Shown: one piece after another, positions 1-64,000 of the stretch
Position numbering within the stretch: position 1 is the first letter of the stretch
Layout of the letters: each line of letters begins with the position of its first letter
DNA from: Prauserella marina
GTDB taxonomy: Bacteria > Actinomycetota > Actinomycetes > Mycobacteriales > Pseudonocardiaceae
Assembly: GCF_002240355.1 (NCBI RefSeq)
Contig: NZ_CP016353.1
Location: forward strand, 1,414,501-1,478,500
DNA: 64,000 nucleotides
Direction of reading: 5' to 3'
Position numbers and translations under genes: made by a program
The notes under the pieces: model-generated
Seen by the model: only the letters and a program-made list of their open reading frames with translations
What the model was told of the DNA's origin: nothing
The model's database searches: none

Positions 1-52
1 GCCACAACACCGCACCCGCCGCGCGGATGACCGGCCTTTCCGTGCCGCTCAC
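1..52 (-). CDS. mutT1: MutT1-type NUDIX hydrolase, N-terminal fragment (cut by window edge)
   Basis: Only the first 17 codons are in the window: GTG start at 52, reading VSGTERPVIRAAGAVLW leftwards. The segment IRAAGAVLW is typical of the first strand of the NUDIX fold. In mycobacteria mutT1 lies directly beside ppk in the same orientation; here it starts 4 bp after the ppk stop, so the two are probably co-transcribed. MutT1 family members hydrolyse 8-oxo-GTP/diadenosine polyphosphates. The NUDIX box itself is outside the window, so the assignment rests on a short match plus synteny. Confidence 0.6.
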   Translation of the reverse strand, partial: MSGTERPVIRAAGAVLW

Positions 53-56
53 GCGT

Positions 57-2300
57 TCACCCCGTCGCGCCGTGTTTGCGGAGCAGTTCGATCTGGTGGT
101 CCCGGACCTGTGTGGTTTCGGCGGGGAAGGGGATCCATTCGCCTGTGGCGCTCAACACCCAGCACCGGGTCAGCGGATCGAGCGCCGAGTCGAACACCTC
201 ACCGAGTTGTGCGGCCAGCTTGGGATCCTTGACCTGGACCATTGCTTCGATGCGGCGATCGAGGTTGCGGTGCATCATGTCCGCGCTGCCGATCCAGTAG
301 GCGTCGGCTCCCCGGAAGTGGAAGATCCGCGAGTGTTCCAGGAAGCGGCCGAGTATCGAGCGCACGGAGATGTTGTCGCTCAGCCCCGGCACACCCGGTT
401 TGAGCGCGCAGATGCCGCGCACGACGATGTCGACCTCGACGCCGGCCGCCGATGCCCGGTACAGCCCGTCGATGACCTGTTCGTCCACCAGTGAGTTGCA
501 TTTGATGCGCACACCGGCCGGTTTGCCTGCCTTGGCCAGTTCGATCTCGTCGGCGACGTAGGAAAGGATGCCGCGCCGGATGCCGTGCGGTGACGTGAGG
601 ATGTTGCGGTAGGTCGCCTGCCGCGAGTACCCGGTGAGCACGTTGAAAAGGTCGGTGAGGTCGGCTCCGATCGCCGGATCCGCCGTCAGCAGGCCGAGAT
701 CTTCGTACAGCCGCGCCGTCTTGGGGTTGTAGTTGCCGGTTCCGATGTGGCAGTAGCGGCGGATGGTCCCGCCCTCCTGCCGGACGACGAGCGCGACCTT
801 GCAATGGGTCTTGAGCCCGACGAGGCCGTACACGACGTGAACGCCGGCGCGTTCGAGCGTGCGCGCCCACGTGATGTTCGCCTGTTCGTCGAAGCGGGCC
901 TTGATCTCCACGAGCGCCACGACCTGTTTGCCGGCCTCGGCCGCGTCGATGAGCGCGTCGACGATCGGGGAATCACCCGATGTGCGGTACAGCGTCTGCT
1001 TGATGGCGAGCACTTTGTCGTCGGCGGCCGCCTGCTCGATGAACCGTTGCACGCTCGTGGAGAACGAGTCGTAGGGATGGTGGACGAGCACGTCACCGTC
1101 GCGCAGGGTCGAGAAGACGCTCTTCGGTGTCTCTCTCTCACCGAACGCGGGATGTGTCGCGGGAACGAAAGGGCGGTCCTTCAGCTCCTTGCGATCGACG
1201 GACAGAAGCTGCATCAGACAGGTGAGATCGAGCAGACCGGGAACCTCGACGACATCCCTCGGATCGACTTCCAGTTCCCTGAGCAGCAGTTCGAGCATGT
1301 GCTCGCTCATGTCGTGCGCGACTTCGAGCCGCACCGGGGGACCGAACCTGCGTTGCGCGAGTTCTCGTTCCAGCGCCTGCAACAGATCCTCGTCGCGGTC
1401 TTCCTCGACCTCGAAGTCGGCGTTACGGGTGACCCGGAACACGTGGTACTCGGTGACTTCCATGCCACTGAACAATTCGCCGAGGTGCGCCGAGATGAGC
1501 TCTTCGAGCGGAAGGAAGGTCGCGGTCTGGCTGTCCCGCTGGCGTTCGATCCTGACCAGCCGGGGAACGTTGTTGGGCACCTTGACTCTCGCGAACCGCT
1601 CGGTGCCGCCCTCCGGATCGCGCACCGTCACGGCGAGGTTGAGCGAAAGACCGGAGATGTAGGGGAACGGGTGGGCGGGGTCGACGGCCAGTGGGGTGAG
1701 CACGGGGAAGATCTGCTCGGTGAAGTACTGCGAGAGCCTTGTGTGATCAGCGCCATCCAAATCGGACCAGCGCACGATCCTGATGTCCTTCTCGGCGAGC
1801 GAGGGCCGCACGTGCTCCTCGAAGGCGGCGGTGTGCCGTTCGACCAGGTCCTGGTTGCGTTTGGCGATGTAGGAAAGCTGTTCGCGCGGGGTCAGCCCGT
1901 CAGCGCTGCGCACGGAGAGCCCGGTCTCGTCCCTTCGCTTCAGTCCCGCGACCCTGACCATGTAGAACTCATCCAAATTGGACGCGAAGATGGCGAGGAA
2001 CTTGGCCCGTTCGAGCAGCGGCTGGGAGGCGTCCTCGGCGAGCGCGAGCACCCTGGCGTTGAAGTCCTGCCAGGAGAGCTCGCGGTTGAAGTACCTGTCG
2101 TCGGGAAGCGCGTCGGGAACCTGTTCGCCGCCGGTCACCGCGGGCGGCGCCGAGGGAACCGACGTCGGCGGCGGTGCCGGTTTCCCGTCGGTCTCGGTGG
2201 GTACCGGCGGCGGCGAGGTGGTGACTCGCCGGCTACCGTCTGCCGAGGTTCCGGGGGCTACCCCACTCTTGTCGTCGCTCACTCGTGCATTGTTCCCCAC
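57..2300 (-). CDS. ppk: Polyphosphate kinase 1 (RNA degradosome polyphosphate kinase)
   Basis: 747 residues, a normal length for PPK1. It reversibly transfers the ATP gamma-phosphate to polyphosphate. Visible PPK domains in order: N-terminal helical domain with [13 protein letters not shown] (about residues 72-84), head domain, then two PLD-like catalytic domains with [20 protein letters not shown] around residue 518 (the histidine that becomes phosphorylated) and the second domain ending [11 protein letters not shown]. The first about 65 residues are Pro/Ser/Thr-rich and disordered. Start is GTG at 2300; a second in-frame GTG at 2282 is possible because neither has a convincing Shine-Dalgarno. 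It follows fbiD by 67 bp and precedes mutT1 by 4 bp on the same strand. Confidence 0.95.
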
Positions 2301-2367
2301 TTGTGGCGACCGTGTGCACCTTCCGATCCGGCGAACCGGTGAAGATCGTCGCCCGTGGCGGGGGTTC

Positions 2368-3051
2368 CTACCGTGAGAGGTAAGCGGCTTCCAGCACGGC
2401 CGTCGTGCGCTTGCCGAGCCCGATGAGCCGCGCGTGCTCCAAATCCGCCGCGGTGTCGACGTCGCCGCGCAGCGACGGCGCGGCCAGCCCGAGCGGAGTC
2501 GCGCCGGAACGCTCGTGCGAGGCCGCCGAACCCGCGCCGAAACGTGGATCGAGCGCTCCGCCGTTCGAGGAGAGCAGAAGCGTGGTCCCGGTTCCGTGCC
2601 GGTCGGCGGTGAATGCCCTGCGGCCGTCCGCTTCCTCGATCGCCGCCGACAGTTCGCTCGCCCTCAGCGCGGGAAGGTCCGCCTGTAACGCGCCGACGAT
2701 GCCGCCGGGGTCGTCCGCGCGCAGCAGGCGTTCACCGAGCCGAAGCGCCGCGTTCAGCCCCGTGTCCGCCGGGTTTCCCCGGACGTTCCCTTCCCCGCCC
2801 GCTGCCGGTTCGTCCTCGCCGACGACCTCGACGCCGAGCGCGCGCAACTCGGCGAGCGGTTTCGGATCGCTGCCGACGACGAGCACCCTGCGCACGCCTG
2901 CCGCTTCCGTGGCGGCGAGCAACGTGTCCGAGGCGAGCGCCAGGACGAGCGCGGCGTGGCGCTCCGCGTTCGCGGCGTGACCGAGCGCGCCTCGAAGGCG
3001 GGATTTTCCGGCCACCGGAGGCTTCAACGGCACGATGAGGTCTACAGCCAC
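2368..3051 (-). CDS. fbiD: Phosphoenolpyruvate/2-phospholactate guanylyltransferase (F420 biosynthesis)
   Basis: 227 residues from GTG at 3051 ([19 protein letters not shown]), the length expected for CofC/FbiD; the open frame extends further upstream but without similarity. The enzyme activates phosphoenolpyruvate (actinobacteria) or 2-phospholactate (archaea) with GTP in the pathway to coenzyme F420. The N-terminal VPLKP..GKSRL nucleotide-binding segment and the central ALQADLPAL metal/GTP-binding motif are visible. In M. tuberculosis the orthologue Rv2983 sits beside ppk as here. It diverges from plsC with 75 bp between starts. F420 use fits the LLM-class oxidoreductase at 39-40 kb, though that enzyme may use FMN instead. 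Confidence 0.9.
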
Positions 3052-3126
3052 GTTCCCATCTTTACGCAAACCGGCGCGTTCGGTGCCTATGGGAGGATCG
3101 TGGGCAGGTTCGAGGAAGGAGCGACG

Positions 3127-3885
3127 TTGGCCGATCGTGAGAAGGGCGGCTTCTGGGTGGCGGCCGCCGCCGTGCTGTTCTACCCGTTGACCTGGATGGG
3201 TCGCAGCGACTACCGGGGGGCCGAACGGATTCCGGCGACGGGCCCGGCGCTGCTCGTCATGAACCACGTCTCGCACCTCGATCCGGCCGTGGACGCCGTG
3301 TTCGTCCACCGCAATCGCAGGGTGCCCCGGTTCATGGCGAAGGAGAGCCTGACCAAGATTCCCGTGTTCGGCAAGATCCTGCTCGGTTCGGGAGGTATTC
3401 CCGTATCGCGGGGTACGTCCGAGGCGGGGGACAGCCTCAAGGCCGCGCACGACACGTTGAGCGATGGCAAGATCGTCCTCATCTATCCGGAAGGGACGAT
3501 CACCAAGGACCCCGACGGCTGGCTCAAACGCTCCTACACCGGCGTCGCGAGGCTGGCGCTGCAAAATGACGTGCCTGTGATTCCCGTCGCGCGGTGGGGA
3601 ACCCAGAAAATTTGGAACGGCTACACCAAGAAGTTCCGGCCCTTCCCTCGCAAGACGGTCGTGCATTCCGTCGGCGAGCCCGTCGATCTTTCTGCCTACC
3701 GGGCCAAGGAGCCCACCTCCGCCGTTCTGCGCGAGGTGACCGATCTGCTGATGGCCGAAGTCCTCGCGCTGCTGGCCGAGGTCAGGGGCGAACAGCCGCC
3801 GTCGAAGCCACCGGCGACGGCCCCTCCGGCCGAACCTGGTGACCAGGACGAGAAAGCCGAGCAGGCAAAGGAAGACGGCGCCTGA
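3127..3885 (+). CDS. 1-acyl-sn-glycerol-3-phosphate acyltransferase (PlsC-like)
   Basis: 252 residues from TTG at 3127, chosen because AAGGAG at 3116-3121 is 5 nt upstream; earlier GTG/ATG codons lack this. It transfers an acyl chain to lysophosphatidate-type substrates at the membrane. The acyltransferase motif NHVSHLDP (HX4D catalytic pair), the substrate-binding [10 protein letters not shown] block and the VIPVARWG segment are clear. A hydrophobic stretch near residues 8-22 probably anchors it. The C-terminus is Pro/Ala/Glu-rich and disordered. The stop lies 1 bp before gpsA, so acylation and glycerol-3-phosphate supply are coupled in one operon for phospholipid synthesis. Confidence 0.9.
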
Positions 3886-3886
3886 G

Positions 3887-4897
3887 ATGACTGTGCAGTC
3901 GGTCACGGTGCTCGGTGCCGGTTCATGGGGCACGACATTCGCGAAGGTGCTCGCCGACGCGGGCAGGGACGTCACGATGTGGGCGCGCCGCCCCGAGGTG
4001 GCGGCCGAAATCCGTGAGGAGCACACCAACAACGGCTATCTGCCGGGAGTCGTTCTTCCCGGGCGGGTCACGGCGACCGACGACGCGGCGCTCGCGCTGG
4101 ACGGCGCGCAGGCCGTCGTGCTCGCGGTACCGAGTCAGAGCCTGCGGGCCAACCTCACCGCGTGGCGTTCGCTGTTGCCGCGCGAGGCGATACTGGTGAG
4201 CCTCGCGAAAGGGGTCGAACTCGGCACCCTCAAACGCATGAGCGAGGTCATCGGCGAGATCGCGGGTGTGCGATCCGACGACGTCGTCGTGGTGTCCGGC
4301 CCCAATCTCGCCAAGGAGATCGCGCGACAGCAGCCGGCGGCGGCGGTGTTCGCGTGCGCGGACCACGACAAGGCCGTCGCGGTGCAGCAGGCCAGTTTCA
4401 ACTCCTACTTCCGGCCCTACACCAACACCGACGTCGTCGGCTGCGAGCTCGGCGGGGCTTGCAAGAACGTGATCGCGCTGAGTTGTGGCATGGCGGCTGG
4501 GCTCGGCTTCGGTGCCAACACGATGGCGACGCTGATCACGCGCGGGCTCGCGGAAACCGCGCGGCTCGGCAGCAAACTCGGCGCCGACCCGTTGACGTTC
4601 GCCGGACTGGCCGGGGTCGGCGACCTCGTGGCGACGTGCGCGTCACCGCTGTCTCGCAACAGGACCTTCGGCGAACTGCTCGGCAGGGGCGAGACGGTCG
4701 CGATGGCCCAGCAGGCCGTCGGCGGTCAGGTCGCCGAAGGCGTCATGTCGTGTCAGTCCATCAGGGAACTCGCTCGCGGGGTCGGGGTCGACATGCCGAT
4801 CACGGACGCGATGTTCCGGGTGTGCCACGAAGGGATGAACCCGGCGCGCGTCGGCGCCGAACTGCTGGGGAGGCAGCAAAAGCACGAGTGGTCCTGA
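3887..4897 (+). CDS. gpsA: NAD(P)-dependent glycerol-3-phosphate dehydrogenase
   Basis: 336 residues from ATG at 3887, immediately after the plsC stop (TGAGATG). An upstream in-frame ATG at 3839 would lie inside plsC and adds a non-homologous tail. It reduces dihydroxyacetone phosphate to sn-glycerol-3-phosphate, the backbone of phospholipids. The Rossmann motif [10 protein letters not shown] (residues 9-18), the GPNLAKEIA block, catalytic-lysine segment [12 protein letters not shown] and [12 protein letters not shown] are all present. The gene order plsC-gpsA-(cdo)-ddl corresponds to gpsA-ddlA in mycobacteria. A stem-loop follows about 28 bp after the stop. Confidence 0.96.
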
Positions 4898-4925
4898 CCA
4901 GGCTGCCTTCCGGGTTCCGTCACGG

Positions 4926-4953
4926 GGATGCCCGCCGTCAGGCGGCGGCATCC
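4926..4953 (+). terminator. Probable gpsA terminator hairpin
   Basis: GGATGCC(4926-4932) pairs with GGCATCC(4947-4953) and CGCC(4933-4936) with GGCG(4941-4944), leaving a 2-nt bulge and a 4-nt loop. It sits just downstream of gpsA and before the leader-peptide region of cdo. There is no U-tract, which is common for actinobacterial terminators. Confidence 0.6.
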
Positions 4954-5020
4954 ACGGACTGGAATCGGTTTGACGGCGAGCGCCGCTGCTGGTTCGCTTG
5001 GCGGCGTGTTGACGCGATCC

Positions 5021-5104
5021 ATGACAGGGCGCCGGGGTGACTCCGACCTCCGGCGCGTCGTGCTCGCACCGTGTCCTTGTGGCCACTGCTGTCCGTGTCG
5101 GTGA
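5021..5104 (+). CDS. Cysteine-rich leader peptide (uORF) upstream of cdo
   Basis: A 27-codon ORF, ATG 5021 to TGA 5104, whose C-terminus reads APCPCGHCCPCR: five cysteines in nine residues. The middle (GRR..DLRRV) resembles the short actinobacterial cis-acting leader peptides found before sulfur-metabolism genes. Known polycysteine leader ORFs in mycobacteria act as cysteine-responsive attenuators: ribosomes stall at the Cys codons when cysteine is short. The next gene is cysteine dioxygenase, starting 65 bp after the stop, which fits this role. There is no obvious Shine-Dalgarno, so it may be leaderless. The regulatory role is inferred; the ORF and its composition are seen directly. Confidence 0.75.
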   Translation: MTGRRGDSDLRRVVLAPCPCGHCCPCR

Positions 5105-5169
5105 CAACGCCCGCACGCCTGTTTCCCTCGCTTCGCTTTCCCACTCAGCTCTTCAAGGACACCATTTCC

Positions 5170-5670
5170 ATGTTTGCCGTTCCCGAGAACACTGTCAGTA
5201 CCGCCGTGTCGCCGACCGCCGCGAATCCGCTGCTGCGCCACCCCGTGCGCACCGCGCTGGAGTTCGCGGCCGACAGGGAGCGCTGGCGCAACATCCTTCG
5301 CTACGACCCGGACGAGCGGTTCGCCTCGTTGCTCGAACGCACCGCCGACCAGGAGGTGTGGCTGCTGAGCTGGCTTCCCGGCCAGGAGGCGGAACCACAC
5401 GACCACGGTCTGACGACGGGCGCGTTCACCGTCGTGAGCGGTCAGCTCACCGAGACGGTGACCCGTAAGACCGTCGAAGGCAGGGTGCTGACTGAGGTGC
5501 ACACGCCCTCGGCCGGTCAGTCTCGCGTCTTCGGGCCGGGCTACGTGCACCAGGTACGCAACACCGGCCCCGATCCCGCGATCAGCGTGCACGTCTACCG
5601 GGCAGGCGGGCGCACCATCCGGCCCTACCGGTTGGATCCCGTCGAAGGCCCGCTTCCCGGCACGCCCTAG
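5170..5670 (+). CDS. Cysteine dioxygenase, type I
   Basis: 166 residues from ATG at 5170 (MFAVPENTVS); a longer frame back to 5071 would overlap the leader peptide. It oxidises L-cysteine to cysteine sulfinate with O2 and non-heme Fe(II). The cupin iron ligands are visible: H77 and H79 in EPHDHG and H127 in GYVHQVRN. It lacks the extended N-terminal part of mammalian CDO, as usual for bacterial forms. AAGGA lies about 11 nt upstream of the start. The last four bases (CTAG) are shared with the stop codon of the convergent PNPOx-family gene. Likely controlled by the upstream Cys-rich leader peptide. Confidence 0.9.
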   Translation: MFAVPENTVSTAVSPTAANPLLRHPVRTALEFAADRERWRNILRYDPDERFASLLERTADQEVWLLSWLPGQEAEPHDHGLTTGAFTVVSGQLTETVTRKTVEGRVLTEVHTPSAGQSRVFGPGYVHQVRNTGPDPAISVHVYRAGGRTIRPYRLDPVEGPLPGTP

Positions 5671-6338
5671 CTGTATTTGGTGCCTGCGCGGCTCGCGACG
5701 TGTTCCGGCACCGGGGTGGAGCGGGGAACGTACTCGGCCGTGACCGGTGAGCCGAAGCCGGTGTGCACCGGAAGTACCCCCGCCCACACGTCCGTCGTGC
5801 CGAGGTCTTCCGGTTCCTCGCCGGGGCCCTCCGCCCTCATTTTCACCGAAGCCTCGGCGAGGTCGAGCGCCAGCACGGTCACCGAGGCCAGTTCCTTCGC
5901 GCTGGCTTCGCGGGCGTAATTCCATGAACCGGGGGAGAGTTGATCGGTGATGACCTTGAGGCCGTGTTCCTTCTCGGCACCGGCGAGCGGCCTCGCCCTG
6001 CCGTGCACGACCGCGCACCGGTAGTTCATGGAGTGATTGTTCAGCGAGCGCGCGTACACGATCCCGTCGAGAATCGTCACCGTCACGCACACGTCGACCC
6101 CTTCGGCGGCTTCCCTGAGATTGCCCGCCCCGGTCGAGCCGTGAAAATAGAGTGTGTCGCCGTCGCGGCCGTAGCCGGTCGGCAATACGACGGGAGACCC
6201 GTGCAGGACAAGGCCGAGATGGCAGACGAGAGCGTTGTCGAGTACGTCGTAGAGCGCGGACCGCTCGTGGGCGGCGCGGTGTTTCTTGCGGGTCAGCGTG
6301 CTGCGCGGGGTGGCTGACAGTGCTGGCGTTTCGGGCAT
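5667..6338 (-). CDS. Pyridoxamine 5'-phosphate oxidase family flavin-binding protein
   Basis: 223 residues. The split-barrel flavin-binding fold is suggested by HLGLVLHGSPVVLPTGYGRD, LYFHGSTGAGNLR and CVTVTILDGIVYARSLNNHS, the pattern of the PNPOx-like/nitroimidazole-resistance group (FMN- or F420-binding). True PNP oxidase function is not shown. It diverges from the MocR regulator at 6406 with 67 bp between starts, a common arrangement for a MocR target, so regulation by pyridoxal phosphate status is plausible. No clear Shine-Dalgarno precedes the ATG at 6338. It ends tail-to-tail with cdo, overlapping by 4 bp. Confidence 0.82.
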   Translation of the reverse strand: MPETPALSATPRSTLTRKKHRAAHERSALYDVLDNALVCHLGLVLHGSPVVLPTGYGRDGDTLYFHGSTGAGNLREAAEGVDVCVTVTILDGIVYARSLNNHSMNYRCAVVHGRARPLAGAEKEHGLKVITDQLSPGSWNYAREASAKELASVTVLALDLAEASVKMRAEGPGEEPEDLGTTDVWAGVLPVHTGFGSPVTAEYVPRSTPVPEHVASRAGTKYS

Positions 6339-6358
6339 ACCGGCACGGTTCCACGATT

Positions 6359-6384
6359 AATGGCATCCTGGAACGGCCACCATT
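6359..6384. promoter_or_regulatory. Inverted repeat in divergent PNPOx/MocR promoter region
   Basis: AATGG at 6359-6363 and CCATT at 6380-6384 are inverted, separated by 16 bp, inside the 67-bp divergent intergenic region. MocR regulators usually bind spaced repeats between themselves and a divergent target, so this is a candidate operator. The arms are only 5 bp and could occur by chance. Confidence 0.3.
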
Positions 6385-6405
6385 GAAGAGAAATGGGAGG
6401 CCACT

Positions 6406-7788
6406 TTGGCCGTCATCGACACCGCACTCCCGGTCGCGCTCGACCGTACCTCCGAAACGCCGCTCGCGGTACAGCTCGCCGATGCCCTGCGCGCGTCCGC
6501 CTCGACGGGGCATCTCCGTGGCGGCGACCGGCTTCCCTCGACGCGCGCGCTCGCCGACCGGCTCGGCGTGAGCAGGACGGTGACCTCGGCGGCCTACGAA
6601 CAACTGCATGCCGAGGGCTGGATTCTCGGCAGGCACGGCTCCGGCACCTACGTCACCACCTCTCCTCCCTCCGGCCGTCCCGAGCGAAGGGCCGTCGTCG
6701 CGGGCGAGGAACCACCGTCGAACCTGCTGGTGCTCGCGCCAGGACTGCCGTGGGCGGAAGGACTCGACAAGGCGGCGTGGCGCAGGGCGTGGCGCGCTGC
6801 CTCGGACACCGCGCCCTCCTGGTACGCGCAGCGTTCGGGACTTCCCGAATACCGCGCCGCCATCGCGGAGCACCTGCTGCGCCACCGTGGGCTCGACGCC
6901 GGCACCGAGTCGGTGCTCGCGACGGGAGGAACGACGGCGGCCGTCATCGAACTCGCCGCCGCCGTGCTGCGTCCAGGCGACCTCGTCGCCATCGAGGAAC
7001 CCGGATATCAGCGCGCGGTGCACGCCTTCCGCAGGGCGGGGATGCGGGTCGTCGGCGCGGCCGTCGACGCGGAGGGGCTGCGGCCGGACACCGTGCCCGA
7101 CGGCGTGAGGGCGGTGTACTGCTCGCCCGCGCACCAGTATCCGATGGGCGGCAGGATGAGCGCGGCTCGCAGGGTCGAACTCGTCGAAAGGGCCCGGGCC
7201 GAGGACTTCCTCGTCGTCGAGGACGACTACGACGGTGAGTTGCGTTACGACGTCGCCCCGTTGCCGTTGCTGGCCGCGCTCGCTCCCGATGTCGTCGCCC
7301 ACCTCGGAACCACGAGCAAGATCCTCACCCCGACGCTAGGCGCGGGCTGGATGGTCGCGCCTTCCTCGGTGACCTCCGCGGTGCTGGAGTACCGCGAGGT
7401 GACGGGGACGAGGCCATCGCACGCGGGGCAGCGGGTGATCGTCGAGCTGGCGCGGCACGGCGATCTCGGCAGGCATCTGCGCAGGCTGCGCAGGGAATTG
7501 TCGGAGCGAAGATCCATGCTCGTCGGCGCGTTCGGCAAGGCGGGCATCCCGGTGCTCGGCGACGACGCGGGAGCGCATCTCGTGGTGCCGCTCGCCTCGG
7601 CCGAGGACGAGAGAGAGCGGCTCGCGTCGGCGAAGCGCAGGGGTTTGCTGCTCGACGGGCTCGGCAGGCACTTTGCCCGCACCCCTTCCACCTTCGGTGT
7701 GGCGGTCGGCTACGCGGGCTGTTCACGGGAGGCGCTGCGGGACTCGCTCGGGGTGCTCGTCGACTTGTTGCGAGTGAAGCCCCGGTAG
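6406..7788 (+). CDS. MocR-type transcriptional regulator (GntR HTH + aminotransferase domain)
   Basis: 460 residues from TTG at 6406, with GGGAGG 5 nt upstream. Residues about 20-85 form a GntR winged helix (LADALRASASTGHLRGGDRLPSTRALADRL in two segments, then TVTSAAYEQLHAEGW). The rest is a fold-type I PLP aminotransferase domain with the PLP-lysine segment GTTSKILTPTLGAGW and the VVEDDYDGE motif. MocR proteins sense PLP or a PLP adduct and regulate B6, GABA or amino-acid genes rather than catalyse transamination. It diverges from the PNPOx-family gene, its most likely target, and is followed 11 bp later by ddl. Confidence 0.92.
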   Translation: MAVIDTALPVALDRTSETPLAVQLADALRASASTGHLRGGDRLPSTRALADRLGVSRTVTSAAYEQLHAEGWILGRHGSGTYVTTSPPSGRPERRAVVAGEEPPSNLLVLAPGLPWAEGLDKAAWRRAWRAASDTAPSWYAQRSGLPEYRAAIAEHLLRHRGLDAGTESVLATGGTTAAVIELAAAVLRPGDLVAIEEPGYQRAVHAFRRAGMRVVGAAVDAEGLRPDTVPDGVRAVYCSPAHQYPMGGRMSAARRVELVERARAEDFLVVEDDYDGELRYDVAPLPLLAALAPDVVAHLGTTSKILTPTLGAGWMVAPSSVTSAVLEYREVTGTRPSHAGQRVIVELARHGDLGRHLRRLRRELSERRSMLVGAFGKAGIPVLGDDAGAHLVVPLASAEDERERLASAKRRGLLLDGLGRHFARTPSTFGVAVGYAGCSREALRDSLGVLVDLLRVKPR

Positions 7789-7799
7789 GGTGACCGGCC

Positions 7800-8897
7800 A
7801 TGAGTAGCCGCAAGACGCGAGTGGCCGTTGTGTTCGGTGGCCGCAGCACCGAGCACACCATCTCCTGTGTTTCCGCGGGTAGCGTGCTGGCGAACCTCGA
7901 TCCCGACCGGTTCGAGGTCGTTCCCATCGGCATCACGAGGGCCGGTGGCTGGGTGCTGGGTACGAGCGATCCGAAGGCGCTGGAAATCCAGGGCGGCGAG
8001 CTGCCGACGGTGGAAACGGGCAAGGCACTCGTGCTGGCCGGCGACCCGACGAGCAACGGCGTCGTCAGCGTCGAGCCCGGCAGGGAAACCGAACTGCTCG
8101 GCACCGTCGACGTGGTGTTCCCCGTGCTGCACGGTGCTTTCGGCGAGGACGGCACCATCCAGGGGCTGCTGGAGATGGCCGACATTCCTTACGTGGGTGC
8201 CGGTGTGCTCGCCAGTGCCGCGGCCATGGACAAGGAGTACGCCAAGAAACTGCTTGCCGCCGAAGGGCTTCCGGTCGGCAGCTACGCGACCGTCCGGCGT
8301 GGACGATCCACACTGGACGAGGCGGAACGGGAGCGGCTGGGACTGCCCGTGTTCGTCAAGCCCGCGAGGGCGGGCTCCTCCATCGGGATCAGCAAGGTCA
8401 CCGCGTGGGAGCAACTTGACGACGCGATCGCGCTGGCGAGGCAGACCGACCCCAAGGTGCTCGTCGAAGCCGCCGTCACGGGCCGCGAGGTCGAGTGCGG
8501 TGTGCTGGAGTTCCCCGACGGCAGGGTCGAGGCATCGCTGCCCGCCGAGGTCAGGGTTCTCGCCGAGGGCGCCGACGCCTGGTACGACTTCGAGACCAAG
8601 TACCTCGGCGAGGACGCCGAGCTGGACATCCCGGCCAAACTCGACGATTCCATCGTCGAGCGGCTGAGGGAGGCCGCGGTGCGGGCCTTCGGAGCGCTCG
8701 ACTGTCAGGGACTGGCCAGGGTGGACTTCTTCGTCGGGGGCGACGGCGAGTTGATCATCAACGAGGTCAACACCATGCCGGGTTTCACGACCACATCGGC
8801 CTACCCCAAGATGTGGGCCGTCACCGGCCTCGATTACCCGAGTCTGCTCGCCACGCTGGTGGAGACCGCGATCGCGAGGGGAACGGGCCTGCGCTGA
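7800..8897 (+). CDS. ddl: D-alanine--D-alanine ligase
   Basis: 365 residues from ATG at 7800. It joins two D-alanines with ATP for the peptidoglycan pentapeptide. The ATP-grasp ligase is recognised by [12 protein letters not shown] at the N-terminus, [48 protein letters not shown] and the C-terminal metal site [13 protein letters not shown]. No van-type substitution is evident. The M. tuberculosis orthologue ddlA is likewise next to gpsA. The gene is followed at once by a very strong hairpin shared with the convergent DUF3515 gene. Confidence 0.96.
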
Positions 8898-8901
8898 CCC
8901 G

Positions 8902-8958
8902 CCGGTAGCGGGGGAGCTTTGCTATCGCGGAACGGCAGCAAAGCTCCCCCGCTACCGG
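8902..8958. repeat. Long perfect hairpin, bidirectional terminator; member of a dispersed element family
   Basis: A perfect 22-bp inverted repeat (8902-8923 with 8937-8958) around the 13-nt loop 8924-8936, lying between the convergent genes ddl and DUF3515. The core GGGAGCTTTGCTATCG, loop end CGGC and AGCAAAGCTCCC recur at 61148-61198 in reverse orientation, with paired changes in the stem. It probably works as a terminator for both strands, but sequence conservation of stem and loop suggests a repeat family rather than an arbitrary terminator. Confidence 0.85.
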
Positions 8959-8968
8959 AGCCAGTGGG

Positions 8969-9541
8969 TCAGTCGAACCGGAGCGGCGTTTCCGGCAACG
9001 TCGTGCCGACGATGTCGGAGATGAGTTGCAGCGGCCCCGTCCCGGTGTCCGGAGGCACGGTCAGTGCGACGTAGACGGGCCGGTCGATCACGTACCAGGT
9101 CGCGGTGCCGTCCTCGGCCGGTACCTGGAGCCAGGTCACGTCGTTGATCGCCCTCGTGTCGGACGTTCGCGTCAGCTCGGGCGGGCGGTCCAGCCCGCAC
9201 CGCAGCACGACGGGGTTGTCGAAACCCCATGCCGCCGTCGCGTCAGGGGCGGGTTCGGCGAGTTCCCGCTTCGGGAGCGCTTCGCCAGCCGATTCCAGTT
9301 CGCGGGGCAGTTCGGCGAGCAGCGAGGCGCACTCCGGCGAATCGGCGTCCGGCGCCGGAATGGACACCAGCGGCAGCGGGCCCCGCTGCGCGGGCTGGTC
9401 CTGAGAAGGAGCGGCGGAATCGCCGGAATCTCCGGTATCGCCGGAGGTCAGCCCGAAAAAGCCGACCACGACGGCGAGACCGGCCGCGAGCGCGGCGGCG
9501 ATGACGATCAGCACACGGGGCGGCGCACCGGTATCGGACAC
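8969..9541 (-). CDS. DUF3515 family membrane-anchored protein
   Basis: 190 residues. One N-terminal membrane segment (about residues 10-30) is followed by an acidic, Ser-rich linker and an extracellular DUF3515-type domain beginning PLVSIPAPDADSPEC, with AAWGFDNPVVLRCG and WYVIDRPVYVALTVP. Function is unknown. In actinobacteria the family is repeatedly found beside ddl and thiL (Rv2980 in M. tuberculosis), as here, which supports the family call but not a function. It ends at the bidirectional hairpin after ddl and is upstream-adjacent to the Lrp-type RAM protein. Confidence 0.85.
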   Translation of the reverse strand: MSDTGAPPRVLIVIAAALAAGLAVVVGFFGLTSGDTGDSGDSAAPSQDQPAQRGPLPLVSIPAPDADSPECASLLAELPRELESAGEALPKRELAEPAPDATAAWGFDNPVVLRCGLDRPPELTRTSDTRAINDVTWLQVPAEDGTATWYVIDRPVYVALTVPPDTGTGPLQLISDIVGTTLPETPLRFD

Positions 9542-9561
9542 GCCGCCATGACACCACAGGG

Positions 9562-9795
9562 TCAGAGATGAACCACGGGGCAGGTCAGGGTGCGCGTGAT
9601 GCCTTCCACATTCTGTACGTTCGCGACGACGAGCTGACCCAGTTCGTCGACGTTGTCCGCGGTCGCGCGCACGATCACGTCGTAGGGCCCCGTGACATCC
9701 TCAGAGCTGGTCACGCCGGGAATTCCGGCGATCTCGGAGGCGACGGTAGCTGCCTTGCCTACCTCGGTCTGAATGAGGATGTATGCGTGGACCAC
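9562..9795 (-). CDS. Stand-alone Lrp/AsnC ligand-binding (RAM) domain protein
   Basis: 77 residues from GTG at 9795 (VVHAYILIQTEVGKAA), with GAGGGG 5-6 nt upstream; the open frame is longer but unsupported. It has only the alpha/beta RAM ligand-binding domain of Lrp/AsnC regulators (VTSSEDVTGPYDVIVRA, VNVQ-type dimer face, ending TLTCPVVHL) and no helix-turn-helix. Such small proteins may modulate full Lrp regulators or bind amino acids. It diverges from thiL. The same small gene lies next to thiL in many actinobacteria. Confidence 0.88.
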   Translation of the reverse strand: MVHAYILIQTEVGKAATVASEIAGIPGVTSSEDVTGPYDVIVRATADNVDELGQLVVANVQNVEGITRTLTCPVVHL

Positions 9796-9924
9796 GGCGC
9801 GCCCCTCCGCGTAGTTGGCTGACGAAAGCTCAAGATAGGACCGTTGAAGAAACGTACCCCAGCTTTGCGGTGCTCGGATATCTGAGCATGTCGGTAGCAC
9901 TTCAGTAAATCACCGGAGGTGTGT

Positions 9925-10923
9925 GTGGACGACCACGCGGCGGAAGACAGAACGACGAGAGAGTCCGCCGCCGAAGGCGGTGCCACGGTGGCCTCCGTCG
10001 GCGAGTTCGGGTTGATCAGGCAGGTCACCGAGGGCAGGACCCAGCCTTCGACGACCCTGCTCGGTCCAGGCGACGACGCCGCGGTCGTCGCCGCGCCGGA
10101 CGGCAGGGTCGTCGTGTCGACGGACGTGCTGGTGCAGGGAGTGCACTTCCGGCTCGACTGGTCGAGCGCGGAGCAGGTGGGCCGCAAGGCGGTCGCGGTG
10201 AATCTCGCCGACATCGCGGCCATGGGCGCCGTCCCCACCTCGGTGGTCGTCGGCCTCGCCTGCCCTTCCGACACGAAGGCCGCGCTGGTGAACGAACTTG
10301 TCGATGGCCTCGCGGCGGAGGCGGAGCGCGCGAGGGTTGGGCTCGTCGGCGGCGACATGGTCACGGCCGACCAGTTCGTGATCAGCATCACGGCGCTCGG
10401 CGACCTCGGTGGCAGGGCTCCGGTCACGCGGTCCGGCGCGCGGCCGGGCGACGTCGTCGCGGTGTGCGGGCGGCTCGGCTGGGCCGCGGCCGGTCTCGCC
10501 GTGCTCGGGAGGGGCTTTCGCTCACCGGTCGGTGTCGTCAACGCGCAGCGCTTCCCCGAGCCGCCTTACTCGGCGGGGCCCTCGGCGGCGATCGCGGGCG
10601 CCACGGCCATGATCGACGTGTCGGACGGGCTGCTCGCCGACCTCGGCCACCTCGCGGAGTCGTCGCGGGTCGGCATCGACGTGCACACCGACCGGCTGCC
10701 TGTCCCTCGCAAACTCACCGACGTGGGCTCCGCGCTCGGCGCCGATCCGATGCGGTGGATCCTCACCGGTGGTGAGGATCACGCGCTGGCGGCGACCTTC
10801 CCCTCGTTCACCGATCTGCCGGAAGGCTGGCAGCGCATCGGCGACGTATTGATGCCCGACACGGGAATCACGGTCGACGGAGCCCCCTACGAACAGGAAA
10901 CGGGTTGGGAGCATTGGCGCTGA
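9925..10923 (+). CDS. thiL: Thiamine-monophosphate kinase
   Basis: 332 residues from GTG at 9925, selected because GGAGG (9915-9919) gives 5-nt spacing; a GTG at 9919 would overlap that site. It phosphorylates thiamine monophosphate to the cofactor thiamine diphosphate. Family blocks are clear: VGEFGLIRQVT, LLGPGDDAAVV (Mg-ATP site), VSTDVLVQGVHFRLDW, VNLADIAAMGA, GGDMV and IDVSDGLLADLGHLA. The N-terminal about 25 residues precede the usual start of homology. It is the first gene of a run with the GNAT and gamma-carbonic-anhydrase genes and ung. Confidence 0.95.
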   Translation: MDDHAAEDRTTRESAAEGGATVASVGEFGLIRQVTEGRTQPSTTLLGPGDDAAVVAAPDGRVVVSTDVLVQGVHFRLDWSSAEQVGRKAVAVNLADIAAMGAVPTSVVVGLACPSDTKAALVNELVDGLAAEAERARVGLVGGDMVTADQFVISITALGDLGGRAPVTRSGARPGDVVAVCGRLGWAAAGLAVLGRGFRSPVGVVNAQRFPEPPYSAGPSAAIAGATAMIDVSDGLLADLGHLAESSRVGIDVHTDRLPVPRKLTDVGSALGADPMRWILTGGEDHALAATFPSFTDLPEGWQRIGDVLMPDTGITVDGAPYEQETGWEHWR

Positions 10924-10932
10924 TCGGGTTTG

Positions 10933-11430
10933 ATGGAGGCCGTGGACATTCGCGTTCTCGCCTTCGATCACCCCGACTCCGTGAAGCTCATCGACCTGGT
11001 GCAGCAGGAGTACGTGACGCGGTACGGCGACCCCGACGTGACCCCCGTCGATCCCGCCGAGTTCGCGGCTCCGCACGGGATCTTCCTCGTCGGCTACCTC
11101 GACGGCGTGCCGGTCGCCTGTGGTGGCTGGCGGGCGCACGACGGCCCCGCGCCCGAATTCCGGAGGGGCGACGCCGAACTCAAGCGCATGTTCGTCACGC
11201 TTCCCGCGCGGGGCAAGGGATTCGCCCGCGCGATGCTCGCCGAGCTCGAACGCACCGCTCGCGAGGCCGGCCGGAGGCGATGCGTGCTGGAGACCGGCAC
11301 CAGGCAGCCGGAAGCCATCGCGCTGTACCGTTCCTCGGGCTACACCGGCATCCCCAAGTTCGGTGTCTACCGGAACGACGCGGAAAGCCTGTGCCTCGCG
11401 AAGGAATTCGGCGCGGCGCGGCAGGGGTGA
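10933..11430 (+). CDS. GNAT family N-acetyltransferase
   Basis: About 165 residues from ATG at 10933; GTG at 10942 and TTG at 10930 are alternatives. The GNAT fold shows the acetyl-CoA binding segment KRMFVTLPARGKGFARAM (Q/RxxGxG/A type: ARGKGFA) and the C-terminal strand ALYRSSGYTGIPKFGVY. The substrate is unknown. It starts 10 bp after thiL and precedes the carbonic-anhydrase-like gene by 22 bp, so it is probably in the same transcript. Confidence 0.85.
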   Translation: MEAVDIRVLAFDHPDSVKLIDLVQQEYVTRYGDPDVTPVDPAEFAAPHGIFLVGYLDGVPVACGGWRAHDGPAPEFRRGDAELKRMFVTLPARGKGFARAMLAELERTAREAGRRRCVLETGTRQPEAIALYRSSGYTGIPKFGVYRNDAESLCLAKEFGAARQG

Positions 11431-11452
11431 GAGGAAAGGACGGGTACCGGCG

Positions 11453-11974
11453 ATGCCGATCTACGCACTCGGAGACCTGGAACCGGACATCCATCCCGAC
11501 GCCTACGTCCATCCCGACGCGACGGTGATCGGCGACGTCCGGATCGGCCCGCACGCCTCGGTGTGGCCGCAGACGGTACTGCGCGGCGACAACGGCTACA
11601 TCGAACTGGGCGCGAGGTCCAACATCCAGGACGGCTGCGTCGTGCACTGCACCCGTGCCGATCCCACGGTTCTCGGTCCCGGTTCGGCCATCGGGCACGC
11701 CGTGCACGTCGAGGGCGCCCGCATCGGATCGAACTGCCTCATCGCCTCTGGTTCCGTCGTGCTCAACGGAAGCGTCATCGAGGACGGTGGCATGGTCGGC
11801 GCCGGTGCCGTGCTGTCCTACAACGGGCACGTGCCGCCGGGCCACATCGCGCTGGGTGTTCCGGCGAAGATCAGGGAGAACACGTCGTTCGGTGCCGAGC
11901 AGATCACGCGCGTGGTCGAGAGCTACGTCGGCCGCGCGGCCAGGTTCAAGAAGGAACTGCGCAGGCTGGACTGA
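11453..11974 (+). CDS. Gamma-class carbonic anhydrase-like hexapeptide-repeat protein
   Basis: 173 residues from ATG at 11453, preceded by GAGGAAAGGA. The left-handed beta-helix is evident from hexapeptide repeats ([37 protein letters not shown]) and a C-terminal helix. Compared with the usual gamma-CA metal site, H65 (VVHC) and H82 (IGH) are present, but the third ligand in the GHxxxxH arrangement is E87 (GHAVHVEG). Catalytic carbonic anhydrase activity is therefore uncertain. This variant may be normal for the YrdA/CaiE-like actinobacterial subgroup. Confidence 0.85.
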
Positions 11975-12027
11975 GCAGGCCGGGTGGGGGACACCCGTGC
12001 GGGTGCCGACCGCTAGGCTCGCTTGCC

Positions 12028-12705
12028 GTGACCGCACGACCGCTGACCGACATCATCGACGCGGGCTGGGCACGCGCCCTCGCCCCCGTCGAGGACAAGA
12101 TCGCCGCGATGGGCGAGTTCCTGCGTGCCGAGGTGGCGGCGGGAAGGAAGTACCTGCCTGCCGGTGACCACATTCTGCGTGCGTTCACGCAGCCGTTCGC
12201 CGGTGTCAGGGTGCTCATCGTCGGGCAGGACCCCTACCCGACACCCGGCCACCCGATCGGCCTTTCCTTCGCCGTCGCTCCCGATGTCAGGCCACTGCCC
12301 AAGAGCCTGGTCAACATCTACAAGGAGTACTGCGACGACCTCGGCCATCCCGCGCCGTCCAACGGTGACCTGACTCCGTGGACGGAACAGGGTGTGGTGC
12401 TGCTCAACAGGGCGCTGACCGTGGCGCCGGGACGCCCCAACTCACACCAGGGCAAGGGCTGGGAAGACATCACCGAGCAGGCCATCCGCGCGCTCGCCGC
12501 GAGGGACGAGCCCATGGTGGCCATCCTGTGGGGCAGCAACGCGCGCAAGCTCAAGCCGCTGCTGGGGCAGGTGCCCAGCGTCGAATCGGTGCATCCGAGT
12601 CCCTTGTCCGCGCACAACGGGTTCTTCGGGTCCCGCCCGTTCAGCAAGGCCAACGCGCTGCTCGAACAGCAGGGCGCCGCACCCATCGACTGGAAACTGC
12701 CCTAG
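12028..12705 (+). CDS. ung: Uracil-DNA glycosylase
   Basis: 225 residues from GTG at 12028. No Shine-Dalgarno is visible but TAGGCT ends 8 nt upstream of the GTG, matching the -10 position of a leaderless actinobacterial promoter. Ung removes uracil from DNA to start base-excision repair. Family 1 motifs are intact: [16 protein letters not shown] (water-activating Asp and uracil pocket), the LLNRALTV segment and [17 protein letters not shown] (catalytic His and DNA-intercalating loop). It is followed by a strong hairpin and the convergent rpmB. Confidence 0.96.
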
Positions 12706-12766
12706 CCCTCGTTTCACGGTCGGCTTGGGTGGCGGTGCCGGTAGCGGAACCCGAGGACGCGCACAG

Positions 12767-12805
12767 CGAAAGGCCCGGTGGACGATGCGTCCACCGGGCC
12801 TTTCG
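12767..12805. terminator. Bidirectional terminator between ung and rpmB
   Basis: A 17-bp perfect stem (12767-12783 with 12789-12805, core GGCCCGGTGGAC) around a 5-nt loop. It lies between the convergent genes ung and rpmB and begins with AAA and ends with TTT on the respective strands, so it can serve both. Confidence 0.85.
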
Positions 12806-12836
12806 CGGGAAATACTGGGGCGTCTGCCCGAACGAT

Positions 12837-13028
12837 TCAGCCCCTGACGACCTTGCCGGCCTTGAGGCAGGAGGTGCACACGTTCAGGCGCTTCTTCTGG
12901 GAAAGCCCGATCTTGGCGTGCACGGTCTGGATGTTCGGGTTCCACCGGCGGTTGGTACGCCGGTGAGAGTGCGAGACCGACTTGCCGAAGCCCGGCCCCT
13001 TGCCACAGACGTCGCACACGGCAGCCAC
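12837..13028 (-). CDS. rpmB: 50S ribosomal protein L28
   Basis: 63 residues from GTG at 13028 ([15 protein letters not shown]). L28 is a structural protein of the large ribosomal subunit. This is the zinc-ribbon (C+) version: CDVC near the N-terminus and CTSC near the C-terminus form the metal site, with [18 protein letters not shown] between. Zinc-containing L28 is often the constitutive form where a Cys-less zinc-independent paralogue exists elsewhere; none is seen in this window. It diverges from the DAK2 gene and ends at the shared terminator. Confidence 0.96.
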
Positions 13029-13187
13029 GTCGAACACTCCTCGAAGATTGGGGTACAAGAACCCGCCCGGAAGGTTCACCGGGCAACTCGACCAGGGTAG
13101 CCGGTGCGCTCCCGGCTTTCGCATCCGGGTCGCTACCCTCGCGGACAACCCCTGACGGTCGATCCCCGGAGTGGAGAAGGATACGCC

Positions 13188-14759
13188 GTGCTGGCCTTGG
13201 ACGTGGTGGCGGTGCGCGCGTGGGCCGCCGCGTGCGTGCGGAGCCTGAGCGCGCTGCGGTCCGACATCGACGGCATCAACGTGTACCCCGTCGCCGACTC
13301 CGACACCGGCTCGAATCTGCTGCACACGCTCACCGCCGCGAACACCGCGCTCACGCGGGCACAGGGGGTGGAATCCGCGGGCGAGGCGCTGCGGGTGCTC
13401 GCCGGTGGCGCGGTCGCCGAGGCGCGGGGCAATTCCGGAGTCATCATGTCCCAGGTGCTGCGCGGGTTCGCCGAGTCGGCGGGCGGGTTCGCCGAGGTCG
13501 ACGGGGCGCGGCTGGCGGCGGCCCTTCGCGCGGCTGACCGGTTCGCGACGAGCGCGGTGGCCCGCCCCGTCGCGGGAACCATGCTCAGCGTGCTGCACGC
13601 CGTCGCCGTCGCGACGCGTGACGCGACGGTCACCGAGGTGGTCACCGCCGCGGCGGAGACGGCGGCCGACGCGTTGGAGGAGACCCCGCACCAGCTCGCC
13701 GTACTGGCGAGGGCCGGTGTCGTCGACGCGGGCGGCAGGGGGCTCGTCGCCGTGCTCGACGCGCTGGTGGGCGTCGTGACCGGAGCCGATCACCAGCCGT
13801 GGCACGCGGTGGAGGCACACGTGCCTTCGTCGCCGAAGCCGGTGGCGTGGGAGGTCATGTACCTGCTCGCCGACGCGCGGGAGGACGCGCTGCCTTCCTT
13901 GCGCAGGGCGTTGTCGGGGCTCGGTGACAGCGTGACCGTCGCGGGCGACGGCGCGGGCAACCACGCGGTACATGTGCACTGCGCCGACATCGGCGCCGCC
14001 CTTGAGGCGGGTCTCCTGCACGGCAGGCCGCACAGTGTGCGGGTCGAGCCGCTCATGACACCGGCGCCGGAGGACACGACGCTTGCCGCGGGTGAGCGGG
14101 CCGTCGTCGCCGTCGTGCACGGTGAAGGAGTCGCCGGCCTGATCGACGGCGAGGGGATCGCCGTGTTGCGGCTGGCGGCGGGAGAGCAGCCGGAGACCGA
14201 GGAGCTGATCGGGCTCATCACCGAAACGGCGGCGGCACACGTCACCGTTCTGCCAGGCGGGGTCGAGCTGACCGCGGCTGCCGAGCGGATCGCGGGCCAC
14301 CCCACCCTGGAGGGCAAGGACGTCGTCGTGGTGCCGTGTGCCTCGCCGGTTCAGGTGCTTTCCGCGCTGGCCGTGCACGATCCGGGCCGCAAGGTGGGTG
14401 CCGACGTCGTCGCGATGGCGGAGGCCGCCGCCGCGACGAGGCGGGGTGATCTCGTTGTGGCGCAAGAGGAATCCATCACCTGGGTGGGCCGAGCGCAGGC
14501 CGGTGACGTGGTCGGGCTCGTCGACGGCGAGGTGGTGCTCATCGAGCGGGCCGAGCGCGTCGCGGAGGCGGCGGGTGCCGTGCTCGAACGGATGCTGGTC
14601 GTCGGAGGGGAGCTGGTCACGCTGCTCACCGGCGAGGGGGCGCCTCCCGGTATCGAGGAGTCCGTCGCGGCTCATCTGCGGGCCGTGCACCCGGAGGTCG
14701 AACTGGTGTGCTATTCCGGTGGGCAGACGGACGCGCTGTTGCTGATGGGGGTCGAGTGA
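13188..14759 (+). CDS. DAK2 domain-containing kinase-like protein (FakA/YloV type)
   Basis: 523 residues from GTG at 13188, with GGAGAAGG 7 nt upstream. The N-terminal DAK2/DhaL domain carries the Mg-ATP motif [12 protein letters not shown] (about residues 27-38) and the [14 protein letters not shown] loop. The central and C-terminal parts resemble FakA/YloV. FakA partners with FakB proteins to phosphorylate fatty acids in Firmicutes; the actinobacterial role is unproven. In M. tuberculosis this gene appears as Rv2975c/Rv2974c beside recG. Its stop overlaps the recG start by 3 bases, so translation is coupled. Confidence 0.88.
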
Positions 14760-16912
14760 CCGAGTTGCACGACAAGCTGACCGGGGTGGTCGGCGCGAAG
14801 GCCGCGGGAGCGCTGGCCAAATCGCTGGACATCCACACCGTCGCCGACCTGCTCAGGCACTATCCGCGCCGGTACGCGCGCAGGGGCGAGCTCACCGACA
14901 TCGCCGGTCTCGAACTCGGCGAGCACGCGACCGTGCTGGCCAGGGTGGAGTCGGCGACGAAGAAGCCGATGCGCCAGCGCAAGGGCTCCATTCTCGAAGT
15001 CACCATCACCGACGGCAGGCGGCGGCTGTCCTGCGCGTTCTTCGGCAACCAGGCGTGGCGGGAAAGGGAACTGCGGCCCGGCAAGACCGGTCTGTTCGCG
15101 GGCAAGGTGACCGCGTTTCGCAACACCCTGCAACTGGCCAACCCCGAGTACGAGCTGATCGACCCCGACGATGATATGTCCACAATGGACGATTTCCTCG
15201 CCGAGATCATTCCCGTCTATCCCGCCGCGCAAGGGATCCAGTCCTGGACCATCGGTTACGCGGTGCGGCAGGTGCTCGCGACGCTGGAGGACGGCGACGA
15301 CCCGGTGCCCTCCTGGCTGCGCGAGGAGCATCAGCTCGACGATCTCTACGAGGCGTTGCGGCAGATCCACCGGCCGGAGAGTTTCGAGCAGCTCGACTCC
15401 GCGAGGGAACGGCTCAAGTGGGACGAGGCGCTTGCCGTCCAGCTCATCTTCGCTCAGCGCAGGTATTCCACGATCTCGCGGCCCGCGCCGTCCTGCCCCG
15501 TCGTGCCGGACGGGGTCGCCGCGGCCTTCGACGGGAAGCTGCCCTTCGAGCTGACGAAGGGGCAGCGGGAGGTCGGTTCGGCCGTCGCGGCCGATCTGGC
15601 CACTGAGCATCCGATGAACCGCCTGCTACAGGGTGAGGTCGGCAGCGGCAAGACCATCGTCGCGCTGCGGGCCATGCTCCAGGTGGTCGACGCGGGGCGG
15701 CAGGCCGCGCTGCTCGCGCCGACGGAAGTGCTGGCAGCGCAGCACGCCCGTTCGCTGCGCGAGATGCTTGGCGATCTCGGCATGGCGGGGGAGCTGGGCG
15801 CTGCCGACAAGTCGACCCGTATCACCCTGCTCACCGGATCGATGTCGGCAAAGGAACGCAAGCAGGCGCTGCTCGACGCCGCGAGCGGCGCGGCGGGCAT
15901 CGTCGTCGGAACGCACGCGCTCATCCAGGATCACGTCTCGTTCGCCGATCTCGCCTTCGTCGTGGTCGACGAGCAGCACCGTTTCGGCGTCGAGCAGCGG
16001 GACGCGCTGCGGTCGAGAGGGGCGAACTCGACGAGTCCGCACGTGCTGGTCATGACGGCGACCCCCATCCCGAGGACGGTCGCGATGACCGTCTACGGCG
16101 ACCTTGAGGTGTCCTCGCTGCGGGAACTGCCCGCTGGGCGTTCGCCGATCTCCACGAGCGTCGTGCCCGTCGCCGAGAAACCGGCGTGGCTCGACAGGGC
16201 GTGGCAGCGGGTGACCGAGGAGGTCGGCAAGGGACACCAGGCGTACGTGGTGTGCCCGAGGATCGGCGACGAGCCGCCGTCGGACAAGAGCGACAAGCGC
16301 CCAGCCATCGCGGTGCTCGATCTCGTTCCCCAGCTCGAACAGGGACCGCTGCGCGGGCTGCGGATCGGGGTCCTGCACGGGAGGCTGCCGGGCGAGGAGA
16401 AGGACGCGGTGATGCGTGCTTTCGCGGCGGCCGAGATCGACGTGCTGGTGGCGACGACGGTGATCGAGGTCGGCGTGAACGTGCCCAACGCGACGCTCAT
16501 GGCGATCATGGACGCCGACCGGTTCGGGGTGAGCCAGCTCCACCAGTTGCGCGGCAGGGTCGGCAGGGGCAGCGTGCCGGGGTTGTGCCTGCTCGTCACC
16601 GAGGCCCTCGACGGTACGAGCACGAGGGCGAGGCTCGCCGCGGTCGAGTCGACGCTCGACGGGTTCGAGTTGTCCAAGCTCGATCTCGAACTGCGCAGGG
16701 AGGGCGACATCCTCGGCGCGGCGCAATCGGGAAAGCGCTCGGGCCTGAAGCTGCTGTCATTGCTGGCCGACGAACCGGTCATCGCGGGAGCGAGAGCCGT
16801 CGCGCAGCGGATCGTCGAGCGCGATCCTTCGCTGACCGAGCATCCCGGGCTGGCAGGCATGGTGTCCGAGGTGATCGACACCGAACGGGCCGAATACCTC
16901 GACAAGTCCTGA
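14756..16912 (+). CDS. recG: ATP-dependent DNA helicase RecG
   Basis: 718 residues from GTG at 14756, overlapping the upstream stop (GTGA). RecG reverses stalled forks and processes branched DNA. An N-terminal OB/wedge domain ([16 protein letters not shown]) is followed by the SF2 helicase core: Walker A GEVGSGKT at about residues 293-300, DEQHRFG (the RecG version of the DExH box), TATPIPRT, and motif [11 protein letters not shown]. The C-terminus is complete. The conserved neighbour in other actinobacteria is pyc or rsmD; here pyc follows, but rsmD is displaced by 25 kb. Confidence 0.97.
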
Positions 16913-17081
16913 CCCGTGCGGAGGGTGCACGGCAGGTAACGTCTGGCGTGGTTGCCGGTGCCTCGGCCCGTTCTCCGGATGAGGTCCGAATGAGGTCCAT
17001 CACCTGGGATGGAACTCCCGGAGAGCGGGACTTTCGAGGTAACGTGCCTGCGACCGATCCGAGCAACCGGAAGGACCGGGG

Positions 17082-20000
17082 ATGTTCCGCAAAGTGCTCG
17101 TCGCCAACAGGGGCGAGATCGCCATTCGCGCGTTCCGTGCTGCCTACGAACTGGGCGCGGGCACGGTCGCCGTGTTCCCGCACGAGGATCGCAATTCACT
17201 GCACCGGCTCAAGGCCGACGAGGCGTACGAGATCGGCGAGCAAGGCCACCCCGTGCGGGCCTACCTCTCCGTCGACGAGGTCGTCCGCGCCGCTCGCATG
17301 GCCGGAGCCGACGCCGTCTACCCCGGGTACGGATTTCTGTCGGAGAACCCCGATCTGGCCAGAGCGTGCGAGGAAGCGGGAATCGCCTTCGTCGGCCCTT
17401 CCGCCGACATCCTCGAACTGACCGGCAACAAGGCGCGCGCCGTCGCCGCCGCCCGCGAGGCGGGCGTGCCCGTGCTCGGCTCGTCGGCGCCCTCGTCCGA
17501 TGTGGACGAACTGGTCGAGGCGGCTGGCGAACTCGGATTCCCCGTCTTCGTCAAGGCCGTCGCCGGTGGCGGCGGGCGCGGCATGCGCAGGGTCGGCGAC
17601 CCCAAGCAGCTCAGGGAGTCCATCGAGGCAGCGGCGAGGGAAGCCGAATCCGCCTTCGGTGACCCCACCGTCTTCCTGGAGAAGGCGGTGGTCGAGCCCC
17701 GCCACATCGAGGTGCAGATCCTCAGCGACGGCACCGGTGGCGAGGACGGCGTCATCCACCTCTACGAGCGCGACTGTTCCGTGCAGCGGCGGCACCAGAA
17801 GGTCATCGAACTCGCCCCCGCGCCCAATCTGGATCCGGAACTGCGGGAACGGATCTGCGCCGACGCGGTCAAGTTCGCGAAGCAGATCGGCTACCGCAAC
17901 GCGGGCACCGTCGAATTCCTCGTCGACCGCGACGGCAACCACGTCTTCATCGAGATGAACCCGCGCATCCAGGTCGAGCACACGGTGACCGAGGAGGTCA
18001 CCGACGTCGACCTCGTGCAGTCGCAGTTGCGGATCGCGGCGGGTGAGACGCTGTCGGAGCTCGGCCTCACCCAGGACTCGGTCTACCTTCGCGGCGCCGC
18101 CATGCAGTGCAGGATCACCACGGAGGATCCGGCCAACGGCTTCCGGCCGGACACCGGCATGATCAGCGCCTACCGCTCGCCTGGCGGCTCCGGCATCCGG
18201 CTCGACGGCGGAACCGCCTTCGCCGGCACCGAGATCAGCGCGCACTTCGACTCGATGCTCGTCAAGCTCACGTGCAGGGGAAGGACGTTCAAGACCGCCG
18301 TCGGAAGGGCGCGCAGGGCGCTCGCCGAGTTCCGCATTCGCGGTGTGGCGACGAACATCCCGTTCCTGCAAGCCGTGCTCGACGACGCCGACTTCCAGGA
18401 AGGCCGGGTCACCACGGCGTTCATCGAGGAACGGCCGCACCTGCTCACCGCGCGGCACTCCGCGGACAGGGGCACGCGCCTGCTCAACTACCTCGCCGAC
18501 GTCACGGTCAACAAACCGAACGGCGAACGGCCGAGGCTCATCAACCCGGAGACCAAGATCCCGCCGCTGCCCGACGGTCCTCCGCCGCCGGGATCGAAGC
18601 AGCGGCTCACTGAACTCGGGCCGGAGGGCTTCGCCCGGTGGATGCGGGAGTCGCCGAATGTCGGCGTCACCGACACCACCTTCCGCGACGCTCACCAGTC
18701 CCTGCTCGCGACAAGGGTGCGCAGCAAGGACCTGCTCGCCATCGCGCCGGTCGTCGCCAAGACCGTTCCCCAGCTGCTTTCGGTCGAATGCTGGGGCGGG
18801 GCGACCTACGACGTCGCGCTGCGCTTCCTCGCCGAGGACCCGTGGGAACGGCTCGCCGGACTGCGTGAGGCGATCCCCAACGTGTGCCTGCAGATGCTGC
18901 TGAGGGGACGCAACACCGTCGGCTACACCCCGTATCCCACCGAGGTGACCGACGCGTTCGTCGACGAGGCGACCAGGACCGGCATCGACATCTTCCGCAT
19001 CTTCGACGCACTCAACGACGTCGAGCAGATGCGGCCCGCGATCGACGCGGTGCGCGCGACGGGAACGGCGGTCGCCGAGGTGGCGCTGTGCTACACCTCG
19101 GACCTTTCGGATCCGGCCGAGAAGCTGTACACGCTCGACTACTACCTCAAGCTCGCCGAGCAGATCGTCGGCGCGGGCGCGCACGTGCTCGCGATCAAGG
19201 ACATGGCGGGACTGCTGCGGGCACCGGCCGCGGCGAAGCTGGTCACCGCGCTGCGCAAGGAATTCGACCTTCCGGTGCACATCCACACGCACGACACGGC
19301 TGGCGGTCAGCTCGGCAGCTATCTCGCGGCGATCAACGCGGGAGCCGACGCGGTCGACGGTGCCGTCGCGTCCATGGCGGGCACCACCTCGCAGCCGTCG
19401 CTGTCGGCGATCGTGGCGGCGACCGACTTCTCGGCGAGGCCGACGGGCTTGGATCTCCAGGCCATCGGTGATCTGGAGCCGTACTGGGAGATCGTGCGCA
19501 AGATCTACGCGCCGTTCGAGGCGGGGCTGGCCTCCCCGACCGGGCGGGTCTATCACCACGAGATCCCGGGAGGGCAGCTCTCCAACCTGCGTACTCAGGC
19601 GAAGGCGCTCGGTCTCGGCGACCGGTTCGAGGACATCGAGGCCATGTACGCCGCGGCTGACCGGATGCTCGGTCACCTCGTGAAGGTCACGCCGTCCTCG
19701 AAGGTCGTCGGTGACCTCGCGCTGCACCTCGTCGGCGCGGGCGTCGCGCCGGAGGACTTCGAGGCCGACCCCGGCAAGTACGACATCCCGGACTCGGTCA
19801 TCGGGTTCCTGCGCGGCGAACTCGGTGACCCGCCTGGCGGCTGGCCCGAACCGTTCCGCACCAAGGCACTCGCGGGAAGGGCGAACGCGAAACCCGTCGC
19901 CGAACTGTCCGAAGAGGACAAGGGCGACCTCGCCGCCGACCGGCGCGGCACGCTGAACCGGTTGCTGTTCCCCGCGCCGACCCAGGAGTACGTCGCTCAC

Positions 20001-20465
20001 AAGGAGGCATACGGCGACACGAGCGTGTTGCCGAGCAAGGACTTCTTCTACGGCTTGCGGCCGGGCGAGGAGTACTCGGTCGATCTCGAACAGGGCGTTC
20101 GGCTGCTCATCGAACTGGAGGCCATCGGCGAGGCCGACGAGCGCGGTGTGCGGACCGTCATGGCCACGCTCAACGGTCAGCTCAGGCCCATCCAGGTGCG
20201 GGACCTTTCGGTCGCGGCCGACCTGCCCGCGAAGGAGAAGGCGGACAAGGGCAACGACCGGCACGTCGCCGCTCCGTTCGCTGGGGTGGTCACGGCGCAG
20301 GTCGCCGAGGGCGACACGATCGAAGCGGGGGACACTGTCGCGACCATCGAGGCGATGAAGATGGAAGCCGCCATCACCGCGCAGGTGGGTGGCATCGTGC
20401 AACGACTGGCGATCAACTCGGTGCAGCAGGTCGAAGGCGGTGACCTGCTGATCGTCCTGGAGTGA
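17082..20465 (+). CDS. pyc: Pyruvate carboxylase
   Basis: 1127 residues from ATG at 17082, with GGAAGGA upstream. It carboxylates pyruvate to oxaloacetate in two biotin-dependent steps and replenishes the TCA cycle. Domains in order: biotin carboxylase (about 1-450; FVKAVAGGGGRGMRRV, EMNPRIQVEHTVTEE), carboxyltransferase (about 520-800; DTTFRDAHQSLLATRVR, RIFDALND), PC tetramerisation region and biotinyl domain with biotin acceptor K1093 in EAMKMEA. Length is standard. The 169-bp upstream gap has two GGTAACGT segments (near 16939 and 17038) that could serve promoters, and a small CCGTGC...GCACGG hairpin right after recG. A repeat island follows. Confidence 0.97.
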   Translation: MFRKVLVANRGEIAIRAFRAAYELGAGTVAVFPHEDRNSLHRLKADEAYEIGEQGHPVRAYLSVDEVVRAARMAGADAVYPGYGFLSENPDLARACEEAGIAFVGPSADILELTGNKARAVAAAREAGVPVLGSSAPSSDVDELVEAAGELGFPVFVKAVAGGGGRGMRRVGDPKQLRESIEAAAREAESAFGDPTVFLEKAVVEPRHIEVQILSDGTGGEDGVIHLYERDCSVQRRHQKVIELAPAPNLDPELRERICADAVKFAKQIGYRNAGTVEFLVDRDGNHVFIEMNPRIQVEHTVTEEVTDVDLVQSQLRIAAGETLSELGLTQDSVYLRGAAMQCRITTEDPANGFRPDTGMISAYRSPGGSGIRLDGGTAFAGTEISAHFDSMLVKLTCRGRTFKTAVGRARRALAEFRIRGVATNIPFLQAVLDDADFQEGRVTTAFIEERPHLLTARHSADRGTRLLNYLADVTVNKPNGERPRLINPETKIPPLPDGPPPPGSKQRLTELGPEGFARWMRESPNVGVTDTTFRDAHQSLLATRVRSKDLLAIAPVVAKTVPQLLSVECWGGATYDVALRFLAEDPWERLAGLREAIPNVCLQMLLRGRNTVGYTPYPTEVTDAFVDEATRTGIDIFRIFDALNDVEQMRPAIDAVRATGTAVAEVALCYTSDLSDPAEKLYTLDYYLKLAEQIVGAGAHVLAIKDMAGLLRAPAAAKLVTALRKEFDLPVHIHTHDTAGGQLGSYLAAINAGADAVDGAVASMAGTTSQPSLSAIVAATDFSARPTGLDLQAIGDLEPYWEIVRKIYAPFEAGLASPTGRVYHHEIPGGQLSNLRTQAKALGLGDRFEDIEAMYAAADRMLGHLVKVTPSSKVVGDLALHLVGAGVAPEDFEADPGKYDIPDSVIGFLRGELGDPPGGWPEPFRTKALAGRANAKPVAELSEEDKGDLAADRRGTLNRLLFPAPTQEYVAHKEAYGDTSVLPSKDFFYGLRPGEEYSVDLEQGVRLLIELEAIGEADERGVRTVMATLNGQLRPIQVRDLSVAADLPAKEKADKGNDRHVAAPFAGVVTAQVAEGDTIEAGDTVATIEAMKMEAAITAQVGGIVQRLAINSVQQVEGGDLLIVLE

Positions 20466-20489
20466 CCGAGCGCCGCGACCAGTCGGCGT

Positions 20490-20712
20490 GGTCGCGTGGT
20501 GGGCTCCCGTGGCGTGGCCGGTGTGGCGCGGCTGGCCGCGTTGCGGGCTGGCGTGGCCGAGTGGCATGGCCGGTGTGGTCGTGTGGTGGGTTGGTGTGGC
20601 GTGGCTGACGTGGCCGCGTGGTGCGGCCGCGTGGTGCTGGTATGGCGTGGCCGCGTGGTGCGACTGCGTGGTGCGCTGGTATGGCCGGTGGGGTGCGGCT
20701 GGATGCCGAGTA
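20490..20712. repeat. G/T-rich degenerate repeat tract
   Basis: About 220 bp almost free of A on the plus strand and built from variants of GTGGCCGCGTGGTGC and TGGTATGGC; three near-copies of GTGGCCGCGTGGTG lie at about 20610-20680. It has no supportable gene: the reading frames through it are Trp/Val-rich on one strand and His/Thr/Pro-rich on the other, which reflects composition only. It joins the 21-bp array to form one non-coding island behind pyc. G runs on one strand could favour G-quadruplex or R-loop structure. Confidence 0.7.
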
Positions 20713-20787
20713 CGAGCGCCGGGCTGGGTGAGTGCTGGACCACCACCCAGCCCGGAACCTTCTCGCCCGCGAGTCCCCCGCCCAGGC

Positions 20788-21160
20788 CGCCGAGTTCTGC
20801 ACTCAGGACGGCGAGATCCGCACTCAGGTCGCCGAGTTCCCCGCCCAGGTCGGCGAGTTCCCCGCCCAGGTCGGCGAGTTCTGCACTCAGGACGGCGAGA
20901 TCCGCACTCAGGTCGGCGAGTTCCCCGCCCAGGTCGGCGAGTTCTGCACTCAGGACGGCGAGATCCGCACTCAGGTCGGCGAGTTCCCCGCCCAGGTCGG
21001 CGAGTTCTGCACTCAGGACGGCGAGATCCGCACTCAGGTCGCCGAGTTCCCCGCCCAGGTCGGCGAGTTCCCCGCCCAGGTCGGCGAGTTCTGCGTTCGG
21101 GTCGGCGAGTTCCCCGCCCAGGTCGGCGAGTTCTGCGTTCGGGTCGGCGAGTTCCCCGCA
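20788..21160. repeat. Tandem array of about 18 units of 21 bp
   Basis: Seventeen full and one partial 21-bp unit without spacers. Four unit types occur: A (CGGCGAGTTCTGCACTCAGG plus A), B (same with GATCCGCACTCAGGT), C (GTTCCCCGCCCAGGT) and D (GTTCTGCGTTCGGGT), in the order A B C C A B C A B C A B C C D C D C, giving a 63-bp higher period. The array is open in several frames on both strands; read on the minus strand it yields heptads such as DLGGELA, but no credible start or RBS is seen. Not CRISPR: units abut each other and no unique spacers exist. Confidence 0.9.
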
Positions 21161-21285
21161 CACGCCTTTGGGGCTGACGTGGATGCGAGGTGCCCGTTCG
21201 GGACGCGGTCCGCGAAGCACGTTCGCGAGACACGCTCCCGACGTGCGCCCGTGCCGGTGCCCGTGCCCCGAATGGGCATCTCGAT

Positions 21286-21370
21286 GCCCTGAGTGCGGAT
21301 CTCGGCAACCTGAACGCAGATCTCGGTGCCCTGAGTGCGGATCTCGCCGACCCCAGCGCGGAACTCGGCA
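21286..21370. repeat. Short inverted copy of the 21-bp repeat array
   Basis: Four full units and the start of a fifth, in the orientation opposite to the 20788-21160 array (for example GCCCTGAGTGCGGATCTCGG, the complement of unit B). Together the arrays form a large imperfect inverted repeat with about 125 bp of unrelated DNA between the arms. It ends about 240 bp before the PucR regulator. The intervening 21371-21613 sequence is AT-richer near 21480-21560 and probably holds the regulator's promoter. Confidence 0.85.
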
Positions 21371-21613
21371 CTCCACCAGACCCGCCGCCCGCCTACCCCG
21401 GCCCGCACCGGCTACCCGGCCCGCGCCGCCGACCGGCTACGCCGCACGGCGGATCCACCCCTCGCTTTTGTTCCTCTCACGCAGGCCGGGTACGAAATTT
21501 TGTCACCAGACATCAGAAAACCGGGGCTTTTGCTACCAGGGTGATACATTTCGCCGCCCGCTTTCGATGTGTCCGGTGTCACCCCTCAAGGCTGCGGGGA
21601 AGGAGCTGTGACC

Positions 21614-22882
21614 GTGACCGGGCGCGTACTGGACGATTCGGCCGATTCGGTGGTGCTGCCTGGGCGGCTCGCCGACATCATGCGGCCGGAACTGGAAAGT
21701 GTTTCCGAGGAGATCGTGACCGAGATCCGGGGGCTGATTCCCGAATACCGGCGGCCGATCGACGGACCCTACGGAAAGTCGATCCGCGCGGGCGTGAGCC
21801 ACGCGATCGCCTTGTTCGTCGAGCAGATCGCCAATCCGACCGCCTCGAAGGATCATGCCCACGAAGTGCACAGGAGGCTGGGCCAGTTCGAGATGCGGGA
21901 GGGCCGCAGCCTCGACACCTTGCAGGCCGCCTACCGGGTCGGCGCGAGGGTGGCGTGGCGGCGCATCATGCGGGTCGGCAGGAGGAGCGGTTTCTCGTCG
22001 GCGGTGATGTCGCAGCTCGCCGACGCCATGCTGGCTTTCATGGACGAGCTCGCCTCGGTGGCCCTCGATGGCTACCTTGAGGCCAAGGCGGGCTCTGCCG
22101 ACGCGTTGGACACGTGGCGAAGACGTTTGCTGCAACTCATTCTCGAACGCCCTTCCGCGCCGTCCGAGGCGATCCACGAGCTGGCGCAGCTCGTCAACTG
22201 GCCGGTTCCGGAGCTGGCGACACCGATCGCGGTGCGCCCGCTTTACCGCTCGGCCTCACCGGGGCATCCCGCGCTCGACCCCGAGATCCTTGCCGAACTG
22301 GGCGGCAGGGAGCCGCACGTGCTGGTTCCCGGCGAGCTGACGAAGCAGCGCCTGCTGATGTTGCAGGCGGCGATGCCGGAGTCGCGCCTGGCGATCGGCC
22401 CTTGCGTGCCGCTCGACGCGGTCGCCGACGCGCTGCGCTGGTCGAGGAAGACACTGAACCTCGTCGACGAGGGTTCGTTGCCCGCGCTGCGGGTGACGTG
22501 GGTGCAGGACCGCCTTCCGCTGTTGCTGCTGCATTCCGACGAATCGCTGGCCGGGCAGTTGCGGCGCAGGCTGTACGGCCTGATGGAGGGGCTCACGAGC
22601 AAGCAGCGGGACCGGATGCTGACGACGTTGCGGGCGTGGCTCGACGCGCAGGGAAACGTGCTCGACGTCGCCGGAAAACTCGCGGTGCATCCGCAGACGG
22701 TGCGCTACCGGATGCGCCAGCTCGAAGCCATGTTCGGGGAACGCCTGCACGACCCGGAATCCCGGTTCGAACTGGAATTGGCGCTGCGCATGCTGCGGCT
22801 CGGCAAGACAGCGGCGACGTCGCTGTCCCGGACGGCACCTCGCGCGCTCGCCGGGCTTCCTAGCGTGGCGCCAGTTCGGTGA
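21614..22882 (+). CDS. PucR/CdaR-family helix-turn-helix regulator
   Basis: 422 residues from GTG at 21614, chosen because GGAAGGAG ends 8 nt upstream; GTG at 21608 is too close. The N-terminal about 150 residues are a RsbT-like helical sensor (GRSLDTLQAAYRVGARVAWRR). The C-terminal part carries the PucR HTH: AWLDAQGNVLDVAGKLAVHP, QTVRYRMRQLEAMFG. The ligand is unknown. It ends convergent to the Mce-associated genes and overlaps the last one by 23 bp. It could regulate the mce operon by position, but that is only inference. Confidence 0.9.
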   Translation: MTGRVLDDSADSVVLPGRLADIMRPELESVSEEIVTEIRGLIPEYRRPIDGPYGKSIRAGVSHAIALFVEQIANPTASKDHAHEVHRRLGQFEMREGRSLDTLQAAYRVGARVAWRRIMRVGRRSGFSSAVMSQLADAMLAFMDELASVALDGYLEAKAGSADALDTWRRRLLQLILERPSAPSEAIHELAQLVNWPVPELATPIAVRPLYRSASPGHPALDPEILAELGGREPHVLVPGELTKQRLLMLQAAMPESRLAIGPCVPLDAVADALRWSRKTLNLVDEGSLPALRVTWVQDRLPLLLLHSDESLAGQLRRRLYGLMEGLTSKQRDRMLTTLRAWLDAQGNVLDVAGKLAVHPQTVRYRMRQLEAMFGERLHDPESRFELELALRMLRLGKTAATSLSRTAPRALAGLPSVAPVR

Positions 22883-23393
22883 TGACCCAGCCCTCACCTT
22901 CGCGCTGGGCGGTCACCAGCAGCTGAGCCGCCGCGACGCCGGGCTTGCCGTCGGCCCTGGTCGCCGACTGGTCGAGGAACGCGAGCACGGTGGCGCGGTC
23001 GCCGGTGAGGGAGAGCACCGCGGAGCCGACCACCTGTGTCGTCAGCGAAAGCCGTTGCTCGGGTGCTTGTTCGCGCACCCTCGCGAAAAGGTCCCGGTAG
23101 GTGTCGAGTGCCTGGCCTCTCAGTACTTCGCTCGCGGCCTTCTCGGTTGTGCCGATGTCGTCGAAGGCGTAGGAGAACACGGTGTTGAGCGCCCTGGTGA
23201 CTCCGGCGTTGACCTCTGCGGTGCGTTGCTGGTCGACCAGCGCCTCGTTGCTCGCCGATGGCGAGGAGCGCAGGCCGCTTGCCTCGACGGTGAACCACGT
23301 TCCCAGCCCGAAGAGTACGGCGGCGGCGATGGCGAACACGACCGCGAGCCGGTGCCCGGCGGCCTTGTCGCGCACGTTCTTGAGCGCGATCAC
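22860..23393 (-). CDS. Mce-associated membrane protein
   Basis: 177 residues from GTG at 23393, with GGAGG 6 nt upstream; the start overlaps the previous stop (GTGA). One N-terminal membrane helix (about 13-33, VFAIAAAVLFGLGTWFTVEA) is followed by a periplasmic SnoaL/NTF2-like Mas domain with NTVFSYAFDDIGTTEKAASE and GWVITELAPR. Mas proteins are encoded after mceF and help stabilise or regulate Mce complexes (as Mam/Mas proteins in mycobacteria). It is the last gene of the operon and overlaps the convergent PucR gene. Confidence 0.88.
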   Translation of the reverse strand: MIALKNVRDKAAGHRLAVVFAIAAAVLFGLGTWFTVEASGLRSSPSASNEALVDQQRTAEVNAGVTRALNTVFSYAFDDIGTTEKAASEVLRGQALDTYRDLFARVREQAPEQRLSLTTQVVGSAVLSLTGDRATVLAFLDQSATRADGKPGVAAAQLLVTAQREGEGWVITELAPR

Positions 23394-23899
23394 GACGCAC
23401 CTCCGAGGGGAACCTGGTTGAGCGCGCTGAGTTTCCACTCGCCGTCGGTGTGTTGCAGTCGTGCGGTGAACCGGTTGCGGGCGGTCGCCGGTTCGGCGCC
23501 TTCCTTCGCGGTGGTGATCTCGACGGAGACGAGCATGGTCGCTGTTCCCGCGCGCTGGTCGAGATCGCTGATCGCGGCTTCGAGTACCTTCCCGGTGGCG
23601 ACGGTTTCGTTGTCCCGCAACGTGTTCTTGGTTTCCTTGCCGGTCCCGGCGAATTCGTCGCGTAGCGGTCCCGTCGACGCGGCGACCCATCTGCCGATGC
23701 CACCGTCGATGTCGTGGTAGTCGAGGGTGGTGACCTCGGCGACGCGGGCGCGGCCCTGGGCAAGCGCCTCGTCGCGGGCTTGGGCGTAGGACAGGGTGTC
23801 GTCGCCCTTCGTGCTGATCCACGACCAGCCGCCCCAGCCCGCGTAGACCGCGGCGGCGGCGAGCACTCCGGCGGCGATTCTGGTCACTTTGTCAGCCAC
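23390..23899 (-). CDS. Mce-associated membrane protein
   Basis: 169 residues from GTG at 23899 with GGAGGAG 5 nt upstream, and overlapping the mceF end by 16 bp. A single N-terminal helix (about residues 7-27) precedes a Mas-type domain: TLDYHDIDGGIGRWVAASTG and GEWKLSALNQVPLG. It is related in layout to the next gene; such pairs close many mce operons. It probably acts in the periplasm with the Mce complex; substrate is not predictable. Confidence 0.87.
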   Translation of the reverse strand: MADKVTRIAAGVLAAAAVYAGWGGWSWISTKGDDTLSYAQARDEALAQGRARVAEVTTLDYHDIDGGIGRWVAASTGPLRDEFAGTGKETKNTLRDNETVATGKVLEAAISDLDQRAGTATMLVSVEITTAKEGAEPATARNRFTARLQHTDGEWKLSALNQVPLGGAS

Positions 23900-25077
23900 A
23901 GCAACTCCTCCAGGGTGGTCGAAACGGAAGAGAGCGGGGCGTTGCCCGTTCCGGGAACCGCCGCGGCCGGAACCCCGCCGACCGGGGAGTTCTGCGATCC
24001 GCGCACGGATCTGGGGTCGCCCCCCGGCAGGGTGCAGGCGGCCGAGGTGTTGAACGGCGCGGGCGAGGTGTCGGTGCCGGGACGATAGGTGGTGCCCTCG
24101 TAGCCCCGCACGCAGGGAAGCGGATCGAAGAAAGTCAGTGCCAGCGACAGGTTTCCGCCGTCGGGCGTGATGGCCGTCGAGGTCGAGGCGACGGCTTTGG
24201 GCGTCAGCACGAAGAACTGTTCCATGCCGTCGGTGCGCGCTTCGAACAGCCTTGCCGTGGTGAGCAGGTTCGCGACGAGGATGGAAAGCCCAGGGTCGGT
24301 GTCCTTGAGCAGTCCGCTGAGCTGGGTCGCCGCCTGCGGCGCCGTGCCGATGAGGGTGCGCAGGTCGCCGTCGGCTCCGGCGAGTTCGGCGGCGAACAGC
24401 TTCGCGTTGCTGCCGAAGGAACGCCAGGCCTGCGCCGAATCGGCCTGCGTGCGCAGCACGGTGGCGCCGTCGTCGATGAGCGCCGTCGTCTGTGGCAGAA
24501 AGTCGGTAGCGGTGCGGGTGAGCGAACTTGACGTGTCGAGCAGCAGTTGCAGGCTAGGGCCCGTCCCGTGCAGCGCGTTGTAGAACTCGTCGACCACGAC
24601 CCGCAGCGAATCGGTCGGCACCGATTCGGTGAAGTCGCTGAGGCTGCCGAGCAGGTTCTCGACGGGCAGCGGAAGTGTCGATGCCTCGCGGGGAATGATG
24701 GCGCCCTCGTCGAGGTAGGGCCCGTCCTCGGTGCGGGGTTGCAGGTCGACGTACTGCTCGCCGACGGCGGATCGGTTGGCGACGACGGCGCGGGAGTTCG
24801 TGGGGATCGGCGGCGCGGAGGAATCGATGAGCAGGTCGGCTTCCATGCCGGTGTCGGTGAGCCGCAGTTCGCCGATCCTGCCGATGGCCACGCCCCGGTA
24901 GGTGACCTCGCCGTTGGTGAAGATGCCGCCCGCCTCGGAAAGTTCGAGCTTGACGACGTAGCCGCCCGCGCCGAAAAGCCTGCCGAGGCCCGCGTAGTTG
25001 GCTCCGACCAAGGCGACGGCGGCGAGCGCGACGGCGATGAAGGCGATGACCTGGACGCGGATCTTGGCGCTGAGCAT
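23884..25077 (-). CDS. mceF: MCE family protein, MceF position
   Basis: 397 residues from ATG at 25077, which overlaps the mceE stop (TGATG). N-terminal membrane anchor (about 8-28), MlaD/MCE beta-barrel domain (about 38-118: VVKLELSEAGGIFTNGEVTYRG and VGEQYVDLQP region), then a long helical domain and a Cys-containing, Pro/Gly-rich tail. Mce proteins A-F assemble a hexameric tunnel that carries lipids or sterols from the cell envelope to the YrbE permease. It is the sixth mce gene of the operon. Confidence 0.93.
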   Translation of the reverse strand: MLSAKIRVQVIAFIAVALAAVALVGANYAGLGRLFGAGGYVVKLELSEAGGIFTNGEVTYRGVAIGRIGELRLTDTGMEADLLIDSSAPPIPTNSRAVVANRSAVGEQYVDLQPRTEDGPYLDEGAIIPREASTLPLPVENLLGSLSDFTESVPTDSLRVVVDEFYNALHGTGPSLQLLLDTSSSLTRTATDFLPQTTALIDDGATVLRTQADSAQAWRSFGSNAKLFAAELAGADGDLRTLIGTAPQAATQLSGLLKDTDPGLSILVANLLTTARLFEARTDGMEQFFVLTPKAVASTSTAITPDGGNLSLALTFFDPLPCVRGYEGTTYRPGTDTSPAPFNTSAACTLPGGDPRSVRGSQNSPVGGVPAAAVPGTGNAPLSSVSTTLEELLWLTK

Positions 25078-26138
25078 CAGGGAGTCCCCCCTTCGGTCGG
25101 CGCGACGGACGTCGGCGGAATCGGCAGCGGCGGGATGGGTTCGGTGTACCCGGCCGAAGGGGTGATTTCGACGAACGCGTTGAGGTAGTCGCCTTTGAGG
25201 CCGTCGAGTACCGCGTCGGTGAACGGGAAGGTGGGCAGGATCTCCAGCGCCTGCGGCAGGTTCTGGCCCGCGTCGGCGAGCCTGCCGAGCAAGGGCGCGA
25301 GTGCCTTGAGGTCGGCGACCATGTCGTCCTTGCTGCGGTTGATGACGTCGACCGTGACATCGGAGAGTTCGTCGAGCGATTGCAGCATGGTGACCAGCGC
25401 CGTGCGCTGCTCGCTGAGCGCGGCGAGCCCTGGCGAGAGGTTGTTGAGCGCTCCGGTGATCGCCTCGTCGCGTTCGGCAAGGGTCGAGGCGAGCCGGTTG
25501 AGCCCGTCGAGCGCGGCGGTGATGTCGGTGCGGTGCTGGTCGAGGTTGGTCATGAGGGTGTCGACGCCGGTCAGGAACGACTTGATCTCCTTCTCGTTGC
25601 CGTCCATGACGTCGTTGAGTTCCCTGGTGATGGTTTGCAGCTGACCGATGCCGCCGCCGTTGAGCAGCAGCGACAGCGCGCCGAACACCTCCTCGACCTC
25701 GGGATGCCGGTTGGTCCGCGTGAGCGGGATCAGCGCGCCGTCGCCGAGTTCGCCGATACCGGCTTCGGTTTCGTTGCGGGGTGCGGCCAGTTCGACGAAC
25801 TTCTCGCCGAGCAGGCTGGATTGCCGGATGTTGGCCACGGCGTTGGCGGGCAGTGTGATGTCGCCGTTGACGGAGAGCACCACCTGCGCGGTCCAGTCGT
25901 CCTTGCCGCCGAGCCCGATGGACTCGACCCTGCCGACCGCGACGTCGTTGACCTTGACCGCGGAGTGGGGGACGAGGTCGAGTACGTCCCTGAACTGCGC
26001 GGTGACCCGGTAGGGGTGGTCGCCGAGGTCGGCGCCGCCTGGCAGCGGAAGATCGTAGATGCCGTCGAACCCGGCCGGCGCGCAGGCCGCCGTCGCGCCG
26101 AGCAGCGCGGCACACAGCAGGACTCCGGCTTTTCTCAT
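25077..26138 (-). CDS. mceE: MCE family lipoprotein, MceE position (LprK-like)
   Basis: 353 residues from ATG at 26138, overlapping the mceD stop (ATGA). The signal peptide ends in a lipobox with C19 (GATAAC), so it is lipid-anchored, as expected for the fifth protein of every mce operon. An MCE domain follows (YRVTAQFRDVLDLVPHSAVK, VGRVESIGL, LLGEKFVELAAP), then a helical domain of coiled-coil type (about 150-310) and a Pro-rich tail. Confidence 0.94.
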   Translation of the reverse strand: MRKAGVLLCAALLGATAACAPAGFDGIYDLPLPGGADLGDHPYRVTAQFRDVLDLVPHSAVKVNDVAVGRVESIGLGGKDDWTAQVVLSVNGDITLPANAVANIRQSSLLGEKFVELAAPRNETEAGIGELGDGALIPLTRTNRHPEVEEVFGALSLLLNGGGIGQLQTITRELNDVMDGNEKEIKSFLTGVDTLMTNLDQHRTDITAALDGLNRLASTLAERDEAITGALNNLSPGLAALSEQRTALVTMLQSLDELSDVTVDVINRSKDDMVADLKALAPLLGRLADAGQNLPQALEILPTFPFTDAVLDGLKGDYLNAFVEITPSAGYTEPIPPLPIPPTSVAPTEGGTP

Positions 26139-27142
26139 GGGCCACCGCCGGTTGTGCTCGTCGGGGCGATCGGAAGGTATTCGAGCAGGTTGGTCCTGCC
26201 CTGCATGGTGCCGCTGGAGGGATCGAAGGTGTTGTAGGCGTTCTCGACGGCGAGCGGGATGTCGTCGAGAACTTCGGCCAGCGAGGCCCTGTTGTTCACC
26301 AGCGTCTGTGTCGTTCCGGCCAGTTTGTCCACATTGGCCTGAATCGCGGCCCTGTTGTCCTTGATGAACGCCTGTACGTCGGCGAGCGCCGTGCCGAGCG
26401 TGTTGAGCGCGGCGGCCAGTTCCTCCCTGTCCGCGGAAAGGGTCTGCCACACGCGGGACAGCTGGTCGGCGACGAGGCGTACCTGGCTGTCGTTGCCCGC
26501 CAGCATGTCGGTGAACTTCTGGAGTTCGTCGATGGTGCCGAACAGATCGCCCTCCGAACCGCTGAGGGTGCGGGTCAGGTCGGCGAAGTTGCGGATGCTC
26601 TCCGAAAGCGCCGTGCCGTTGCCGCGCATGTTGGCCGCCCCGGTGTCGAGCAGGTCCGACAGCGCCCCCTCGCCGTTGGCTCCGTCAGGGCCGAGCGCGG
26701 TGACGAGGTCATTGAGGCTCGTGTACAGCTCGTCGAGTTCGACGGGGGTCGCCGTGCGCGTCGCGGGGATCACGGTCCCGTCGGTCAGTGAGGGACCGCC
26801 CCGTGCCAGGTCGGAAAGCTGTACGTAGCGGTCGGCGACGACGCTGGGCGCGACGATGACGGCGTGCGTGTTGGTGGCGACCGGCGCGTCCCTTTCCACG
26901 GTCATCACGACCTCGACCTGTTCGCCCTTCGGCGTGACCGACTCGACCTGCCCCACCCTGACGCCGAGTACTCGCACGTCCGATCCGGAGTAGACGCCGA
27001 CGGCGCGGGTGAAGTAGGCGGTGACGCGATTGTCGGTCTCGCGGGCGAAAACCCACCACAGTACGGCGGCGAGGAAGAGCCCGGCGACGAGGGCGAGCGC
27101 GCCGATCCTGGTCAGCCGGAGCCGCATCCGGGTCGTGGTCAT
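26135..27142 (-). CDS. mceD: MCE family protein, MceD position
   Basis: 335 residues from ATG at 27142; 4-bp overlap with mceC (ATGA). A transmembrane helix (about 12-33) precedes the MCE domain (VTAYFTRAVGVYSGSDVRVL, VGQVESVTPKG, VADRYVQLSD) and the helical tunnel domain. It lacks the long C-terminal extension found in some MceD proteins. It is a subunit of the lipid-import tunnel. Confidence 0.93.
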   Translation of the reverse strand: MTTTRMRLRLTRIGALALVAGLFLAAVLWWVFARETDNRVTAYFTRAVGVYSGSDVRVLGVRVGQVESVTPKGEQVEVVMTVERDAPVATNTHAVIVAPSVVADRYVQLSDLARGGPSLTDGTVIPATRTATPVELDELYTSLNDLVTALGPDGANGEGALSDLLDTGAANMRGNGTALSESIRNFADLTRTLSGSEGDLFGTIDELQKFTDMLAGNDSQVRLVADQLSRVWQTLSADREELAAALNTLGTALADVQAFIKDNRAAIQANVDKLAGTTQTLVNNRASLAEVLDDIPLAVENAYNTFDPSSGTMQGRTNLLEYLPIAPTSTTGGGP

Positions 27143-28134
27143 CGGCCACCTCCCGATGAGATGCGGGGCGGGACGCAGGGGTCGCGGTTCTCCGGCACGA
27201 GGCCGCACAGGTAGTTGTCGATCCAGTGGCCGTTGCCGATGGTGTTGTTGACGACCCGGAAGTAGGGCGCGGCGAGCTTGATGCTGCGGTCGATGTTGTC
27301 GTTCTGCCGTTGCAGGATGTCGGTGACGTGACCGAGTTGTTCCAGCGTCGGCGAGAGCTGGGCCTGGTTGTCGGCGACGAGCCCCGACACCTGATCCGCC
27401 AGTGACCGGGTTCCGGTGAGCAGCCGGTGGATGGCGTCTCTGCGATTGTCCAGTTCGGTCAGCAACAGGTTGCCGTCGTTGATGAGGGTTTCGAATTCGT
27501 CGTTCGAACCGGCCAGCGTCTTGGTGATGGTGTGCGCGTTGCTCAGCAGGTCGGCGAGCTGGTTGTCGCGGGAGGCGATGGTCCGCGAAAGCGAGCTGAG
27601 CCCGTCGAGCGCGGTGCGCACGTGTTGCGGCGAGTCCCGGAAGGCGTCCGAAAGCGTGCGGAAGCTTTCCGCGAGCTGGTCGGTGTCGAGCGCGGCCGCC
27701 GTGCTGGCGAGACCTTCGAAGGCCGTGGTCACGTCGTAGGGCGTCGTGGTGCGGTCGAGCGGGATGGCGACATCGGGGTCCTGCACGTCGTTGCCGCTGG
27801 GGTAGAGGTTCAGGAACTTCTGACCGAGCAACGTCTTGATCTTGATCTCGGCCGTGCTGCGGTCGCCGACCCAGGTGTCGGAGACGCGGAAGGTCACCAG
27901 CACCCTGTCCTCGGCGAGTTCGACGTCGGTGACCTCGCCGACCTTGATCCCGGCGACGCGGACCTCGTTGGAGGGCTGGAGCCCTGCCGCTTCGCTGAAC
28001 TCGGCCTGGAAACTGGTTCCGGTGCCGATGAGGGGAAGGTTCTCGTAGTTGAGGATCGCGGCGCCGACGGCGGCGATGAGCGCCGTTCCCACGATGCCGG
28101 TGGTGAAGGCGTTGCGTTCGCGGAAGGACTTCAT
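27139..28134 (-). CDS. mceC: MCE family protein, MceC position
   Basis: 331 residues from ATG at 28134; overlaps mceB by 4 bp. N-terminal helix (about 10-30), MCE domain (FQAEFSEAAGLQPSNEVRVA, VGEVTDVELAEDRV, LGQKFLNLYP), and a helical part ending NHxxDNYLCGLVPENRDPC-like (GHWIDNYLCGL) with two cysteines, a feature shared with MceB. Part of the mce hexamer. Confidence 0.93.
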   Translation of the reverse strand: MKSFRERNAFTTGIVGTALIAAVGAAILNYENLPLIGTGTSFQAEFSEAAGLQPSNEVRVAGIKVGEVTDVELAEDRVLVTFRVSDTWVGDRSTAEIKIKTLLGQKFLNLYPSGNDVQDPDVAIPLDRTTTPYDVTTAFEGLASTAAALDTDQLAESFRTLSDAFRDSPQHVRTALDGLSSLSRTIASRDNQLADLLSNAHTITKTLAGSNDEFETLINDGNLLLTELDNRRDAIHRLLTGTRSLADQVSGLVADNQAQLSPTLEQLGHVTDILQRQNDNIDRSIKLAAPYFRVVNNTIGNGHWIDNYLCGLVPENRDPCVPPRISSGGGR

Positions 28135-29141
28135 CGGGTACACCTCGCCGGAAGCGGTCCTGGGTTGGTGGACTTCGGCGGGTCGGTCAGCAACGTTCCC
28201 TCGCACAGGTAGAAGTTCATCCAGGTGCCGTAGGAGCTGATCCGCCCGATGTCGGTGAACTTCCTCGGCAGCACGTCGAGCGTCCTGTTGATGTCGGCCG
28301 AGCCGCTGTTGAGGTTGGCCGAGAGCACCCCGAGTTCGGCGATGCTGTCCTTGAGCGGGGGCCGCGCGGCTTCGAAAAGCCCCGCCGTCGCGGTGGTGAG
28401 CGAGGCGAGCCCGTCGACGGCCTCGCCGATGGCTTCGCGGTCACTGGCCAGCCCCGACACCAGCTGTTGCGTCGTGGAGACCAGTGTGGACAGTGCGTCG
28501 CCCTCGTTGTTGACGGTGGCGAGCACCGAGTTGAGGTTGTCGATCACCTCGCCGATGACCTGGTCCTTGTCGGCGAGCGTCGAGGTCAGCGACCCGGTGT
28601 GGGCGAGCAGGCTCTCCACCGTTCCGCCTTCCCCTTGCAGCACCTGAACGATCTCGCCGGAGAGCTGGTTGACGTCCTGAGGCGACAGTGCGCGAAACAG
28701 CGGCTGGAAGCCGTTGAACAGCTCGGTCAGGTCGAGCGCGGGTTGCGTGCGGTCGAGCGGGATCTCGGTGCCGGGAGGCAGCGGAGTGCTGTCGGGTTGC
28801 GGTCCTCGCTCAAGCGCGATGTAGCGCTGGCCGATCATGTTGCGGTACCTGATGGTCGCGGTGACGTCGCTCGGCAGTTGCCTGCTGCTGTCGACGGAGA
28901 ACCGGACGAGCGCGATGTGCTGGTCGACCACCTCAAGCGAGTCGACCTGTCCGACGCGGACGCCGGAGACGCGCACGTCGTCGCCGGGGTTGAGCGAGGT
29001 CGCGTCGGTGAACCTCGCCGCGTAGCCGGTCCGGTCCTGCACTCCGGTGTTGGAGACGGAGATCGCGAGTATCGCCGTGGCGAGTCCGGTGACGAGGACG
29101 AACACGAGGCCCTTGATCAGTGGTGCCGCGATCTTTCTCAT
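28131..29141 (-). CDS. mceB: MCE family protein, MceB position
   Basis: 336 residues from ATG at 29141; overlaps the mceA stop by 4 bp. N-terminal helix (about 7-27), MCE domain (YAARFTDATSLNPGDDVRVS, VGQVDSLEVVD, IGQRYIALERG), helical domain, and C-terminal TWMNFYLCEGTL segment typical of MceB. Part of the mce hexamer. Confidence 0.93.
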   Translation of the reverse strand: MRKIAAPLIKGLVFVLVTGLATAILAISVSNTGVQDRTGYAARFTDATSLNPGDDVRVSGVRVGQVDSLEVVDQHIALVRFSVDSSRQLPSDVTATIRYRNMIGQRYIALERGPQPDSTPLPPGTEIPLDRTQPALDLTELFNGFQPLFRALSPQDVNQLSGEIVQVLQGEGGTVESLLAHTGSLTSTLADKDQVIGEVIDNLNSVLATVNNEGDALSTLVSTTQQLVSGLASDREAIGEAVDGLASLTTATAGLFEAARPPLKDSIAELGVLSANLNSGSADINRTLDVLPRKFTDIGRISSYGTWMNFYLCEGTLLTDPPKSTNPGPLPARCTR

Positions 29142-30412
29142 TCGAGAGTCACCTCGGTTCCCCGGTACAGCGGCCCGACGAGCACGCTGCTCCATTCCGG
29201 TACCTCACCCGGCACGACGTCGAGTTCCGGCGCGAGCAGGCTCGACAGCAATTCCCTCTCCTGCGGCGAGTTCGGCAATCCGAGGTCCCCTCCGGAACCC
29301 GGCAACAGGGGATGGGTCCTGCTGCCGGGTTCCGCCGCGGCGACTCCCGCCGTCGGGGCGACCCCGCTCGGGTAGCAGCGCGGGCCTCCGGTCGCGGTGT
29401 AGGCGGGGGTGTCGATCCCCGGCCGGTACGCGCCTCTCGACTGCGTCACCGTGGCGCTCAGGTGCAGGCCCGGTTCGGCGCTGTCCTTGCCGAGCACCTT
29501 GTCCATGGAGGCCCGCAGGTCGTTGAGTGCCTTGAGGGTGCAGGGGAAGCTCGGTGAGTAGCGTGCGGCGACCTCCAGCGGTTCGCGGCTGGTCGCGGCG
29601 AGACCGATGAGGTTGTCCTTGTTGGCGCGCAGGAATCCCGTGACGTCCTGCGACGTCGAGGTCACCTGTGCGTAGAGCAGGTTCAGCTCGCCCGCCTTTT
29701 CCTTGATGGTGCCGAGGGTGACGGCGGTGTCGGTCAGCGCGTCGAGAACGTCGGGGGCGATGTCGCCGTAGAGGTCGCTCACGGTGGCGAGGTCGCGGAT
29801 GTTCTCGTTGAACCGGGGCAGGCTCGGGTTGAACTCCTCGAAGTAGTTCGCGGCCTCGGCCAGCGTGTTGCCGAGTTGCGCGCCCCTGCCGTCGAGCGCG
29901 GTGGAGGCCGCGGTGAGCGTGCTGGCGAGTTTCTGCGGCTGCACGGCCTGCAACACCGGCAGCAGATTGTCGAAGACGCGTTCCAGTTCGATCGCGTTGG
30001 CCGACCTGTCCTGCGAGATCACGTCGCCCTCGCGCAACGGAGGCTGGTTGCTTCCGTCGGGAATGGACAGTTGGACGTAGCGTTCGCCGAAGAGGGTCTT
30101 CGGGATCAGCAGCGCGGCGACGTCCTTCGGCAGCCGCTCGACGGTGGCGGGATCGAGCGCGAGGCTGATCTCGGCACCGTCGCCGGTGGCGCGGATGTCC
30201 CTGACGTCGCCGACGATCACGCCCCGCGCCTTGACGTCGGCGTTGACCCTGAGCTGGTTGCCGACCCTGTCGGTGTGCAGGGTGACCATGACCGACGAGA
30301 CGAAGTCCTTGTTGTAGATGCGCACCGACAGCGTGATGAGCAGCGCCATCACGAGCAGGAACGCGACGCCCGCCGCGCGGATTCCCAGTTTGCGTGCCAA
30401 TGTCGGTCTCAT
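29138..30412 (-). CDS. mceA: MCE family protein, MceA position
   Basis: 424 residues from ATG at 30412; overlaps yrbEB by 4 bp. N-terminal helix (about 10-31), MCE domain (VMVTLHTDRVGNQLRVNADV, RGVIVGDVRDI, FGERYVQLSIP), long helical domain, and a Gly/Pro-rich C-terminal tail with two cysteines (SFPCTLKAL, GGPRCYPSG). As in all mce operons it is the first mce gene after the two permeases. Confidence 0.94.
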   Translation of the reverse strand: MRPTLARKLGIRAAGVAFLLVMALLITLSVRIYNKDFVSSVMVTLHTDRVGNQLRVNADVKARGVIVGDVRDIRATGDGAEISLALDPATVERLPKDVAALLIPKTLFGERYVQLSIPDGSNQPPLREGDVISQDRSANAIELERVFDNLLPVLQAVQPQKLASTLTAASTALDGRGAQLGNTLAEAANYFEEFNPSLPRFNENIRDLATVSDLYGDIAPDVLDALTDTAVTLGTIKEKAGELNLLYAQVTSTSQDVTGFLRANKDNLIGLAATSREPLEVAARYSPSFPCTLKALNDLRASMDKVLGKDSAEPGLHLSATVTQSRGAYRPGIDTPAYTATGGPRCYPSGVAPTAGVAAAEPGSRTHPLLPGSGGDLGLPNSPQERELLSSLLAPELDVVPGEVPEWSSVLVGPLYRGTEVTLE

Positions 30413-31254
30413 CCGGCCACCCGCACGGTCGTCGTGGCGCCCCAGATCGCGAGGCTGAGGAAGAAGTCGAGCACCGCGACCGCGACGATCGCGGTGCGCA
30501 CCGCCCTGCCGACCGCGACGCCCACCCCGGCCGGCCCTCCGCTGGCGCGGTAGCCGTAATAGCAGTGGGTCAGTACGACGACAACGCTGAACAGCAGCAC
30601 CTTCCCGAAGGACCAGAGCACGTCCTCCGGTGGAAGGAACAGTTCGAAGTAGTGGTCGTAGGTGCCTGCCGACTGGCCGAGGAACCACACCGTGACCTGC
30701 CGCGAGGCGATGTAGGAACTGAGCAGTCCGATGGCGTAGAGCGGGATGATGGCCACGAATCCCGCGATGATCCTGGTGGTCACCAGGTAGGGAATGCTGG
30801 GGATGCCCATGACCTCAAGCGCGTCGATCTCCTCCGAGATCCGCATCGCGCCGAGTTGCGCGGTGAAGCCGCAGCCGACGGTCGCCGACAGCGCGAGCCC
30901 CGCCACGAGCGGCGCGATCTCGCGGGTGTTGAAGTAGGCGGAGATGAACCCGGCGAAGGCCGCGGTGCCGACCTGGCTCAGCGCGGTGTATCCCTGGATT
31001 CCCACGACGACACCGGTGAACAGGGTCATCCCGAGCATCACGCCGATCGTGCCGCCGATGACGGCGAGCGCGCCGCTGCCGAAACTGACCTCGGCCAGCA
31101 GCCGGATGATTTCGGTGTAGTAGCGGCGAAGCGCCCTCGGCACCCAGGCGAGCGCGCGCAGGAAAAACAGGATGGCGTCGCCGAGCGTGTCGAGGAAGCC
31201 GAACTGCCTGTCGATCGAGTCGAGCGCGATCCGCGACCGTGGTGTGGTGACCAT
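30409..31254 (-). CDS. yrbEB: MlaE/YrbE family ABC transporter permease, second subunit
   Basis: 281 residues with about five or six hydrophobic segments. MlaE family signatures: GTIGVMLGMTLFTGVVVGIQ, GCGFTAQLGAMRISEEIDAL (the coupling region with EEIDALEVMGI) and a hydrophobic C-terminus. With YrbEA it forms the inner-membrane permease of the Mce importer. The MceG/MlaF-like ATPase is not in the window, as usual for mce operons, which share one ATPase encoded elsewhere. Four bases separate it from yrbEA. Confidence 0.95.
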   Translation of the reverse strand: MVTTPRSRIALDSIDRQFGFLDTLGDAILFFLRALAWVPRALRRYYTEIIRLLAEVSFGSGALAVIGGTIGVMLGMTLFTGVVVGIQGYTALSQVGTAAFAGFISAYFNTREIAPLVAGLALSATVGCGFTAQLGAMRISEEIDALEVMGIPSIPYLVTTRIIAGFVAIIPLYAIGLLSSYIASRQVTVWFLGQSAGTYDHYFELFLPPEDVLWSFGKVLLFSVVVVLTHCYYGYRASGGPAGVGVAVGRAVRTAIVAVAVLDFFLSLAIWGATTTVRVAG

Positions 31255-31258
31255 CCCC

Positions 31259-32062
31259 TCACATCCCCTTAGGCGGCACGAGTTGCAGGTACACGGTCGA
31301 CAGCGCCACGTTCAGCAGGAACAGCAACAGGAAGGTGATGACGACGGACTGGTTGACCGCGTCGCCGACGCCTTTCGGCCCCGCGGCGGGGTGCAGTCCC
31401 CGGTACGCGGCGACGACACCGGCGACGAACCCGAAAATGACCGCTTTGATCTCGCTGATCCACAGGTCGGGCAACTGGGCGAGCGCGGAGAAACTCGCCA
31501 GGTAGGCGCCGGGCGTCCCGCCCTGCATCACGACGTTGAAGAAGTAGCCGCCGAGTACGCCGACGACGCTGACCATGCCGTTGAGGAACAGCGCGACGCC
31601 CATCGCGGCGAGGACTCTCGGCACGATGAGGCGCTGGACGGGGGAGACGCCGAGTACTTCCATGGCGTCGATTTCCTCGCGGATGGTGCGCGATCCGAGG
31701 TCGGCGCAAATGGCCGAACCACCGGCTCCCGCGATCAGCAGCGCGGTGACGATGGGGCTCGCCTGCTGGATGATCGCGAGCACGCTCGCCGCTCCGGTGA
31801 ACGACTGCGCGCCGATCTGGTTGGTGAGCGAGCCGACGTGTAGTGCGATGACGCCGCCGAACGGGATCGCGACCAGCGCGGTCGGCAGGATGGATACGCT
31901 TGCGATGAACCAGAATTGCTGGATGAACTCACGGAACTGGAAGGGCCGCCGGGGGATGTAGCGGATGACGTCGAACGCGAGCGCGTAGAGTCGTCCGGTT
32001 TGCCGGATCGCCGCCGCGCCGGGGAACCTGTCCCGGCGGCGGCGGTCGGCGTCGACTGCCAC
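31259..32062 (-). CDS. yrbEA: MlaE/YrbE family ABC transporter permease, first subunit
   Basis: 267 residues from GTG at 32062; GGAGG gives 5-nt spacing to this codon and only 2 nt to the alternative GTG at 32065. Signatures include VAIPFGGVIALHVG, GAGGSAICADLGSRTIREEI, DAMEVLGVSP (coupling motif) and a long C-terminal hydrophobic segment. It is the first gene of the ten-gene mce operon, so the operon promoter should lie in 32063-32300, where inverted repeats are found. Confidence 0.95.
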   Translation of the reverse strand: MAVDADRRRRDRFPGAAAIRQTGRLYALAFDVIRYIPRRPFQFREFIQQFWFIASVSILPTALVAIPFGGVIALHVGSLTNQIGAQSFTGAASVLAIIQQASPIVTALLIAGAGGSAICADLGSRTIREEIDAMEVLGVSPVQRLIVPRVLAAMGVALFLNGMVSVVGVLGGYFFNVVMQGGTPGAYLASFSALAQLPDLWISEIKAVIFGFVAGVVAAYRGLHPAAGPKGVGDAVNQSVVITFLLLFLLNVALSTVYLQLVPPKGM

Positions 32063-32160
32063 CACAACCTCCTTCGCTGGTTTCTCTCACCGTTTACTCC
32101 GAATGCTGCGAAACAGTGGTAGAAACGGTTGCAGCGTCGTTCATCGAGAATGTTTGTTAC

Positions 32161-32241
32161 TTGCCAGTACGCTAACGGTGCATGCGTGTACTGACAAGAA
32201 CGTGCCATGTGGTCATTGGTTACGGATCAGTTCTTGTCAGT
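32161..32241. promoter_or_regulatory. Three related inverted-repeat half-sites upstream of the mce operon
   Basis: ACTGACAAGAAC (32190-32201) and GTTCTTGTCAGT (32230-32241) are perfect 12-bp inverted repeats 28 bp apart. TTGCCAGTAC (32161-32170) is a 9/10 inverted match to GTACTGACAA (32188-32197). The shared half-site TTGTCAGTAC therefore occurs three times within 81 bp, 100-180 bp upstream of yrbEA. This looks like an operator cluster for an unidentified dimeric regulator; a KstR-type site is not apparent. Confidence 0.6.
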
Positions 32242-33098
32242 TTTCGACAAAAGCGCTGCCCGGATCTTGTGCCGCGGTGAGTGTTGTGGCGGAAAAGTCC
32301 AGGTCGCGGGAGTCGGTTGTCATCGATCCGGTAAGTCCGCGTCGGCAGCAAGGGGCACGGCAAGTGTTTCTTGCCGGGGTGAAAAGGTTGGCCGGACGCT
32401 TCGTCGGCAAGAATTCGCGAAACGTCTCCCGTTTATTGTTCTGCTTTTTCTCCGCGTCTTCGGTGCGGCTGTTTTCGGAATTCGAGGGCTTCGCTCGGCC
32501 TTCCTCGTGTTGCCGTGTTCGCCCGCGCTGTGCCGTCGTTCATGGTGGTAGTCGGAGTGCTCAGGCGCCGCCGTCCTCGCGGTGGCCGCCGACTCGGTGC
32601 CGAGGGGAGGCGAATTTCGCCGCGACGATGGACGTCCCGTTATGCGGCATTCGCCTTTTCCCTGGCCGGTCCTTTCCGGTCGGTTCGTGAATCCTGAATG
32701 GTGCGAATGCGATAGTGAGGCCGGAAAGTCGACAGTCAAGGCGATCCTTTTGTGCGGCCCGTGCAAGAACCCGGAGGAACTTTGTCGAACCGTGAGTGTT
32801 CTCCGTGCCGACGCGGGTCAACGCGTGATGTCCTGCCGATGAGAAGGATTTCCGCGACGGTTTCTGTCACGTTGTGACAATCGATGGTCCGTTCGGCACA
32901 GCGGTACTGCGGATCCCTGCCGAACTTTGTTGTAAACGCCAGGTGAACCGGCTAACGTACTCGCCGGTAGGTTTGGGATAGTTCTCTCCGGGACCTGCCG
33001 CACTGCGTGCACCAGGTCGCGGCCGTGGTCTGCCACGTGCCCGCGAGTTCACTTCGCTCGAAACCATTTGCTCGACAAACTGGTGGAGGAATGCACTC
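32242..33098. other. Gene-poor, comparatively AT-rich intergenic region
   Basis: About 860 bp without a supportable gene. Frames up to 195 codons exist but have Cys/Arg/Ser-biased translations, no Shine-Dalgarno and no family resemblance. The base composition is visibly lower in GC than flanking genes, with T-rich runs near 32430-32500. One palindrome, TGTCAC-GTT-GTGACA (32865-32879), lies 220 bp before the secreted gene at 33099 and may be an operator. Confidence 0.6.
32865..32879. promoter_or_regulatory. Palindrome, candidate operator
   Basis: Perfect TGTCAC / GTGACA arms around GTT. Six-base palindromes with this spacing are typical of dimeric regulators. It lies in the long gap between the mce operon and the secreted-protein cluster; the regulator is unknown. 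Confidence 0.4.
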
Positions 33099-33749
33099 AT
33101 GCGTAATAGACGGATGGCCGCGGCAGTGACCGGTTTTCTCGCGATGGGCGCTGCGGTCGCCATCGCGGCGGCGCCTGCGGCGTTCGCGCAGCAGGCGATC
33201 ACCGTGACCAACCCGAATGGCAACAACGCGGTCGCCGCGCACACCGACAGGGTCGATCTGCGCAACGTCACCAGCGGGGTCGACTTCTTCTGTGTGACCT
33301 CGGGCAGCGTCCGTGCTTCCACGGCCAACGGTTCGATCAACTCGGGTTCCTACACGACACCCGCGGACGTGGGCGACTTGAACGTCACGTTCAACAACTG
33401 TGACGGGCCGCTCGGCCCTGGCACCGCGGTACCGAACCCGGGTAGCCAGCCCTACGACCTGGTGATCACCGGAACCTCCGGTGGCACATCGACCGGCTAC
33501 GTCGGACCGGTTGACGTGCACGTGTCGATGGCGGGCTGCGACTTCGACGTCGTCGGTCACGCGCCTGGCAGGTACAACAACGCCAACGTGCTGACGATGG
33601 ACCCGGCCGTCGCGTTGCCAGCCGGTGTCGCGCCGTTGTCGCCGACCAGCATCGTCGGCTGCTTCGGCCTGGTGAACCCCGGCGACCAGTTGAGCTACGG
33701 GGCCGCCTACAACGTCACCAACCCGGCAAGCCCGATCATCATCAGCTAG
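33099..33749 (+). CDS. Secreted protein of unknown function (family 1, four-Cys)
   Basis: 216 residues from ATG at 33099 with GGAGGAA 7 nt upstream. A Sec signal peptide ends at A30 (AFA|QQ). The mature protein is rich in Thr/Ser/Gly/Asn and probably all-beta, with four cysteines (FFCV, NNCDG, AGCDFDVVGHA, VGCFGL). It is clearly paralogous to the gene at 36637: QQAxTVTN start, YTTPADVGDLNVT, GYVGPVDVH, GCDFDVVGHA and CFGLVNPGD blocks all match. I do not recognise a function. It is followed by a strong hairpin and begins a cluster of secreted proteins beside the mce operon. Confidence 0.85.
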   Translation: MRNRRMAAAVTGFLAMGAAVAIAAAPAAFAQQAITVTNPNGNNAVAAHTDRVDLRNVTSGVDFFCVTSGSVRASTANGSINSGSYTTPADVGDLNVTFNNCDGPLGPGTAVPNPGSQPYDLVITGTSGGTSTGYVGPVDVHVSMAGCDFDVVGHAPGRYNNANVLTMDPAVALPAGVAPLSPTSIVGCFGLVNPGDQLSYGAAYNVTNPASPIIIS

Positions 33750-33759
33750 GCCGAGAATC

Positions 33760-33801
33760 CGCCGTGGTGTGGGTGGCGATCAGCCAGCCCGCACCACGGC
33801 G
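33760..33801 (+). terminator. Terminator hairpin after secreted family-1 gene
   Basis: CGCCGTGGTG (33760-33769) pairs with CACCACGGCG (33792-33801), with an inner stem GGGTGGC / GCCAGCCC. It lies 11 bp after the stop codon, so the gene at 33099 is probably its own transcript. Confidence 0.75.
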
Positions 33802-33903
33802 ACTTTCCTTGTACTTCCGCTGCCAGCCAGCGCATCGCGAGATTGGCCCCACCATGCTCGTTCGCCCGCGTTCCCCGCTCGATACCCGGCGAGGTGGTGA
33901 CTC

Positions 33904-35388
33904 GTGAGCCGTGCCGGATCGAGACCACGCAGAGCGATTCTGGTTTCCGCCCCGCTGATCGCGGGGTTGCTGGCGGCGGGCCTTGTCTCCCAGGGCAGCG
34001 CGCTGGCCGGCCAGCAGGTCGAACTCGCCCTTGGCTACACATGTCACTCGCCGACGACGTCGTACCCCGCCACGGTCACCGTCAAGGCGTTGTTCCCCGC
34101 GAACGCGGTGACGGGACAGCCGGTCGCGGTCGAGGCGGTCAACCTCGACGTGGTGTTGCCCGAGGTTGCCGCGGCCGAACTGAGGGGGCAGGGCGCGACG
34201 ATGGCGGGCGGGACCGCCGCCCTCAGCGTCACCGCGTCGGGGGCGGAGTCGAGCTGGCCGGATCTGGCGATCCCGGCGACGGCACTGCCGGAGGCGGGCG
34301 AGCTGACTTTGGCGGCGTCCGGCCCGGTGCCCGCGATCGAGGTCGCCGAGCCGGGCGAGCTGACGGTGTCAGCGGGCGCGCTTGCGTTGAGCCTGAATGG
34401 TTTCCGGGCGGATGGCTCGTCGGCTGAGCCACCTGTCACCGCGGTGGCGTGCGAACTTCAGCCAGAGCAGAACGCCGTGCTGGCGACGCTGCCGGTCGGC
34501 GGGGAGTCGACGGCGCCGGACAGCAGCACGCCGGAAACCCCTGGCGCGGAACCCGGCGACTCGGACGCGAAGTCCATGCCCCGCGCCGAAGGTCTGCCGT
34601 TGCCGGGTGTGCAGCAGGAGACCCCCGAGAACTGCTTCGAGGTGCCCGTCGAGGATCCATCACCGTATCTCGGCTGTGCTTTCCAGGCCGGATACGCGAA
34701 TGTCAAGAAATTGAACGGTGCGGTGTTACTCGGTTCACCGGAACCGATGTTGATGCGGGTCGATTACGGGGTAGCGCGAGGCAATCAACCCTGCGACGCG
34801 GGTACCGATCGCTTCGGTGACTACACCTGTACCGGCGCCATCGTGACCCATTCGAGGCTCACGTTGGACGTGCCTACCGCTGACCCTACGTTGCTGTCCT
34901 TCGGGTTCGTACCAGTCAAGGCGAAGGTGGCGATGACGGTGTCCGAGGAGAATCCGATCATCGCTGCTGAGAGCCGCATCGAACAACGGTTGTACACCGC
35001 TGACAACTTCCGCAGGTTCCCCTTGCTGGTAAGAGCGGAGGGGATGATGACCCTGCGTATGTATGACGTCGAGGTGAACGGGGTACCACTCGACGTCGGA
35101 CCCGATTGCCGGTCAGCGCATCCCTTCACAGTCGTGTTCAACGGACAGTCCGCGCAGGCCGTGCCGATCTTGCTGGACGAGTACTCGGTGGCCTACGGCG
35201 GTGTCATCACCGGAACGATCACCATTCCGCCGTTCTCGGGTTGCGGTGTCACCGAAGACCTCGATCCACTCTTGACCGGCACGGTTTCCGGCCCTGGCAA
35301 CTACACCCGGGTAAGCCAGGGCGATGTCTGTTTCAAATTGGGCAACGGTGTGTGCCCGCCGCCGCTCGCTGATCTTGGTCGGGACTGA
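33904..35388 (+). CDS. Secreted two-domain protein: DUF6801-like N-terminus plus family-2 domain
   Basis: 494 residues from GTG at 33904, with GAGGTGGT upstream. Signal peptide to about A35. Residues about 36-200 look like the DUF6801-type actinobacterial secreted domain (LGYTCHSPTTSYPATVTVK ... VACELQPEQNAVLATLPV). A Pro/Ser/Thr/Glu linker (about 200-235) leads to a C-terminal domain of about 250 residues shared with the whole of the next gene: RGNQPCDAG, FGDYTCTGAIV, SRIEQRLYT, NFRRFPL, IPPFSGCG. Function is unknown; an envelope-located or exported role is inferred from the signal peptide only. Confidence 0.8.
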   Translation: MSRAGSRPRRAILVSAPLIAGLLAAGLVSQGSALAGQQVELALGYTCHSPTTSYPATVTVKALFPANAVTGQPVAVEAVNLDVVLPEVAAAELRGQGATMAGGTAALSVTASGAESSWPDLAIPATALPEAGELTLAASGPVPAIEVAEPGELTVSAGALALSLNGFRADGSSAEPPVTAVACELQPEQNAVLATLPVGGESTAPDSSTPETPGAEPGDSDAKSMPRAEGLPLPGVQQETPENCFEVPVEDPSPYLGCAFQAGYANVKKLNGAVLLGSPEPMLMRVDYGVARGNQPCDAGTDRFGDYTCTGAIVTHSRLTLDVPTADPTLLSFGFVPVKAKVAMTVSEENPIIAAESRIEQRLYTADNFRRFPLLVRAEGMMTLRMYDVEVNGVPLDVGPDCRSAHPFTVVFNGQSAQAVPILLDEYSVAYGGVITGTITIPPFSGCGVTEDLDPLLTGTVSGPGNYTRVSQGDVCFKLGNGVCPPPLADLGRD

Positions 35389-35434
35389 GCCTGACGGTGA
35401 ATGACCCGTCCTGACGAACTGGGAGGGAAACGCT

Positions 35435-36355
35435 GTGAGTGATCTCGAATGTCCTTGTACCGTGGCTTGGCTCGGGCGTCGTGGACGGACCCGCCTGCTG
35501 GCTGCCGGTCTTCTCGGACTATCGCTGGTCACTTTGCCCGGCGCCGCGTCAGCGGATGAGGGGCTCGGCACCTCTGCACCACCCATCGCGAATCAGCAAT
35601 CGGCGCCGCCGGAAGGCTGCTTCGACACTCCGGTCGACGATCCGAGTGTGAACCTCGGCTGCGCGTATTTCACGATGACGGTCGATGTCGCGAAACTGGA
35701 AGGCGACATCGTCTTCGGTGACGTCGAGCCGGGCTTTCTGCGCGCCGACTATGGTCGGGCGCGAGGGAATCAGCCCTGCGACGCCGGTGTGGATCAGTTC
35801 GGCGATTACACCTGTAGCGGTGCGATCGTGACTGAATCTCGCCTCGCGGTGGATCCACTCGTTGCCACGCCCACTGTCGTCGCCGACGGCATCGGGACGG
35901 TGGAAGCGATACTGGAACTGACGATGGCCGAACCCGTTTTCGCCGCGCTATCGCGGATCGAACAGCGTCTGTACACCGACAACTTCAGACGATTTCCGCT
36001 TTTCTTCGAGACCGGCGCGAGTATGTCGGTTCGGCTTGCCGACGTGCGTGTCAACGGGGCTTCCTACGATGTCGGTCCGAACTGCCGGACCCAGGAACCC
36101 ATCGACACCGTCCTATATGGAAGCTCCGGCCAAGCGATGCCCGAGCAGCCCGGCGAGTACTCGCTGGCATACGGCGGAACGTTGACGGGCTCCGCCACCA
36201 TTCCGCCATTCACAGGGTGTGGCCCAAATGGCAGTCTCGATTCGCTGATCACCCAAGCGGTTTCCGGACCGGGGAACGCCATCGAGGTGCGACAGGGCGG
36301 GGTCTGCTTCGAAGCAGGCGAGGCTGGGTGTCCCCCAGCGTTGCCGGAAACCTGA
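35435..36355 (+). CDS. Secreted family-2 protein (single domain)
   Basis: 306 residues from GTG at 35435 with GGGAGGG 8 nt upstream. Signal peptide ends about A40 (ASA|DEG). The mature part equals the C-terminal domain of the preceding gene along its full length, sharing ARGNQPCDAG, FGDYTCSGAIVTESRL, SRIEQRLYT.DNFRRFPL and IPPFTGCG, with the same cysteine positions (two extra Cys near the end: GGVCFEAGEAGCPP). The pair probably arose by duplication with gain or loss of the DUF6801-like part. No function recognised. Confidence 0.82.
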   Translation: MSDLECPCTVAWLGRRGRTRLLAAGLLGLSLVTLPGAASADEGLGTSAPPIANQQSAPPEGCFDTPVDDPSVNLGCAYFTMTVDVAKLEGDIVFGDVEPGFLRADYGRARGNQPCDAGVDQFGDYTCSGAIVTESRLAVDPLVATPTVVADGIGTVEAILELTMAEPVFAALSRIEQRLYTDNFRRFPLFFETGASMSVRLADVRVNGASYDVGPNCRTQEPIDTVLYGSSGQAMPEQPGEYSLAYGGTLTGSATIPPFTGCGPNGSLDSLITQAVSGPGNAIEVRQGGVCFEAGEAGCPPALPET

Positions 36356-36392
36356 CGGGTCAGTGAGGAACACCGAAGGGAGGCGGTTGGCC

Positions 36393-36620
36393 ATGAGAAT
36401 GTCCGGATTGGCTGGTAGCCGCAGCGTGGCGCGGTTACCCGTGAAGACCCAGTCGAGTTCGCATCTGACTTGACACTTCCCGCAGGTGTCGAACCTCTCC
36501 GCGTGAACGACGACGCCGTTGGTTGTTTCGGCCTCTACAACCCTGGCGACCGGATCCAATTCACCGGCACTTTCACGGTGACCGATCCGAGTCCACCGCT
36601 GACGATAACCACGTCTTGAC
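36393..36620 (+). pseudogene. Internally deleted relic of a secreted family-1 gene
   Basis: AGGGAGG is followed by ATG at 36393 and MRMSGLAGSRSVARL, like the start of a family-1 signal peptide; this frame stops after 26 codons. In another frame the C-terminus of family 1 is preserved to the stop at 36618-36620: LTLPAGVEPL and VGCFGLYNPGDRIQF, matching VALPAGVAPL and VGCFGLVNPGDQLSY of the gene at 33099. About 130 residues of the middle are missing and the two ends are out of frame. The intact paralogue starts 17 bp later. Confidence 0.8.
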
Positions 36621-36636
36621 GAGAGTGGAGTGACCA

Positions 36637-37257
36637 ATGAGGACGATGGGCCGAACGGCGATGGCCAGGCTGCTCGCCGGTATCACGGTCATTGCCGCGA
36701 TCTTCCTCGCCGCCCCGGCGGCGTCGGCGCAGCAGGCCGTTACCGTCACCAACGGCGGGAGCTACAGTGCCGGGCTCTCGCCCGGCCCGGCGACACTGAC
36801 CGTGAACGGCGTCGTCTTCGTAGAGTGCGCGTTCTCCCCGATGTCGTTGTCCGTCAGCAGCGGCGGCTTCACGACGCCCGCCGACATCGGCGACGTTTCG
36901 CTGACGCTGACGAGTTGTCTCGCTGGCTCCAATCCGGTCACGGTCACCGGCTCGGTCGGCGACATCGTCGTCACCGGCTACAACTCGGGCACCCAGATCT
37001 CCACCATGTACCTCGGCCCGGTCGACCTGCACTACTCGGCTTTAGGCTGCGATTTCGACGTCGCGGGGCACGCGACGTTCAGCTACGACAACCTCGGCGG
37101 GCTGGACTTCTCGCCTGGCGGTCCGCTGCCGCCGGGGATCGCGCCGCTGCACGTCGGCGCCGGGGCCACCTGCCTTGGTCTCGTCAACGCCGGTGATCCG
37201 GTCGGATTCACCGCCGCTTACCAGATTTCCGGACCACCGTTCCCGGTCGTCTCCTAG
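36637..37257 (+). CDS. Secreted protein of unknown function (family 1, four-Cys)
   Basis: 206 residues from ATG at 36637, GTGGAG upstream. Signal peptide ends at A31 (ASA|QQ). Paralogue of the 33099 product: QQAVTVTN start, GGFTTPADIGDVSLTLTSC, MYLGPVDLHYSALG, CDFDVAGHATFSYDN, CLGLVNAGDPV. Four cysteines at equivalent places suggest two disulfides. The central part is shorter by about 10 residues. No known domain recognised. Separated by 96 bp from the next secreted gene. Confidence 0.85.
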   Translation: MRTMGRTAMARLLAGITVIAAIFLAAPAASAQQAVTVTNGGSYSAGLSPGPATLTVNGVVFVECAFSPMSLSVSSGGFTTPADIGDVSLTLTSCLAGSNPVTVTGSVGDIVVTGYNSGTQISTMYLGPVDLHYSALGCDFDVAGHATFSYDNLGGLDFSPGGPLPPGIAPLHVGAGATCLGLVNAGDPVGFTAAYQISGPPFPVVS

Positions 37258-37353
37258 CGGCGGCACACAAACGCGGGGGCGGACGACCGGGCCAGGTGCG
37301 ACCCGGTCAGCGGCTCGACGTCACGCACCACCTCGAAGAGGAAGCGAGAAACC

Positions 37354-38325
37354 ATGTTCGGGTTGAGAGTGCGCCGCCGGGCGGGGCGCAGCCGCCTCCG
37401 CCGCAGCCTTGTCGCGACCGGGGTCGCGGCGGCGGCCGGAGCCGCCGTGATCGCGGGCGCCGTTCCCGCGAGCGCGGCGGAACCACCCACCCTCGCGGGT
37501 GCGTGGGCACCGCTGAACCGTTGTCCCGTCGACGCTCCCGCGATGCTCGCCGCGGACGGCGCGCAGACGGCGGCGCTGTGCCTTGCCGCGAGCGGTGACA
37601 GCGGCACGATGCAGATCGGCGGCAAAACCGTCCCGGTCGGCAAAACGGATCTCCAGTTCGGGGTGACCCGAGCCGGTTCGACGTTCACGGTGGTCTCCCC
37701 CTCGGGTGGCGCGCTGTCGTCGGCGCCGGTGAAAGTGCCGGGCGGGCTGCTGAACCTGATGTGCCCCAGCGACATCCCGGTGATCTCCGGCATCTGCGAC
37801 AGGCTCGCCGACGCGAAGCTCAATGCCATCACCGCCTACGTCGAACCGGCGGGCGCTCCGAGCCAGTTCAACTTCGTCGCCGGTATCGGCGTCGACCAGC
37901 CGATCGTCAACCTGCCCATCAAGATCCGCCTCGACAACCCGATTCTGGGTTCGAACTGCTACCTCGGTTCGAACTCCAACCCCATCGTGCTGCGCCCCGC
38001 CAACACCACGAGGCCGGCCGTGGCACCCGTGCGCTTCGACGAGGACGGAACCCTCGACCCTGCCGGTCAGATGGGATACGTCGGCGCCAGCGGCGCCGAT
38101 CAGGCCGACAACACGTTCAGCGTTCCCGGAGCCAATGGTTGTGGTCTGTTCGGCGCTCTCGACTGGGCGGTCAACCTGCAACTCGGGCTGCCGTCTCCGG
38201 CTGGGGAGAACAGTTTCGTGCTGAACAGCACGCAAACCGCGTTCGGTGGCCACTTCACACCGCTGACCTTCGCGCCTGACCAGGGACAGCGCCTTTCCGA
38301 GCACTGGCACGCCGCCGTGCGGTGA
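37354..38325 (+). CDS. Secreted protein of unknown function
   Basis: 323 residues from ATG at 37354, with GAGGAAGCGAGAAA upstream. A twin-basic-rich N-terminus and signal peptide ending about A41 (ASA|AE). The mature protein has GAWAPLNRCPVDAP at the start, CLAASGDSGTMQIGGKTVPV, a GGLLNLMCPSD segment and PIKIRLDNPILGSNCYLGS, NSNPIVLRP. Paired cysteines suggest disulfides. I recall similar exported proteins only as hypothetical ones in other actinomycetes. It is not obviously related to families 1 or 2, but closes the same cluster and ends at a terminator. Confidence 0.82.
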   Translation: MFGLRVRRRAGRSRLRRSLVATGVAAAAGAAVIAGAVPASAAEPPTLAGAWAPLNRCPVDAPAMLAADGAQTAALCLAASGDSGTMQIGGKTVPVGKTDLQFGVTRAGSTFTVVSPSGGALSSAPVKVPGGLLNLMCPSDIPVISGICDRLADAKLNAITAYVEPAGAPSQFNFVAGIGVDQPIVNLPIKIRLDNPILGSNCYLGSNSNPIVLRPANTTRPAVAPVRFDEDGTLDPAGQMGYVGASGADQADNTFSVPGANGCGLFGALDWAVNLQLGLPSPAGENSFVLNSTQTAFGGHFTPLTFAPDQGQRLSEHWHAAVR

Positions 38326-38332
38326 CCGATCC

Positions 38333-38364
38333 GTTGCCCGGCAACCCGATGGTTGCCGGGCAAC
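38333..38364. terminator. Bidirectional terminator
   Basis: A 13-bp perfect stem GTTGCCCGGCAAC / GTTGCCGGGCAAC with a 6-nt loop, 8 bp after the secreted gene and 12 bp before the convergent nitroreductase stop. Confidence 0.8.
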
Positions 38365-38376
38365 GACTATTTCGGA

Positions 38377-39087
38377 CTATTCCGAGTGGCCAGCCGCGAA
38401 CACCATGGTGGGGATCTCAGGGCCAGGCAGTCCCAGTAGCGCCGACAACGCGGCATCGTCGAAACCGGACACCGCGCAACAGGAAAGACCGAGGGCCGTC
38501 GCGATCAGGTACAGGTTCTGTACGGCGAGGCCGGAGTCGACGTGCACCGTCCGGTAGTGGCGCAGCGGATACTTGTCGAAGGCCACGTCGAGCCTGGCGG
38601 TCAGGGCGAGCGACACGGCGGCTCGCGGGACGAACTCCGGTTGCAGGTACACGTTTTTCAGTGCGGGCAGCGGATCCTCGTCGTCGAGTTCGACCAGTTC
38701 GTGCGAAACGGCCTCGTAGCGGTAAACGCCCGGTTTGAGCTGTTCGGCCTTGCGGACGACGACGTAGGCGCGCAGCACGTCGAGCCCGCCCGCGCTCGGC
38801 GCCATGCCTAGCGGATAGTCGCTGACTCCGAACGCGGGAACGAAACGCTGCACCCCGACGGAAAACCGCAGCAGCGCGCTCAACGCGGTCAGTTCGAGGT
38901 CCCGGTCGGCGTAGTCGTATGCGGAACGTCGCCTCGCCAGGGTCGCGACAAGGTCGGCGCGCGGAGGATGAACGTCCGGCAGCGGAAACCGCCTGCCCGT
39001 GGTGAGCTGGTGACCGTTCGTGCTGGTCTGCGAATTCAGCAGCCGGTGTACCGCGAGTGCACGCTCGGTGGTTTCCCGGCCACTCAT
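38377..39087 (-). CDS. SagB/ThcOx-type nitroreductase-family dehydrogenase
   Basis: 236 residues from ATG at 39087, with GGAGGTG 5 nt upstream. The FMN-dependent nitroreductase fold is indicated by RRSAYDYADRDLELTALSAL (N-terminal FMN-phosphate binding RRS), MAPSAGGLDVLRAYVVV, and VHVDSGLAVQNLYLIATALG. SagB enzymes oxidise azolines to azoles in thiazole/oxazole-modified peptides, but no YcaO cyclodehydratase or precursor peptide is encoded nearby, so this stand-alone copy likely has another redox role. It is 71 bp downstream of the LLM oxidoreductase on the same strand. Confidence 0.88.
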   Translation of the reverse strand: MSGRETTERALAVHRLLNSQTSTNGHQLTTGRRFPLPDVHPPRADLVATLARRRSAYDYADRDLELTALSALLRFSVGVQRFVPAFGVSDYPLGMAPSAGGLDVLRAYVVVRKAEQLKPGVYRYEAVSHELVELDDEDPLPALKNVYLQPEFVPRAAVSLALTARLDVAFDKYPLRHYRTVHVDSGLAVQNLYLIATALGLSCCAVSGFDDAALSALLGLPGPEIPTMVFAAGHSE

Positions 39088-39158
39088 CAACACCTCCGGT
39101 CATGCCCCGTTCGGGCTGGGTCGATGGCATCGTAACCCGCCGCCGAGACCGGTGGTTT

Positions 39159-40154
39159 CTACTTCACCAGGTCGGCGACGAGCTGGTAAGAGCGTTTACG
39201 GTCGTCCTGACCATACGTCGTCGTGGTGATCATGACCTCGTCGGCGCCGGTGTCGGCGAGCAGCGACTCCAGTCCTTTGCGGACGGTCTCGGGGGAGCCG
39301 ACGATGTTGCTGGACATCCGCTCTTCGAGGAACACCCTGTCGAGGTCGGAGTAGTCGTAGGCAGCCGCTTCCTCGGGAGTGGGCAGCGGAATCGGTCTTC
39401 CCTTGCGCAGGCTCAGGAACGTGAGCCCGTTGGGCGCGGCGAGCCACTGGGCGTGTTCGTCGGTGTCGGCACACGTGACCGAAGCGCCCAGCATCACGTA
39501 GGGCTCCTCCAGTACGGCGGAGGGCTTGAACGAGTCGCGGTAGAGGGCGATCGCGGGCAGCGTGTTCTCCGCGCTGAAGTGGTGAGCGAACGAGAACGGC
39601 AGCCCCAGCATGCCCGCGAGCTGGGCGCTGAACCCGCTCGATCCGAGCAACCACACCGGCGGCTTGTTGCCCTCGGCCGCGACGGAATTCACAGGGCGGC
39701 CCTCCTCGTGCTCGAAGTAGCCGATCAGCTCGGCGAGCCGTTGCGGGAAGTCCTCCGCGCTGAGCCCTGCCGGACCGCGAAGGGCGTAGGCGGTGCGCTG
39801 GTCGGTGCCGGGTGCCCTGCCGAGGCCGAGATCGATCCGTCCTGGATGCAGCGCCTCCAGCGTGCCGAACTGTTCGGCGACCACGAGCGGGGCGTGGTTG
39901 GGCAGCATGACGCCGCCGGAACCGACCCTGATGCGCTCGGTCGCGCCGGCGACCTGACCGATCAGCACGGCCGTCGCCGAGCTGGCGATTCCCGGCATGT
40001 TGTGGTGCTCGGCCAGCCAGTAACGGTGATACCCGAGCGCTTCGGTATACCTCGCGAGGTCGAGCGTGTTGCGGAAGGCGGTGCCCGCGTCGGACCCGCT
40101 CACGACGGGCGAGAGGTCGAGCACGGAAAGCGGGATGTCGCGCAGCGTTGTCAC
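39159..40154 (-). CDS. LLM class flavin-dependent oxidoreductase (luciferase-like)
   Basis: 331 residues from GTG at 40154 ([17 protein letters not shown]). TIM-barrel luciferase-like monooxygenase of the group with LSVLDLSP.. at the N-terminus, [46 protein letters not shown] and a C-terminal [13 protein letters not shown]. It may use FMNH2 or F420; the substrate is unknown. It starts after the HelD-like gene (47 bp downstream of its stop) on the same strand. Confidence 0.93.
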
Positions 40155-40201
40155 GCAACGGTTCAACGCGCGGGGACGGTGGCCGCATTCCCCGCGCGCG
40201 C

Positions 40202-42334
40202 TCACGAATCGCCAGGCAGCCAGTCCGCGTCCGAGGCGAGCACGGTGAGCTGCTGGGTCGCCCTCGTCAGCGCCACGTACAGCACTCGCCTGCCGGTGAG
40301 CGATTCCGTGATCAGCTCGGTGGGGTCGAGCAGCACGACGGCGTCGTATTCGAGCCCCTTCGATTCAAGGCTGCCGACGACCTTGAGCCGGTCCTCGGCC
40401 AGCCCGGTGAGCCAGCCCGTCACCTCACCGACCCTGTCCATGGCGCAGATCACGCCGACGGTGCCCTCGACGGCGCCGAGCAGTTCCTTCGCCGCGGTCT
40501 GCACCTCGGCTTCCGCCGTTGCCTTCTCGATGGTCTGCACCTGCGGGGTCAGTCCCGTCGCGCGCACCGCGCGCGGCAGGTCGTCGCTCTCGGCGTGTCC
40601 CTCCACCACTTTTGCCGCGAGATCGAAGATCTCGGCCGAGTTGCGATAGTTCGTGCGCAACGTGTACCTGCGGTGCTCGGTGCGCTGCCCGAAAGCCTGA
40701 TCCCGCGCCCGCCGCGCCTCGGAAGGGTCCGGCCACGAACTCTGCACGGGGTCGCCGACGACCGTCCAGCTCGCGTACTTCCCGCGCCTGCCGATCATGC
40801 GCCACTGCATGGGGGAGAGGTCCTGCGATTCGTCGACGACGATGTGCGAGTACTCGTCGTAGTGCTCCGGCCGCTGCCTCGCGCCGGAGCCGGTGTTGCC
40901 GCGCACCGGTTCGGCGTCCAGTTCCAGCCGTTGCCTGCGGCGGCGTTTGGGCGGGGGACCGAGCAGCACGCGCAGTTCGTCGAGCAGGGCGATGTCGGCG
41001 ACGGACCAGTCGCCGGTCCGCCCGGAAAGCGACCTGGCGAGCATGCCGGTCTCGGTGGAGTTCAGCAGTGGTTTGGCCGCGCGGGCTGCCCTTCGCTCGT
41101 CGCCGAGCCAGCGCAGTACTTCCGCCGGGTAGAGCACCGGCCACCACACGACGAGAAACCGGTGGAAGTCGATGCGCTCGCCGAGATCGGTGATCAGCTC
41201 GGCGCGGTCGAAGCTCTTGCCGTCGGCCTTCGCGTGCTCCTCGGCCTTGTCGGCGAGCGCGTCGAGCAGTGCTTCGGCGGCCCGGACCCGGGAACGGTTC
41301 GGCGGGCCACCGTGGGTGTGCACCTTGCGGCGCACCCGCTCCAGTTCCTTGCCGCCGAGCTTGAGTACCTCGCCGCGGTAGACGATGCGCAGCTCGGTCG
41401 GCGCCCCGGGCGGCGTGTCCCTCAGCGCCTTCAGCAGCACCTTGCGCATGCGCAGCGAGCCCTTGACGGCGGCGAGCGCGGCGGAATCGTGCCGCGTGCC
41501 CTCGATGCCGTCGAGTACCTGACCGAGCGCGCGCAGGTCGACGTTCGTCTCGCCCATCGAGGGCAGCACCCGCGAGATGTAGTTCGTGAAGACGCCGGAC
41601 GGGCCGACGACGAGCACTCCGGCGCCGCCGAGTTGCCTGCGGTAGCGGTACAACAGGTAGGCCGCCCTGTGCAGCGCGACGGCCGTTTTCCCGGTACCGG
41701 GCCCGCCGGTGATCTCGGTCACCCCGCGCCATGGCGCCCTGATGACCTCGTCCTGTTCCTTCTGGATCGTGGCGACGATGTCGCGCATCTGCTCGCCTCG
41801 GGACCTGCCGAGCGCGGCCATCAGCGCGCCCTCGCCGACGACGTTCATGCCGGGTGGTACCGCTTCCGGCATGAGCACGTCGTCGTCGACGTCGAGCACG
41901 TTCCGTCCCGAGCAGCGAATGACCCTGCGGCGCACCACGTCCATCGGTGCCTCGGCGGTGGCCTGGTAGAACGCGGCCGCCGCTGGAGCCCGCCAGTCGG
42001 TGACGAGGTTGTCGAACTCCGCGTCCCTGATGCCGAGCCTGCCGACGTAGACGGGCTCGGAAGAGGCGTGGTCTAGCTTGCCGAAAACGAGCCCCTCGTA
42101 CTCGGCGTCGAGCGTCTGCAACGTCTGATTGGCGTGAAACACCATCATGTCGCGCTCGAAGAGCATCGAAGCCTGCTCGAAAACGGCTTCGCGCGCGGCA
42201 CCGTGACCGATCTCGTATCCCTTGGCGCGCATGGCTTCCGCCTGGCTGCGCAGCTCGGCAAGCCGCGTGTATACGCGGTCGACGTGGGACTGTTCGATGG
42301 CGATCTCGGCCCGTCTGACCCGAGGTTCCGACAC
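40202..42334 (-). CDS. HelD/HelR-like UvrD-family ATPase
   Basis: 710 residues from GTG at 42334, with GAGGAGC 7 nt upstream. SF1 helicase core: Walker [13 protein letters not shown] (about residues 209-220), Walker [13 protein letters not shown], motif LRTNYRNS, and C-terminal [13 protein letters not shown]. An N-terminal coiled-coil arm ([20 protein letters not shown]) is present. HelD-type proteins bind RNA polymerase and recycle stalled complexes; HelR members confer rifamycin tolerance. I see no rifamycin-associated inverted element upstream, so HelD-like is the safer call. It diverges from rsmD. Confidence 0.9.
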
Positions 42335-42446
42335 TCAGCGCTCCTCGCAGCTCAATCGCCGGGAAGGGGAAGAACGACAATACGCGTTCGCGCGCGAGGC
42401 ATCACCACGTCCCGGCCAGAGTCACACCTGCTGCGAGGATGAACGA

Positions 42447-43013
42447 GTGACCAGGATCGTCGCGGGGAAGGCCGGTGGCCGCAGGCTTCGCGTACCGCCG
42501 AAGGGCACGCGGCCGACCTCGGAACGCGTGCGGGAGGCGCTGTTCAACGCACTCGACGTCGCGGGTGAGCTCGACGGTGCCTCGGTGCTCGACCTGTACG
42601 CGGGCTCGGGCGCGCTGGGATTCGAGGCCCTGTCCAGGGGCGCGCGGAAGGTGCTGTTCGTCGAATCCGACCGGAAGGCGGTCGAGGTACTGCGGGCCAA
42701 CGCCGACGCGATCGGTCTCGGCGGCACCGTACGGCACGGCAAGGTGGACAGCGTCGTCGGCGAGCGCGCGGCGAAGGCGTTCGACCTCGTCGTCGCCGAT
42801 CCGCCGTATGCGGTGGATTCCGGCTCGCTGGCCACCGTGCTCGGTGCCCTCGTGGACAACGGCTGGCTCGCCGATGGCGCGCTGGTGATCGTGGAGCGGG
42901 CCACGCGAGAGGGCGAACCGCCGTGGCCGGAGGCACTGCGCGGGCTGAGGGTGAAGCGCTACGGGGACACCGCTTTGTTCTGGGCCGAGTACTGCGTCAC
43001 ATCTCGCGCATGA
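42447..43013 (+). CDS. rsmD: 16S rRNA (guanine(966)-N2)-methyltransferase RsmD
   Basis: 188 residues from GTG at 42447 (VTRIVAGKAGGRRLRVPPKG) with GAGG upstream; a longer frame is not homologous. It methylates G966 of 16S rRNA. SAM-binding motif LDLYAGSGALGFEALSRGA, VESD, and catalytic DPPY are visible. The product is followed 28 bp later by coaD, the universal rsmD-coaD pair. In related genomes rsmD follows recG/pyc directly; here 22 kb of accessory DNA intervenes. Confidence 0.96.
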   Translation: MTRIVAGKAGGRRLRVPPKGTRPTSERVREALFNALDVAGELDGASVLDLYAGSGALGFEALSRGARKVLFVESDRKAVEVLRANADAIGLGGTVRHGKVDSVVGERAAKAFDLVVADPPYAVDSGSLATVLGALVDNGWLADGALVIVERATREGEPPWPEALRGLRVKRYGDTALFWAEYCVTSRA

Positions 43014-43041
43014 GTCGTGCGCGCTTGGTAGCGTCCGCGCC

Positions 43042-43530
43042 ATGCGCCGAGCGGTCTGTCCCGGTTCCTACGATCCAGCGACCAATGGACACCTCGACAT
43101 CATCGTGAGAGCGGCGGAGCTCTTCGACGAGGTCGTCGTCGCCGTGCTCATCAACAAGAAGAAGCAGGGCCTTTTCACGATCGAAGAGCGCATCGAGATG
43201 CTGCGCGAGACGACCGAGCAGCTGCCGAACGTGCGCATCGATTCCTGGCACGGGCTGCTCGTCGACTATTGCAGGCAGCACGACATCGCCGCCATCGCCA
43301 AGGGACTCCGCTCGGTCAGCGACTTCGACTACGAGTTGCAGATGGCGCAGATGAACAGGGAACTCTCCGGGGTGGAGACCCTGCTGATGTCGAACAACCC
43401 CGCCTTCAGCTTCCTGTCGAGTTCGCTGGTGAAGGAAGTCGCGACCTACGGTGGCGACGTTTCGCAGATGGTGCCCGCCGTGGTGTACAAGCGGCTCACC
43501 GAACGACTGGCGTTGAACCCCGAGCGGTAG
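43042..43530 (+). CDS. coaD: Phosphopantetheine adenylyltransferase
   Basis: 162 residues from ATG at 43042. Adenylylates 4'-phosphopantetheine in CoA biosynthesis. Nucleotidyltransferase motif GSYDPATNGHLDII (TxGH-type HxGH variant: NGHL), EERIEMLRE, AKGLRSVSDFDYELQMA and FSFLSSSLVKEVA (ISSS-type C-terminal motif). TAGCGT 6-8 nt upstream of the ATG and absence of a Shine-Dalgarno suggest a leaderless transcript. Confidence 0.97.
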   Translation: MRRAVCPGSYDPATNGHLDIIVRAAELFDEVVVAVLINKKKQGLFTIEERIEMLRETTEQLPNVRIDSWHGLLVDYCRQHDIAAIAKGLRSVSDFDYELQMAQMNRELSGVETLLMSNNPAFSFLSSSLVKEVATYGGDVSQMVPAVVYKRLTERLALNPER

Positions 43531-43592
43531 CGGCGGGTGACCGTTCATCGCACGGTCACCTGATGATCACGAAATCCCGTTACGGTGCGAAA

Positions 43593-44012
43593 ATGGCCAA
43601 CTACCGTTCTCGCGTCGTCCTGGTCCTCGTGGCGCTCGTCGCCGCGCTGCTCGGCGGAGGGAGCGCGTTCGCGGCTCCCACGGTGTCCCAGGTGTCTCCG
43701 GCTCCGCTGGCCGAGTGCGGCGACACGTCGGGGTTCACCGAGGTACCGCTGGCCGATCTGCCTGCCGAGGCCACGGACACCTACGAACTCATCGAAGCGG
43801 GCGGACCGTATCCCTACCCCCAGGACGGGACCGTCTTCCAGAACAGGGAAGGGCTGCTTCCCGGCTGCGAGCAGGGTTATTACCACGAATTCACCGTCGA
43901 GACGCCGGGAAGTCCAGACAGGGGCGCGCGGCGCATCGTCACCGGCTCGGGCGGCGAGTTCTTCTACACCAGCGACCACTACGAGAGCTTCGATCTGATC
44001 ATCACCCCGTGA
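43593..44012 (+). CDS. Secreted guanyl-specific ribonuclease (RNase Sa/T1 type)
   Basis: 139 residues from ATG at 43593, with TACGGT 6 nt upstream as a leaderless -10; ATG at 43563 is an alternative. Signal peptide ends about AFA at residue 27. The mature part aligns block by block with Streptomyces RNase Sa: LPAEATDTYELIEAGGPYPY, QDGTVFQNRE, YYHEFTV (catalytic Glu), RGARRIVTG (catalytic Arg), TSDHYESF (catalytic His). It cleaves RNA after G outside the cell. No barstar-like inhibitor gene is beside it. It is inserted between coaD and sepIVA. Confidence 0.92.
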   Translation: MANYRSRVVLVLVALVAALLGGGSAFAAPTVSQVSPAPLAECGDTSGFTEVPLADLPAEATDTYELIEAGGPYPYPQDGTVFQNREGLLPGCEQGYYHEFTVETPGSPDRGARRIVTGSGGEFFYTSDHYESFDLIITP

Positions 44013-44130
44013 CCGGAACGTATCGAGACGTATTGACACGCCCGCACGGCGTTCCTGCGCGCCAATTCCCGGCCGAGCGGGCAGACTGAAGACCTGCCGA
44101 TGGGATCACACAGGCGCGAGGGAGTTGGCC

Positions 44131-44856
44131 GTGTACCGGGTGTTCGAGGCTCTCGACGAGCTCGTCACAATCGTGGAGGAGGCTCGGGGTGTCCCGATGA
44201 CCTCAAGCTGTGTCGTGCCACGCGGTGACGCACTGGAACTGCTCGACGACATCCGCGACGCGCTGCCCGGCGACGTCGACGATGCCCAGGACGTGCTCGA
44301 CAAGCGCGACGAGATCGTGCACAAGGCCCGCGCCGAGGCGGAGAGCACCGTCAACTCGGCCAACGCCGAAGCCGAACGGACCGTGGCCGAGGCCAACGCC
44401 GAAGCCGAACGGCTCATCGCGGAAGCCCGCGCCCGCGCCGAGCAGATGATCGCCGACGCCCGCGACGAGGCCGAGCGCACCGTGACGTCCGGCGAGGCCG
44501 AGTACCGCGATCTGACCGATCGCTCGCGCGCCGAGTCGGAACGCATGATCCAGGCCGGAAGGGACGCCTACGACAGGGCCGTCGAGGAGGGCAGGCACGA
44601 GCAGGCGAGGCTCGTCGCCCAGACCGAGGTCGTTCAGGCCGCGCACGGCGAGGCCGCCCGCATCGTCGACGAGGCGCACGCGGAGGCCGACCGGCAGCGC
44701 TCCGACTGCGACGGCTACGTCGACGGCAAGCTCGCCGAGTTCTCCGAACTGCTCGCCACCACGCTGCGCACCGTCGACTCCGGTCGCAATCATCTTCGCG
44801 GTTCGGCGCACCTCAGCGGTGGTCGCGGAACGGTCTACGACTACCAGGCGCACTGA
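44131..44856 (+). CDS. sepIVA: DivIVA-like cell-division/growth protein (SepIVA-like)
   Basis: 241 residues from GTG at 44131, with GGGAG 6 nt upstream. An N-terminal DivIVA-like domain (VYRVFEALDELVTIVEEARG, VPRGDALELLDDI) is followed by a long Ala/Glu/Arg coiled coil with near-repeats (ANAEAERTVAEANAEAERLI). Synteny with yceD-rpmF-rnc-mutM matches M. tuberculosis Rv2927c (SepIVA), which is needed for septation and polar growth. It probably associates with the cytoplasmic face of the membrane at septa and poles. Confidence 0.85.
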   Translation: MYRVFEALDELVTIVEEARGVPMTSSCVVPRGDALELLDDIRDALPGDVDDAQDVLDKRDEIVHKARAEAESTVNSANAEAERTVAEANAEAERLIAEARARAEQMIADARDEAERTVTSGEAEYRDLTDRSRAESERMIQAGRDAYDRAVEEGRHEQARLVAQTEVVQAAHGEAARIVDEAHAEADRQRSDCDGYVDGKLAEFSELLATTLRTVDSGRNHLRGSAHLSGGRGTVYDYQAH

Positions 44857-44975
44857 CGCGAAGAGGGCGCGTACCCTGGAGAGCTGAGCCGGAGCCTGCT
44901 CGGCGGCCCGACACGGGGCGTTGTGCCGAGGCTGCGCCGGTCTACCGATTCCCGCAGACTTCCCAAAGAAATCCG

Positions 44976-45638
44976 ATGCCTGAAGACAATTCCGGCCAGG
45001 ACCGTCGCGACGCGCGCGATCCGTGGCTGCTCGATACCCACGAGCTGGGCCGCAGGCCCGGCTCCAGCCTTCCCGTTCGCAGGGAGATTCCCGTCGGAAC
45101 GGCGCTCGGCGTACCCGACGTGATCACCGTGCCCGAGGGCGCCCCGGTCAGCGTCGACCTGCTGCTGGAGTCCGTCGTCGAGGGTGTTCTCGTGACCGGC
45201 TCGGCCGTGGCGCCGACGGAGGGGCAGTGCTCGCGGTGCCTCGATCCCATGAAGGGCACCGTCGAGGTCGACCTGACCGAGCTGTTCGCCTATCCCGATT
45301 CGACGACGGACGAGACGACCGACCCGGACGAGGTCAGCAGGGTCGTCGACGACCGGATCGACCTCGGGCCGCTCGTGCGCGACGCGGTCGTGCTCGCGCT
45401 GCCCCTCGTGCCGCTGTGCAGCGACGACTGCGCGGGATTGTGCACTGGATGCGGTGTGAAGTGGGCCGATCTCGACGCCGGACACGGGCATGAGACGATA
45501 GACCCTCGGTGGGCCGCGCTGGTCGAGCGTCTCGAGGAGTCGGAGGCTCAGGTCGCTGACGGTTCTGAGGATTCGGAGCCTTCCGCGCCTGCCGGGTCAT
45601 TTCCTGACGACACGTCGGCGAATGGCTCAGACCGCTGA
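44976..45638 (+). CDS. yceD: YceD family protein (DUF177)
   Basis: 220 residues from ATG at 44976. The YceD/DUF177 core has [20 protein letters not shown] and the C-terminal [17 protein letters not shown] cysteine motif. YceD homologues are linked to 23S rRNA processing/ribosome assembly and almost always precede rpmF, as here (78 bp). The C-terminal 40 residues are acidic and disordered. The 119-bp upstream gap probably contains the promoter of this ribosome-related operon. Confidence 0.92.
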
Positions 45639-45716
45639 CCAGCTTTTGAGCACCAGCTCACCAGATCGACGAGCACGCTCGCGCCCGCGAGCAGACCTTG
45701 ATGAGGAGAACCAGCC

Positions 45717-45899
45717 GTGGCCGTCCCGAAGCGGAAGATGTCGCGTTCCAACACCCGCTCGCGCCGCGCCCAGTGGAAGGCGACGCCGATCCAGCTGGTC
45801 GCCTGTTCCAACCGCGCATGCAGGGAGCTCAAGCCCCAGCACGTCGCTTGCCCGGCGTGCGGCCAATACGGTGGCCGTCAGGTTGTCGAGCCAGCCTGA
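45717..45899 (+). CDS. rpmF: 50S ribosomal protein L32
   Basis: 60 residues from GTG at 45717 with GAGGAGAA upstream. [20 protein letters not shown] is the classic L32 start; a zinc ribbon CSNRAC...CPACG follows. Structural protein of the large ribosomal subunit. Directly followed by rnc (11 bp). Confidence 0.97.
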
Positions 45900-45909
45900 G
45901 CTGCCGGCT

Positions 45910-46653
45910 ATGGGGGATAAGTCGCCTACCGGATCGGCAGCGGACACCGCTCCGCTGCTTGAGGCGCTCGGTGTCAACTTCGACACCGAGCTGCTGATCC
46001 TTGCTTTGACCCACCGCTCGTACGCGTACGAGAACGGCGGGCTGCCACCGAACGAACGGCTTGAGTTCCTCGGCGACGCGGTGCTCGGACTCGTGGTCAC
46101 CGACCACCTGTACCGGCAGCACCCCGATCTCCCCGAGGGCCAGCTCGCCAAGCTGAGGGCCAGCGTCGTCAACATGCACGCGTTGGCCGGTGTCGCGAGG
46201 GGACTCGGCGAGGGCGGTCTGGGCGCGCATCTGTTGCTCGGCAAGGGTGAGGAACTGACGGGCGGCCGGGACAAGGCCAGCATCCTCGCCGACGGTCTCG
46301 AAGCCGTCATCGGCGCCACCTACCTGGCGTACGGCATCGAGACCGCCCGCGAGTTGGTGCACCGGCTTTTCGATCAGCTGCTCGCCGAGGCGCCGTTGCG
46401 GGGCGCAGGTCTCGACTGGAAAACCAGTTTGCAGGAACTCACCGCGTCGGCCGGGCTCGGCGTGCCCGAGTACAAGGTCGAGGACACTGGTCCGGACCAC
46501 CGCAAGGAATTCAGCGCGATCGTGCTCGTCGGTGGCCGCGACCTGGGACACGGCGACGGCACCACCAAGAAGGAAGCCGAGCAGAAGGCCGCGGAATCCG
46601 CATGGCGCGCGCTGTCGGAAGAACTCAAGCCCGCCGAGGGCGGCGAGAGCTGA
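45910..46653 (+). CDS. rnc: Ribonuclease III
   Basis: 247 residues from ATG at 45910; an open frame further upstream overlaps rpmF and is not used. It cleaves double-stranded RNA, including rRNA precursors. RNase III signature [12 protein letters not shown], second acidic site [15 protein letters not shown], and a C-terminal dsRNA-binding domain (about 170-240; [16 protein letters not shown]). Forms the conserved yceD-rpmF-rnc-mutM block. Confidence 0.96.
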
Positions 46654-46913
46654 TCAGCGGCTGACCGGTCCCCGGAAATCGCCGGTGTCCAGGTCGAGCG
46701 CGATCGGGTCGGGAATCGTGATGGACTGCCCGAACGGTGTGATCACCGTTCGTCTGTACTCCCTGTCGGCGATGTCGTTGTGCGCGTCACCGGGTGGTGG
46801 GCTCGCTCGGTGATCCCGGCTTTCCAGCCGTCGGGCAGATCGAGTGTCCGCCAGGTACGCAGCGGAGCGGGCCAGCCGTTCGCCGGCTCCGTCGCGATGC
46901 TCGCGACGACCAC
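46654..46913 (-). pseudogene. Decayed Uma2-family endonuclease gene
   Basis: On the minus strand GGAGG/GTG at 46913 begins a frame with PLRTWRTLDLPDGWKAGITE, like the N-terminus of Uma2 proteins. The frame then shifts and continues SPPPGDAHNDIAD (the conserved Uma2 turn), and then jumps to a typical Uma2 C-terminus, EYRRTVITPFGQSITIPD...ALDLDTGDF, ending at 46654. About 100 residues with the PD-(D/E)XK-like catalytic core are missing. It lies between rnc and mutM, which normally adjoin. Confidence 0.7.
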
Positions 46914-46950
46914 CTCCTTCTACCGGCAAGGATAAGGCTACGCTGCGTTC

Positions 46951-47802
46951 GTGCCTGAACTTCCCGAGGTCGAGGTCGTCCGCGCCGGTCTCGAACGGCA
47001 TGTCCGGTCGAGGGTGATCTCCTCCGTCGAGGTGCTGCACCCGAGGGCGATCCGGCGCCACGTTCCAGGTGCCGCCGACTTCGAGGGCAGGCTCGCGGGG
47101 CTGCGGATCGAGGCCGCCAGGCGGCGCGGCAAGTACCTGTGGTTCGACCTCGCCGACGGCGAAGCCGTGCTGGCCCACCTCGGCATGAGTGGTCAACTGC
47201 TCGTCCAGGAGCGGGACGTGCCCGACGAGAAACACCTCAGGGTGCGATTCCGGTTCGCCGACGGCGGTCCCGAGCTCCGGTTCGTCGACCAGCGGACCTT
47301 CGGTGGTTTCACGCTGGCCGATCTGGTCGACGTCGACGGTACCCGCGTGCCGGAGGCCATCGCGCACATCGCCCGCGATCCCATGGACCCGCGATTCGAT
47401 CTCGACGAGGCCGTGCGTGCGTTGCGCCGCAAGCGCACCGAGGTCAAAAGGGCTCTGCTGGACCAGACACTCGTGTCGGGCATCGGCAACATCTACGCCG
47501 ACGAGGCACTGTGGAGGGCCAAGCTCCACTGGGCGCGGCGCACCGACCGGCTCACCAAGGCGCAGGCGGTCGCCGTGCTCGGCGCCGCGACACAGGTCAT
47601 GTCCGAGGCGCTCGTGGCGGGCGGTACCTCGTTCGATGCCCTGTACGTGAACGTCAACGGCCAGTCCGGTTACTTCGACCGCTCACTCAACGTCTACGGG
47701 CGGGAGGGGCAGCCGTGTGATCGCTGCGGTGCCACGATTCGCCGTGATCCCTTCATGAACCGCTCCTCGTTCACCTGCCCCGGGTGCCAGCGTTTGCGCT
47801 GA
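46951..47802 (+). CDS. mutM: Formamidopyrimidine-DNA glycosylase
   Basis: 283 residues from GTG at 46951 (the initiator Met is removed to expose catalytic Pro: PELPEVE). It excises 8-oxoguanine and FapyG. Helix-two-turn-helix region [16 protein letters not shown] and C-terminal zinc finger [10 protein letters not shown]...FTCPGCQ. TACGCT (46939-46944) lies 6 nt before the GTG and there is no Shine-Dalgarno, indicating a leaderless transcript. In related genomes acyP-smc follow directly; here they are 13 kb away. Confidence 0.97.
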
Positions 47803-47871
47803 TCTACCGCGTGGACCCCGATCTGTCATGACCTGCTGTGGACGTGGCTTGGGCTACGGGGCCGGAGTTGG

Positions 47872-48708
47872 TCAGCCGCTCACCCAGTCGCCGAAGGCAT
47901 CAGCGGAATCGCCGAGAGGCGTGTAGTAGACGAAGCGCAGATGCTTGTCGCTCTCCAGCGTCATGGTGATGTGCGTCAGCTCGACCTCGCCCGGGCCAGG
48001 GACGTCGAAGGTTCTGCGCCCAGAGCATTTCCCGTCGATGTCCTGGCGCTTCCACCAGTTCTTGAACGTCGGATCCAACCGCGACAAGTTCTCGGTCAGA
48101 GCGATGATCTCCGCGTCCTGCGGTGCGTGCGCGAAATCCCGCTTGAAGCTCGTGAGGATCTGGCGCGCCTGCTCCTCCCACGGCGAGAGCCGCGACCTCA
48201 AACGCTCGTCGGCGAAGACCATCCAGAGCATGTTTCGCTGATTGGCAGGCAAGTCGCTGAACCCGAACAGCCTGTCCGCGGCCTTGTTCCACGCCAGCGC
48301 GTCCCACTTCAGGTTCAGCACGTACGACGGGTTTTCCGGAAGCCTGGCCAGCAAGTCATGCGCCACCTGCGGCACCGTGCAGGCGGTGCGTGCCGGTTCC
48401 TTCGGGAGCCTCTTCTGCGTGAGCAGGTAGAGGTGCCTGCGCTCGGCCGCGTCGAGCTTCAGCACCTTGCACAGGTCGTCGAGGAACTCCGCGGAGACCC
48501 CGATGTCGCGGCCCTGCTCCAGCCAGGTGTACCAGGTGATCCCCACACCGGCGAGCGCCGCCACTTCCTCGCGCCGTAGCCCCGGCGTGCGCCGCCTGCC
48601 CGAGACCGTGAGCCCGAGCTCCTGCGGGGAGACCCGCTCGCGCCTGCTGCGGAGGAAATCCGCGAGCTCGGTCCTCGTGCGCCGCATCCGCCCAGCGGTC
48701 GTTGGCAT
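47872..48708 (-). CDS. XRE-family regulator with MmyB-like sensor domain
   Basis: 278 residues from ATG at 48708 with GGAAGGAG 8 nt upstream. N-terminal helix-turn-helix (RRTPGLRREEVAALAGVGIT, WYTWLEQGRDIGVS) and the MmyB-like ligand-binding domain (about 100-270; LKWDALAWNKAADRLFG, FADERLR..WEEQARQIL). This family often controls an adjacent divergent transporter or oxidoreductase. It diverges from the MFS transporter at 48843, the likely target. Confidence 0.93.
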   Translation of the reverse strand: MPTTAGRMRRTRTELADFLRSRRERVSPQELGLTVSGRRRTPGLRREEVAALAGVGITWYTWLEQGRDIGVSAEFLDDLCKVLKLDAAERRHLYLLTQKRLPKEPARTACTVPQVAHDLLARLPENPSYVLNLKWDALAWNKAADRLFGFSDLPANQRNMLWMVFADERLRSRLSPWEEQARQILTSFKRDFAHAPQDAEIIALTENLSRLDPTFKNWWKRQDIDGKCSGRRTFDVPGPGEVELTHITMTLESDKHLRFVYYTPLGDSADAFGDWVSG

Positions 48709-48842
48709 GGCTGCCGCTCCTTCCGTGGCGATCGCTTCAAGTAATAGCATAAACGGCAATCTTGTAACACCTTCAGTTGCTGATTAGCGTCGAGTCTCGG
48801 ACCGGCGAAACGACAACTGGACGAGGCGGCGCGCAAGAAGTG

Positions 48843-50009
48843 ATGAGAAGAGTCTGGCCACTGGTCGTCGCAGCCGTGTCCCTGGGAATCGACGCGTACG
48901 TGCTGGCCGGTGTGCTGCCGAGGGTCGCGGATTCACTGGCGACGACAGTCGGAGCGATCGGCCTCGGCGTCACGGCATTCACCGCGGCTTACGCTCTGGC
49001 GGGCACGACGCTCGCCAAGCGTGCGACCCGTGGTTCGACGAAGCGCGCGCTGCTGCTCTCGCTCGGCCTGTTCAACGTCGCCAACCTGATCACCGCGGTC
49101 TCACCCGGCCTCACGGTGTTCCTCGGCTCTCGTGTCCTGGCGGGCGGGGGTGCGGGCGTCCTCACGGCGGTCGCCACCGCGGCAGCAGCCGGAATGGTCA
49201 GGCAGGAGCACCGCGGCCGGGCCATGGCCCTGGTGACTTTCGGGCTGTCAACGGGCACTGTCGCGGGCGTGCCCGTCGGCATGCTGATCGGCGATCAGAT
49301 CGGCTGGCGCTGGACCATGGGCCTCGTCGTCGCCGTGGGCGCCGTGTCGATGGCCGCGCTGGTCTTTCGCGGCGGCGAGATCCCGGCGATCCCGGACGAG
49401 CCGGGCTCCGGTGCCTCCGTCATCGTGAAGTCCCCGCAGGTGCTGATCGGGGTCCTCCTCGCATTCGTGTTCGGCGTGACCAGCCTCGGGCTGTACACCT
49501 ACCTGCTGCCCATGGCCGCTGACCGCGGCCTCGGCTCCTGGGGGTTCGCGCTGATCTGGGCCTGGGGTATCGGAGGCGTGCTCGGTTCCATGCTCATCGG
49601 ACGACAGATCGACAGGATCGGGTCCCGCAAGCTGCTGCCTGTCCTGGCGGTAGCGCTACTGGCATCGTTCGCCGCCGTGGCATTCCTGCCGCAGCCGGTC
49701 GCATGGCTCGCGGCCGCACTGGTCTGGGGAGCGACCGGCTGGGCCAGCGTGCCGACGCTGCAGGATGTGCTCACCCGGACCCGGCCGAAGGCAACGACGA
49801 CCATCGTCGCCTTCCAGATGGCCGCGATGTATCTCGGCTCAGCCGCAGGCTCCGCGCTGGGCACCGCGCTGCTGGGCGGAGGCACCCCCGCCGGCGATCT
49901 GCCGATGTGGGCCTTCGGCGTGCAGGTGGTCGCCGTCGTCCTCGCGGTGATCGTCGGCGCGAGGAGCGAAAGAGCAGCGACCGCCAGGGACGTTTGCCCC
50001 GTCCGGTGA
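48843..50009 (+). CDS. MFS transporter (drug:H+ antiporter-like)
   Basis: 388 residues from ATG at 48843; adjacent GTG 48840 is possible. Twelve hydrophobic segments with the AraJ/CynX-like start SLGIDAYVLAGVLPRVADSL, motif A-like RATRGSTKRALL after helix 2, motif C-like GTVAGVPVGMLIGDQIGWRW, and IGRQIDRIGSRKLLP between helices 8 and 9. Substrate unknown; an efflux role is inferred from the family and from the divergent XRE regulator. Confidence 0.9.
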   Translation: MRRVWPLVVAAVSLGIDAYVLAGVLPRVADSLATTVGAIGLGVTAFTAAYALAGTTLAKRATRGSTKRALLLSLGLFNVANLITAVSPGLTVFLGSRVLAGGGAGVLTAVATAAAAGMVRQEHRGRAMALVTFGLSTGTVAGVPVGMLIGDQIGWRWTMGLVVAVGAVSMAALVFRGGEIPAIPDEPGSGASVIVKSPQVLIGVLLAFVFGVTSLGLYTYLLPMAADRGLGSWGFALIWAWGIGGVLGSMLIGRQIDRIGSRKLLPVLAVALLASFAAVAFLPQPVAWLAAALVWGATGWASVPTLQDVLTRTRPKATTTIVAFQMAAMYLGSAAGSALGTALLGGGTPAGDLPMWAFGVQVVAVVLAVIVGARSERAATARDVCPVR

Positions 50010-50039
50010 GGGCCCCGAACCGTCCACATGCGAGTCGGC

Positions 50040-50555
50040 TCAGATTCCCGTCTGCCAGGCGAGCTTGGCGAGCAGATCCCTTCCCGTCTCCGCGTTGCGC
50101 GGCTGGCACAACACGTCGTAGCGGCGGGCGACGACCTGGCTGTGCGAGACGAAATCCCGCTTGCCTCTCGCGCTGCCGTATCCGATGGCACCGAAAACCA
50201 CGCCGAAGACGAGCCCCGACGCGAGGCCGATGACGATGGGCAGCAGGCCCGCTCCCGGGGTGAACAGGCTCAGCAGGACACCGACGAACAACCCGAACCA
50301 GGCGCCCGACATGGCTCCGCTGCCGAGCACCTTGCCCCACGTCAGCTTTGCCGTGATGCGCTCGACGAGAAGTGGTTCGACCCCGACGATGGTGACGTCC
50401 TGCACGGGGAAGTCCTTGGTCGAGAGGTGACCGACGGCGCGCTGCGCGTCCTCGTAGCTGTCGTAGGAGGCGATGGGCCAGCCGCTCGGCATGGTCGGTA
50501 ACTGCGGTGTCTTCGCGGCACCGGTGAACGTGGCCTGGGAAAACGCTGTGGTCAT
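50040..50555 (-). CDS. General stress protein 17M-like membrane protein
   Basis: 171 residues from ATG at 50555. N-terminal domain of the general stress protein 17M type (IASYDSYEDAQRAVGHLSTK, VTIVGVEPLL), followed by two Gly-rich hydrophobic segments (GAMSGAWFGLFVGVLLSLF and GLASGLVFGVVFGAIGYG), a glycine-zipper hairpin. The C-terminus (HSQVVARRYDVLC) resembles homologues. Function unknown; family members are stress-induced in Bacillus. Same strand as the ROK gene, 88 bp after its stop. Confidence 0.85.
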   Translation of the reverse strand: MTTAFSQATFTGAAKTPQLPTMPSGWPIASYDSYEDAQRAVGHLSTKDFPVQDVTIVGVEPLLVERITAKLTWGKVLGSGAMSGAWFGLFVGVLLSLFTPGAGLLPIVIGLASGLVFGVVFGAIGYGSARGKRDFVSHSQVVARRYDVLCQPRNAETGRDLLAKLAWQTGI

Positions 50556-50643
50556 TCTGTTCTCACCTCATGGGCGAAACCGGACGGTCTGTCAGTCCGT
50601 TCAACGCTCAATCGCGGTTGATCAGTGCCCGGTTCGGGAAAAT

Positions 50644-51948
50644 TCACAGCAGCTTCTCAGCTTGCGGGGCTTGCGCCGATCGGATGACACCGTTGGCGCT
50701 GTGCATGTGCGGCATGCCGCTCGGCGAGCCCGCCGGAAGCCACTGGCCGAAGTGCCGGACGGAGAACAACTCGTCGAGGACCATGTAGGCCGCGCCGATC
50801 AGCCCGCCCTCCTCGCCGAGCCGGGCCCGCTCGATGCGCAGTTCACGCGTCGAAAGGGGCAGTGACCTGCGGTAGATCGTCTCGCGGATGGTGGCGAGGA
50901 ACAGGTCGCCCGCGCCGGAGACCTTGCCGCCGAGCAGGATGATCGAGGGGTTGTAGAAGTTGACCATCGTCGCGAGCATCGCGCCGATCCTGCGGCCTGC
51001 CTGCACGAGCAACTGGACCGAGTGGTGATCTCCCGCTCTCGCCGCCGCCGTGACGTCCTCGCCGGTGACGACGCCGTGCGCGTCGAGAGCGGCGGCCAGC
51101 GTCGTGCTCGCGCCTGACCTGGCGAGCTGATCGCCGTCCCTCGCCAGCGCGGCCCCGCCCGCCAGTGCTTCAAGGCAGCCGGTCTTGCCGCAGCGGCACA
51201 CCACACCGCCGTCGTCGGAGACGGCCGCGTGCCCGATGTCGCCCGCGCAGCCCTGTGCTCCCCGGTGGAGCCTGCCCGCGTTGCTGATCCCGGCTCCTAT
51301 TCCGGTGCCGATCTTGATGTAGAGCAGGTCGCCCTTGCCGATGGGCAGTCCGGGGGTCCGCAGCTCGCCGAGGCACAGCAGGTTCACCTCGTTGTCGACC
51401 CACACCGGCGCGCGGTAGCGGGTGGCGAGCCGGTCGCGGACGGCGTAGTTGTTCCAGCCGGGCATGATCGGCGGCTCCGAGGGGCGGGCCGTCGCGAACT
51501 CGACCGGTCCCGGCAACCCGAGGCCGACGCCCCACACCTCGCCACCGCCCACCTCGGCGAGCAGTTCGTCGAGGGTGGCCTCGACCTCGGCGAGCACCGG
51601 CTCCGGCCCGTCCGCGATGTCGCAGTCCCTGTGCCGCATGGTGAGCACGGTGCCCATCAGGTCGGTGACGCCCGCGATGAAGCTGGTCGCGCCGAGTTCG
51701 GCGGTGAGGATGCGGCCCGCGTCCTTGCGGAAGCGCAGCGTCCTCGCCTGCCTTCCTCCCGTCGAAGGGTTCAGCTCGCCCTCTTCGAGCAGGCCCGCGT
51801 CGAGCAGCGTGGTCGTGCGTTGCGTGATGGCGGTGCGGCCGAGGCCCGTTCGCGCGCTGAGCGCGGGCCGGGTGTCGGCGTCGCCGGTCCGCACCAGGTC
51901 GAGGAGCCTGCTGTAGCTCTCCAGCAGTTCGGTACTCGGCTCCTCCAC
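50644..51948 (-). CDS. ROK family transcriptional regulator
   Basis: 434 residues from GTG at 51948. N-terminal winged HTH (LSARTGLGRTAITQRTTTLL) and ROK sugar-kinase fold: ILTAELGATSFIAGVTDLMG, GVGLGLPGPVEF, IKIGTGIGAGI and the zinc site CRCGKTGCLEALAGG. Such proteins repress sugar utilisation genes in response to a sugar or sugar phosphate. No transporter or sugar enzyme is adjacent, so the regulon is elsewhere. It diverges from the kdp operon across a 283-bp region. Confidence 0.92.
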   Translation of the reverse strand: MEEPSTELLESYSRLLDLVRTGDADTRPALSARTGLGRTAITQRTTTLLDAGLLEEGELNPSTGGRQARTLRFRKDAGRILTAELGATSFIAGVTDLMGTVLTMRHRDCDIADGPEPVLAEVEATLDELLAEVGGGEVWGVGLGLPGPVEFATARPSEPPIMPGWNNYAVRDRLATRYRAPVWVDNEVNLLCLGELRTPGLPIGKGDLLYIKIGTGIGAGISNAGRLHRGAQGCAGDIGHAAVSDDGGVVCRCGKTGCLEALAGGAALARDGDQLARSGASTTLAAALDAHGVVTGEDVTAAARAGDHHSVQLLVQAGRRIGAMLATMVNFYNPSIILLGGKVSGAGDLFLATIRETIYRRSLPLSTRELRIERARLGEEGGLIGAAYMVLDELFSVRHFGQWLPAGSPSGMPHMHSANGVIRSAQAPQAEKLL

Positions 51949-52046
51949 GGAAACCCCCTTCTGTGTAGTAGCTCACATCATATACCGGATATCGCGAAAC
52001 TTCTGTTCATCTCAGACATTAGCCTCAAGATCGAAAGCCGAAGCTC

Positions 52047-52066
52047 GCGAGGGGGCTGACCCTCGC
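52047..52066. promoter_or_regulatory. Small hairpin in the ROK/kdp divergent region
   Basis: GCGAGGG (52047-52053) and CCCTCGC (52060-52066) around a 6-nt loop. It is between the divergent ROK and kdp starts; it could be an operator or an RNA stem. Nothing else recognisable lies in 51949-52182. Confidence 0.35.
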
Positions 52067-52182
52067 ACACGCGTCCGTGATCCCGTTCACCGCAGCGTCA
52101 AGACAGTGTTAACAGCAGGTCAGCGGCCATCAGGGAGCCATAAGGGCCCCGGAGAACCACGTCGCGAGCGGCAAGGCTGATG

Positions 52183-52220
52183 CCCGGTCAAGGGTCACCG
52201 GAATAGGTGACCCCTCCGGG
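52183..52220 (+). promoter_or_regulatory. Stem-loop in the kdp 5' leader
   Basis: GGGTCACC (52192-52199) pairs perfectly with GGTGACCC (52206-52213) around GGAATA, and CCCGG (52183-52187) pairs with CCGGG (52216-52220) outside an internal loop. It ends 11 nt before the GTG at 52232, adjoining the Shine-Dalgarno GGAAAGG. The position suggests control of translation or transcription of kdp. It does not match the c-di-AMP (ydaO) riboswitch pattern as far as I can tell by eye. Confidence 0.5.
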
Positions 52221-52231
52221 AAAGGTGCACA

Positions 52232-52315
52232 GTGGCCGATCTTCTGTATCTCGCCCTGCTCTTCGGCGGGTTCGTCGTCCTTACGCTCGTCGTGCGCGGA
52301 CTGGAGAAGTTGTGA
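52232..52315 (+). CDS. Small membrane protein upstream of kdpF
   Basis: 27 residues, GTG 52232 to TGA 52315: MADLLYLALLFGGFVVLTL and VVRGLEKL. A single transmembrane helix with a basic C-terminus. GGGAAAGG is 5-6 nt upstream and the stop overlaps the kdpF start (GTGA), so it is translated as part of the operon. Similar tiny ORFs precede kdpF in other actinobacteria to my recollection, but without an assigned role. It could be a second KdpF-like stabilising peptide. Confidence 0.75.
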   Translation: MADLLYLALLFGGFVVLTLVVRGLEKL

Positions 52316-52416
52316 GCGGCGGGCTCGGCACCGCCGCGAACGTGGTCGCCGGGGTTCTCGCGCTCGCCCTGATCGGCTACCTGGTGATCGCGCTCGTCAG
52401 GCCGGAGAAGTTCTGA
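52312..52416 (+). CDS. kdpF: Potassium-transporting ATPase subunit KdpF
   Basis: 34 residues from GTG at 52312; one membrane helix ending LVRPEKF, the KdpF hallmark. It stabilises the KdpABC complex. Starts inside the stop codon of the preceding small ORF and ends 1 bp before kdpA. Confidence 0.88.
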   Translation: MSGGLGTAANVVAGVLALALIGYLVIALVRPEKF

Positions 52417-52417
52417 G

Positions 52418-54082
52418 ATGACCGACTTCTCGGCAGGTCTGATCCAGGTCGGCCTGCTCGTACTCGCGCTGGCCGCCGCCTACCGCCCGCTCGGCGACCA
52501 CCTGGCGCGCGTGTTCACCGGGCAGCGCCACCTTCGCGTCGAGAAGGCGCTGTACCGCGTCTTCCGCGTCGATCCGTCCTCACGGCAGCGCTGGAGCGGC
52601 TACGCGGTGTCGGTGCTGGCGTTCTCGTTCGTGTCGATCGCGTTCCTGTACCTGCTGCAACGCCTGCAAGCGGTGTTGCCGCTCGGCTTCGGTAGGGGCG
52701 CGGTCGAACCGGGGATCGCCTTCAACACGGCGGTCAGCTTCGTCACCAACACCAACTGGCAGTCCTACTCGGGCGAAGTCGTCATGGGGCACACCGTCTC
52801 CATGGCAGGGCTCACCGTGCAGAATTTCCTCTCCGCGGCCGTGGGCATCTCGGTCGCGATCGTGCTCATCAGGGGGTTCGTGCGCGGGCGCACCGACCGG
52901 CTCGGCAACTTCTGGGTCGACCTGACGAGAGTGACCGTGCGCGTGCTGCTGCCACTTGCCGCGGTCGCCGCCGTGTTGTTCGTGGCACTCGGCGTCGTGC
53001 AGAGCTTGCGATCGGGGGTCACCGTCGCCAATCCCGACGGGACGCGAAGCACGATCCCGCTCGCTCCCGCCGCGAGCCAGGAAGCCATCAAATTGCTCGG
53101 CACCAACGGCGGCGGGATCTTCAACGCCAATTCGGCGCACCCGTTCGAGAACCCCGGCGTGTGGGCGAACCTGCTGAGCAACTTCCTGCTGCTCGTCATC
53201 CCGGTGTCGCTGACGAGGACCTTCGGCACCATGGTCGGCAACCGGAAACAGGGCTACACCCTGCTTTCGGTGATGGCGGTGCTGTGGGCACTCGTGCTCG
53301 CGGTGATCTGGTGGGCCGAAACGCACCCCACCGGTCCCGCCGCGCTACTTGCCGGCGCGGGAATGGAGGGAAAGGAACAGCGGTTCGGCATCGGGCTGTC
53401 CTCGCTGTTCGCCGCGAGCACCACCGGAACGTCCACCGGCGCCGTCAACTCCATGCACGACAGCTTCAGCGGGCTCGGCGGTGGCATGGCGATGCTCAAC
53501 ATGCTTTTCGGCGAGGTCGCTCCGGGCGGAGTGGGGTCGGGACTGTACGGCCTGCTCGTACTCGCGATCATCGCGATGTTCCTCGCCGGGCTCATGGTCG
53601 GCAGGACACCGGAATACCTCGGCAAGAAACTGGGAAGGCGCGAGGTCACCTGCGCCGCGATCTCGATCCTCGCCATGCCCGTGGTGGTGCTGCTCGGTAC
53701 GGCGGGCGCCCTGCTCATCCCGGGCGAGGTGACCGCGGCGCTTGCCAACACCGGCCCGCACGGTCTGTCCGAAGTGCTCTATGCCTATGCCTCGGCTGGC
53801 AACAACAACGGCAGCGCCTTCGCGGGGCTCACCGTGACGAGCGACTGGTTCCAGTCCTCATTGGGCATGGCGATGTTGTTCGGCAGGTTCGTCCCCATCG
53901 TCGCGGTGCTGTGCCTCGCGGGCTGTCTCGCCGCACAGAAGAAGATCCCCGAAACCCCTGGCACGTTGCCGACGACGGGTCCGCTGTTCGGATCGCTGCT
54001 CGGCGGCACCGTCCTGCTCGTCGCCGCGCTGACGTTCGTCCCTGCGCTGGCCCTCGGTCCCATCGCGGAGGCACTCGCATGA
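52418..54082 (+). CDS. kdpA: Potassium-transporting ATPase subunit KdpA
   Basis: 554 residues from ATG at 52418. K+-channel-like subunit with four degenerate selectivity-loop repeats: [46 protein letters not shown] and [12 protein letters not shown]. Ten hydrophobic segments as in the family. It forms the ion pathway of the high-affinity K+ uptake pump. Stop overlaps kdpB start. Confidence 0.97.
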
Positions 54083-56166
54083 CAAGTACGACCCGTGCGC
54101 GCACGGCTGAGGAGACGGCCCTGCACCACGCCCAGAACGCGGGCAGGGTGGGTGCGGGGGTTTTCGACGCGCGTGGACTGCTGACCTCGCTGCCCGGCGC
54201 GCTGCGCAAACTCGATCCCCGGCACCAGATCCGCAACCCGGTGATGTTCGTGGTCTGGGCGGGCTCGGTGCTGGTGACCGTGTTCGCGATCGCAGACCCT
54301 TCCACGTTCACCATTCTCATCGCGGCGTGGCTGTGGTTCACGGTGCTGTTCGCGAGCCTCGCGGAGGCCGTCGCGGAAGGAAGGGGCAAGGCGCAGGCGG
54401 AAAGCCTGCGCAGGACCACAAGGGAGACCGTCGCCATCAGGCTGCTCGAAGGAGGGCAGCGGGAGGAGGTGCCGGGCACCTCGCTGCGGCCAGGTGACCG
54501 GGTGCTCGTCGAGGCGGGCATGCTCGTCCCCGGCGACGGAGACATCGTCGAGGGCATCGCCACCGTCGACGAATCGGCCGTCACCGGTGAGTCCGCTCCG
54601 GTGATCAGGGAGTCCGGCGGCGACCGGTCGGCGGTCACCGGCGGCACCACCGTGCTGTCCGACCGCGTCGTCGTTCGCATCACCAGCAAGCCAGGTGAAT
54701 CCTTTGTGGATCGGATGATCGCCTTGGTCGAGGGCGCGTCGAGGCAGAAGACGCCCAACGAGGTCGCGCTGACCATCCTGCTGTCGACGCTGACGATCAT
54801 CTTCCTGCTCGCCGTGGTCGCGCTCCAGCCCATGGCAGGCTATTCGGGAAGCACGCAATCGGTGGTCGTGCTGACGGCGTTGCTGGTGTGCCTCATCCCG
54901 ACCACGATCGGCGCGCTGCTTTCGGCCATTGGGATCGCGGGCATGGACCGGCTCGTGCAACGCAACGTGCTGGCGACGTCGGGAAAGGCCGTCGAGGCAG
55001 CGGGCGACGTGTCGACGTTGCTGCTCGACAAGACCGGCACCATCACCTTCGGAAACAGGGCGGCGACCGCGTTCATCCCCGCCGAGGGGGCGACGGGGGA
55101 AAGTCTCGCCGCCGCGGCGAGGCTGGCCAGCCTCGCCGACCCGACCCCGGAGGGGCGCAGCATCGTCGAACTGGCCGAGAAGGAACACCCCGGCATCCAG
55201 GCGGACCCGGCTCACGGCGACGCGGTGCCGTTCACGGCGCGCACCAGGATGAGCGGTATCGACATCGGGTCGCGGCGGGTCCGCAAGGGCGCCACCGACG
55301 CCGTTCGCGCGTGGGCGCGAGAACACCGGGCCACCCTGCCGGAGGGCATCACGCGCGTCACGGACGACATCGCGCGGCGCGGCGGAACCCCGCTGGTCGT
55401 CGTGGAGGACACCGGTTCCGGCATCGTCACGCACGGGGTGATCCAACTGTCCGATGTGGTCAAACCGGGCATGAGGGAGCGCTTCGCGCGATTGCGCGAG
55501 ATGGGCATCAGGACCGTCATGATCACCGGCGACAATCCGCTGACCGCCAAGGCCATCGCCTCCGAAGCCGGAGTCGACGACTACCTCGCCGAGGCGAAGC
55601 CAGAGGACAAGATGGCGCTCATCCACAGGGAACAGGAAGGCGGCAGGCTCGTCGCCATGACCGGCGACGGCACCAACGACGCGCCCGCGCTCGCCGCCTC
55701 CGACGTCGGGGTCGCCATGAACACGGGAACCTCGGCCGCCAAGGAAGCCGGGAACATGGTCGACCTCGACTCCGATCCCACGAAGCTCATCGAGATCGTC
55801 GCCATCGGAAAGCAACTGCTGATCACGAGGGGCGCGCTGACCACGTTCAGCATCGCCAACGACCTCGCGAAGTACTTCGCGATCCTGCCCGCGATGTTCC
55901 TGGCCATCCACCCGCAGCTCGGCGCGCTCAACATCATGCGGCTCGCGACACCGCAGTCGGCGATCCTGTCGGCGGTGATCTTCAACGCGCTGATCATCGT
56001 GGCGCTGATCCCGCTTGCCCTGCGCGGGGTCAGGTACACGCCGACGACGGCGTCCGGGTTGCTGCGCCGCAATCTGCTCGTCTACGGGCTCGGCGGTGTC
56101 GTGGCACCGTTCGCCGGAATCTGGTTGATCGACCTGCTCGTCCGCCTCATCCCGGGAATCGGGTGA
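54079..56166 (+). CDS. kdpB: Potassium-transporting P-type ATPase subunit KdpB
   Basis: 695 residues from ATG at 54079 (ATGA overlap with kdpA). Catalytic subunit: phosphorylation site [10 protein letters not shown] with D317, TGES dephosphorylation loop ([11 protein letters not shown]), [14 protein letters not shown] and [17 protein letters not shown] hinge, nucleotide-binding site KGA. Energises K+ import. Stop overlaps kdpC start by 4 bp. Confidence 0.97.
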
Positions 56167-56783
56167 CCATCGTGATCAAGTCCCTTTTCGCTCAGACGTC
56201 GGCCGCGCTGCGCGTGCTGCTGGTGTTCACGGTGCTGCTCGGTGTGCTCTACCCGCTCGGCGTGTGGGCGGTGTCCCGGATACCGGGGCTTGCGCACAAC
56301 GCGGAGGGCTCGCTCGTCGAATACCGCGGTGCGGCGGCAGGTTCGGCTCTGATCGGCGTCGATCCCGTGTTCACCGGCCCGCCTTCCGCGGACCCGTGGT
56401 TCCACACGCGACCGTCGGCGAGCGCGGACACCCCGCTCGGCCAGGGCGATCCGGCCACCTCGGGTGGTTCCAACAAGTCGGCTGTCAATCCGGAGCAAGT
56501 GGAGCTGGTCGGGCAGCGCAAAGAGCGCATCGCCGCGCGAGAGGGCGTCGAGCCCGGCGCCGTGCCACCCGAGGCGGTGACCGCGTCGGCCTCGGGCGTC
56601 GACCCCGGCATCAGCACCGCCTACGCCGAATTGCAGGTCCCCAGGGTCGCCCGCAACAACGGACTGGACCCGGCACTGGTGAGGGGCCTCGTTCGCGCGG
56701 CAACCGAAACGCAGGGCATCGGAATCGCCTCGGTCAACGTGCTGGAACTCAACCTGGCCGTGCGCGCCTCGGCACGGGGTTAG
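56163..56783 (+). CDS. kdpC: Potassium-transporting ATPase subunit KdpC
   Basis: 206 residues from GTG at 56163. One N-terminal helix ([20 protein letters not shown]) and the periplasmic KdpC domain with [20 protein letters not shown] and [18 protein letters not shown], ending in the usual VNVLELNLA. Assembles and supports the KdpFABC pump. Followed by the sensor gene kdpD after 18 bp. Confidence 0.96.
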
Positions 56784-56801
56784 AGGCGCACACTGAGGGA
56801 C

Positions 56802-59351
56802 GTGGACGATGTGGATGGCCTCGACGACGACTCCGCCGCGCACGACACCGCGCCGCGCAGGGGAGAGCTGCGCATCTACCTCGGCGCGGCGCCGGGTGTT
56901 GGCAAGACGTACGCGATGCTCGGCGAGGCGCACCGCAGGCTCGACCGGGGCACCGACGTCGTACTCGGGTACGTCGAAACCCACGGAAGGGACAAGACAG
57001 CCGCTCTGTTGGCCGGGCTTGAGGTGATGCCGAGACGGCGGCTCGTGCACAGGGGTAGCGAGTTCACGGAGATGGACGTCGACGCGGTGCTGTCCCGCAA
57101 ACCCGAGGTCGCCATCGTCGACGAACTCGCGCACACCAACGTTCCCGGTTCCCGCAACGAGAAACGCTGGCAGGACGTCGAGGAACTGCTCGAAGCGGGC
57201 ATCACCGTGCTCACCACCGTCAACGTGCAGCATCTCGACAGCCTCAACGACGTCGTCGAGCGCATCACCGGTGTGCGGCAGCGGGAAACCGTGCCCGACG
57301 AGGTCGTGCGAAGGGCCGAGCAGGTCGAGCTGGTGGACATCACGCCGGAGGCGCTGCGAAGGCGGCTCGCTCACGGGAACGTGTACCCCGCCGAGCGCAT
57401 CGACGCCGCGCTCGGCAACTACTTCCGGCTCGGCAACCTCACCGCGCTGCGCGAACTGGCCCTGCTGTGGGTCGCCGACCAGGTCGACGTCGCGCTCCAG
57501 CGGTACAGGGCCGAAAAGGACATCACCGACACCTGGGAGACAAGGGAAAGAGTGGTCGTCGCCATCACGGGTGGCGCGGAAAGCGAAACGCTGATCAGGA
57601 GAGCCAGGCGCATCGCGACCCGGGCGGGAGCCGAACTGCTCGTGCTGCACGTGCTGCGCGGTGACGGGCTCGCCGGACTCGGGCCCGTCGCCGCCGGCCG
57701 ATACCGCAAGGTCGCCGACGACGTCGGCGCCACCTTCCACACCGTCGTCGGCGACGACGTGCCCACCGCGCTGCTCGATTTCGCAAGGGGGGTCAACGCG
57801 ACCCAGCTCGTACTCGGCACCTCGCGGCGCTCGCGCGTCGCCCGGCTGTTCGACGAGGGCATCGGCGCGACCGTCGTGCAGCGCTCTGGCCCCATCGACG
57901 TGCACATGGTCACCCACGCCGAGGCGGGCGGCAGGCTCAGGGCCCGCCTGGCGCACAGCCCGCTCAGCACGTCGAGGGTGCGAAGCGGCTGGGCGCTCGC
58001 GGTGGTGCTTCCGGTGCTCGCCACCGGGATCGGGCTGGTGCTGCGCGACGGGTTCGACTTCTCCACCGAAATACTCGTCTACTTCCTCACGACCGTGATC
58101 GTGGCGCTGGTCGGCGGTCTCGGCCCCGCGCTGCTCACCGCGTTTCTCGCGGCGGGACTGCTGAACTTCTTCTTCACGGCGCCGCTGTACTCGCTGGCGG
58201 TGTCCTCGCCGCGCGTAATCGTGACCCTCGTCGTGATGCTCGTGGTCGCGGTGCTCGTGGCGCTCGTGGTCGGGTCGGCGGCGACAAGGGCCAGCCTGGC
58301 TGCCAGGGCGCGCACCGAGGCTTCGCTGCTGGCCTCCTACGCGCGCACCGTGCTGGCCAACCCCGAGCCGCTCGACCGGTTGCTGGAAAAGGTGAGAGAG
58401 AACTTCGGTCAGGTCTCGGTGGGGCTCATGGAACGCCATGGCGGGCAGTGGCGCAGGGTCGCCCAGGCCGGTGCCGAGCGCTGCGCCGATCCGGAGGAGG
58501 CTGACGTCGACATCCCGGTCACCGCCGAGGTCCACCTGACCCTGCGCGGCAGGTCGTTGCCCGCCGCGGACAGGGGACTGCTCGAAGCCGCGGCTGGGCA
58601 GGCGCTGCTCGCGTTGCGCCAGCAGCGCATGGCCGCCGCCGCGGCGGCGGCCGAACGCAAAGCGCACACCACCGAACTGCGCACCGCGCTGCTCTCCGCC
58701 GTCGGGCACGATCTGCGGACCCCGCTGACGTCGATCAAAGCGTCGATCAGCAGCCTGCGCGCACCCGATCTCGCGCTGTCGGCCCAGGACACGAGCGAGC
58801 TGCTGGAGACCATCGAGCTGTCCACCGACCGGCTCGCCGGTCTCGTCGACAACCTGCTCGACTCGTCGCGGCTGGCGACGGGCGCCGTCCGCCCCCACAT
58901 GCAGCCCGTCGGCTACGACGAGATCGTCGCCCGCGCTCTGTCCAACCTGGACGGATCGGCCTCGGTGATCGTCGATGTGCCTGAGGAACTGCCGTGGGTG
59001 TCGGCCGATCCGGGACTGCTGGAGCGGGTGGTGGCCAACGTCATCGACAACGCCTTGCGGCACGGCGCGAGGGGAGGCGCGGTCGCTGTCAGGGCGAGCA
59101 CCTACGCCAGCCATGTCGAGCTGAGGGTCGTCGACAACGGACCCGGCCTGCCGAAGGGCAAGGCCGATTCGGCGTTCGTGCCGTTCCAGCGGCTCGGCGA
59201 CCGCGAGGCCGTTCCCGGCATCGGGCTCGGACTGTCGGTGGCGCGCGGGTTCACCGAGGCGATGGGTGGCACGATCCGCGCCGAGGACACTCCTGGCGGC
59301 GGGCTCACCGTCGTCATCTCCCTTCCTGCCGAGAGCGGAGCGAATTCATGA
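56802..59351 (+). CDS. kdpD: Osmosensitive K+ channel histidine kinase KdpD
   Basis: 849 residues from GTG at 56802. N-terminal KdpD domain with Walker A GAAPGVGKTYAML (about 27-39) and DELAHTNVPGSRN; USP-like domain (about 245-370); four-helix DUF4118 membrane domain (about 395-490); small GAF-like part; HisKA with H636 in GHDLRTPLTSI; HATPase with NVIDNALRHGA and GIGLGLSVARGF. Senses K+ limitation and phosphorylates KdpE. Full length for the family. Overlaps kdpE by 4 bp. Confidence 0.96.
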   Translation: MDDVDGLDDDSAAHDTAPRRGELRIYLGAAPGVGKTYAMLGEAHRRLDRGTDVVLGYVETHGRDKTAALLAGLEVMPRRRLVHRGSEFTEMDVDAVLSRKPEVAIVDELAHTNVPGSRNEKRWQDVEELLEAGITVLTTVNVQHLDSLNDVVERITGVRQRETVPDEVVRRAEQVELVDITPEALRRRLAHGNVYPAERIDAALGNYFRLGNLTALRELALLWVADQVDVALQRYRAEKDITDTWETRERVVVAITGGAESETLIRRARRIATRAGAELLVLHVLRGDGLAGLGPVAAGRYRKVADDVGATFHTVVGDDVPTALLDFARGVNATQLVLGTSRRSRVARLFDEGIGATVVQRSGPIDVHMVTHAEAGGRLRARLAHSPLSTSRVRSGWALAVVLPVLATGIGLVLRDGFDFSTEILVYFLTTVIVALVGGLGPALLTAFLAAGLLNFFFTAPLYSLAVSSPRVIVTLVVMLVVAVLVALVVGSAATRASLAARARTEASLLASYARTVLANPEPLDRLLEKVRENFGQVSVGLMERHGGQWRRVAQAGAERCADPEEADVDIPVTAEVHLTLRGRSLPAADRGLLEAAAGQALLALRQQRMAAAAAAAERKAHTTELRTALLSAVGHDLRTPLTSIKASISSLRAPDLALSAQDTSELLETIELSTDRLAGLVDNLLDSSRLATGAVRPHMQPVGYDEIVARALSNLDGSASVIVDVPEELPWVSADPGLLERVVANVIDNALRHGARGGAVAVRASTYASHVELRVVDNGPGLPKGKADSAFVPFQRLGDREAVPGIGLGLSVARGFTEAMGGTIRAEDTPGGGLTVVISLPAESGANS

Positions 59352-60040
59352 CGGCGGAATCCAGCACGGTGCTCGTGGTCGACGACGACCCGCAGATCGC
59401 GAGGGCGCTGAGGATCAACCTTTCGGCCCGTGGCTACCGGGTGGTGACCGCGCACGACGGCACCGCCGCGCTCAAGGCGGTCGCCGAGACCAAGCCCGAC
59501 GTCGTCGTGCTCGATCTCGGTTTGCCCGACATGGACGGCACCGACGTGATCAACGGCCTCAGGGGCTGGACGCAGGTGCCGATCATCGTGCTGTCGGCCA
59601 GGGACGACTCGACCGACAAGGTGCACGCGCTGGACGCGGGCGCGGACGACTACGTCACCAAACCGTTCGGGATGGACGAACTGCTGGCGCGGCTCAGGGC
59701 GGCGGTGCGAAGGTCCGGGGTGTCCACATCGGAGTCGGACGCGGTGGTGGAGACGCCGTCATTGCTCATCGACCTGGCGGCCAAGAAGGCCAAGCGCGAC
59801 GGCGCGGAAGTACATCTCACCAAGACCGAATGGCGGCTGCTGGAACTGCTCGTGCGCAACAGGGGGCGGCTGGTGACGCAGAAGCAGTTGCTGCACGAGG
59901 TGTGGGGGCCCAACTACGACACCGAATCCCACTACCTGCGGGTGTATGTCGCGCAGTTGCGCCGCAAGCTCGAAGCCGAGCCGTCCAGGCCGCGGCACCT
60001 GCTCACCGAACCGGGAATGGGGTACCGGTTCGAACCATGA
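59348..60040 (+). CDS. kdpE: Response regulator KdpE (OmpR family)
   Basis: 230 residues from ATG at 59348. Receiver domain with acidic pocket VVDDD and phospho-acceptor D56 (VLDLGLPDMDG), and KPF lysine motif; winged-helix DNA-binding domain (LTKTEWRLLELLVRNRGRLV ... ESHYLRVYVAQLRRKLE). Activates kdpFABC under K+ starvation. Last gene of the operon; converges with the membrane protein at 60045. Confidence 0.97.
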   Translation: MTAESSTVLVVDDDPQIARALRINLSARGYRVVTAHDGTAALKAVAETKPDVVVLDLGLPDMDGTDVINGLRGWTQVPIIVLSARDDSTDKVHALDAGADDYVTKPFGMDELLARLRAAVRRSGVSTSESDAVVETPSLLIDLAAKKAKRDGAEVHLTKTEWRLLELLVRNRGRLVTQKQLLHEVWGPNYDTESHYLRVYVAQLRRKLEAEPSRPRHLLTEPGMGYRFEP

Positions 60041-60044
60041 GCGG

Positions 60045-60674
60045 TCAGGACGGGTCGGTGCTGCTGGTTCCGCTCGCGCCGCTCGTGGGTGCGCCGTCGT
60101 CGCTCGAAGGCGGGTCGGTCGGGTCCGTGGGATCCGTCGGCGGGTCGGTGGGTTCGCTCGGATCAGTCGGGTCCGACGTGCTGGGCGGCGGGGTTGTCGG
60201 GTCCGTGGTGCTGGTGGGTGGCAGTTCGGAGCTGCTGCCGGTCGGCCCAGGGGTGTGCGAGTCCGACCTGGACTGGGAAGACGACGAGGACGAAGACGAC
60301 CGTGAGGGGGTCACCACGGTCGTCGTGGAGTGACCGTCGGGCCCGACCCGCACGACGGTGGTCGGCGACGTGGTCGACGGCGGCAATGTGCCGGTCACCG
60401 CGACTCCGTCGATCATGACCGTGGTCTCGCCTGGAACGGCCTGGCCGGGCACGAGTTGCCTGCCGCCCTGGTCGTAGCTGTCGTTGGCGGTGGTGCGGGA
60501 TTCCGCCTCGCCGGTGCCGCCGGTGATCTGGGCGACCGCGCCGAAGGCGGTGGCCAGCACCAGCCCGCTCGCTGCCAGCGCCAGATAGCCGGTGCGCTGC
60601 AACTTCCCGCTCCCTGTCGATTCGCGGGGCGGGGCGACCTCGGCGCGTTCTCCTGACCCTGGTTCGTGGGCCAT
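60045..60674 (-). CDS. Membrane-anchored protein with low-complexity Ser/Thr/Pro/Asp tail
   Basis: 209 residues from ATG at 60674 with GGAG upstream. Short cytoplasmic part, one membrane segment (about 33-54, YLALAASGLVLATAFGAVAQ), a small conserved-looking stretch (RQLVPGQAVPGETTVMIDGV) and then about 110 residues of Ser/Thr/Pro/Asp repeats (TDPTDPTDPP, SSSSSSSSQ) likely outside the membrane and disordered. No function recognised. It converges with kdpE, 4 bp apart, without an obvious terminator. Confidence 0.7.
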   Translation of the reverse strand: MAHEPGSGERAEVAPPRESTGSGKLQRTGYLALAASGLVLATAFGAVAQITGGTGEAESRTTANDSYDQGGRQLVPGQAVPGETTVMIDGVAVTGTLPPSTTSPTTVVRVGPDGHSTTTVVTPSRSSSSSSSSQSRSDSHTPGPTGSSSELPPTSTTDPTTPPPSTSDPTDPSEPTDPPTDPTDPTDPPSSDDGAPTSGASGTSSTDPS

Positions 60675-60813
60675 GCGTGGCTCCTTCGGCGTTGCGGAAG
60701 TGGGCCCGACTGGCGGACCCGCGGCACAGTACCACCGTCGGGTGATCACGGCGAGTGTCCCCGAGAGGCCAGGTAACTGATCGCGACCACCGGCGGTGGG
60801 GCACCATGAGCAC

Positions 60814-61101
60814 GTGGCAGACGCAACGGAAGTGACCCGACTCACAGCTTGGGTGCACGGGGCGGTTCAGGGAGTCGGTTTCCGCTGGTGGACGCGAAGC
60901 AGGGCGCTGGAACTCGGGCTCGCGGGCAGCGCGACCAACCTCTCCGACGGCAGGGTGCAGGTGGTCGCGGAAGGCCCGCGAACCAACTGTGAGCGGCTCT
61001 TGACGGTACTCCGGTCCGGCGGCTCACCCGGTCGAGTGGATCACGTCGCGGAGCGTTGGTCTGAGCCCAAGGGCGGTCTCACCGGCTTCGTCGAACGCTG
61101 A
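60814..61101 (+). CDS. acyP: Acylphosphatase
   Basis: 95 residues from GTG at 60814; GTG at 60832 is an alternative. It hydrolyses acyl phosphates. Signature [20 protein letters not shown] (phosphate-binding loop with catalytic Arg) and the [13 protein letters not shown] strand with catalytic Asn in TNLSDG. Acylphosphatase genes directly precede smc in many actinobacteria (Rv2922A-Rv2922c in M. tuberculosis), as here. A hairpin of the dispersed family follows. Confidence 0.94.
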
Positions 61102-61147
61102 CCGGAGCGAGGACTCCTCCGGCTCCGATCCAGGTCGGTCCCAGGCC

Positions 61148-61198
61148 GAAGCAAGGGAGCTTTACTGCCGTATTCCGATAGCAAAGCTCCCTTGCTTC
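61148..61198. repeat. Hairpin element, second copy of the dispersed family (reverse orientation)
   Basis: Arms 61148-61166 and 61180-61198 pair over 19 bp with one A/C mismatch around a 13-nt loop. Read on the minus strand it gives GGGAGCTTTGCTATCG, N5, CGGCAG, as in the copy at 8902-8958; the outer stem has AAGGGAGC/GCTCCCTT where the other has GGGGGAGC/GCTCCCCC, i.e. compensatory changes. It probably terminates acyP. Confidence 0.85.
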
Positions 61199-61434
61199 AC
61201 ACAGGAGTGGCACGTGTTGCCAATGTGGCAGATGTGAGTGACGGGGCCGGTGTGACGGAAGGGGGGTGGGGATGTTTCCGGCGGGGCTGCCGGGACAGGC
61301 GTGACCGTTGTGGCATCACCAGCCGGTGCGAACTGCTGGCGCGCCAGACCCCTGCGTCCCACGGGCGCCGAGGCGCCCCGGGTAGCATCGGCCGACTGGG
61401 AAATAGGGAGTCGTAGGGGAAAGGTCAACTCCGC
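61199..61434. promoter_or_regulatory. smc upstream region
   Basis: No gene is supported in this 236-bp stretch. It contains a short GC hairpin (GGGCGCC 61363-61369 / GGCGCCC 61372-61378) and TAGCAT at 61383-61388, which could be the -10 element of an smc promoter about 45 bp before its start. Confidence 0.35.
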
Positions 61435-64000
61435 GTGCACCTGAAAAGCTTGACGCTCAAAGGCTTCAAGTCCTTCGCGTCGGCGACGACCCTGCGATTC
61501 GAGCCGGGCATCACGTGTGTCGTCGGCCCGAACGGCTCCGGCAAGTCGAACGTGCTCGACGCGCTGCGGTGGGTGATGGGCACCCAGGGCGCCAAGGACC
61601 TGCGCGGCGGCAAGATGGAAGACGTCATCTTCGCCGGCACCGCCGGCAGGGCGCCGCTCGGCAGGGCCGAGGTCACCCTGACCATCGACAACGCGGACGG
61701 CGCGCTGCCCATCGACTACACCGAGGTCTCGATCACCCGGCGCATGTTCCGCGACGGCGCCAGCGAATACGAGATAAACGGAAGCTCGTGCAGGCTGCTC
61801 GACATCCAGGAACTGCTGTCCGACTCCGGTATCGGCCGCGAGATGCACGTCATCGTCGGTCAGGGACAGCTCGCCGAAATCCTCCAGTCGAAGCCCGAGG
61901 AGCGGCGCGCCTTCATCGAGGAAGCGGCCGGTGTCCTCAAACACCGCAAGCGCAAGGAAAAAGCGGTCCGCAAGCTCACCGCGATGCAGGCCAACCTCGA
62001 CCGCCTCAACGACCTCACCGCCGAATTGCGGCGCCAGCTCAAGCCGCTCGGCAGGCAGGCGGAGATCGCGCGCAAGGCGCAGGTCGTGCAATCCGAGCTC
62101 AGGGACGCGCGACTCCGGCTGCTCGGCGACGACCTGGTCACCCAGCGAGCCGACATCGCCAAGGAAGAGGCCGACGAGAACGCCGCTCGTGCCCGCCGTG
62201 CCGAGGTCGAGCAGGCGCTGGAATTCGTCACCTCGGAGGAGACCGAGCTGGAAAGCTCGCTCGCCGAGGACGCGCCGCTGCTGGCCGCCGCGCAGGACAC
62301 CTGGTACAAGCTTTCCGCGCTGGCCGAGCGGCTGCGCGGCACCGTGCGGCTGGCCGTCGAACGGCAGCGGCACCTTTCGGCGGACGTCGAGACCGGCGGC
62401 TCCGGCAGGGACCCCGAGGAACTGCTGGCCGAGGCCGAAAGCGCCGCCGAACGCGAGGAGGAGCTCGCGGAGGCGGTCACCGAGGCCCGCGCCCTGCTGT
62501 CGGACACCATCGAGCGCCGCGAACATCTCGAACAGGCCGTGCAGGCTGCCGAACGCGCACACCTCGCCGCCGTCAGGGCGATCGCGGACCGCAGGGAGGG
62601 CATCGCCAAACTGACCGGCCAGGTCGAAGCCCTTCGCAGCAAGAACGGTGCGACCGCCGACGAGATCGACCGGCTCAGCACCGGTATCGACGAGGCGACC
62701 GTCCGCGCGGAAACCGCCGCGGAAGAACTCGAACAGGCACGAGCCGAAGGCGGAGTCGAGGAATCCGACGACGCGGGACTGCGCGAACGGCACGACCGCG
62801 CCGTCGAGGCCAACAACGCGGCCAAGGCAAGGGTCGAGGAGCTCAGCAAAGCCGAACGGGCCGCGGAGCGTGACATCGCCTCGGAAAAGGCGCGAGTCGA
62901 CGCGCTGTCCATGGGCCTCAAGCGCAAGGACGGCGCGGGCGCGCTGCTCGGCGCCACCGACGACCTGCCTGGACTATTGGGTTCGGTCGCCGCGCTGCTC
63001 ACCGTCGACGCGGGATACGAGGTCGCACTCGCCGCCGCGCTCGGTCCCGTGGCCGACGCCGTGGCGGTCGCGGCCGGAGCCGACGCGCTCGCCGCGCTGC
63101 GCTACCTGAAAGCCAACGAGTCGGGAAGGGCCGGTCTCCTGCTCGGCGGCTTGTCGTCCACTGTGGATAGTGCGAACTGGCCATCGTTGCCGCACGGGGC
63201 CAGGTGGGCTCGCGAGGTCGTCAACTCGCCCGAATCACTGCGGCCCGCCGTCGAGAAGGCACTCGACAAGGTCGCCGTCGTCGCCGACCTCGAAGCGGCC
63301 CGTGAACTCGTTTCCGCGCAACCCGGAGTCACCGCCGTCACCAGCGAGGGCGACGTCTTCGGCGGACATTGGGCGGCGGGCGGATCGGCAAGGGACGAAA
63401 GCGTCATCGAGGTCCAGGCCGCCGTCGACGAGGCACAGGACCGGCTCGGCGCCGCCGAGCGCAGCCTCCAGCGCACCACGGCCGAACTCGAAGGCGCCCG
63501 CGCCGCGCAGCAGGACCGCAGGACCGAGGTCGGCGAGGCCAAGGAAGCGCTCAACGAAGCCAAAGTACGCAAAGCCCGGTCTTCCGAACGTCTCTCCAGC
63601 CTTGAGCACGCCGCGCGTTCGGCGATGTCGGAGGTCGAGCGGTTGCGCGGGCAGCGCGCGAAGGTCGAGCAGAGCAGGGACGACGTCCTCGCCAAACTGG
63701 CCGAACTCGAAGAACGTCTCGCCGCGGTGTCGGATCAGCCGGTCGACGACGACCCCGACACCACCGAACGCGACGAGGCAGCGGAAACGCTGTCGGCCGT
63801 CCGGCAGGAAGAGGTCGACGCACGACTTGCCCTGCGCACCGCCGAAGAGCGGGCGCGCGGAATCGCGGGCAAGGCCGAGGCATTGCGCCGCGCGGCGGAA
63901 GCCGAGCGGCAGGCACGGGAACGTGCCGAAAAGGCGCGGGTCGCAAGGGCGAGGGGAGCGGAGATCGCCGCGGCCGTCGTCAACGGCGGCGAACTGGCGC
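61435..64000 (+). CDS. smc: Chromosome segregation protein SMC, N-terminal part (cut by window edge)
   Basis: 855 codons are present from GTG at 61435 to the window end, without a stop; family length is about 1,190. SMC compacts and segregates the chromosome with ScpA/ScpB. Walker A GPNGSGKS at residues 31-38, Q-loop region GQGQLAEILQSKPEERR, first coiled-coil arm (about 170-500), hinge domain (about 505-660; LLGSVAALLTVDAGYEVALA, GRAGLLLGG) and the beginning of the second arm, rich in Glu/Ala/Arg heptads. Signature motif and Walker B lie beyond the window. Confidence 0.97.
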   Translation, partial: MHLKSLTLKGFKSFASATTLRFEPGITCVVGPNGSGKSNVLDALRWVMGTQGAKDLRGGKMEDVIFAGTAGRAPLGRAEVTLTIDNADGALPIDYTEVSITRRMFRDGASEYEINGSSCRLLDIQELLSDSGIGREMHVIVGQGQLAEILQSKPEERRAFIEEAAGVLKHRKRKEKAVRKLTAMQANLDRLNDLTAELRRQLKPLGRQAEIARKAQVVQSELRDARLRLLGDDLVTQRADIAKEEADENAARARRAEVEQALEFVTSEETELESSLAEDAPLLAAAQDTWYKLSALAERLRGTVRLAVERQRHLSADVETGGSGRDPEELLAEAESAAEREEELAEAVTEARALLSDTIERREHLEQAVQAAERAHLAAVRAIADRREGIAKLTGQVEALRSKNGATADEIDRLSTGIDEATVRAETAAEELEQARAEGGVEESDDAGLRERHDRAVEANNAAKARVEELSKAERAAERDIASEKARVDALSMGLKRKDGAGALLGATDDLPGLLGSVAALLTVDAGYEVALAAALGPVADAVAVAAGADALAALRYLKANESGRAGLLLGGLSSTVDSANWPSLPHGARWAREVVNSPESLRPAVEKALDKVAVVADLEAARELVSAQPGVTAVTSEGDVFGGHWAAGGSARDESVIEVQAAVDEAQDRLGAAERSLQRTTAELEGARAAQQDRRTEVGEAKEALNEAKVRKARSSERLSSLEHAARSAMSEVERLRGQRAKVEQSRDDVLAKLAELEERLAAVSDQPVDDDPDTTERDEAAETLSAVRQEEVDARLALRTAEERARGIAGKAEALRRAAEAERQARERAEKARVARARGAEIAAAVVNGGELA

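Follow-up and report, generated by a model that had tools for sequence, protein, structure and literature searches.

A conserved cysteine-rich leader before a cysteine dioxygenase-family gene of Prauserella marina, a probable cysteine-responsive translational attenuator

A Cys-rich leader ahead of a dioxygenase gene

The locus lies in a 64-kb stretch (the whole of the DNA analysed, hereafter the window) of the approximately 7-Mb genome of Prauserella marina, and comprises a short Cys-rich open reading frame (ORF) followed by a gene of the cysteine dioxygenase (CDO_I) family, here called cdo; the gene next to cdo downstream lies on the other strand (Table 1). An earlier note on this DNA had reported a 27-codon leader, with five Cys in nine residues, 65 nt before cdo, and the sequence confirms it: the frame from ATG 5021 to TGA 5102–5104 encodes MTGRRGDSDLRRVVLAPCPCGHCCPCR (C-terminal end, APCPCGHCCPCR) and its stop is separated from the cdo ATG by that distance. 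The true start is probably GTG 5006 rather than ATG 5021, given that TTGACG begins 36 nt before it, the spacing seen most often in the called leaders of orthologues; the leader would then have 32 codons (MLTRSMTGRRGDSDLRRVVLAPCPCGHCCPCR) and ATG 5021 would be internal. The layout is promoter-like—TTGACG, 17 nt, TTCGCT, 7 nt, GTG 5006—and places +1 on the GTG, from which we infer a leaderless transcript with its 5′ end on that codon; the spacing fits such a transcript and recurs in orthologues. Of 563 short-ORF ends of the window, only that of the leader has five Cys within the final 12 codons (three further ends have four), and none of 28,819 short-ORF ends in 30 simulated Markov windows has five.

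A strict sigma-70 scan and a terminator scan of 4850–5230 returned neither promoter nor intrinsic terminator. The earlier note had allowed for a cdo promoter downstream of 5104; nothing sigma-70-like was found there up to 5230, in a scan that also misses the proposed leader promoter. An Rfam covariance-model search of 4800–5400 gave no match at E values up to 1. Between the upstream gene, which we take to be gpsA, and the leader promoter lies an inverted repeat without a T-run (GGATGCC...GGCATCC, 4926–4953) that may separate two transcripts.

Table 1 Features of the leader–cdo region, in window positions
Feature	Position	Strand	Basis
−35 hexamer TTGACG	4970..4975	+	spacing recurrent in orthologues
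−10-like hexamer TTCGCT	4993..4998	+	TTCGCT or a near match at the corresponding position of many orthologues (judged by eye, uncounted)
Probable leaderless leader ORF, 32 codons and stop, MLTRSMTGRRGDSDLRRVVLAPCPCGHCCPCR	5006..5104	+	promoter spacing, conservation, control runs
Anti-Shine–Dalgarno GTGTCCTTG over the Cys23-Pro24-Cys25 codons	5071..5079	+	exact 9-nt complement of 5154–5162
Cys codons	5072 TGT, 5078 TGT, 5087 TGC, 5090 TGT, 5096 TGT	+	sequence
cdo Shine–Dalgarno region CAAGGACAC, core AAGGA 5155–5159	5154..5162	+	complementarity, folding, covariation
Cysteine-dioxygenase (CDO_I) family gene, 166 aa	5170..5670	+	PF05995; alignment with 38 orthologues

Conservation of the leader

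We compared 90 orthologous loci, 30 from searches and 60 picked for genus spread, of which one (L038) came without upstream sequence. A leader-like ORF was present in 88 of the other 89, spanning 25 genus codes, and L051 had none; 85 of the leaders were called by a caller that favours Cys and three, miscalled at first, were identified by eye. At least two Cys occur in the last ten residues of 78 of the 88 (77 of the 85 called, and L070), the other ten having one. In a strict control requiring at least two Cys and an exact TTGAC, run with nearly the same caller, 68 of 89 real upstream regions qualified and none of 890 Markov or 89 antisense ones; with four of the five TTGAC letters sufficing, the counts were 75, 17 and 0, respectively. 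The best TTGAC-like hexamer lay 36 nt before the leader start in 56 of the 85 called leaders; spacings of 35, 37 and 34 nt accounted for 19, 9 and 1, respectively, and 70 of the 85 have an exact TTGAC 34–38 nt before the start. The peptide begins with MLT in 16 of the 85 (MLTR in 6 of those 16), and the gap from leader to cdo has a median of 54 nt and a minimum of 42 nt.

Outside the Cys codons the peptide is variable (pooled pN, 0.128; pS, 0.165) and selection at the peptide level is weak; the check proposed in the earlier note, for conserved Cys codons with variable flanks, was thus positive. Its link to the short leaders of actinobacterial sulfur genes also held, in that the orthologous leaders grade into a RRGHxDLRRVASALC type, as did the likeness that it drew to mycobacterial poly-Cys attenuators, a conserved Cys-rich leader standing before a CDO-family gene. 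Judged by sequence, the element is a real, conserved Cys-rich leader. It extends through most sampled genera of one bacterial family and part of its order.

Cys codons as a predicted anti-Shine–Dalgarno sequence

The stretch GTGTCCTTG, which covers the codons for Cys23, Pro24 and Cys25, is the exact reverse complement of CAAGGACAC at the cdo Shine–Dalgarno (SD) site, and partition-function folding of the window RNA gave an SD:Cys-tract pairing probability of 1.00. The probability exceeded 0.5 in 51 of the 85 leaders. When the SD was swapped for that of another genus, pairing was found in 14, 17, 17 and 24 of the 85 in four draws, and with shuffled tracts in 2–8. With each genus represented by a single locus (24 genus codes, from a set of 87 loci that includes two miscalled ones), the leader–SD duplex energy was −15.69 versus −13.62 for permuted pairs (sd 0.53), a value matched by 0 of 300 permutations; SD regions of other genera beat a leader's own SD in a mean of 37% (median, 27%). 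In an anchored helix of 48 leaders from 17 genus codes, the observed pairing was reached by 2 of 2,000 genus permutations, and by 4 of 2,000 with the variable positions alone; a covarying pair is G-C in 31 of these leaders and C-G in 7. Anchoring, on Cys-Pro and GGA, was impossible for 37 of the 85. Leader and SD covary between genera. These observations suggest a compact design in which the Cys codons are themselves the anti-SD, making sensor and lock one sequence that is maintained by covariation. Eight-codon leaders in three of 85 relatives (MFALCPCR or MFALCSCR in L036, L052 and L057; SD pairing 0.70, 0.64 and 0.99) may be natural minimal versions of the switch.

Pairing is not uniform across the sample: by folding of the 85 leaders, its mean was at most 0.5 in 7 of 23 genus codes, and in code g15, one of those of Amycolatopsis, it exceeded 0.5 in only 1 of 19 leaders. 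The g15 leaders (for example, L026, L032 and L042) retain their Cys codons (ACRCCR) and have no TCCT anti-SD. Of 298 Cys codons in the leaders 241 are TGT, compared with 26 of 115 for 34 long ORFs of the window, and the preference is kept in g15 (59 of 71). Base pairing alone therefore does not explain the TGT bias, given that SD pairing is nearly always absent there; slower decoding of TGT is a possible reason.

Predicted direction of the switch

We modelled a ribosome with an assumed footprint of −14 to +13 relative to the A-site codon. In the window, the probability that the SD is unpaired was 0.00 in free RNA, 0.44 with the ribosome on Cys23, 25, 28 or 29, 0.01 on Cys31 and 0.00 at the stop codon. 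Counting changes of 0.2 or more across the 85 leaders, SD opening rose with a stall on the first Cys in 33 and fell in none, and with a ribosome at the stop it rose in 29 and fell in 1; among the 51 paired leaders, the SD was opened by the stop ribosome in 29 and by the first-Cys stall in 30. Stall exceeded stop by 0.2 in five leaders and stop exceeded stall in seven, so a clean separation of the two seems limited to the window and a few other leaders. As ribosomes at the stop and at the first Cys open the SD with nearly equal frequency in orthologues, the direction elsewhere would rest on a longer ribosome dwell on hungry Cys codons. On balance, the model predicts that scarce Cys-tRNA should turn cdo on, because the Cys codons themselves mask its SD. 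This would be the direction of biosynthetic operons, contrary to the expectation from the annotation, and, physiologically, a shortage of cysteine is a strange inducer for a CDO.

Proposed mechanism and alternatives

Sequence and computation provide the leader, its promoter spacing, conservation, complementarity and covariation, and the predicted SD opening; leader translation, stalling, and the sign and magnitude of the cellular effect are what we infer from them. We consider it probable, on this model, that the element is a cysteine-responsive translational attenuator that is on when cysteine is scarce. Transcription would begin on GTG 5006, and ribosomes would start on the leader right at the 5′ terminus of the mRNA. 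With plentiful Cys-tRNA, the ribosome would clear the Cys codons and depart, leaving the Cys-Pro-Cys codons to pair with the cdo SD and keeping cdo translation low. With scarce Cys-tRNA, it would stall on the first Cys codons and cover the anti-SD, thereby freeing the SD so that the dioxygenase is made.

A different use of the same stall would be polarity or Rho-dependent termination, with the halted ribosome exposing RNA to Rho or hiding it and SD pairing being secondary. The lack of an intrinsic terminator in the scanned region and the g15 leaders, which hold their Cys codons with almost no SD pairing, both fit this reading; Rho control alone would not be expected to produce leader–SD covariation across genera, and we regard it as rather unlikely. 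The earlier note had proposed the opposite polarity, in which ribosomes run through the Cys codons when cysteine is ample, allowing cdo to be expressed. This logic suits the usual metabolic role of cysteine dioxygenase, and in the 29 leaders opened by a stop ribosome frequent passage could in principle hold the SD open. In the window, however, the SD is closed with the ribosome at the last Cys or the stop and opened at the first four Cys, and among the 85 leaders the first-Cys stall never lowers the opening by the threshold amount; with the SD masked by the Cys codons themselves, the prediction is reversed and the proposed polarity is unlikely.

Two simpler readings concern the frame itself. 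Leader translation might merely supply ribosomes to cdo by coupling or reinitiation, and leader-gene reinitiation has been suggested in Actinobacteria, most often across 10–11 bp (PMC4833913). The gaps in our leaders, here and in the orthologues, are far from that, and coupling leaves both the conserved Cys codons and the SD covariation unexplained, making it highly improbable. A Cys-rich frame might also arise by chance and have no function, given that spurious short ORFs abound in high-G+C genomes and that the window holds three other ends with four Cys; against a leader found in all but one of 89 loci, at a preferred promoter spacing, and a strict criterion that none of the Markov upstream regions passed, this is hardly credible.

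Other leaders in this genome and beyond

The genome encodes three CDO_I genes. The second (L193, C1:2976408) stands before a rhodanese-domain gene and has its own Cys-containing leader, MFRVFHGWRDRTVDLLLVASCGCRRA, of a type present in 21 of 25 same-family loci (L193–L217; absent in L194, L195 and L217, and with a frame that runs on in L202). Like the window leader, it is a Cys-containing short ORF before a CDO-family gene with covarying leader–SD complementarity: the duplex energy of CDO–rhodanese loci was −18.09 for own pairs versus −16.35 for permuted pairs (sd 0.60; 7 of 2,000 permutations; 17 of 27 loci parsed). It differs in that most of the anti-SD falls within the DLLLV codons, which precede the Cys codons, and in that folding lends no support to opening by a stall: SD:leader pairing exceeded 0.5 in only 6 of 17 loci. 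A stall-opened SD at these leaders was considered and rejected, opening going up in 1 of 17 and down in 2 of 17, and we claim no polarity for them. The third gene (L001, C1:4074613) encodes a close relative (214 bits) of the 8qfl protein, which is listed as a cysteine dioxygenase and which we take to be an ergothioneine dioxygenase; the latter phrase had no match among openly licensed paper listings. No Cys leader was seen upstream of L001, which directly follows an ORF without a Pfam match.

Searching the same genome with the leader-peptide profile NF042934 gave 13 matches, none above the cut-off and 11 of them in frames of 199–752 aa. The two best matches, both in short frames, were L100, before a gene that is presumably nirA-like, and L101, before a membrane-protein-like ORF and a rhodanese-domain protein. 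At L100, the SD pairs with Val-Ser codons upstream of the single Cys (SD open 0.17 free and 0.12 with a ribosome there); at L101, which scored 27.1 bits against the Ms5788A model (cut-off, 45), the SD is mostly bound up in a local helix, and of the three Cys codons only the last, when occupied by a ribosome, opens it (0.23 free, 0.58 then). The same model thus predicts no clear switch at these two sulfur-gene leaders.

Of 25 loci from outside the family, 10 have no Cys-containing leader, including all six of family code f15, and 15 carry one, of the types SRR..FD..CC, ECCR, RRS.VDLLR.ASALCPG and DR..DLLRV..AC; these leaders, like the CDO–rhodanese ones, were recognized by eye, with a pattern check afterwards. 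In family code f8, three CDO-family genes (L229, L230 and L231) are preceded by short ORFs ending in ECCR plus one or two residues, and L229 and L231 have AGGAG before the Cys codons, at the place of the anti-SD in other leaders.

The dioxygenase and its possible role

The product of cdo belongs to the CDO_I family (PF05995, 52.4 bits against a cut-off of 23). Its closest relatives among named records are from Prauserella, Qaidamihabitans and Amycolatopsis, and among solved structures it comes closest to the 8qfl group and the Bacillus subtilis CDO. Residues H77, D78, H79 and H141 are invariant in 39 aligned sequences. The position equivalent to the carboxylate-binding arginine of mammalian CDO, which we take to be Arg60 of the rat enzyme, appears from an extended alignment not to be Arg: it holds Ala, Ser or other residues, with an invariant R50 a few residues earlier, and the alignment with the B. 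subtilis enzyme starts just past the site, which makes this a weak indication.

If the predicted direction is right, the enzymes may serve to recover sulfur and not to remove cysteine; otherwise the wiring is paradoxical. A broader and more speculative proposal, which we put forward tentatively as a possibility, is that actinobacterial 'cysteine dioxygenases' belong to a leader-run cysteine-starvation regulon and are not disposal enzymes but thiol dioxygenases acting on other thiols, such as mercapto-acids, persulfides or ergothioneine-like compounds, whose sulfur they would make available for cysteine synthesis; at least two CDO lineages would then carry separate Cys leaders with the anti-SD in the coding sequence. 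The clash between predicted polarity and annotation offers a direct test of the role of the enzyme.

Comparison with known leaders

The window peptide had no match to NCBIfam models NF042933, NF042934 or NF042936 at E values up to 10, its only NCBIfam match being a sub-threshold one to a cytidine deaminase model. Among four orthologue peptides compared with NF042934 (cis_reg_atten, 'putative leader peptide'), the leaders of the distant cdo orthologues L093 and L094 (RRGHIDLRRVASALC type) just pass, with 27.6 and 27.8 bits against a cut-off of 27, and the other two gave 11.1 bits and no match. On sequence grounds the window leader resembles a divergent member of the NF042934-like group, although its peptide has no leader-profile match itself. 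In the mycobacterial attenuators of Canestrari et al. 2020, a ribosome stalled on the Cys tract reportedly unmasks the downstream ribosome-binding site and turns expression on when cysteine is scarce; for the window the same is predicted by computation only, with pairing in 51 of 85 leaders.

No title or abstract opening among the openly licensed papers surveyed mentioned a leader peptide before a cysteine dioxygenase. Excerpts of papers that cite Canestrari et al. 2020 speak of cysteine biosynthetic genes under translation attenuation (PMC13236596), of cysteine-dependent elongation (PMC9031893) and of six conserved Cys-rich ORFs (PMC9094748). The excerpted text of Shell et al. 2015 names cysA2/Msmeg_5788, Rv0485/Msmeg_0932 and nirA/Msmeg_4527, with no dioxygenase among them (PMC4633059). 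A Streptomyces lividans leader before metNIQ, described in the excerpted source as Met-dependent, ends in ARCMCRRMCAF, with three Cys (PMC8079986), and may sense cysteine instead.

The mycobacterial Ms5788A, Ms4527A and Msmeg_0932 leaders are leaderless short ORFs with C-terminal Cys codons ahead of a sulfur gene; the window leader likewise has C-terminal Cys codons before such a gene, and a promoter spacing that would fit a leaderless start. Their Cys cluster near the end of the ORF is also found here, and 78 of the 88 leaders have two or more Cys among their final ten residues. In contrast to the mycobacterial leaders, which precede biosynthetic or sulfurtransferase operons, the window leader precedes a CDO-family dioxygenase; its peptide also matches none of the NCBIfam models built for those leaders. 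It would extend poly-Cys attenuation from such operons to a family annotated as cysteine-degrading.
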